Assembly: GCA_002737665.1 (NCBI GenBank)
Contig: NSIF01000021.1
Coordinates: forward strand, 1 to 33,173
Source of the DNA: Flavobacteriales bacterium
GTDB lineage: Bacteria > Bacteroidota > Bacteroidia > Palsa-965
Direction: 5' to 3'
DNA length: 33,173 nt
The position numbers and the translations under genes were made by a program. Shown here piece by piece: positions 1-33,173 of the stretch. The notes under the pieces are model-generated. The model made no database searches. It saw only the letters and a program-made list of their open reading frames with translations, and was not told the origin of the DNA. Within the stretch, counting starts at the first letter, position 1. Every line of letters begins with the position of its first letter.

Positions 1-569
1 CCACCAAAACCTTCTAAATGTGCCATGCCAACATTTGTAATTAATCCAAAATCGGGTTCTGTAATAGCGCATAAAAATTCGATTTCTTTTTGATGATTTG
101 CTCCCATCTCAATTACTGCAATTTCATGCGATTCATTAAGCTGTAGCAAAGTGAGTGGAACGCCAATGTGATTATTTAAATTCCCACTTGTGAAATGTGT
201 TTTAAATTTTTTGGAAAGCACGCGTGCAATAAGTTCTTTTGTTGTGGTTTTACCATTGCTTCCTGTCAGCGCTAATACTTTTAATTTTTTTTGCCCAAGT
301 TTTTTTCGGTGGTACTGCGCTAGGTTTTGCAATGCAGTTAGCGCATCTTCAACAAAAATAAAATTTTCGGATTTTGTTTCTTGTATTTCATCTACTACTA
401 CATAGGCAGCGCCTTTTAACATTGCTTCTTTAGCAAAAAGATTTCCGTTAAATTTAGCTCCTTTTAATGCAAAAAAAATGCTTCCTTTTTCTACGTTGCG
501 TGTATCCGTACAAACTTGCGGATGAAGAAGAAAAATTTCGTAAAGTTTTTCTGTGTTAGTGAATTTCAT
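1..569 (-). CDS. murF: UDP-N-acetylmuramoyl-tripeptide--D-alanyl-D-alanine ligase (MurF), N-terminal part; C-terminus runs off the window
   Basis: Minus-strand open frame from ATG at 569 reads MKFTNTEKLYEIFLLHPQVCTDTRNVEKGSIFFALKGAKFNGN...LALTGSNGKTTTKELIARVL...GNLNNHIGVPLTLL...EIAVIEMGANHQKEIEFLCAITEPDFGLITNVGMAHLEGFGG; Mur ligase ATP-binding motif TGSNGKTTTKE. Confidence 0.93.
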   Translation of the reverse strand, partial: MKFTNTEKLYEIFLLHPQVCTDTRNVEKGSIFFALKGAKFNGNLFAKEAMLKGAAYVVVDEIQETKSENFIFVEDALTALQNLAQYHRKKLGQKKLKVLALTGSNGKTTTKELIARVLSKKFKTHFTSGNLNNHIGVPLTLLQLNESHEIAVIEMGANHQKEIEFLCAITEPDFGLITNVGMAHLEGFG

Positions 570-600
570 TTGGAGCGCAACGAGTTTTTATTTGTTTAGC

Positions 601-639
601 AAAAAAAGACGCTCTAAGTTATGTAGAACTTAGAGCGTC
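601..639 (-). terminator. Intrinsic terminator downstream of gldJ
   Basis: Perfect 13-bp inverted repeat gacgctctaagtt/aacttagagcgtc (608-620 / 627-639) with 6-nt loop; on the minus strand it is followed by a run of seven T (A run at 601-607). Confidence 0.85.
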
Positions 640-658
640 AAGTATTTTTGTTTGAAAA

Positions 659-2206
659 TTATTTTCCTCCTAGCCCAACGGGGCTACCAACTCGATCCAT
701 TGCACAACGGAAACCGATGTAAGACGAAGCTTGATTCTGATCAAGATATCTACGTGTTCCTGGTACCATCCAATATGCAAGGTCGTTCCAAGAGCCACCT
801 TTGTAAACATGCACTTTGTCGTTTACTAATGTAAATGATGTTTGAGACTCAGGTGTTGCAAATTCATACATCATTTTATTTTTATTAGTGGACGGGTCCG
901 TATAATAAACAGAGGAATTTAAATCTCCGTCATTATAGTTGATATTGTCTGAGTATTTATAATTACGGCGCTTGTCCAATTTATCTTCTTTATATGACGT
1001 ACTCACTTGGCGGTAACGAATAGCACCTGGGACAGAAACGATATTACTATCTATGTCATAGCGTACAGAATCTTCAACCGCATAAGTTCCTGGAGTTAAG
1101 GAATCCTCTAAAAGAGTTTGGAATACATTTCCACGGAATGAACGGAAATCATCCTCATCTGTTCCACTAAGTGGACGATAAACATCAAGCACCCACTCAG
1201 ATACGTTGCCTGCCATATTGTATAAGCCATAATCATTTGGCCAATAAGAATAAACAGGGGCTGTAATATCCGCGGCATCATTCAACATTCCAGCAATACC
1301 CATATTGTCTCCATTTGAACGTTTGTAGTTCGCCTGCATTTGTCCAATATATTGTTCATTAACATTACGAACGTGGTGTCCATTCCAAGGGTAAAGACGA
1401 CGGTCAGTAACACGCTCATCAATAGTATTTCCAATCAAACCAAATGCAGCGTATTCCCATTCTGCTTCAGTTGGAAGTCTATATTTAGGAAGCAATATCC
1501 CATCTTCCATACGTACCATACGATCTTCTGGTCCTGTTGGATTTAAACTTGGAATATTTTGCAGTACATTTCCTACATATGGGTTGTTCGCTTTAGCACC
1601 AGCCAAATAGTGGTCTGTGTTAAATGTAGCCTCATTTATTTGGTCAGGAGCAAAATCAAGTATTCCTTCGCGAACAAGAATGAACTCATTTACACGGTCC
1701 GAACGCCAGCTACAAAAATTACTAGCTTGAAGCCAATTTACTCCTACAACAGGGTAATCCCTATAGGATGGGTGACGAAGATAATAATTCACATAAGGCT
1801 CATTGTAGGCTAGTTTTTCACGCCAAACGAGAGTGTCTGGTAGTGCCCCGACGAAAACTTCTGGATAGTCGGCCTGGTAAACTCGGTCTGTCCAGTATAA
1901 GTATTCCAAATAATCTAAATTTCTAACTTCAGTTTCGTCAATGTAAAATGAAGAAACGGTGACTCTACGAGGCTGGTTGTTCCAATCGTAATTAATATCA
2001 TCCTCAACACGACCCATTGTAAAGGTTCCGCCTTGTACGAAAACTAAACCAGGTCCTGTTTCTTGTTCTTCGTAGGGTACGACCTCAAAACCCCCGTTGT
2101 CAGGGTCGTTGTAATTCCAACCAGTTATGTTAGAACGTTCTTTTTGACAGGAAGCTAAAATGGAGATTCCTGCAATAAGCATCAACGGCAGCGTGGCTTT
2201 ATTCAT
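659..2206 (-). CDS. gldJ: Gliding motility / T9SS lipoprotein GldJ (formylglycine-generating-enzyme-like fold)
   Basis: MNKATLPLMLIAGISILASC lipobox, then NITGWNYNDPDNGGFEV, FVQGGTFTMGR, YRLPTEAEWEYAA, MAGNVSEWVLDVY, YKGGSWND, YIGFRCA. Sits beside murF and porU/porV. ORF track start at 2347 rejected: it overlaps the upstream gene and precedes the signal peptide. Confidence 0.88.
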   Translation of the reverse strand: MNKATLPLMLIAGISILASCQKERSNITGWNYNDPDNGGFEVVPYEEQETGPGLVFVQGGTFTMGRVEDDINYDWNNQPRRVTVSSFYIDETEVRNLDYLEYLYWTDRVYQADYPEVFVGALPDTLVWREKLAYNEPYVNYYLRHPSYRDYPVVGVNWLQASNFCSWRSDRVNEFILVREGILDFAPDQINEATFNTDHYLAGAKANNPYVGNVLQNIPSLNPTGPEDRMVRMEDGILLPKYRLPTEAEWEYAAFGLIGNTIDERVTDRRLYPWNGHHVRNVNEQYIGQMQANYKRSNGDNMGIAGMLNDAADITAPVYSYWPNDYGLYNMAGNVSEWVLDVYRPLSGTDEDDFRSFRGNVFQTLLEDSLTPGTYAVEDSVRYDIDSNIVSVPGAIRYRQVSTSYKEDKLDKRRNYKYSDNINYNDGDLNSSVYYTDPSTNKNKMMYEFATPESQTSFTLVNDKVHVYKGGSWNDLAYWMVPGTRRYLDQNQASSYIGFRCAMDRVGSPVGLGGK

Positions 2207-2295
2207 GACTATTTTTTTTGTTGTGTTTATTATTTTAGGTATAACGAAAAAAAATTTCTTTTGATATGTTAGTATCGAAAATAAATTAATAAAGT

Positions 2296-3249
2296 TTAGA
2301 ATGAAGGGCAACTTATTGTTCTGAACTTTTTCTTCTTTGGTTTGCATTGAAATTGCATTTGGAAAGAAAGCTCATGAGAACCAGCTGTTGCATTCGTTAG
2401 TTTAGAAATGGTTACGTCGTAGCTGTATCCAAATTTAAATAAATCCTGCTGAAACCCAACAAGAAGAATGAATGAGTCTGCATTTCGGTACCAAACACCT
2501 CCCACAATTGGGCCTTTTGTAATATAGATACCTAAATTCAATTGTTGAAAATCCTGTTGTTTTTGGAAAAGAATGTTCGGTGAAATACTAGATTCGCTGT
2601 ACTTCCCACCTAAAGGAATGACAGCGCCTGCGTGTCCTGTGTATTTCATTGGTAGTTTGGAAGTTCCGAGGAATCCTTCATCAGGTTCTGTTATATGATG
2701 AACAGCAAATCCAAAGAAATATTTGCGGCTATAACCTAGTACACCAGCTGAAAAATCTACATTCGTCTTGTTGGTTACTCCAGGAACCTCATTTGTATTG
2801 TATATAAATCCACGGCGAGGGTCAATCATATCACCGAAATTTAATTTAGTCCAATCAACCGATTTTTGCATAAATGTGGCTTGAAGGCCCATTTTAATAG
2901 AAAATTCTCGGGATACATTTAATTGGTAAGAGTAAATACCTGAAATATTTGTGGTGTTTATTGTTGCTTGTCCTGCACGATCATTGGTCATTATAAGTCC
3001 AATTCCGCCACCAATTTCATCAATGTGCTGGTCGTAGGAAGCACTATAAGTTACGAATGTGCCAGAAATGCCAGGCCATTGGTTACGGTAATTAAAACAC
3101 ACTCTTGGACAACGAGCCGTTCCTGCAAAAGCCGGATTTAGATAAAGAGGGTTGGCGTAAAACTGAGTAAACTCGGGGTCTTGAGCAAACAAGTCACCCA
3201 AACCAACAGTAGAAATTAGACCCAAAACAATTACGAAGCGCTTAAACAT
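2296..3249 (-). CDS. PorP/SprF family type IX secretion system membrane protein
   Basis: Signal peptide then QDPEFTQFYANPLYLNPAFAGTARCPRVCFNYRNQWPGISGTFVTYSASYDQHI, the typical PorP/SprF N-terminus; beta-rich remainder. Confidence 0.9.
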   Translation of the reverse strand: MFKRFVIVLGLISTVGLGDLFAQDPEFTQFYANPLYLNPAFAGTARCPRVCFNYRNQWPGISGTFVTYSASYDQHIDEIGGGIGLIMTNDRAGQATINTTNISGIYSYQLNVSREFSIKMGLQATFMQKSVDWTKLNFGDMIDPRRGFIYNTNEVPGVTNKTNVDFSAGVLGYSRKYFFGFAVHHITEPDEGFLGTSKLPMKYTGHAGAVIPLGGKYSESSISPNILFQKQQDFQQLNLGIYITKGPIVGGVWYRNADSFILLVGFQQDLFKFGYSYDVTISKLTNATAGSHELSFQMQFQCKPKKKKFRTISCPSF

Positions 3250-3397
3250 ATTGTGGTGCTATAATAATAAGAGAACAATTTTACGAAAAAAAAACGAAAC
3301 AGTTTCAAATAATTCGTTTTTAAGGGAAATGACGGCAATAATTAGTGCTTTTATGCGTTTTCGAGGAGATTTAAAAACAGCATGAAATTTTATATAC

Positions 3398-3405
3398 CAA
3401 AGTTA
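3398..3405 (-). promoter_or_regulatory. Candidate Bacteroidota -7 element TAACTTTG upstream of porP-like gene
   Basis: Minus-strand TAACTTTG matches TAnnTTTG; about 150 nt upstream of ATG at 3249. Confidence 0.4.
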
Positions 3406-3494
3406 ATTTATTTAAGCGAAAAAAGCAATTGCCAGCCAGAATACATTTGTTTAGTTGCAATTGTTACTTTTATAGATTCTATGCCAAATAAACA

Positions 3495-6400
3495 ATGATG
3501 CAATTAATTCAATTAAAACGACATTTTCTACTTATTAGTATATTTCTTTGTTTGATTTTAAATACTTCTGCTCAAAATGCCCGGGAAGTATTGAAATTGG
3601 ATAAAAGAGAAATTCGTTGGTCTGCTCCGGTTAATTCAGCGTTTTCTGATACAGAAAAGAGGAGCTTTCTCAGTTTCGACGGTGTAACTTATGATGCGGA
3701 AAGGGATTTTCTTCCTTTGTTTACTGAAAGCCGAAAACTTCCACTAGGAAGCACATCCGCTACTGCAAAAATTTATAATGCAGTATATACACCACTTGAT
3801 CAAGCATCTTTAATTTCCATTGGACGATCAACCTCGTTTCTTTCAGACCAAGTTAAAATAGAGGTTTCTGTCTTGATTTCTCGTAGAGAACCAATTGCAA
3901 ATGTTTCTATCATTCCTTTGAGAATCAATGCTGTAACAGGTCAGGTTGAAAAACTGCTCAGTTTTGATATTGAAATTCAGTCTAGCGAAAATGCTAACCG
4001 AATAGCACCTCTTAGTCAGTTTGCGTCCAACTCGGTTTTAGCTTCAGGTACTTGGCACCGAATTGGCGTCACTCTCAATGGAGTTTATAAAGTAGATTTT
4101 AACTTTCTTGCCGGTTTAGGGCTCGATATGTCTACGCTTGACCCTGCTACTATTCGTTTGTATGGGAATGGGCATGGCCAGCTTCCTTTTAGCAACTCAG
4201 GAACTCATCAAGATGATTTAAGTGAATACGCCATTGAAGTTCAAGATCAAAATTCAAACGGAATTTTTGATTCCAATGATTTGATGTTGTTTTATGGCAC
4301 AACTCCTAATTCCTGGACTTTTAACTCCGGAGATAATCATTTTCATCACGCTGTTCATAAATATTGCGACACTACCTATTATTTCTTGACTACCGATTTA
4401 GGTCCTGGGAAAAGAATTTTATCTCAAGCTTCCACCATCACTCCTCCCAATCAAATCGTAAACGCTTTCGATGATTACCAGTTTCATGAATATGACAATG
4501 AAAATTTGATTAAATCTGGAAGAGAGTGGTACGGAGAAAAATTCGACATTCTTAATTCCTACAGCTTTGCATTTGTTTTCCCAAATATTGTTGATACGTC
4601 CAACGCTAGTGTAGAGGTTGATTTAATTTCACGTTGCGACATTGCCAACTCATACGCTGTAAACGCACAAACAACATCGGGAGTGTTGTCAACAGGATTT
4701 ATAAGTTCAGCTTGTTATTATTGCACTTACGCAGCATCAGGAAACACAAACATTTCTTTTCATCCAACGAATTCACTTATCAATGTGAGTATAACCAAAC
4801 AAAACGCTACCGCTGTTGGATGGTTAAATTGGATTAGGGTAAATGCACGACGGAAATTAATAATGAATGGCAGTCAAATGAGTTTTCGCGATTCAAGAAC
4901 TGCTGGCTTAGGAAACATTTCGCAATTTACTTTGGACGGCGCTATGCCAAGCTTAAAGGTTTGGGACGTTTCTGATCTTTCCAATGTTGCATTGCAAAGT
5001 ACTGTTTCAGTAAACACAACTTTAGAATGGAAAATACCTACGGACTATGTACATGAATTTATTGCATTCGATGGACTTTCCTTTCAGACTCCCGTAAATT
5101 TTGGTGCTGTTGCAAATCAGAATTTGCATTCCATGCAGGCAGTAGATTTTATTATTGTAACGCACCCTGATTTTCAGACGCAAGCGCAAGAATTAGCAGA
5201 CCTTCATTCGACTTTTGATAGTCTATCTTATTTAATTGTTAATCCTCAACAGATATACAATGAATTCTCTTCGGGAATGCAGGACGTAACAGCAATTCGT
5301 GATTTTGTTCGAATGATTTACTCTCGTGCTTTAAGTCAAACAGATCTTCCAAGGTATCTTCTTTTATATGGTGATGGTTCTTATGATAACAAACATCGAC
5401 TCCCAAGTAATTCTAATTTTATCCCAACTTTTCAAAATTTAAATTCTCTTACTCCAACGGAATCGTATGTATCCGATCAATATTTTACATTACTCGATGA
5501 CGCAGGTGGTTGGGATAACGGTAGTGATGTTGGCGCAATGGACATTGGTGTTGGACGTTTCCCTGTCCGTTCAGGTTATGAAGCACAAGTTATGGTTGAT
5601 AAAGTCAGGCAATATATGACACGCCAAATGCCCGTTTCCAATGTTGCGGTTTGCGCAACTGATCGATGTTCAAATGGCGGGGAGTGGAAAAATTGGATTG
5701 CATTTATTGGTGATGATGAAGATTCTGATATTCACATGAGCCAAGCGAATCAACTTGCAACTTTTGTTGATACCACATATGATAATTTTAATATTGATAA
5801 AATTTATTTAGATGCCTATCAGCAACAACAAACACCAGGTGGAGAAAGATATCCTGATGTTAATGCTGCAATTGATAAACGTCAGGCATTGGGTTCTCTT
5901 ATATTAAATTATACGGGACACGGCGGTGAAGTTGGTTGGGCACATGAACGTATTTTGGAAGTTTCGCAAGTTAATGGATGGACAAATAGTTGTAATATGC
6001 CATTGTTTGTCACTGCAACATGTGAGTTCAGTCGTTTTGACGATCCATTTAGAACATCTGCAGGTGAATACGTATTATTAAATTCAGCCGGCGGAGGAAT
6101 TGGTTTACTTACCACTGTTCGTCTGGTTTACTCAACGCCAAATTTTGTTCTGAATCAAAATTTTTACGAATGTGCTTTTGAAAAGGTGAACGGTGAAATG
6201 CCGCGGATTGGAGATCTGTACCGTATTACTCAAGTCTCTAGCGGGAATAATACCAACAATAGAAATTTTACTTTACTTGGCGACCCAGCGTTGAGACTAA
6301 ATTATCCTATTAATTCTGTAGCTACAACCGAGGTCAATCATGTTGTGATTACAAGTCAGCCAGATACTTTGCGTGCACTAAGTTTTGTTACGATAAAAGG

Positions 6401-7391
6401 TTTTGTGTCAGACTCACTTGGAAACATTCTTCCAAATTTCAACGGAATTCTTTATCCTTCTGTTTTTGATAAAGCAAAAATGATTACAACATTAGCAAAC
6501 GATCCGCCTAATCCAGCTTTTACTTTCCTTTTACAGAAAAGCGTTTTGTATCATGGTAAGGCAAGTGTTGTGAATGGATATTTTGAGTTTTCTTTTGTTG
6601 TTCCTAAGGATATTGCTTACCAATATGGATTGGGTCGATTAAGTTATTTTGCAGATAACGGAATAACAGACGCCAGTGGAAGTTTTGAAAATATTATTAT
6701 TGGCGGCTCTAATCCAAATGCACCTACTGATGTTACCGGTCCGCAATTAAAACTTTATCTCAACGACAGTAATTTTGTTTTCGGAGGAATTACAAACAAT
6801 AGCCCGAAACTTTTTGCAGTTGTTCTCGATTCAAACGGTGTGAATACGGTTGGAAATGGAATCGGTCACGATGTGGTTGCAATTCTTGATGACGAAACTG
6901 CGAATGCAATAGTTTTAAATGATTATTATCAATCTGATATAAACAGTTACCAAAGCGGGAAAATTATTTATCCTTTCAGTTCTTTGGAACAAGGTAAACA
7001 CACACTGAGTTTGAAGGTATGGGATGTTTATAACAACTCGACTACAGTAAAAACTGAATTTACAGTAACAAATCCTGAAGTGCTTACATTGAATCACGTT
7101 CTTAATTATCCAAACCCATTTACGACACATACGTCATTTTATATGGAGTATAACCAATGCTGTGTTGATTACGATATCATGATTCAAGTGTTTACGGTTT
7201 CAGGGAAATTGGTAAAAACTATCAATGAACACGTCGCTTCAGAAGGGTTCCGTTCGGAGGCAATTGATTGGGATGGAAAAGATGATTATGGAGATTTTCT
7301 TGGTCGTGGGGTTTATATTTATCATGTAGTGGCTCGTACTTCTGATGGTAAAACAGCTGATAAATTCGAAAAACTTGTAATTCTTAAATAG
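3495..7391 (+). CDS. porU: Type IX secretion system sortase PorU (C25 gingipain-like peptidase)
   Basis: 1298 aa; N-terminal propeptide-like region, C25 catalytic His/Cys contexts NYTGHGGEVGWAHE and FVTATCEFSRFDDP, C-terminal LNYPNPFTTHTSF...GRGVYIYHVVARTSDGK domain; followed by porV. Confidence 0.93.
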   Translation: MMQLIQLKRHFLLISIFLCLILNTSAQNAREVLKLDKREIRWSAPVNSAFSDTEKRSFLSFDGVTYDAERDFLPLFTESRKLPLGSTSATAKIYNAVYTPLDQASLISIGRSTSFLSDQVKIEVSVLISRREPIANVSIIPLRINAVTGQVEKLLSFDIEIQSSENANRIAPLSQFASNSVLASGTWHRIGVTLNGVYKVDFNFLAGLGLDMSTLDPATIRLYGNGHGQLPFSNSGTHQDDLSEYAIEVQDQNSNGIFDSNDLMLFYGTTPNSWTFNSGDNHFHHAVHKYCDTTYYFLTTDLGPGKRILSQASTITPPNQIVNAFDDYQFHEYDNENLIKSGREWYGEKFDILNSYSFAFVFPNIVDTSNASVEVDLISRCDIANSYAVNAQTTSGVLSTGFISSACYYCTYAASGNTNISFHPTNSLINVSITKQNATAVGWLNWIRVNARRKLIMNGSQMSFRDSRTAGLGNISQFTLDGAMPSLKVWDVSDLSNVALQSTVSVNTTLEWKIPTDYVHEFIAFDGLSFQTPVNFGAVANQNLHSMQAVDFIIVTHPDFQTQAQELADLHSTFDSLSYLIVNPQQIYNEFSSGMQDVTAIRDFVRMIYSRALSQTDLPRYLLLYGDGSYDNKHRLPSNSNFIPTFQNLNSLTPTESYVSDQYFTLLDDAGGWDNGSDVGAMDIGVGRFPVRSGYEAQVMVDKVRQYMTRQMPVSNVAVCATDRCSNGGEWKNWIAFIGDDEDSDIHMSQANQLATFVDTTYDNFNIDKIYLDAYQQQQTPGGERYPDVNAAIDKRQALGSLILNYTGHGGEVGWAHERILEVSQVNGWTNSCNMPLFVTATCEFSRFDDPFRTSAGEYVLLNSAGGGIGLLTTVRLVYSTPNFVLNQNFYECAFEKVNGEMPRIGDLYRITQVSSGNNTNNRNFTLLGDPALRLNYPINSVATTEVNHVVITSQPDTLRALSFVTIKGFVSDSLGNILPNFNGILYPSVFDKAKMITTLANDPPNPAFTFLLQKSVLYHGKASVVNGYFEFSFVVPKDIAYQYGLGRLSYFADNGITDASGSFENIIIGGSNPNAPTDVTGPQLKLYLNDSNFVFGGITNNSPKLFAVVLDSNGVNTVGNGIGHDVVAILDDETANAIVLNDYYQSDINSYQSGKIIYPFSSLEQGKHTLSLKVWDVYNNSTTVKTEFTVTNPEVLTLNHVLNYPNPFTTHTSFYMEYNQCCVDYDIMIQVFTVSGKLVKTINEHVASEGFRSEAIDWDGKDDYGDFLGRGVYIYHVVARTSDGKTADKFEKLVILK

Positions 7392-7416
7392 GTATTAAAC
7401 TATCGTCTTATTTTTT

Positions 7417-7424
7417 TAATTTTG
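7417..7424 (+). promoter_or_regulatory. Candidate -7 element TAATTTTG upstream of porV
   Basis: Exact TAnnTTTG in the 51-nt porU-porV gap, 18 nt before ATG 7443. Confidence 0.5.
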
Positions 7425-7442
7425 TTTCTTAATATTGCGCAT

Positions 7443-8711
7443 ATGAATAAAAAAGTGATCAGAATGGTAATTGGTGGTGGATTTATTGCCACATTTTTCA
7501 TTTCAATTCAAGTTAACGCTCAGGTGACAACAGCTCAGGTAAATCAATTTTTGAGTCAGATTAATACCATTACAACAGCTGTTCCTTTTTTAATGATCAC
7601 ACCTGATTCTCGAGCTGCAGGCATGGGTGAAACTGGCGTTGCTACTACTCCTGATGTTAATTCTGTCCATTGGAATGCAGCAAAGCTTCCCTTTTCTGAT
7701 AAAAAGATGGGACTTGGTATTTCCTATGCACCTTGGTTACGCGCCTTAGTTCCGGATATTAATTTAGCGTATGTTTCTTTTTATTCTAAATTAAAAGATA
7801 AAAATTCAGCTGTAGCAGGGTCTATGCGGTATTTTTCAATGGGAAATATCACATTTACCGATAACGTTGGAAACACAATTGGACAGTTTCGTCCAAATGA
7901 ATTTGCATTTGATGGAACTTATTCGCGGAAGTTAGGAAGTAAATTTTCTGCAGCAATGACAGCGCGGTTGATTCGTTCTAATCTAACCAATGGAATCACT
8001 GTTGCCGGACAAGATACAAAAGCAGGTTCTGCTTTTGCTGTAGATTTATCTGGTTATTATAACAACAAAAAAATTAAAATTGATGGTAAGCCGGGCACTT
8101 TAATGTTTGGATTGGTGATTTCCAATATTGGGTCTAAAATATCTTACAGCACTTCCGTTAATCGTGATTTTATTCCTATGAATCTCAGACTTGGATCTGG
8201 GATTGTGATTGATGCTGATGCCTATAACCAGATTGGGTTCCAATTGGAATTTACTAAATTACTAGTTCCTACTCCGCCACAATATTCAATTGATGCAAAT
8301 GGCAGCCCCAACATAGATCCTAATACTGGACAGTATGTTATTCTTGCTGGTAGAGATCCAAATGTTTCTGTGCCGCAAGCAATTTTTCAGTCATTTTACG
8401 ATGCCCCAGGTGGTTTTAAAGAAGAGTTGCGCGAAATAAATATTTGTACTGGTTTAGAATATTGGTACAACCAGATTTTTGCAGTTCGCGCGGGATATTT
8501 TTACGAGGCAGCTACAAAGGGAAATAGACAATTTCTAACGATTGGTGCTGGTTTGAAATACAATGTGTTTGGTTTGGATTTTGCTTACCTGATCCCTACA
8601 AATGGCCAACGCAGCCCATTACAAAATACACTTCGCTTTACGTTAATTTTTGACTTTGATGCTTTTAATAATCTAGGTAAGGACGCAGGGGCTAACGAAG
8701 GAGGCAAATAA
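7443..8711 (+). CDS. porV: Type IX secretion system outer membrane protein PorV (LptO)
   Basis: Signal peptide; AVPFLMITPDSRAAGMGETGVATTPDVNSVHWNAAKL is the PorV signature; follows porU. Start placed at ATG 7443 (MNKKVIRM) rather than the extended start at 7422, which overlaps the -7 motif. Confidence 0.93.
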   Translation: MNKKVIRMVIGGGFIATFFISIQVNAQVTTAQVNQFLSQINTITTAVPFLMITPDSRAAGMGETGVATTPDVNSVHWNAAKLPFSDKKMGLGISYAPWLRALVPDINLAYVSFYSKLKDKNSAVAGSMRYFSMGNITFTDNVGNTIGQFRPNEFAFDGTYSRKLGSKFSAAMTARLIRSNLTNGITVAGQDTKAGSAFAVDLSGYYNNKKIKIDGKPGTLMFGLVISNIGSKISYSTSVNRDFIPMNLRLGSGIVIDADAYNQIGFQLEFTKLLVPTPPQYSIDANGSPNIDPNTGQYVILAGRDPNVSVPQAIFQSFYDAPGGFKEELREINICTGLEYWYNQIFAVRAGYFYEAATKGNRQFLTIGAGLKYNVFGLDFAYLIPTNGQRSPLQNTLRFTLIFDFDAFNNLGKDAGANEGGK

Positions 8712-8725
8712 TTTCATTGCTGTTA

Positions 8726-8733
8726 TAAATTTG
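8726..8733 (+). promoter_or_regulatory. Candidate -7 element TAAATTTG upstream of ispF
   Basis: Exact TAnnTTTG in the porV-ispF gap. Confidence 0.45.
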
Positions 8734-8787
8734 CAGTACTATTTTTATAATCGGTTGAATGTATTACGATTTTGTAAAAAATAAATA

Positions 8788-9270
8788 ATGGCCCCCAATT
8801 TTAGAGTAGGTTTAGGTTTTGATGTTCATCAACTTGTAAAGGGGAGGGAACTTTGGCTTGGCGGAGTACGCATTGAGCATGAATTTGGATGTGATGGGCA
8901 TTCAGACGCTGACGTACTCTTACATGCAATTTGTGATGCTCTTTTAGGAGCGGGCGGAATGCGCGATATTGGGTTTCATTTTCCAAATACGGAAGATGCG
9001 TATAAAAATATTGACAGTAAAATTTTGTTAGAAAAAGTTGTTAAACTACTTGTGGAAAAAGCTTGGAAGGTTGGCAATATTGACGCAACACTTGCAATGG
9101 AACGTCCTAAAATAAATGCGCATGTGCCAATGATGATCAGCACGATATCAAAAATTCTTCAGGTTGAAGAAAGTTGCATTTCTATTAAAGCAACAACAAA
9201 TGAAAAGTTGGGTTATGTGGGAAAAGAAGAAGGTGTTAATGCTTGGGCGGTTGCGCTCATCTACAAATAA
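8788..9270 (+). CDS. ispF: 2-C-methyl-D-erythritol 2,4-cyclodiphosphate synthase
   Basis: 160 aa; RVGLGFDVHQLVKGRELWLGGVRIEHEFGCDGHSDADVLLHAICDALLGA, KATTNEKLGYVGKEEGVNAWAVALI. Confidence 0.97.
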   Translation: MAPNFRVGLGFDVHQLVKGRELWLGGVRIEHEFGCDGHSDADVLLHAICDALLGAGGMRDIGFHFPNTEDAYKNIDSKILLEKVVKLLVEKAWKVGNIDATLAMERPKINAHVPMMISTISKILQVEESCISIKATTNEKLGYVGKEEGVNAWAVALIYK

Positions 9271-9305
9271 AGCTTTCCATTTTTAAAATATAATTAGCCT
9301 TCTTA

Positions 9306-9986
9306 CTAATTAATTGAAATTCCAAATTCGAGTCCAATGATGTAAAGTGTTTGAGGGTCGCTACGATTCCATTCTTTTTGATAAAGAAAATAAGTTCCCA
9401 AAGTCATTTTATTATTTATGCTATAGTTTGATCCAATTAAAAAACGGGAGCGGTCAAAACCATTGCCCCATGGTAAACGAGGGTTTTGTAATTGCCATCG
9501 TAACTCTGCACCGATGTATGGCGAAATTCGATCACTAAACTTATATTCAATCTTAAAAAGATTGCGAAGATAAATTTCTGGCACATTGGCAAGATCACTA
9601 TCGTATCCTAAACTTCTCCACTCACTTTGTAAGCGCAGTCGGTACCCTAACGACCATTTTTTTGGTTTTATTTTGAATGCAAAATCGGTGTAAAGTCGGT
9701 TTCTTATTCCATACGAGCCATCGCCTTTTTGCTTATCAATGAATCGGTAAACAGTTGATACTTTTAAAAAATTAGTGACTTTATAGGTACAGCCCAGATT
9801 GGTATAAACTAAATTAAAATTACTCAGGTTGTCTTTTAATCGGAGTTCCTGATCAAGATTTAAAGCAAATTTGTCGCCAAGGCCTTTATTGAAACTAAAA
9901 GTCATCCATGAACCGAGGTCTTCTGTTTGTGAAAAAGTTGGGACGAAGGAGATACTAAATATAAAAAAAAGAATATATTTTTTCAT
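9306..9986 (-). CDS. DUF2490-type outer membrane beta-barrel protein
   Basis: Signal peptide, WMTFSFNKGLGDKFALNLDQELRLKDN..., alternating beta-strand pattern ending LYIIGLEFGISIN; 2-nt gap after the DUF4956 gene. Confidence 0.75.
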   Translation of the reverse strand: MKKYILFFIFSISFVPTFSQTEDLGSWMTFSFNKGLGDKFALNLDQELRLKDNLSNFNLVYTNLGCTYKVTNFLKVSTVYRFIDKQKGDGSYGIRNRLYTDFAFKIKPKKWSLGYRLRLQSEWRSLGYDSDLANVPEIYLRNLFKIEYKFSDRISPYIGAELRWQLQNPRLPWGNGFDRSRFLIGSNYSINNKMTLGTYFLYQKEWNRSDPQTLYIIGLEFGISIN

Positions 9987-9988
9987 AT

Positions 9989-10789
9989 TTAGCCTTGCGA
10001 CTGGTTTTTGTTTTCGTAGTAATAAATTTTTATGGTAGCCGTATCTCGAAGAAAATCTATTTTCCCTATACTTGCTTTATGGACATGCAAGCCAAGTCTT
10101 TTACTTAGGTCCTCCAATAATTCTTTGTGTTTATCCGGTTTTATCAATTCGATATTTTCATATTGGATTGTTTTCACAAATTCAGTTTTGATGACCACAT
10201 TTCCATCAAGGAGGAATGCGGCAACTATAATTATTGCATTGATGATGCAAATTTCTAATAGATTCCCTTTGTTAACGGAGCTCATTAGTCCAAGTGCAAT
10301 TACTGTAAATAAATAGGTCATGTCACGCGCAGAAATATCTTCCGTTCGATAGCGAAGCAATGAAAAAACAGCAAAAAGTCCAAATGCCGCGCCAGTGGAA
10401 AACCCTGATTTAGCGTTTAGTAAATTAGTGATAATAAAAATGGTAATGTTAAACATGAAGAATGTGAAGACATGGTCGCGACGCCTGTAGACGGGATAAT
10501 AGATCATTCGGATCAGCAAAAACATTGAAATTAAATCAATCAACAATCGGAAAAAAAATGCTGGCGTAAATCGTTCTATGGTATAGGTAAAAAATGTGGC
10601 GTCTGTGTTTTCCTCATCTTTTTCTTTTTTATTTTTCTTTTTAGTATTACCTGATTCGTCCGATGAACCGTCACCTGCAGAAATTGAGGTATTGTCATTT
10701 GCTACATTATCTTGCGCGTATAAAGCCGGCGCAGGTGTAAATGTTAATAGCAGTAAGGGCAGTAAAAACTTAAGCAGTGTATGTTTCAT
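9989..10789 (-). CDS. DUF4956 family membrane protein with signal-peptide-like N-terminus and Ser/acidic/Lys-rich linker
   Basis: Hydrophobic N-terminus, linker DNTSISAGDGSSDESGNTKKKNKKEKDEENTD, then several TM segments (FFRLLIDLISMFLLIRMIYYPVYRRRDHVFTFFMFNITIFIITNLL, GAAFGLFAVFSLLRYRTEDISARDMTYLFTVIALGLMSS); adjacent to a VTC-domain gene. Confidence 0.8.
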   Translation of the reverse strand: MKHTLLKFLLPLLLLTFTPAPALYAQDNVANDNTSISAGDGSSDESGNTKKKNKKEKDEENTDATFFTYTIERFTPAFFFRLLIDLISMFLLIRMIYYPVYRRRDHVFTFFMFNITIFIITNLLNAKSGFSTGAAFGLFAVFSLLRYRTEDISARDMTYLFTVIALGLMSSVNKGNLLEICIINAIIIVAAFLLDGNVVIKTEFVKTIQYENIELIKPDKHKELLEDLSKRLGLHVHKASIGKIDFLRDTATIKIYYYENKNQSQG

Positions 10790-11534
10790 CGATTATTTTT
10801 TGAATTGCTAAAATGTTTGGTTTAAAATTATTTTTTTTAATATCTGGTATTAACTTGCTTACTGCGAGACAATACTTACTTGTTCCGCCTTTACGAATAT
10901 GCATTTTTTTTAAGCATTTTACAAATGGCGTTTCATGTACTTTAGCTTGTTTTACTTCTATGATAACAAGTCCGGTAAAATCTGCCTCGGCCTCATTGTT
11001 TTTGACTTCAAGATCTAAATCAATAGTAATCCGCTCTTCTTGCTTATTGTTTACAAGCGTGACACGATTATAATTTACCCATAATTTAGGTTCTATGCTT
11101 TCTGGCGTCATGCCAGCAACTGATTCAAGAAGCTGTCGTGAGTTATCCGTGATGCTGTTTTCCGCATTAGTGTTTTTGACTCGCTTTTTAATAACCCTTC
11201 CTTTATTATTTTTAAACTTTACTTCAAAAAAAGTTAGTTTTGTTTCAACATAACGGCGCAATCGTATCTTGTAACGATTCATTTTTCCGTTATGGTGATT
11301 TTGAAATAGATCAAATTCTGGTGTGTCGTAATAGAGTGTTTCGTATCTGCTCATTCTTGTCCCTTCTACTTCTAGTGCTCTGTAGTCATCGCGCACCATC
11401 TTTAATAATTCAGGTAAAAGAGAAATATTGAAATTGTATTTTCTATCAGTGCGGTCCATTAGCTTAACACGATCCATTTCCTTGAGCGAAATTGGTTCAA
11501 ATGAATTGAGTACCTCTTGGACTTTGTTTTTCAA
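10770..11534 (-). CDS. VTC-domain polyphosphate polymerase
   Basis: 254 aa; MDRTDRKYNF, YETLYYDTPEFDLFQNHHNGKMNRYKIRLRRY, TFFEVKFKNNKGRVIKKR, ERITIDLDL, GLVIIEVKQ, KGGTSKYCLAV: basic tunnel residues and acidic metal ligands typical of the VTC4 catalytic fold. Overlaps DUF4956 by 20 nt. Confidence 0.87.
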   Translation of the reverse strand: MKNKVQEVLNSFEPISLKEMDRVKLMDRTDRKYNFNISLLPELLKMVRDDYRALEVEGTRMSRYETLYYDTPEFDLFQNHHNGKMNRYKIRLRRYVETKLTFFEVKFKNNKGRVIKKRVKNTNAENSITDNSRQLLESVAGMTPESIEPKLWVNYNRVTLVNNKQEERITIDLDLEVKNNEAEADFTGLVIIEVKQAKVHETPFVKCLKKMHIRKGGTSKYCLAVSKLIPDIKKNNFKPNILAIQKIIDETYTA

Positions 11535-11542
11535 GTAAATTG

Positions 11543-12136
11543 CTAATAGGTGTATGTAAACTTAACTTGTTTTAGTAAAATATCTCCTGGCCCCCAAACT
11601 TTTTTTTCTGTTCTTAAACCTTTTGTGTCGTAAAAGTAATTTGATTTTTGTACCAATGTTTTCCCAGCATTGTATTCGATTTCCTCTGTTTTATTCCCTT
11701 TAGAATTGTAAGTAAATGTGGTTTTTTTAATAATTGCTCCTGTCATATCTACTATTACCTCTTCTGTTTTATCCCCAGCAGCATTGTATTTCCAAGTTGT
11801 TTTTTTGTATTTCTTATCGTTTGCTGCGACTTCATTAGGGTCTGTATTTGGCTGCTCTATAATCTCTTCAATTTTTTCTTTGCCAGCGTACTTTATTGTT
11901 TGTTTTTTTTTAATGGTTCCGTTTGGGTTGTATTCAATTTCTGTTGTAGTGTTTCCTGAGCCATCATATGTACTGTAACCAGATTTAAAGGGAATATTTG
12001 CTTTGCCGTCTATGTAAAGCGTAGTGTTTTCTGTTTTGCTTTTTACTTTTAATTCCTTCAACTGTTTTTTGGATTGTGCAAGGAGTGGTACTGCAAAAAC
12101 GGAGAAAATAATTAAAAAAAATAAAATGCGTTTCAT
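11543..12136 (-). CDS. Exported YD/RHS-like repeat protein
   Basis: Signal peptide MKRILFFLIIFSVFAVPLLAQ, then repeats of about 26 aa: KKTTWKYNAAGDKTEEVIVDMTGAII / KKTTFTYNSKGNKTEEIEYNAGKTLV / QKSNYFYDTKGLRTEKKVWGPGDILL. Confidence 0.7.
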   Translation of the reverse strand: MKRILFFLIIFSVFAVPLLAQSKKQLKELKVKSKTENTTLYIDGKANIPFKSGYSTYDGSGNTTTEIEYNPNGTIKKKQTIKYAGKEKIEEIIEQPNTDPNEVAANDKKYKKTTWKYNAAGDKTEEVIVDMTGAIIKKTTFTYNSKGNKTEEIEYNAGKTLVQKSNYFYDTKGLRTEKKVWGPGDILLKQVKFTYTY

Positions 12137-12141
12137 AGAAA

Positions 12142-12567
12142 TTATTTATTGATTCTTAAATTACTTAATGTAGTAGCTTGTTTTCTATCGGTAATTTCAA
12201 TGTCAGTTGAAATTGCATTTTTACCTGATGGAAAGTTTACTAAATCACAAGCTTCATTGGAATACACATAAACCCTGTATTTGCCTTTACGGAGATAATT
12301 GAATTTATAGGTTCCATCTGGCGACGTTTTTACTCTTTCTCCATAGCTTGGGTCGTCACCGTATATTAAGTAAACATCCTCGTCTGGTGCATAAAATGGA
12401 ATAAATCCAGAGCTGGAATCAAGGTAGTTGCATCCAGGGTCTGTAAAGTTTCCGTAAGCATAAACTCTCCCAGAAATGGATGCCTGTCCTCCTGGACCAG
12501 GACCGTTTTTGCAGGATGAAAAGAACGTTATTGAAAAAACGATTAGAATTATTAAAATGCGAGCCAT
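12142..12567 (-). CDS. Small lipoprotein with carboxypeptidase-regulatory-like (Ig-like) domain
   Basis: Lipobox FFSSC; ASISGRVYAYGNF...SPDGTYKFNYLRKGKYRVYVYS resembles prealbumin-like regulatory domains; 5-nt gap to the next gene. Confidence 0.7.
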   Translation of the reverse strand: MARILIILIVFSITFFSSCKNGPGPGGQASISGRVYAYGNFTDPGCNYLDSSSGFIPFYAPDEDVYLIYGDDPSYGERVKTSPDGTYKFNYLRKGKYRVYVYSNEACDLVNFPSGKNAISTDIEITDRKQATTLSNLRINK

Positions 12568-12633
12568 ATTTATGTAGTTAATAGTCTAAAAATCAGATAA
12601 AAGATAGTTTGACATAAAATCTTTATTATAAAT

Positions 12634-12641
12634 CAAAGTTA
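12634..12641 (-). promoter_or_regulatory. Candidate -7 element TAACTTTG for the lipoprotein-YD-VTC-DUF4956-DUF2490 operon
   Basis: Minus-strand exact TAnnTTTG about 67 nt upstream of ATG 12567. Confidence 0.45.
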
Positions 12642-12717
12642 GTGACCTTTTTGAGATTTAGGATAAACAATTTACTTTAAATATAGTTTTGAATAATGAT
12701 TTGTTAACCTAATAGCG

Positions 12718-12755
12718 ATATTGAATTTTTGATTTTTAAATCAAAAATTCAATAT
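12718..12755. repeat. Perfect 18-bp inverted repeat (AT-rich hairpin) between the CotH gene and the VTC operon
   Basis: atattgaatttttgattt (12718-12735) / tt / aaatcaaaaattcaatat (12738-12755). Confidence 0.85.
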
Positions 12756-12800
12756 TACTTGAACTAAAAAAACACATCAACTTTCGGGAAGAACAACAAT

Positions 12801-14312
12801 TTAATGAATGACAGCAATAGGAGTTCTTTTATTTTCTCCATTACCGTTAGTCACCGACAAAAGATAAATTCCATTTGCCATTCTCTCTGTTGCAATCAAA
12901 TAATTATTGTTGTCGAAGTTTAAAATATTCTCTGTAGAAATTACATTACCCGTTACGTCGTAAATTTGAAGAAAACAATCACCCAAATTCCAATTCTGTG
13001 GAAGTGAAATTGTTACTATGGTAGCAGAAGGGTTAGGGAAAACAGAAAGTTGTGACACAGTAGTCATTGTTTCACTGGTTCCCAACCAACAACCAAATGG
13101 TGCAAGTTGTGTAGTAAGACTTGCATTTCTTGCCATAATAAAAGTTTTAATACCAGGTGTATTATTTACATTCATTATGATGTTGTTTTCAAATTGCGCG
13201 TTTGTAAAAAATTTATTCGGATCTGCATAAACATCCGGTCGAATTAAATTCACTAAGCTATCAATTTTTGAATCTAAATTAGCATTTGTAAAGTCAGCCG
13301 ACATAGCACAGAGTGACGAAATGTACATACTTCGATAGGTTGCATCAGCTAACATTTTTTGTCCAAGAGGTCGGTTACTCGCTTGGCCTAAGTAATCATA
13401 ATTAAGATTTTGTATTTGTGGGATACTCATCGACATATTAAAATTACCAAACGCTTCGTTCACGTCCCAGGCTATCCAATGGAATTTAAAATAAGTGGAA
13501 TCGTTATAAGCGTAATAATTATGTCCGCTCCCAGCATAGGAATCTAGGTTTGCAAAAAGATTTTGCGCTGCCATGTAATTAAGAAAACTCCAGGAGTCTA
13601 ACACCGTTTCCAATGTGTCAAAATAAACAGATGGTACGCTGTTGTTTGCCAAGTTAAGTAGCTGCACTAAATCACTCCAATTAATAACTGTTGAACTTGA
13701 ATTTAATTCGTAGTGCGAGTAGTAAGCACTAGCGGCAGACCCGTACCATTTTGTGTCGCCGCTCGGATCTCCCTTGTAAAGGTTGCCGTCATCATCAGGA
13801 AATCGTTGCTTCAAAAATTTACTATCCACCTCTTCTACTAAATCATAAAGTCCCCAATAAATGTTGTTAAAATAAACACGCGCATAAGTGCAGCGAGGAG
13901 AAAAAACACCGTGACTATTCATAAAATCAAGGGCAATTTTTTCACGCAAAAAACTTGGATCTTTAAATCCATTGTTCAGATTTACTTTTTTTATGCCATC
14001 AAAATCTTGTCCTGGAACATAATAGTTGAAATCAAGTTTCATGGATTTTTTTACACTTGGATTATTAAACGACGAATTCCCTTTGAATTTGACACCAATT
14101 GTCGGCATTGTACGACCATCAAAAATCACATCACAGCTCATGTAGGTGTCGTTAACATGGGTGTTTAGTAGTGAATCGTAGTAAGAAGGTTGAGAAAAAT
14201 TTAGATAGATATCATGTATGAAATTGGCACTCCAAATACTGTCGCCATCAGCGGCATTTGATTTTCCAAAAAGAGATATTGATAGAAAAACAACAAAAAG
14301 TAATTTTTTCAT
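12801..14312 (-). CDS. CotH family protein kinase-like protein with C-terminal T9SS type A sorting domain
   Basis: Signal peptide; GVKFKGNSSFNNPSVKKSMKLDFN, LNNGFKDPSFLREKIALDFM, YWGLYDLVEEVDSKFLKQRF, GNLYKGDPSG, WIAWDVNEAFGNF (CotH motifs); C-terminus LSVFPNPSATIVTISLP...IYDVTGNVI...MANGIYLLSV (type A sorting domain). Confidence 0.88.
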   Translation of the reverse strand: MKKLLFVVFLSISLFGKSNAADGDSIWSANFIHDIYLNFSQPSYYDSLLNTHVNDTYMSCDVIFDGRTMPTIGVKFKGNSSFNNPSVKKSMKLDFNYYVPGQDFDGIKKVNLNNGFKDPSFLREKIALDFMNSHGVFSPRCTYARVYFNNIYWGLYDLVEEVDSKFLKQRFPDDDGNLYKGDPSGDTKWYGSAASAYYSHYELNSSSTVINWSDLVQLLNLANNSVPSVYFDTLETVLDSWSFLNYMAAQNLFANLDSYAGSGHNYYAYNDSTYFKFHWIAWDVNEAFGNFNMSMSIPQIQNLNYDYLGQASNRPLGQKMLADATYRSMYISSLCAMSADFTNANLDSKIDSLVNLIRPDVYADPNKFFTNAQFENNIIMNVNNTPGIKTFIMARNASLTTQLAPFGCWLGTSETMTTVSQLSVFPNPSATIVTISLPQNWNLGDCFLQIYDVTGNVISTENILNFDNNNYLIATERMANGIYLLSVTNGNGENKRTPIAVIH

Positions 14313-14456
14313 AAACATATTTGTTTTTTTAAATACGCAAATAATACGCAAAGAGGTTATTAAGGTTTTCTAAATGTAGATAAAAGTAATTATTAATAGG
14401 ATTTAAGATGCCAAAGACACTACAATAAATTTTTAAATGGGAGCGCGTATAACTAC

Positions 14457-14464
14457 TATCTTTG
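14457..14464 (+). promoter_or_regulatory. Candidate -7 element TATCTTTG for cdd
   Basis: Exact TAnnTTTG 12 nt before ATG 14477. Confidence 0.55.
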
Positions 14465-14476
14465 TGACATCTAATT

Positions 14477-14962
14477 ATGAAAAAGCACATTATAACCACT
14501 TCCTATACGGAATTTGCAAGTGATACCGAACTGGCGGGTGCCGACTTGGAGTTATTAAAAACTGCACGAACGGTTGCTAAATGCGCTTATGCTCCCTATT
14601 CAAAATTTTATGTTGGTGCTGCATTAAGATTGGAAAATGGAATTATAGTTACCGGAAATAACCAAGAAAATGCTGCTTATCCTTCCGGCATGTGTGCTGA
14701 ACGCGTTGCTATTTTTGCAGCAGGAGCAAACTATCCTGATTATGCTATTGATTCTATTGCTATTTGTTGTGTAACTGCAAGTGCAAACGGAAAACCATTT
14801 TCTCCCTGTGGTGGATGTCGCCAGGTTTTATTTGAATATGAAAATAGATCAAAAAAACCAATGAGAATTATCTTGGGAGGAATGACAGGCATTATTTATT
14901 TGATTAGTAGTGTAAAAGATTTGTTGCCATTATCTTTTGTAGGGGATTTTCTTAAAAAGTAA
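14477..14962 (+). CDS. cdd: Cytidine deaminase
   Basis: AKCAYAPYSKFYVGAALRLENG, YPSGMCAERVAIFAAGA, SPCGGCRQVLFEY zinc-binding motifs. Confidence 0.94.
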   Translation: MKKHIITTSYTEFASDTELAGADLELLKTARTVAKCAYAPYSKFYVGAALRLENGIIVTGNNQENAAYPSGMCAERVAIFAAGANYPDYAIDSIAICCVTASANGKPFSPCGGCRQVLFEYENRSKKPMRIILGGMTGIIYLISSVKDLLPLSFVGDFLKK

Positions 14963-15058
14963 ATTCTCATTGACAAAATATGTTTTAAATATAAAACGCT
15001 ATTGAATCATTTAAATAATAGGAAATTAATTGAATTGCTTTTTCCCAAACCAATTTAT

Positions 15059-15066
15059 TATCTTTA
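15059..15066 (+). promoter_or_regulatory. Near-consensus promoter for pdhA (TATCTTTA with TTG 21 nt upstream at 15035-15037)
   Basis: TTG-N21-TATCTTTA upstream of ATG 15112. Confidence 0.4.
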
Positions 15067-15111
15067 CAGTATTAAAAATTATTCTTTTTCAGTCAATCAA
15101 AACTCACCAAA

Positions 15112-16116
15112 ATGACGCTAGTTGCGCAACAGGTTTTTAGTAAGGAAACGTATTTAAAGTGGTATGAATCTATGCTGCTCATGCGTCGTTTCGAAGAAAA
15201 ATGTGGAGAGCTTTATATTGGACAAAAAATTCGCGGATTTTGTCATTTATACATTGGTCAGGAGGCCTTAGTAGCTGGTTCTGAAACCGCAATAATGAAG
15301 GACGACAGAGTAATAACTGCATATCGTGACCATGCTCATCCTATTGGGAGGGGCTTGCACCCTAAATTTGTTTTGGCTGAGTTAATGGCAAAAATTACGG
15401 GCACTTCAAAAGGAAAAGGAGGCTCTATGCATATTTTTTCCAAAGAATTTAATTTTTTTGGTGGGCACGGAATAGTTGGAGGGCAAATACCACTTGGTGC
15501 AGGAATAGCTTTTGCTGATCAATACAATGGAAATAAAAATGTGACACTTTGTTATATGGGTGATGGCGCTGTTCGTCAAGGAGCATTGCATGAAACATTT
15601 AATATGGCAATGCTTTGGAAATTACCTGTTATATTTATTATAGAGAATAATAATTATGCAATGGGAACTTCGGTTGAACGGACTAGCAATGTCCATGAGC
15701 TATATAAATTAGGTGCCGCTTATGACATGCCATCGTTTCAAGTTGACGGAATGAAATGCGAGACCGTTCATGAAGCTATTGCATCGGCAGCAACTCGCGC
15801 AAGAAAAGGAGATGGGCCAACTTTATTGGAGATGAAAACGTATCGTTACCGAGGTCACTCCATGTCGGATCCTGCTAAATACAGATTAAAGGAAGAGTTG
15901 GATGAATACAAGCAGAAAGATCCTATTGAGCAGGTAATTACGACGTTAAAATCGAATGCATGGATTGACGATGCGGGAATTGAAAAAATGGAAACGAAAG
16001 TCGCAGCGATTGTTAGTGAATCGGTGAAATTTGCAGAGGAAAGTCCGTTCCCAGATGTTTCTGAACTTTACAATGATATTTATGCAGAGAAAGATTATCC
16101 GTTTATTAAAGATTAA
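15112..16116 (+). CDS. pdhA: Pyruvate dehydrogenase E1 component subunit alpha
   Basis: MLLMRRFEEKCGELYIGQKIRGFCHLYIGQEA, KGKGGSMHIF, MGDGAVRQGALHETFNMAMLWKLPVIFIIENNNYAMGTSVERTS, YRYRGHSMSDPAKYR. Confidence 0.96.
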   Translation: MTLVAQQVFSKETYLKWYESMLLMRRFEEKCGELYIGQKIRGFCHLYIGQEALVAGSETAIMKDDRVITAYRDHAHPIGRGLHPKFVLAELMAKITGTSKGKGGSMHIFSKEFNFFGGHGIVGGQIPLGAGIAFADQYNGNKNVTLCYMGDGAVRQGALHETFNMAMLWKLPVIFIIENNNYAMGTSVERTSNVHELYKLGAAYDMPSFQVDGMKCETVHEAIASAATRARKGDGPTLLEMKTYRYRGHSMSDPAKYRLKEELDEYKQKDPIEQVITTLKSNAWIDDAGIEKMETKVAAIVSESVKFAEESPFPDVSELYNDIYAEKDYPFIKD

Positions 16117-16166
16117 TTAAAGAGCTGATAAACTTAAACGCATAAAAATAAATTATAATTAATATT

Positions 16167-17417
16167 ATGGCCGAGGTTATTAGAATGCCAAAACTCAGCG
16201 ATACCATGACAGATGGTGTTGTTGCATCTTGGAATAAAAAAGTTGGCGATACAATCAAGCGAGGAGAAATTCTTGCAGAGATTGAAACGGATAAAGCCAC
16301 AATGGAATTCGAGTCTTTTTTCAATGGAACATTATTATATATTGGTATTGAAAAAGGTGACGGAGCGCCTGTCGATGCGATCATTGCAATAATAGGGGCT
16401 GCTGGTGATGATGTTGCGGCAATTCTTGCTGCGGAGGAATTAAAAGTTCCAGCAAAGAAAGAGGAAGTTATTGCCGAGAAAAAAGTTGAAAAGAAACCGG
16501 AGGTTCAGATTCAAAAAAAATCGAAACCAATTATTGTTCAGTCAGATGAAAGTGGTGACGGCAGATTAAAAGCGTCCCCTCTTGCAAAGAGGATGGCGGG
16601 GGAAAAAGGAATTGATATTTATGCTATTCAAGGAAGTGGTGGAGCAGGTCGTGTGGTTAAGCGTGACGTTGATGCTTGGCATCCTTCCCGCATTCCACCA
16701 GTAATGCAACACGAAGTACAGTTCGATGTTACTGTAAATGCGGCTGGTGAATATACCGACGAGCCCATCTCGCAAATGAGAAAAGTAATAGCAAAACGAC
16801 TTTCTGAAAGTAAATTTAATGCACCTCATTTTTACCTCACAATGAAAATTGATATGGGGAATGCCTTTTTGCTTCGAGAAAAAATTAATTCTCAAGGCGG
16901 GAGTAAAATTTCTTTTAACGATTTGGTGGTTCGTGCTGCCGCTCAATCGCTCAAAGAAAACCCTAAGGTAAATGCCGCTTGGTATGGCGATCGAATAAGA
17001 ATCAATCATAATATAAATATAGGCGTTGCTGTTGCTGTTGAGGACGGACTACTTGTTCCTGTTGTGCGCAATGCAGATAAAAAATCTTTTGCTGAAATTG
17101 CTGGAGAAGTAAAAGTATTTGCTCAAAAGGCGAAAGACAAAAAACTTCAACCTAGCGATTGGGAAGGAAATACATTCACAATTTCAAATCTTGGAATGTT
17201 CGGTGTTGAATCTTTTACAGCAATTATTAATTCTCCAGACGCTTGTATTCTTGCCGTTGGCGGAATAGCGGATGTTCCAGTTGTGAAAGAAGGCAAAATA
17301 GTTCCAGGTAAAGTGATGAAGGTTACTTTGTCCTGTGATCATCGAGTAGTGGATGGTGCATTGGGCGCGGCATTTTTACAATCCTTGAAAAAGATTTTGG
17401 AGCATTCTGAAGTTTAA
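16167..17417 (+). CDS. pdhC: Pyruvate dehydrogenase E2 component (dihydrolipoamide acetyltransferase), single lipoyl domain
   Basis: Lipoyl domain MPKLSDTMTDGVVASWNKKVGDTIKRGEILAEIETDKATMEFES; E3-binding region KASPLAKRMAGEKGID; catalytic CDHRVVDGALGAAFL. Confidence 0.95.
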   Translation: MAEVIRMPKLSDTMTDGVVASWNKKVGDTIKRGEILAEIETDKATMEFESFFNGTLLYIGIEKGDGAPVDAIIAIIGAAGDDVAAILAAEELKVPAKKEEVIAEKKVEKKPEVQIQKKSKPIIVQSDESGDGRLKASPLAKRMAGEKGIDIYAIQGSGGAGRVVKRDVDAWHPSRIPPVMQHEVQFDVTVNAAGEYTDEPISQMRKVIAKRLSESKFNAPHFYLTMKIDMGNAFLLREKINSQGGSKISFNDLVVRAAAQSLKENPKVNAAWYGDRIRINHNINIGVAVAVEDGLLVPVVRNADKKSFAEIAGEVKVFAQKAKDKKLQPSDWEGNTFTISNLGMFGVESFTAIINSPDACILAVGGIADVPVVKEGKIVPGKVMKVTLSCDHRVVDGALGAAFLQSLKKILEHSEV

Positions 17418-17446
17418 TTTCAATTTCTACATCGTATATTCGCTTT

Positions 17447-19552
17447 GTGGCAAATAATTTACTCGATACACCCATAGAATATCTTAAAGGCGTTGGTCCT
17501 GAACGTGCCAAACTTCTAAAACAAGAGTTTGATATTCATTCCTTCGGTGATTTGTTGCGCTGGTATCCGTATCGATATGTTGATCGCACACGATTTTATA
17601 AAACAAATGAAATTTCTGGCGATTTGCTCTATGTGCAATTGCGAGGACAAATTCGCTCCTTAAAATCTTCTGGTCACTCAAAAGGCGCACGCATGACAGC
17701 TCAATTTGTTGACGATGCGGGCAGCGTGGAGTTAATTTGGTTTGCTGGATTAAAATGGTTGCAAGGCAAATATAAGCCGGGCCAGGAATATGTTGTGTTT
17801 GGTAAGCCTACTGTTTATAATGGAAAAATAAATATAGCTCATCCAGAAACAGAAGAGATTACAGTTGAAAATTTGAAACGTACGAGCGCCTTGCAGCCCA
17901 TGTATTCTTCCTCTGAACGTTCTAAAATGAAGGGGCTGGATTCAAAGGGGATAATGAAATTACAAAAGACCATTTCGTTGTTGGTTGAATCGAAAATTCC
18001 AGAAACACTTCCAGAAAAAATAATTGAGAATCTGAAGTTACTTTCTAGAGAGGAAACATTAAAACAAATTCATTTTCCATCGAACCCACAAATTGTTTTA
18101 CGTGCCGAGGCACGAATTAAGTTTGAAGAATTCTTGTATATCCAATTACGAATTCTGCGTGTGAAAATGATGCGGCAGGAAAATGTGAAGGGCTGGGTAT
18201 TTGATACCGTTGGTGAGCAGTTCAATTCTTTTTTCAATAACCATCTTCCTTTTCCATTGACGAATGCACAGAAACGTGTCATTAAAGAGATTCGTCAAGA
18301 TTTAGGTGGAGGCAAACAAATGAATCGTTTATTGCAGGGCGATGTAGGAAGTGGAAAAACGGTTGTCGCTTTGATGTGTATGTTACTTGCAAACGATAAT
18401 GGTTTCCAGGCATGTTTGATGGCTCCCACAGAAATTTTAGCAAATCAACATTTTGTCACCTTGAAAGAGTTGCTAAAAAATATGTCAATTCATATTGGAT
18501 TACTCACAGGGAGTACAAAAACAAAAGACCGAAAAGTTTTGCATGAAGCACTACGTTCTGGTGAAATGAATATTTTAATTGGAACACATGCTTTGATTGA
18601 AGATGTGGTGCAATTCAAAAATCTTGGTCTTGTTGTGATTGATGAGCAACATCGTTTTGGTGTTGAGCAACGGTCAAAGTTGTGGAAGAAAAATACCAAC
18701 CCTCCTCATATTCTTGTAATGACCGCAACACCAATACCACGAACGCTTGCAATGACACTTTATGGAGATCTTGATACTTCAATAATTGATGAAATGCCTC
18801 CCGGCAGAAAACAAATTAGGACGGTTCATTATTTTGATTCACAGCGTCTGCGAGTTTTTGGATTTATGAAGGAACAAATTCAAGCAGGGCGACAAATTTA
18901 TTTGGTTTATCCATTGATTGATGAAAGTAAAACAATGGATTATAAAAATCTGATGGATGGCTATGAAAGTATTTCACGTGCTTTTCCTCTTCCCGAGTTT
19001 AACGTTAGTATCGTGCATGGACAAATGAAAGCCGCCGATAAAAATTTTGAGATGGAGCGTTTTGTAAAAGGGGAAACTAATATAATGGTGGCCACCACAG
19101 TAATTGAAGTTGGAGTTAACATTCCCAATGCAAGTGTGATGATTGTTGAAAGTGCCGAACGTTTTGGTTTGTCTCAATTGCATCAATTGCGTGGGCGAGT
19201 TGGCAGAGGTGCGGAGCAATCGTTTTGTATTTTGATGACATCCTATAAACTTGGAAAGGATTCAAAACTTCGCATGGACACTATGGTGAGAACAAACGAT
19301 GGTTTTGAAATTGCTGAAGTTGATTTGAAGTTACGAGGACCGGGAGATTTGGAAGGAACGCAGCAAAGTGGATTGATTGGATTGCGTTTGGCTGACATAA
19401 CAAAAGACGGCGCTATTCTTCAACATGCTCGTGGTGTGGCAGCAGAAATTTTAGATGACGATCCTACTTTAGAAAAACCAATTCACGCAGCTTTGTTGAA
19501 TGAAATGAAACGAGAGCAAAAAAGTTCAGTGAATTGGGGAAGGATTTCTTAA
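17447..19552 (+). CDS. recG: ATP-dependent DNA helicase RecG (GTG start)
   Basis: PIEYLKGVGPERAKLLKQEF, LLQGDVGSGKTVVALMCM, VVIDEQHRFGVEQR, MTATPIPRTLAMTLYGDLDTSIIDEMPPGRK, QLRGRVGRG. Confidence 0.97.
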   Translation: MANNLLDTPIEYLKGVGPERAKLLKQEFDIHSFGDLLRWYPYRYVDRTRFYKTNEISGDLLYVQLRGQIRSLKSSGHSKGARMTAQFVDDAGSVELIWFAGLKWLQGKYKPGQEYVVFGKPTVYNGKINIAHPETEEITVENLKRTSALQPMYSSSERSKMKGLDSKGIMKLQKTISLLVESKIPETLPEKIIENLKLLSREETLKQIHFPSNPQIVLRAEARIKFEEFLYIQLRILRVKMMRQENVKGWVFDTVGEQFNSFFNNHLPFPLTNAQKRVIKEIRQDLGGGKQMNRLLQGDVGSGKTVVALMCMLLANDNGFQACLMAPTEILANQHFVTLKELLKNMSIHIGLLTGSTKTKDRKVLHEALRSGEMNILIGTHALIEDVVQFKNLGLVVIDEQHRFGVEQRSKLWKKNTNPPHILVMTATPIPRTLAMTLYGDLDTSIIDEMPPGRKQIRTVHYFDSQRLRVFGFMKEQIQAGRQIYLVYPLIDESKTMDYKNLMDGYESISRAFPLPEFNVSIVHGQMKAADKNFEMERFVKGETNIMVATTVIEVGVNIPNASVMIVESAERFGLSQLHQLRGRVGRGAEQSFCILMTSYKLGKDSKLRMDTMVRTNDGFEIAEVDLKLRGPGDLEGTQQSGLIGLRLADITKDGAILQHARGVAAEILDDDPTLEKPIHAALLNEMKREQKSSVNWGRIS

Positions 19553-19594
19553 TTTTTTCCAATTTAATTATTGAATGGATGAATCGGAATACAA

Positions 19595-22500
19595 TTATTG
19601 AATTATTTCTGGCTCAACAATTGGCATGCTTAATCCTAAAATTTTCAGTTGGGAGATCAGGTCATTTTTTAGTACTTCTGCATTATAAATAGTTGCCATC
19701 TCAACTAGCGCAAACATCCCATCTCTAATTGAACCAATATCGCCAGGTGTTCTTTGTCCAAAAGATTGGTACCACCTGAATGTATTAAAATAATTCATGA
19801 AACAAATTCTTGAAAGATTTCCAGCGAGTTGGTAGTCATCTGCTAAATAAGAAGTGTTGATCATTTCTAACCATGTATTATCGGGGGCAATTTGTGTTGC
19901 GGGAATTTCTGAGGTGCATTTTTTAATTACAGCGATGGCTTCTTTTTTCTTTCCAGCTTCAGCAAGTGCATTGGCTATTACAGAGCAAGAAAAACGAATT
20001 GGATCGGCAAACATTCTTTGTGAGGTTATATCTGCGTACACATTAGGATTTTTTAATCCACCAAATGAAAAAGTATTCATTACTAATTTATAAGATTTTT
20101 CCAATTGTACTTGTGGACGATTAGTTAAACTTTTTTCAGCTCGCATGTTTTTCATAGGAACCAGTCGGTAGGCAAGCCCTTCTAATTGCAAATAGTCATC
20201 TAGACCAACATAGCTATTGCCAGGCATATTTACAGCAAAATAAATTGGACGTTTCCATTCGTTATGCGCAAGCATATCTAGTATTGCAATCTGATCTTTT
20301 AAAAGGTAGCTTCCTCGAATACGAAAATAGATTGAGTCTTCAATGTCATTCACATTAGAAACATTGAGTATGTTTGATTTGAGAAACTCCTTTTTGTTTA
20401 CGGGAATTTTCATGTTCCGAGTTGGAATGTAATTTAAAGTATCTCCAGATGTACTAACAAAGCGGTCACTAAATTTATTCGTAGTAAAGAGATCAACCAC
20501 TTTGCTTAACTCCAATGTGTCATTGGTTTCTTCAAAAAGATTTATATAATCTCGTGTGCCTTCTCTGTAATCCCAACTTTTCATACTAATTGGTAAGGGT
20601 TCAGATGTGTACTGTTTCTTTTTCATTTGGTCAATGTACCAATCGCATCGAAAAAGAGAAATACAAACTATACGTACATCTTGTCGAATACCCAAAACCT
20701 CCTGCGCATACCAAAGTGGAAACGTGTCATTATCTGCATAGGTAAATAGTATTGCATTTTTTTCACAGGAATTAAGAAAATTAATCGCAATGTCATTTCC
20801 AACTGTTCTTCCTGAGCGATTATGGTCGTTCCAATTTTGAGCAAGTAGTAACATTGGTGATAAAATGCTACATGTCATTGCAAATGTAACTGCGAGCATT
20901 GCTTTTTTCGCACCACCAAAAAGTTCAAAAAGGTGTAACACTCCAAGGCCTATCCAAATCGAGAAAGCATAAAATGAACCTACGTAAGCATAATCTCTAT
21001 CGCGTGGTTGCCAAGGCGTTTGGTTAAGGTATAAGACAATTGCCAGTCCTGTGAAAACAAAAAGTAGTGTTGCAACTGTTGCATCTTTTTTTGAGTTTTT
21101 GAAATGCCAAATTAGCCCTAAAATTCCAAGGAAAAATGGAATTCCAAAATAACAATTCCTTGCTTTATTATCCCGCTGACTTTGAGGTAACAAATCTTGA
21201 TCTCCTAAACGAGCATTATCTAGTTTTGGAATTCCCGATAACCAATTTCCTTCCACATCATTTCCGTAACCAAGAAAATCGTTTTGTCGTCCCCAAAAAT
21301 TCCACATGAAATAGCGCGCATACATCCACCCACATTGGTACGCTAGAAAAAATTGTAAATTTTGTGCAGTTGTTGGAATTAAAGCAGTGCTTGTTATTTT
21401 TCCATTTTCATCAGTGAAAGCAGTGGAGTCGCCTTTGCCTGTCACCCAAGATTCATATGCTTGTGTGTGGCTAGCGCTATACATACGAGGGAAAAAAGAA
21501 CAGCCCCGAGTATCATAATTTGAAATAGATTGTTTTCTAGCGTCACTGACAATGTATTTTTTCTTTGCCACATCTTGCACATAAATAGGGTTTCCGTCTA
21601 AATAGGGAACGCTATTGTCTAAAGGCGAATTATAACTTTGCCCGTACAGCAACGGCCAATCTCCATATTGTTCTCTATTCAAATATGAAAGTAAACTAAC
21701 TGCATCAGAGGGTTTGTTTTCATTTATTGGCGTACCTGCTTGTGCGCGAATAACAAGAATAAAAAAGCTGGAGTAACCGATTAACAATACTGTAAAACAA
21801 AGAATAGCTGTATTCAGCCAAATTATTTTTTTGTGAATTGTAATTAATAATCCTGTTGTGATTACAATGATAATTGTTGTAAAATAAAATATAATTCCAG
21901 AATTAAATCCAAAACCAAGATAGTTTACAAAAAACAATTCAGTTTTTCCAGCAAGACTTACTATTCCTGGAATTAGTACGTCTTGCACTCCACCGAGCAT
22001 AGCAAGTGCAACAATTGACGTAATGACCACACCTAAAATCGTTGTTTCTTTTTTACGGAAGTACCAAACGAAAACCATTGCTGGAATAGTTAATAAATTC
22101 AACAGGTGCACCCCAATTGAAAGCCCAATCATATACGCGATAAAAATTAACCAACGGTCACTGTGTGGCTCGTCAGCTGCACTCTCCCATCTCAACATTG
22201 CCCAAAATACAATTGCAGTAAACAGAGAGGATAAAGCATAGACTTCGCCTTCACCAGCAGAAAACCATGCCGAATCGGTAAAAGAGTAGGATAGTGCGCC
22301 AATAACTCCTGCCGTAAGCGTGATTATTAGATTTAATGTAGAATAACTTTCCTGTGTTTTTAAAATAATTTTTTTCGCAAGGTGTGTGATACTCCAAAAA
22401 AGAAATAACACTGTAAATGCACTTGCTAATGCCGACATCGTATTAATTAGCGCAGCAATATGTTTGGGATTTCCAAACGAAAAAAGAGAAAAGAATTTTG

Positions 22501-22690
22501 CTAATAAAAGAAAGAATGGAGCTCCTGGCGGATGACCTGCTTCTAATCCGTGTGCACACGCTATGTATTCTCCACAATCCCAAAAGCTTGCCGTTGGCTC
22601 GATGGTAATACAATAAATAGTTGCGGAAAAAATAAATACTACCCATCCAATTAGGATATTGTATTTTCTAAATAAGTTGTCGTTAACCAT
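19595..22690 (-). CDS. DUF2723 (TMEM260-like) polytopic membrane protein, putative glycosyltransferase
   Basis: About 1031 aa; IEPTASFWDCGEYIACAHGLEAGHPPGAPFFLLLAKFF, many TM helices, C-terminal soluble region. Start placed at MVNDNLF (22690), just downstream of a TATATTTG motif. Confidence 0.88.
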   Translation of the reverse strand: MVNDNLFRKYNILIGWVVFIFSATIYCITIEPTASFWDCGEYIACAHGLEAGHPPGAPFFLLLAKFFSLFSFGNPKHIAALINTMSALASAFTVLFLFWSITHLAKKIILKTQESYSTLNLIITLTAGVIGALSYSFTDSAWFSAGEGEVYALSSLFTAIVFWAMLRWESAADEPHSDRWLIFIAYMIGLSIGVHLLNLLTIPAMVFVWYFRKKETTILGVVITSIVALAMLGGVQDVLIPGIVSLAGKTELFFVNYLGFGFNSGIIFYFTTIIIVITTGLLITIHKKIIWLNTAILCFTVLLIGYSSFFILVIRAQAGTPINENKPSDAVSLLSYLNREQYGDWPLLYGQSYNSPLDNSVPYLDGNPIYVQDVAKKKYIVSDARKQSISNYDTRGCSFFPRMYSASHTQAYESWVTGKGDSTAFTDENGKITSTALIPTTAQNLQFFLAYQCGWMYARYFMWNFWGRQNDFLGYGNDVEGNWLSGIPKLDNARLGDQDLLPQSQRDNKARNCYFGIPFFLGILGLIWHFKNSKKDATVATLLFVFTGLAIVLYLNQTPWQPRDRDYAYVGSFYAFSIWIGLGVLHLFELFGGAKKAMLAVTFAMTCSILSPMLLLAQNWNDHNRSGRTVGNDIAINFLNSCEKNAILFTYADNDTFPLWYAQEVLGIRQDVRIVCISLFRCDWYIDQMKKKQYTSEPLPISMKSWDYREGTRDYINLFEETNDTLELSKVVDLFTTNKFSDRFVSTSGDTLNYIPTRNMKIPVNKKEFLKSNILNVSNVNDIEDSIYFRIRGSYLLKDQIAILDMLAHNEWKRPIYFAVNMPGNSYVGLDDYLQLEGLAYRLVPMKNMRAEKSLTNRPQVQLEKSYKLVMNTFSFGGLKNPNVYADITSQRMFADPIRFSCSVIANALAEAGKKKEAIAVIKKCTSEIPATQIAPDNTWLEMINTSYLADDYQLAGNLSRICFMNYFNTFRWYQSFGQRTPGDIGSIRDGMFALVEMATIYNAEVLKNDLISQLKILGLSMPIVEPEIIQ

Positions 22691-22697
22691 CAAGACA

Positions 22698-22705
22698 CAA
22701 ATATA
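22698..22705 (-). promoter_or_regulatory. Candidate -7 element TATATTTG for the DUF2723 gene
   Basis: Exact TAnnTTTG on minus, 7 nt before ATG 22690. Confidence 0.5.
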
Positions 22706-22741
22706 CAGGAAGGAATACAATCATAAATTAGGTTAATTGAC

Positions 22742-22749
22742 TATTTTTG
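22742..22749 (+). promoter_or_regulatory. Candidate -7 element TATTTTTG for pheT
   Basis: Exact TAnnTTTG 19 nt before ATG 22769. Confidence 0.5.
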
Positions 22750-22768
22750 TTGTTCATTATTTTTTGTC

Positions 22769-25234
22769 ATGAAAATATCCCTTAACTGGCTTTCAGAATA
22801 TATTAAAATTGACCTTTCTCCTGCACAACTTGCTGAGAAATTAACAGGTTGTGGATTAGAGGTGGAATCGGTAGAAAAAGTTGAATCGGTACCAGGTGGT
22901 TTGCAGGGCTTGGTTGTTGGAGAGGTTGTTGAAAAAATAAAACATCCTAATGCAGATAAACTTTCTGTGACAAAAGTGAATGTTGGTGGGACTGAATTGT
23001 TGAACATTGTTTGCGGTGCTTCCAATGTGGAGGTTGGTCAAAAAGTTATTGTAGCAGCAGTTGGAACAAAAGTTTATCCTATTGCAGCAGCTCCTTTTGA
23101 AATTAACAAATCGAAAATTAGAGGAGAGTTGTCTGAAGGTATGATTTGTGCAGAAGATGAGATTGGGTTAGGAAATTCGCACGATGGGATTTTAGTTTTA
23201 GCTAAAAACGCGAAAGTAGGCACGTCGGCGGCAGAAATTTTTGGAATAAATTCAGATCATGTTTTTGAAATTGGCTTAACACCAAATCGCGCTGATGCTA
23301 TGTCACATTTTGGAGTGGCCAGAGATTTGTCAGCAGTTTTATTGGCTGATGCTTTACAAAGTAATCCATCAGCAGAGCACGTTGCTGCGGTTTTTCCTCC
23401 TTCAAATGCATTTGGGGAAGATTTGAAAACTTCGCCGATAAGTGTAGAATTATTAAGTTCAGAAGGATGTATTCGATATTCTGGAATTCTTATTAATGGA
23501 ATAGTTGTAAAGAATTCGCCCGATTGGTTGCAAACGCGTTTAAAAGCAATAGGACTTCGTCCTGTAAACAATGTAGTAGATGTGACCAATTATATTTTGC
23601 ATGAATTGGGTCAGCCACTTCACGCTTTTGATGCAGCTAAAATTTTAGGAAAGAAAATTGTCGTAAAAAAACTTGCTAAAGGAACTAAGTTTATCACGCT
23701 TGATGGAATTGAAAGAAAACTTTCTGAGAATGATTTAATGATTTGTGATGGTGATAAGCCAATGTGTATTGCAGGTGTTTTTGGTGGACTGGACGCTGGT
23801 GTTTCGGAAACTACAAAGAGTATTTTTCTCGAGAGTGCATGTTTCGAATCTGTGCATGTTCGCAAAACAGCGAAATTTCATAATATTAAAACGGATTCTT
23901 CTTTTCGCTTTGAAAGAGGAACAGACCCTTCGCTTACTGTTTATGCTCTGCAGCGGGCAGCGAAATTATTGCAAGAATTAGCAGGTGGCGAACAAGCAGG
24001 ATCCTTAATTGATATTTATCCGACAGTTGTGAACCCAAAGGAAATCGCTTTTGCATTTGATAATTGCGACATGCTCATCGGAAAAAAAATTGATCACAAC
24101 ATAATTAAAAAAATTATTCGTGCTCTCGGTATTTCAATTTTGTCAGAAGGTAGCGATGCATTATTGCTAGCTGTCCCTGCTTATAAAGTTGACGTAACTC
24201 GCCCTGCTGATGTTGTAGAAGAAGTGCTGCGAATTTATGGATATAATAATATAGGATTTCCAGCTCGTCTTCACTCTTCGCTCTCGTTTTCAGTTCAGCC
24301 GAACGCTGAAAAGTTGATGGAATGCTGCTCCGATTTACTTTCTGCTAATGGCTTTCAAGAAATTTTGAATAATTCTCTAACAAAAAGTAGTTACTACGAT
24401 TTATTGAAAATGGAACCGGCCTTAAACATTGCAATCTTAAATCCCCTAAGTTCTGATTTAGGTATTATGCGCCGTTCCTTATTATTTGGTGGCTTAGAAA
24501 CAATTTCATACAATCAAAAAAGGAAATCGCCTGATTTGCGTCTTTATGAAACGGGTAAGGTGTATTTGAAAAAAAAGAACGAAGATGGAAAATGGCCTTA
24601 TATTGAATTACAACGATTTGGTATTTTTATGACAGGTCGCCTAAATCGGGAGTCTTGGAATTCTCCGTCTGATAAAATTGGGTTTTTTGATCTCAAAGGA
24701 AGTGTTGAACAGATTTTAAACAGACTTGGTTTATCAGCTATAAAAATGGATGCTATCGAGGCAGCTGAGTTTTCATCGGCAATGAAAGGAGTGGTTCGCA
24801 AAAAAGAAGTTGTTCGTTTCGGACTTGTTTCAAAAAGCATTCTCAAAGCACTAGATGTTTCGGGTGAAGTTTATTATGCCGATTTCGATTGGGATGCTGT
24901 ATTAAGTTTAGTTGCTACATCCAAGGAAATTCGGTTCTCGGAAGTTCCGAAGTTTCCAAGTGTACGCCGCGATTTAGCTTTGGTGCTTGATAAAAACATT
25001 TCCTATAACCAAGTCGAAGAGCTTGCCTGGCAGACCGAAAAAACACTTTTGCGTGAAGTAAATCTGTTTGATGTTTATGAAGGCGAGAAGTTAGGGACAA
25101 ATAAAAAGTCGTATGCTGTAAGTTTTATTTTGCAGGATATTGAAGCAACGCTCACTGATGTTAGGATTGAAAAAATAATGGAGAAGTTGACGAAAACTTA
25201 TACTGATAAGTTAGGCGCAACGATTAGAATTTAG
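22769..25234 (+). CDS. pheT: Phenylalanine--tRNA ligase subunit beta
   Basis: MKISLNWLSEYIKIDLSPAQLAEKLTGCGLEVESVEK, EMAP-like tRNA-binding region, DVTNYILHELGQPLHAFDAAK, SSFRFERGTDPSLT, C-terminal FDX-ACB FPSVRRDLALVLDKNISYNQVEE. Confidence 0.97.
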   Translation: MKISLNWLSEYIKIDLSPAQLAEKLTGCGLEVESVEKVESVPGGLQGLVVGEVVEKIKHPNADKLSVTKVNVGGTELLNIVCGASNVEVGQKVIVAAVGTKVYPIAAAPFEINKSKIRGELSEGMICAEDEIGLGNSHDGILVLAKNAKVGTSAAEIFGINSDHVFEIGLTPNRADAMSHFGVARDLSAVLLADALQSNPSAEHVAAVFPPSNAFGEDLKTSPISVELLSSEGCIRYSGILINGIVVKNSPDWLQTRLKAIGLRPVNNVVDVTNYILHELGQPLHAFDAAKILGKKIVVKKLAKGTKFITLDGIERKLSENDLMICDGDKPMCIAGVFGGLDAGVSETTKSIFLESACFESVHVRKTAKFHNIKTDSSFRFERGTDPSLTVYALQRAAKLLQELAGGEQAGSLIDIYPTVVNPKEIAFAFDNCDMLIGKKIDHNIIKKIIRALGISILSEGSDALLLAVPAYKVDVTRPADVVEEVLRIYGYNNIGFPARLHSSLSFSVQPNAEKLMECCSDLLSANGFQEILNNSLTKSSYYDLLKMEPALNIAILNPLSSDLGIMRRSLLFGGLETISYNQKRKSPDLRLYETGKVYLKKKNEDGKWPYIELQRFGIFMTGRLNRESWNSPSDKIGFFDLKGSVEQILNRLGLSAIKMDAIEAAEFSSAMKGVVRKKEVVRFGLVSKSILKALDVSGEVYYADFDWDAVLSLVATSKEIRFSEVPKFPSVRRDLALVLDKNISYNQVEELAWQTEKTLLREVNLFDVYEGEKLGTNKKSYAVSFILQDIEATLTDVRIEKIMEKLTKTYTDKLGATIRI

Positions 25235-25269
25235 GAGAATTTTTTAGGTCGTCTTTACCAAAACATCCT

Positions 25270-25716
25270 CTATCTTTTTTTTTGAAAAAAGGTTTTTAAC
25301 AATATAGCACTTTCTTCAGCTAAAAGTCCACCTACAACTTCGGTTTTTGGGTGTAGCACATTTTTTTCTAATTGTAAATATCCACGTTTAGAATCATAAG
25401 CACCAAAAACTATTTTTTTAATTTGCGACCAGTTTAAAGCGCCTGCACACATTAAGCAAGGTTCAAGCGTTACGTAAAGTGTGCATTCATTTAGATATTT
25501 ACCGTTCAAAAAATTAGCAGCCGAAGTAATCGCTTGCATTTCAGCGTGTGCAGTTACATCAATCAAAAGCTGGGTTAGGTTATGCGCACGTGCAACGATT
25601 CGATTATCACAAACAACGATTGCCCCCACAGGAACTTCATCCCTCTCAAAAGCTTTTTGCGCCTCTTTAAGTGCTTCTCGCATGTAGTGTTCGTCGCTGA
25701 AAACGCTGAGTTCCAT
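25270..25716 (-). CDS. tadA: tRNA-specific adenosine deaminase
   Basis: HYMREALKEAQKAFERDEVPVGAIVV, VTAHAEMQAI, LYVTLEPCLMCAGAL. Confidence 0.93.
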   Translation of the reverse strand: MELSVFSDEHYMREALKEAQKAFERDEVPVGAIVVCDNRIVARAHNLTQLLIDVTAHAEMQAITSAANFLNGKYLNECTLYVTLEPCLMCAGALNWSQIKKIVFGAYDSKRGYLQLEKNVLHPKTEVVGGLLAEESAILLKTFFQKKR

Positions 25717-25766
25717 AGTGTGCGAATTTAATAAATTTAACGCTATAAGGAAAGAGAGTTTCGAGT

Positions 25767-25778
25767 GTTAGGCCTAAC
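25767..25778. repeat. Perfect 12-bp palindrome GTTAGGCCTAAC in the tadA-aspS divergent intergenic region
   Basis: Direct reading of sequence. Confidence 0.9.
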
Positions 25779-25860
25779 TAAAACTGCATTATATGCGCAT
25801 TCACCTGTATACTGCCAACTGTTTCGTAACTTTACCATCAACTAAAATTGCATTTTTCAT

Positions 25861-27612
25861 ATGCTTCGTTCCCATACTTGTGGCGCTTTACGGCTTTCGG
25901 ATGTCGGTAAAATTGTAACCCTTTCTGGATGGGTGCAAACTTCTCGTGATTTTGGAGGATTAACATTTATTGATTTACGAGATCGTTATGGTTTAACACA
26001 ACTTGCTTTTAATGCAACTACAAATGCAAGTCTTGCACAGGAAGCGAGTCAACTTGGACGGGAATTTGTTATTCAGATTAAGGGAATGGTTCAAGAGCGT
26101 TCAGCGAAGAATCCCAAAATGGCAACCGGCGATATTGAAATAATAGCCACTGAAATAAAAATTTTAAATATTTCGAAAACACCTCCTTTTACAATTGAAG
26201 ATGAAACCGATGGTGGCGATGAGTTGAGAATGAAATACCGTTACCTTGATTTACGTCGCACCCCTGTTCGCGAAAGCATTATTCTTCGGCACAAAGTGGC
26301 ACAAGCTACAAGAGCATATTTAAATACGGAAGAATTTATTGAAGTAGAAACCCCAGTACTTATTAAATCTACTCCTGAAGGAGCACGCGATTTTGTTGTG
26401 CCTTCAAGAATGAATCCAGGTCAATTTTATGCTTTGCCACAATCTCCGCAGACTTTTAAACAGTTATTGATGGTGGCAGGTTTCGATCGTTACTATCAAA
26501 TTGTGAAATGTTTTCGCGATGAGGATTTGCGTTCCGATCGTCAGCCAGAGTTTACACAAATTGATTGTGAAATGAGTTTTGTGGAGCGAGAAGATGTTCT
26601 CCATACGTTTGAAGGATTGATTACTCATTTATTTAAAACCGTTAAAGGAGTTGACATTGGCAAACTACCTCATATGAGTTATGCTGATGCGGCAAAATAT
26701 TATGGTAATGATAAACCAGATACCCGCTTTGAAATGAAATTTGTGGAGTTGAATTCAGTTGTGAAAGGAAAAGGCTTTAAAGTTTTTGATGATGCGGAGT
26801 TGGTGGTTGGAATTTGTGCAAAAGGTTGTGCAAATTATACGCGGAAACAAATCGATGAGCTTACTGAATTTGTGAAACGCCCACAGGTTGGCGCCACAGG
26901 TTTGGTTTATGCAAGATATAATGAAGACAGGAGTCTCAAATCTTCCGTAGATAAATTTTACAATGAAGATGAATTGAAAAAGTGGATGTTATGCTTTGGT
27001 GCAGAAAAAGGAGATTTGCTGATGTTGCTTGCAGGAGGAAAAGATAAAACAAGAAAAGCGCTTTCTGAATTACGTTTGGAGATGGGAACGCGTTTAGGAT
27101 TGCGTGATGCAACTAAATTTTCTTGCGTATGGATAATTGATTTTCCATTGTTGGAATATAACGAAGAAGAAAACCGATGGTTTGCGATGCATCATCCGTT
27201 CACAGCGCCTTGGCCTGAAGACATTTCAAAACTTGATGATGAAAAAACACGCGGAGATGTTCGAGCGAATGCATACGATATGGTCATCAATGGAGTAGAA
27301 ATAGGAGGAGGTTCTATTCGTATTTTTGATAAGGAACTGCAAGCAAAAATGTTTGGCGTTTTAGGGTTCAGTCCTGAAGACGCACAGGCTCAATTTGGTT
27401 TCTTGATGAACGCTTTTGAATTTGGCGCGCCACCACACGGTGGTATTGCTTTTGGATTTGATCGTTTGTGTTCACTCTTCGGAGGAGCTGATTCAATTCG
27501 AGATTTTATTGCTTTTCCAAAAAATAATTCAGGGAGAGATGTAATGATTGATTCTCCGAGTGTGATTGATGCGAAACAGATGAAGGAATTGAATATTAAA
27601 ACGACCATTTAA
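25861..27612 (+). CDS. aspS: Aspartate--tRNA ligase
   Basis: [106 protein letters not shown]. Confidence 0.97.
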
Positions 27613-27624
27613 TCTTACAATTTT

Positions 27625-28866
27625 GTGGCAACAAAACCTCCTAATAAACGTAAAATTTTTAACGACCCAGTTTACGGATTCGTTACTGTACCCTCAGACC
27701 TTGTTTTTAAATTAATTGAACATCCATATTTTCAACGCTTACGTCGAATTCGACAATTGGGTTTGACAAATCTTGTTTACCCTGGCGCATTACATACTCG
27801 ATTTCACCACGCAATGGGAGCAATGCATTTGATGCAAGAAACCATTGAGGTCATTCGCTTGAAAGGTCATGAAGTTTCTGACGCTGAAAAAGAAGGAGCA
27901 ACTATTGCAATCTTGTTACACGATATCGGGCATGGGCCATTTTCACATGCTTTAGAAACAAGCATTGTGCATAATATAACGCATGAAGATTTATCTGCAG
28001 TTTTTATGGATCGCCTCAATGTAGAATTTAACGGCCAGCTTGAAATTGCTATTAAAATATTTCGTGGGAAATATAAAAAGAGATTTCTACACCAGTTGGT
28101 TTCTTCACAATTGGATTTGGACCGATTAGATTATTTATGTCGAGATAGTTTTTTTACAGGAGTTTCAGAAGGTATTGTAAGTAGCGACCGTATTGTAAAA
28201 ATGTTCAATGTGGTGGATGACCAACTTGTTGTTGAAGACAAAGGAATTTATTCCATCGAGAATTTTTTAGTTGCGCGACGATTAATGTACTGGCAAGTTT
28301 ATTTGCATAAAACGGTGTTAAGTGCGGAACACTTATTGGTAAATATTTTAAAACGCGCGAAGGAATTGGCCGAAGAAAAGGCAGCGTTATTCTGCACACC
28401 TTCCTTGCATTTTTTCCTTTATAATAAATTGTCTAAAAGTGCTTTTCTTAATAAACCAGAAGTCCTTGAATCCTTTGCAAAGCTCGACGATAACGATATT
28501 ATTACCAGTATAAAAGTCTGGACTGACCATAGCGATAAAACGCTTGCTTTTCTGTGTAAAAACTTGGTGAATCGTAAATTATATGCTGTTGAATTACAGC
28601 AAAAACCTTTCTCTGGAAGTTATGTTGATGAGAAAAGAAAAAAGGCGATTAAAAAGTTTTCATTAAGTAAGGATGAAATACCATTCTATGTTTTTACTGG
28701 TGCTGTACAAAATAATGCCTATGCCGCTGATGATATTCGCATAAATATTCTTTTCAAAAACGGAACAGTAATGGACATTGCAGAAGCAGCAGATGTATTT
28801 GATATTTCTGTACTTGCGAGACCAGTAAAGAAATATTTCCTGTGTTATCCGAAAGAAATTCGGTAA
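27625..28866 (+). CDS. HD-domain phosphohydrolase (dNTPase-like; GTG start)
   Basis: KIFNDPVYGFVTVPSDLVFKLIEHPYFQRLRRIRQLGLTNLVYPGALHTRFHHAMGAMHLM, LLHDIGHGPFSHALE, SSQLDLDRLDYLCRDSFFTGVSEG. Confidence 0.92.
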   Translation: MATKPPNKRKIFNDPVYGFVTVPSDLVFKLIEHPYFQRLRRIRQLGLTNLVYPGALHTRFHHAMGAMHLMQETIEVIRLKGHEVSDAEKEGATIAILLHDIGHGPFSHALETSIVHNITHEDLSAVFMDRLNVEFNGQLEIAIKIFRGKYKKRFLHQLVSSQLDLDRLDYLCRDSFFTGVSEGIVSSDRIVKMFNVVDDQLVVEDKGIYSIENFLVARRLMYWQVYLHKTVLSAEHLLVNILKRAKELAEEKAALFCTPSLHFFLYNKLSKSAFLNKPEVLESFAKLDDNDIITSIKVWTDHSDKTLAFLCKNLVNRKLYAVELQQKPFSGSYVDEKRKKAIKKFSLSKDEIPFYVFTGAVQNNAYAADDIRINILFKNGTVMDIAEAADVFDISVLARPVKKYFLCYPKEIR

Positions 28867-28923
28867 CAATTTGCCCAATAATTCTGGAATAAGTTCTGCA
28901 ATTAATTCGTAAAATTTAGAGTT

Positions 28924-28952
28924 AAGAGTTAATATAACTCTTCTTTATTTTA
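28924..28952 (+). terminator. Possible weak terminator after the HD-domain gene
   Basis: aagagtt-aatat-aactctt hairpin (28924-28942) followed by T-rich ctttattttatt. Confidence 0.4.
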
Positions 28953-29058
28953 TTAAATCCTTTGTTTTTTCGATAAAGATTGGTTTCTCCACCTTTAGCA
29001 TATTGATTGTCAGCAATATGAATGCTAAAATACTATGGTCAATCATTAAAAAAATAAC

Positions 29059-29066
29059 TAAATTTG
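29059..29066 (+). promoter_or_regulatory. Candidate -7 element TAAATTTG for lpxC/fabZ
   Basis: Exact TAnnTTTG 5 nt before ATG 29072. Confidence 0.5.
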
Positions 29067-29071
29067 CGAGC

Positions 29072-30499
29072 ATGAAACAGAAAACGATTAAATCTAAAAT
29101 TTCAATTACTGGAGTGGGCTTGCATACTGGTAAAGTAGCAACGCTTACATTTCATCCTGCACCAGATAATCATGGATTTAAATTCCGTCGTATAGATTTG
29201 GAAGGTCAGCCAGTTGTTGACGCTGATTGTGATAATGTTGTAGATACGGCTCGTGGCACAACGCTAGAGCAAAATGGTGCACGAATTTATACAACTGAGC
29301 ATGTGTTAGCTGCTGTAATGGGCTGTGATCTTGATAATATATTGATAGATCTTGATGCACCAGAAGTTCCAATTATGGATGGTAGTTCTTGGCCCTTTGT
29401 TGAAGCACTTGAAAAAGTTGGTTTTGTTGAGCAGACAGCAATTCGTGAATATTTTGAATTAACAGAAAATCTTTCTTATGAGGATTCCGTGAAGCAAGTA
29501 GAAATGCTCGCTGTGCCGCAGGATGAATTTAGAGTGACTGTGATGGTCGATTACAATTCGGAAGTTTTAGGAACGCAACATGCTGGGATGTATAAACTAT
29601 CCGAGTTCAAAGAAAATATTGCTAAATGCAGAACTTTTGTTTTTCTACATGAACTTGAAACATTATTGGAACATAATTTGATTAAAGGTGGAGATCTTAA
29701 TAATGCAATTGTTTTGGTGGATCGGCCCATTTCAAGTGATAAACTTGATCATCTTAAAAAAGTTTTTAATAAGCCAAATGTTGAAGTAAAAGAAAGTGGA
29801 GTATTGAATAATTTAAAACTTCATTATTATAACGAACCGGCTCGTCATAAATTATTAGATATAGTTGGCGATTTAGCGTTAGTTGGTGTGCATATGAAAA
29901 TACATATTCTAGCTGCTCGTCCGGGGCATGCAGGAAATGTTGCCTTTGCCAAAATGTTAAAAGCTTTAATTACAAAATCTCGTTTGAAAAAAACAGACGG
30001 GCCCAATTTTAATCCAGCCGCACCTGCCTTGTTGGATATTAGACAAATAATGAAAATTCTCCCCCATCGTCAACCATTCCTTTTAATTGATAAAATAATT
30101 GAGTTAAATGCAGATTACATTCTAGGCGTTAAAAATATTACAATGAATGAATTTTGGACTGTTGGTCATTTTCCTGACGAGCCCATTATGCCTGGAGTTT
30201 TATTGGTTGAAGCAATGGCTCAAACTGGTGGTGTGTTTTGTTTGAAAACTGTTCCTGACCCAGAAAATTACCAAACTTATTTTCTTACAATGGACAATGT
30301 TAAATTCAAACAGAAAGTTGTTCCTGGTGATGCTTGTGTTTTTAAGTTGGAGCTAATTACGCCTATTCGTCGTGGCCTTTGCCACATGCAGGGAACAACT
30401 TACGTTAATAATAAAGTTGTTGCTGAGGCGAAAATGCTTGCACAAATTGTTAAAGTTAGAAATGTAGAAACGAAAAAATCTGAACCCACCACAGCATGA
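29072..30499 (+). CDS. lpxC/fabZ: Bifunctional UDP-3-O-acyl-N-acetylglucosamine deacetylase / 3-hydroxyacyl-ACP dehydratase (LpxC-FabZ fusion)
   Basis: LpxC: SITGVGLHTGKVATLTFHPAP, TTEHVLAAVMGCDLDN, HKLLDIVGDLALVG, GHAGNVAFAK. FabZ: DIRQIMKILPHRQPFLLIDKI, GHFPDEPIMPGVLLVEAMAQTGG. Start moved from 29003 to 29072 (MKQKTIKSKISITG). Confidence 0.95.
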   Translation: MKQKTIKSKISITGVGLHTGKVATLTFHPAPDNHGFKFRRIDLEGQPVVDADCDNVVDTARGTTLEQNGARIYTTEHVLAAVMGCDLDNILIDLDAPEVPIMDGSSWPFVEALEKVGFVEQTAIREYFELTENLSYEDSVKQVEMLAVPQDEFRVTVMVDYNSEVLGTQHAGMYKLSEFKENIAKCRTFVFLHELETLLEHNLIKGGDLNNAIVLVDRPISSDKLDHLKKVFNKPNVEVKESGVLNNLKLHYYNEPARHKLLDIVGDLALVGVHMKIHILAARPGHAGNVAFAKMLKALITKSRLKKTDGPNFNPAAPALLDIRQIMKILPHRQPFLLIDKIIELNADYILGVKNITMNEFWTVGHFPDEPIMPGVLLVEAMAQTGGVFCLKTVPDPENYQTYFLTMDNVKFKQKVVPGDACVFKLELITPIRRGLCHMQGTTYVNNKVVAEAKMLAQIVKVRNVETKKSEPTTA

Positions 30500-31272
30500 T
30501 TTCCCCCCTTGCACATATTGACCCCAAAGCACAAATTGCAAACAATGTAACCATTGAACCTTTTGCATTTATTGAAGCTGATGTCATAATTGGTGAGGGT
30601 ACATGGATCGGCCCGCATGTTGTATTGATGAATGGCGCACGTATCGGTAAAAATTGTAAAATATTTCCTGGTGCAGTAATTAGTGCAATTCCTCAGGATT
30701 TAAAATTTGATGGAGAGGTTACGACTGCTGAAGTTGGCGATGGAACTATTGTTAGGGAATATGTTACCATTAACAGAGGAACAAATGATAGAATGAAAAC
30801 TACGGTTGGGCAAAATTGTTTGCTAATGGCCTATGCTCATGTTGCCCATGATTGTGTTGTAGGAAATAATGTAATTCTTGCAAATTTAGTTATGCTTGCT
30901 GGTCATGTTACTATTGAAGATTGGGCAATTTTAGAAGGATATGTTGGTGTGGTGCAGTTTGCTAAAATAGGCGCGCATAGTTTCATTGCTGGGAAATCGG
31001 GTGTAAGAAAAAATGTTCCGCCATTTGTTAAAGCCGCTCGTGAACCATTAGCATTTGCAGGTGTAAATACAACTGGAATGCGCCGTCGTGGGTTTACAAA
31101 TGAAACAATTGCACAAGTAGAAGATATTTATCGCACACTTTATTTACGCGGCCTCAATGTTTCGAATGCACTTGCTGTCATTGAAAAAGATCATCCTGCT
31201 TCTAAAGAAAAAGACCTGATATTAGATTTTATTCGTTCTTCACAGGATGGAGTCATTAGAGGGATTTCATAA
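30496..31272 (+). CDS. lpxA: Acyl-ACP--UDP-N-acetylglucosamine O-acyltransferase
   Basis: Left-handed beta-helix hexapeptides; IGEGTWIGPHVVLMNGARIGKNCKIFPGAVISAIPQDLKFDGE, NRGTNDRMKTTVG, AYAHVAHDCVVGNN; ATGA overlap with lpxC/fabZ. Confidence 0.97.
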   Translation: MISPLAHIDPKAQIANNVTIEPFAFIEADVIIGEGTWIGPHVVLMNGARIGKNCKIFPGAVISAIPQDLKFDGEVTTAEVGDGTIVREYVTINRGTNDRMKTTVGQNCLLMAYAHVAHDCVVGNNVILANLVMLAGHVTIEDWAILEGYVGVVQFAKIGAHSFIAGKSGVRKNVPPFVKAAREPLAFAGVNTTGMRRRGFTNETIAQVEDIYRTLYLRGLNVSNALAVIEKDHPASKEKDLILDFIRSSQDGVIRGIS

Positions 31273-31306
31273 TTAATTACACAGCGAAAAAATATTCTAT
31301 TAAAAT

Positions 31307-31341
31307 AATTAGTTGCTAAATGTCCTGACTAATTTTAGCAA
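31307..31341. other. Staggered inverted repeats in the lpxA-ABC intergenic region (A-B-A'-B' order)
   Basis: aattagt (31307-31313) / actaatt (31328-31334) and ttgctaaa (31313-31320) / tttagcaa (31334-31341). Confidence 0.6.
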
Positions 31342-31397
31342 TTGAAGATTTTCATTCCCCATTTTATTAATTACTAAATGTAAGGGTGGATTATTTG

Positions 31398-31405
31398 TAT
31401 TTTTG
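31398..31405 (+). promoter_or_regulatory. Candidate -7 element TATTTTTG for the ABC ATPase gene
   Basis: Exact TAnnTTTG 15 nt before ATG 31421. Confidence 0.5.
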
Positions 31406-31420
31406 ATAAAGGAAATTACA

Positions 31421-32041
31421 ATGCAGGTTCAACTTCAAAATGTCGGTAAAAAATTTGCTAGCGAATGGATTTTTCGTGGACTGAGTTTTTCTTTTGAACA
31501 AAATGCACCAACTGTAATTCTAGGTTCAAATGGATCTGGAAAATCAACCCTGCTGCAGGTAATTTCAGGAAGTTTGATGGAAGGTGAAGGGAAGGTAATT
31601 TATACTTCAGATGCTCACCCCATTGAGCAGGAAGAAATTTATAAATTGTTGACTATTGCTGCTCCCTATTTAGAGCTGATGGAAGAATTTACTTTGTCAG
31701 AATCTATTTCATTTCATGGACAATTCAAAGCGTGGAGAAATGGTTTGACAGCGAAAGACATTCTCGAAATTTCTAATCTTTCACATGCAAAAGACAAGCA
31801 GCTGAAAAACTTTTCATCTGGAATGAAACAACGTGTGCGATTATTGTTGGCTATACTGAGCGACACTCCACTGTTATTACTTGATGAACCGTGCTCTAAT
31901 CTTGATCCTGACGGATGCAATTGGTATGCTGAATTAATTCGTGAACATGCTTTAAATAGAACAATCATTGTTTGCTCTAATCAAGTCAAGGAAGAATATT
32001 CATTCTGCGTTAAAGAATTGTTGATGGAGTCTTATAAATAA
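31421..32041 (+). CDS. ABC transporter ATP-binding protein (no permease nearby)
   Basis: Walker A LGSNGSGKST, signature FSSGMKQRVRLLLAIL, Walker B LLLLDEP, D-loop SNLD. TTG start at 31403 rejected because it lies inside the -7 motif. Confidence 0.92.
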   Translation: MQVQLQNVGKKFASEWIFRGLSFSFEQNAPTVILGSNGSGKSTLLQVISGSLMEGEGKVIYTSDAHPIEQEEIYKLLTIAAPYLELMEEFTLSESISFHGQFKAWRNGLTAKDILEISNLSHAKDKQLKNFSSGMKQRVRLLLAILSDTPLLLLDEPCSNLDPDGCNWYAELIREHALNRTIIVCSNQVKEEYSFCVKELLMESYK

Positions 32042-32243
32042 AAAAACAAATTTCCCCAATTTCTTAATATCGTATTGCTCGCCCCGCACCAAGAAAAGTT
32101 TAATAAAACCAGCCATATTCATGATGTTTTGAAAGTTTATTGTTGGAAAACACCTTTTAATTGAATTTTAAGCAAAACCATCAGTCTCATTTTATTACCT
32201 TCGCTATCCCAATAATACATTAATAACTAATAAATTAATAGCT

Positions 32244-32807
32244 ATGGCAGATACAGGAGATGTAAGCCTCGGAACCTTTTTAAAATACAATAACGAACTT
32301 GTTCAAGTTGTAGAGTGGCAACACCGTACGCCAGGAAATCTGCGCGCCTTTTATCAAGGTAAAATGCGGAACCTTCGCAATGGTAAATTAGTTGAAAATC
32401 GTTTTCGCTCAGGAGAAATGGTTGAAATAGTTTGGGTAGAATATAAAAATCTTCAGTTTATTTATGCCGAGGATTCAAATATTGTTTTGATGGACAAGGA
32501 ATCATTCGAGCAAATCTATTTACCAAAGGATGCAATAGGTGATGGAATCGATTATTTAAAAGAGGGTATGGATGTTAAGGTTTGGTTCGAAAGTGACGAA
32601 CCAATTTCTGCCGAAGCTCCAGCAACTGTGGAATTAGAAGTTACTTACTGTGAACCTGGCTTAAAAGGAGATACGGCAACCAATACGTTGAAACCATCCA
32701 CCCTTGAAACCGGCGCTAAAATAAACGTTCCACTATTTATCAATATCGGCGATAAAATTAAGGTGGATACAAAAAATCATTCTTACATGGAGCGCGTTAA
32801 AGCTTAA
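32244..32807 (+). CDS. efp: Elongation factor P (divergent tip loop TPGNLRAF)
   Basis: 187 aa; KYNNELVQVVEWQHRTPGNLRAFYQGKMRNLRNGKLVENRFRSGE, VELEVTYCEPGLKGDTATNTLKPSTLETGAKINVPLFINIGDKIKVDTKNHSYMERVKA. Confidence 0.95.
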   Translation: MADTGDVSLGTFLKYNNELVQVVEWQHRTPGNLRAFYQGKMRNLRNGKLVENRFRSGEMVEIVWVEYKNLQFIYAEDSNIVLMDKESFEQIYLPKDAIGDGIDYLKEGMDVKVWFESDEPISAEAPATVELEVTYCEPGLKGDTATNTLKPSTLETGAKINVPLFINIGDKIKVDTKNHSYMERVKA

Positions 32808-32830
32808 CAAAAGAAAGAAGCTTAAATTTA

Positions 32831-32867
32831 AATGCCGAAAATTTATTGTTCGGCATTTTAAATTTTA
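32831..32867 (+). terminator. Intrinsic terminator after efp
   Basis: aatgccgaa (32831-32839) / ttcggcatt (32849-32857) hairpin followed by tttaaatttt; 24 nt past the efp stop. Confidence 0.7.
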
Positions 32868-32937
32868 GCACTAGGATATAATTTTTTTAAATTCGTTTAA
32901 AAACGATTAATTTTTTACTTAATTATTATTTGCTGCA

Positions 32938-33173
32938 ATGCCAATGGACGAAAAGAAGGAAACAGAATTTAAAGCGCGCGCCCGTCGTATAAAAGATTTT
33001 AAACTCAATGCGCTGTTGGAGATTACTAAAGCTATTAATAATAATGTCTCAACAAAAGAGCTGTTAGCTATTTTTGAATCAAGCATCAGGGCGAAATTGG
33101 GAATTGGCAAACTTGTTTTGTTTAGTCACGATGGTAAGCAATGGAATTGTTTGTTGAGCATTGGAGTTGGAGA
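32938..33173 (+). CDS. N-terminal fragment, probable GAF-domain / SpoIIE (PP2C)-type phosphatase; truncated by window end
   Basis: Open frame from ATG 32938: MPMDEKKETEFKARARRIKDFKLNALLEITKAINNNVSTKELLAIFESSIRAKLGIGKLVLFSHDGKQWNCLLSIGVG; resembles GAF N-termini of Bacteroidota SpoIIE-type phosphatases. Confidence 0.55.
   Translation, partial: MPMDEKKETEFKARARRIKDFKLNALLEITKAINNNVSTKELLAIFESSIRAKLGIGKLVLFSHDGKQWNCLLSIGVG

Follow-up and report, generated by a model that had tools for sequence, protein, structure and literature searches.

Bacterial polyphosphate (polyP) is normally ascribed to PPK enzymes and kept intracellular. The closest described relatives of the locus presented here are the accessory genes of Gram-positive Pel polysaccharide clusters, arranged as cotH-PPP-DUF4956-DUF4832 (PMC7112168) and represented in S. 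intermedius by SIR_1594-1591 (PMC12345266). The function of their core trio, namely CotH, polyP polymerase and DUF4956, is unsolved in the published accounts (PMC7112168, PMC12345266), and deletion of SIR_1593, the polymerase homologue of S. intermedius, gave no reported aggregation effect; the same 2025 paper did not find the three-gene synteny outside Pel loci (PMC12345266). Three further systems bear on the comparison: the eukaryotic VTC complex (Vtc4/Vtc3/Vtc1; 3g3q, 8i6v, 7ytj), the MgtC/SapB family, and the Bacteroides pair BT3498-BT3499, which carries only a DUF annotation in an iron-response table (PMC10434189) and offers the same adjacent DUF4956-DUF2490 pair in a tractable laboratory species.

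The window, i.e., the whole 33,173-nt stretch of Flavobacteriales contig NSIF01000021.1 that was analyzed, contains a block that resembles the Pel accessory cluster in its contiguous secreted CotH, VTC-type polymerase, and DUF4956 (MgtC/ACT) membrane protein, but lies without Pel genes and adds a lipoprotein, a YD-repeat protein, a DUF2490 protein, T9SS targeting of CotH, and a Gram-negative envelope. CotH-VTC-DUF4956 synteny, therefore, also exists outside Pel loci: the core trio beside Gram-positive Pel was already known, and the trio without Pel and with Gram-negative envelope parts is new. We tentatively read the block as a conserved envelope-spanning polyP module that would make polyP and move it outward, with a probability of roughly 0.45. 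Specifically, VTC would be a cytoplasmic enzyme that builds polyP from ATP at the inner membrane, on its inner face; DUF4956 would anchor it and take up the growing chain, a part much like that played by the membrane domain in the yeast VTC complex. In diderms, the polyanion would be carried or displayed outward by three proteins, namely the basic YD protein in the periplasm, the lipoprotein of the outer membrane and the DUF2490 barrel, and the T9SS-secreted CotH kinase-like protein would act at the surface. Both polyP as the product and its translocation are what we infer from sequence. If true, this reading would establish a second, widespread route by which bacteria supply polyP outside the cytoplasm through dedicated machinery, and DUF4956, DUF2490 and the orphan family of lipoproteins would gain a function; moreover, a trio separable from the Pel polysaccharide would call for a re-reading of its streptococcal aggregation role and raises the question of the phosphate donor used by secreted CotH kinases.

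Five genes form a minus-strand run (12567–9306) that encodes, in order, the lipoprotein (12142..12567; lipobox Cys19 and a single SdrD_B/CarboxypepD_reg-like beta-sandwich, from the family alignment), an exported basic YD-repeat protein (11543..12136; pI ~9.3), a predicted cytoplasmic VTC-type triphosphate-tunnel polyP polymerase with a TTG start (10770..11534; PF09359 E=8e-29), DUF4956 as a predicted inner-membrane protein (9989..10789; PF16316 E=1.5e-52), and DUF2490 as a predicted basic outer-membrane beta-barrel (9306..9986; pI ~9.6; PF10677 E=7e-25). Upstream on the same strand lies the gene for a CotH-family kinase-like protein (12801..14312) with a CotH domain (PF08757 E=2.9e-60) and a C-terminal T9SS type A sorting domain (PF18962 E=1e-12). 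Pfam scores exceed the cut-offs for VTC (101 bits), DUF4956 (178), DUF2490 (88), CotH (205) and Por_Secre_tail (48.5), and export signals were judged by eye. The compact five-gene operon and the upstream CotH with its sorting domain had been proposed in the first-pass annotation, whose coordinates and intergenic gaps (5, 8, −20 and 2 nt) are reproduced exactly.

Judged from gene neighbourhoods, the block is a conserved module recurring across many Bacteroidota. The VTC gene lies immediately upstream of the DUF4956 gene in 69/74 loci that were fetched independently and in 45/52 loci, DUF2490 is a neighbour in 56/74 and 36/52, and CotH in 35/74 and 21/52, where chance would give about 1; the linkage p-values are below 1e-20, far beyond a chance arrangement. 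An absence of conserved linkage in relatives, which the first-pass annotation had named as fatal to its proposal, is thus not what these loci display, and its statement that CotH, VTC and DUF4956 recur together in other phyla agrees with the published Pel clusters (PMC7112168, PMC12345266). By this survey, VTC-DUF4956(-DUF2490) is the core, and the YD protein and the lipoprotein occur often, though not in every locus. Locus L201 carries a Bifidobacterium title, yet resembles a Bacteroidota contig placed in the wrong bin, and is not counted among the cross-phylum evidence.

The lipoprotein, which carries the invariant pattern C-x4-G-x-GG...YGD...G-x-[FY]-x-F-x-Y-L-x-x-G-x-Y, is encoded in 28/35 relatives with a type A DUF4956 and in 0/24 without one (Fisher p ~1e-10; genomes mostly of different families), a distribution by which it is restricted to genomes that have the module. 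These counts, the linkage p < 1e-20 and a gene order shared across distinct families and orders (L149, L150, L154, L159, L164, L171, L174 and L176) largely refute a purely positional cluster, in which VTC-DUF4956 would be a unit and CotH, the lipoprotein, the YD protein and DUF2490 functionally unrelated neighbours; that explanation, which draws on the absence of the YD protein and CotH from many loci and on the hairpin and spacer that set CotH apart here, is now highly improbable. The YD assignment is the weaker one (TIGR01643 E=4e-4, with Pfam RHS below the cut-off), and the family is real, with 25 aligned homologues and a conserved N-terminal AQSKK motif. Proteins of both the YD and the DUF2490 families are basic, with a median pI of 9.2 and 9.5, respectively, a charge expected for contact with a polyanion, yet non-specific as evidence. 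In the envelope-spanning reading, the YD protein, the lipoprotein and DUF2490 would have carrier or display roles. Some neighbours are export-minded: a phosphate-selective porin O/P gene directly follows CotH-VTC-DUF4956 in Thioploca (one locus, L193), and HlyD-type adaptors adjoin type B VTC-DUF4956, both of which favor export.

The VTC protein (254 aa) consists of the tunnel domain alone according to Pfam and its AF2 model (pLDDT 95). The best Foldseek matches of the model are yeast Vtc4, Vtc3 and Vtc2 (3g3r/3g3q/8i6v) with E about 1e-12; a single-sequence search against the PDB returned noise only, and profiles were needed to map the residues onto Vtc4. Through this mapping, K32, R91, R93, K106, K116, R157, R168, E193 and K220, conserved among homologues, correspond in the same order to Vtc4 K200, R264, R266, K281, K294, R361, R373, E426 and K458, and every position of the Vtc4 active site is fully or almost fully invariant among VTC homologues. 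A structure model devoid of catalytic residues, which the earlier annotation considered as a refutation, was not obtained; the model has a Vtc4-like fold with the Vtc4 set present. The block thus shares with the eukaryotic VTC complex the polymerase fold, the catalytic residues and a multi-helix membrane coupling, whereas the eukaryotic polymerase has an SPX domain and C-terminal TM helices, neither of which is present in the bacterial VTC, and the bacterial system couples it to DUF4956, with no detected Vtc1 similarity, and adds diderm envelope parts. On sequence grounds, there is good support for a VTC enzyme that would synthesize polyP and would work coupled to DUF4956. Since relatives also carry canonical PPK1, VTC would probably be a dedicated, not the sole, polyP enzyme; the PPK1 co-occurrence is also compatible with a VTC role other than polyP synthesis.

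Such a role is the premise of an alternative in which the VTC-fold enzyme would use a triphosphate substrate for a purpose different from long polyP and the module phosphorylates or tunes an exopolysaccharide or a spore or biofilm coat. It draws on the triphosphate-tunnel (TTM) fold, which according to Foldseek also serves hydrolases and cyclases, on the cotH-PPP-DUF4956 genes within pel clusters (PMC7112168), and on S. intermedius, where deleting the genes of DUF4956 and of CotH altered Pel amount and aggregation (PMC12345266). Conversely, PelG has no match in the genome of the window (G000, a 66.6% complete MAG) or in the type A-module genomes of a 248-genome survey, and the neighbourhoods examined contain no recurrent glycosyltransferase. 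ExExK is the signature of TTM hydrolases, and the type A VTC lacks it while retaining the Vtc4 set. A glycan-directed function is, on balance, rather doubtful.

DUF4956 has, in the AF2 model, a signal-like N-terminus, a charged periplasmic linker, about 5 helices and a C-terminal ACT-like domain, together with a conserved R146-x-R148 motif. Foldseek retrieved no homologue of solved structure (best E=0.18); the resemblance to ACT domains (e.g., IlvN) is confined to the C-terminal domain. For the type B DUF4956, hhalign gives a full-length match to MgtC (96.7%, E=3e-10, with reversed controls at <1%), and Pfam MgtC weakly matches 14/17 members; the type A protein of the window aligns to type B (94.6%, hhalign), its direct profile comparison with MgtC being negative, so that DUF4956 is distantly MgtC-like by profile through type B alone. 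The two families share a helical membrane core and the C-terminal ACT-like domain, and differ in the R-x-R, common to both DUF4956 types and absent from the MgtC consensus, and in the near-constant VTC pairing of DUF4956. The Vtc1 analogy drawn in the first-pass annotation survives as a functional one at best, given the MgtC-like profile and the lack of any detected Vtc1-like domain. Because the VTC and DUF4956 genes overlap in most loci and are fused in frame in one (L211, the only fusion found), DUF4956 is supported as a dedicated membrane partner of VTC. Two further fusion candidates, conspicuous by the excess length of their VTC or DUF4956 frames, were rejected: in G266, VTC matches a 322-codon frame and DUF4956 a different 516-codon frame, and in G135, DUF4956 sits in its own 229-codon frame.

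MgtC proteins are regulators, not known channels, and act on ATP synthase and phosphate signalling. PolyP may stay cytoplasmic or at the inner membrane, with an MgtC-like DUF4956 regulating phosphate homeostasis and the exported proteins answering the same signal. The full-length type B alignment, the weak Pfam matches, the published interpretation of SIR_1592 as an MgtC/ACT protein (PMC12345266) and the DUF4956 genes that lack an adjacent VTC and lie beside a purple acid phosphatase (L078, L079, L172) are consistent with this possibility. The MgtC likeness and the VTC-less DUF4956 genes also count against an envelope polyP module, as does the SIR_1593 deletion without a reported aggregation effect (PMC12345266). 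However, the strict VTC-DUF4956 pairing and the fusion, the R-x-R missing in MgtC, the indirectness of the type A homology, and the exported genes, which belong to this operon and are present where it is present, make homeostasis without export a possible but unlikely explanation.

At the outer end of the proposed envelope-spanning module, CotH matches the B. cereus CotH structure 5jd9 (E=2.7e-19), with the WD of the active-site region shared in the alignment, and its tail scores 36.8 bits with TIGR04183 against a cut-off of 23; PorU and PorV are encoded in the same window. Among 30 operon-linked CotH proteins, D296 is invariant and 22/30 have a T9SS tail. CotH counts use the kinase-domain model, which replaced an earlier search whose low-scoring matches were probably T9SS tails. 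CotH may act on the same surface layer as the module. A bolder and improbable extension has VTC-made polyP leave via DUF4956 and the outer-membrane parts and serve as the phosphoryl donor that fuels the T9SS-delivered CotH on an ATP-free surface; it would explain the presence of a secreted kinase-like protein beside a polyP polymerase in Gram-positives and Gram-negatives.

The cotH frame extends to 14351, with a good ATG and a signal-like N-terminus at 14312. A 233-nt spacer between cotH and the lipoprotein gene holds a perfect AT-rich hairpin (~17-bp stem; minus strand, approximate bounds 12710..12755, from intergenic fold and sequence) as a possible terminator after cotH and the spacer's sole TAnnTTTG copy (12634..12641, minus strand), so that cotH may be transcribed separately in this genome. 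This Bacteroidota-type −7 motif is a candidate promoter of the five-gene operon, for which it is weak evidence, given 37 copies over both strands of the whole window. In most relatives, the corresponding gap falls between −16 and about 110 nt.

The module on the minus strand from 14312 to 9306 is a new Gram-negative, T9SS-coupled version of an already known gene set. An ORF and sequence check of the window, contig C14 of the G000 assembly (1.65 Mb, 66.6% complete), placed the genes where the first-pass annotation had put them, with exact intergenic distances, and its observation of a six-gene block was right. PorU, PorV, and the T9SS tail, together with the names of its relatives, assign it to the Bacteroidota. 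Pfam and NCBIfam confirmed the CotH protein with its T9SS sorting domain, VTC, DUF4956, and DUF2490; for the YD protein the model matches are weak, and its identity is backed by the family alignment. The five-gene run (lipoprotein, YD, VTC, DUF4956, DUF2490; 12567-9306) is preceded by 233 nt that hold a perfect hairpin together with a single TAnnTTTG motif, because of which cotH may form its own transcription unit in this genome; across the loci of relatives, gap comparison places cotH mostly near the lipoprotein gene. Just past the 3' end of the operon, the PorU sortase, PorV, and ispF genes occupy 3495-9270, a synteny that most genus relatives share (loci L101-L104), as some other families apparently do too (e.g. 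L117, L164), and therefore the module often adjoins T9SS core genes. The genome carries five CotH genes on contigs C2 and C14, including a tandem pair on C2, so CotH is multi-copy and only one copy is module-linked.

The claimed linkage of these genes proved real in the neighbourhoods of two locus sets. Across 248 genomes surveyed in this phylum, nearly every VTC gene lies directly upstream of a DUF4956 gene, and DUF4956 splits into two subfamilies, type A (that of the window; 150-205 bits) and type B (about 40-74 bits). Among 52 type A loci, VTC is immediately upstream in 45 and DUF2490 nearby in 36, and the surrounding region holds the lipoprotein in 24, CotH in 21, and YD in 14; type B loci have VTC in 18/19, and DUF2490, lipoprotein, and YD nearby on the same strand in 0/19. 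Another 80 named loci, retrieved with a DUF4956 profile and from organisms that partly overlap those of the first set, gave VTC in 69, DUF2490 in 56, CotH in 35, lipoprotein in 30, and YD in 29 of the 74 loci counted. Assuming a generous 2% chance per locus, the enrichment of CotH and DUF2490 has p < 1e-20. Loci from other families and orders (L149, L150, L154, L159, L164, L171, L174, L176) show the complete order CotH-lipoprotein-YD-VTC-DUF4956-DUF2490, and 5/6 other genus members have the five-gene run, with G252 devoid of VTC and DUF4956. Strong lipoprotein matches occur in 28/35 relatives with type A DUF4956 versus 0/24 without it, a comparison of 59 genomes mostly from different families, which limits non-independence and does not remove it. 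A Bacteroidota-type DUF4956-DUF2490-CotH arrangement on a contig titled Bifidobacterium breve MAG (L201) was set aside as probably mis-binned.

In Gram-positive bacteria, cotH, poly-phosphate polymerase, and DUF4956 are reported accessory genes of pel exopolysaccharide clusters (PMC7112168). A study of S. intermedius saw aggregation and the amount of Pel change after deletion of the DUF4956 or the CotH gene, reported nothing of the kind for loss of the polymerase gene, and did not find the three genes together away from Pel loci (PMC12345266). Here, in contrast, the trio is frequent without Pel: PelG had 0 matches in the type A-module genomes of the 248-genome survey, and the Corynebacterium glutamicum and Methanosarcina acetivorans genomes, taken as controls, hold VTC, DUF4956, and CotH without PelG, as co-presence only.

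The first-pass annotation proposed that VTC and DUF4956 may make polyphosphate (polyP), which is plausible for this core judging from its sequences. Among yeast proteins, the type A VTC profile matches Vtc2 with E=4e-4 and Vtc4 with E=2e-3, the type B profile matches Vtc4 across the whole domain (E=2e-20), and the two profiles align with E=6e-27. Carrying Vtc4 numbering over through these alignments, K200, R264, R266, K281, K294, R361, R373, E426, and K458 correspond to window VTC K32, R91, R93, K106, K116, R157, R168, E193, and K220, each of them either invariant or conserved to 90% or more in 30 and also in 65 homologues. The catalytic set, whose loss was to speak against the polyP reading, thus appears intact. 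The choice of K200, K281, K294, R361, R373, and K458 follows the Vtc4 structure. R264, R266, and E426 are positions altered in catalytically impaired Vtc4 (PMC9911596). Nearly all best structural matches to the AF2 model (pLDDT 95) are Vtc4, Vtc3, and Vtc2, other triphosphate-tunnel enzymes ranking behind, and the window protein lacks SPX and TM domains. VTC is not a simple PPK1 replacement, because relatives also encode PPK1 (45/59, and every near-complete genus member). No experiments on polyP synthesis by a prokaryotic VTC-DUF4956 system turned up in the open-access literature searched.

VTC and DUF4956 genes overlap in most loci. In L211 they form one in-frame polypeptide, an arrangement that recalls the polymerase-then-TM layout of yeast Vtc4; it comes from a lone MAG locus truncated where the contig begins and is possibly an assembly error. 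The DUF4956 AF2 model has a helical core and a C-terminal, ACT-domain-like alpha/beta domain. Profile comparison relates type B DUF4956 to MgtC (hhalign 96.7%, E=3e-10; < 1% for reversed-sequence controls) and to type A (94.6%, E=7e-8); the direct type A-MgtC comparison was negative. S. intermedius SIR_1592 was independently called an MgtC/ACT protein (PMC12345266). Both types carry an R-x-R motif that varies little or not at all, and the MgtC consensus is without it. At DUF4956 residues about 23-75 (10560-10730), an acidic/Ser/Lys-rich linker (DESGNTKKKNKKEKDEENTD) follows a signal-like N-terminus, both found in the genus and close relatives; the linker resembles yeast segments of the PASK type, which bind polyP.

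In its family alignment the lipoprotein shows one conserved beta-sandwich, and the Gly-rich stretch behind the lipobox Cys is invariant; the YD protein is basic with an export signal judged by eye, and DUF2490 is a basic, predicted barrel. Operon-linked CotH proteins (n=30) bear a T9SS tail in 22 cases and a lamin-tail domain in 19. In Thioploca sp. (L193:7095-9863), the gene after CotH-VTC-DUF4956 encodes a phosphate-selective porin O/P (PF07396, E=2e-70), and HlyD-type adaptors often lie downstream of type B VTC-DUF4956 pairs (L081-L100). These envelope proteins and transport-type neighbours suggest polymer movement across the envelope; polyP export on the accessory proteins and surface phosphorylation by CotH, as earlier proposed, are hypotheses. 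The VTC frame of the Thioploca MAG is apparently frameshifted. Upstream of the type B pairs there is often a conserved, membrane-anchored protein of 354-360 aa with no Pfam match, and at L078, L079, and L172, where a type A DUF4956 stands without VTC, the next genes encode a conserved protein of 341 aa and one of 480 aa that resembles purple acid phosphatases.
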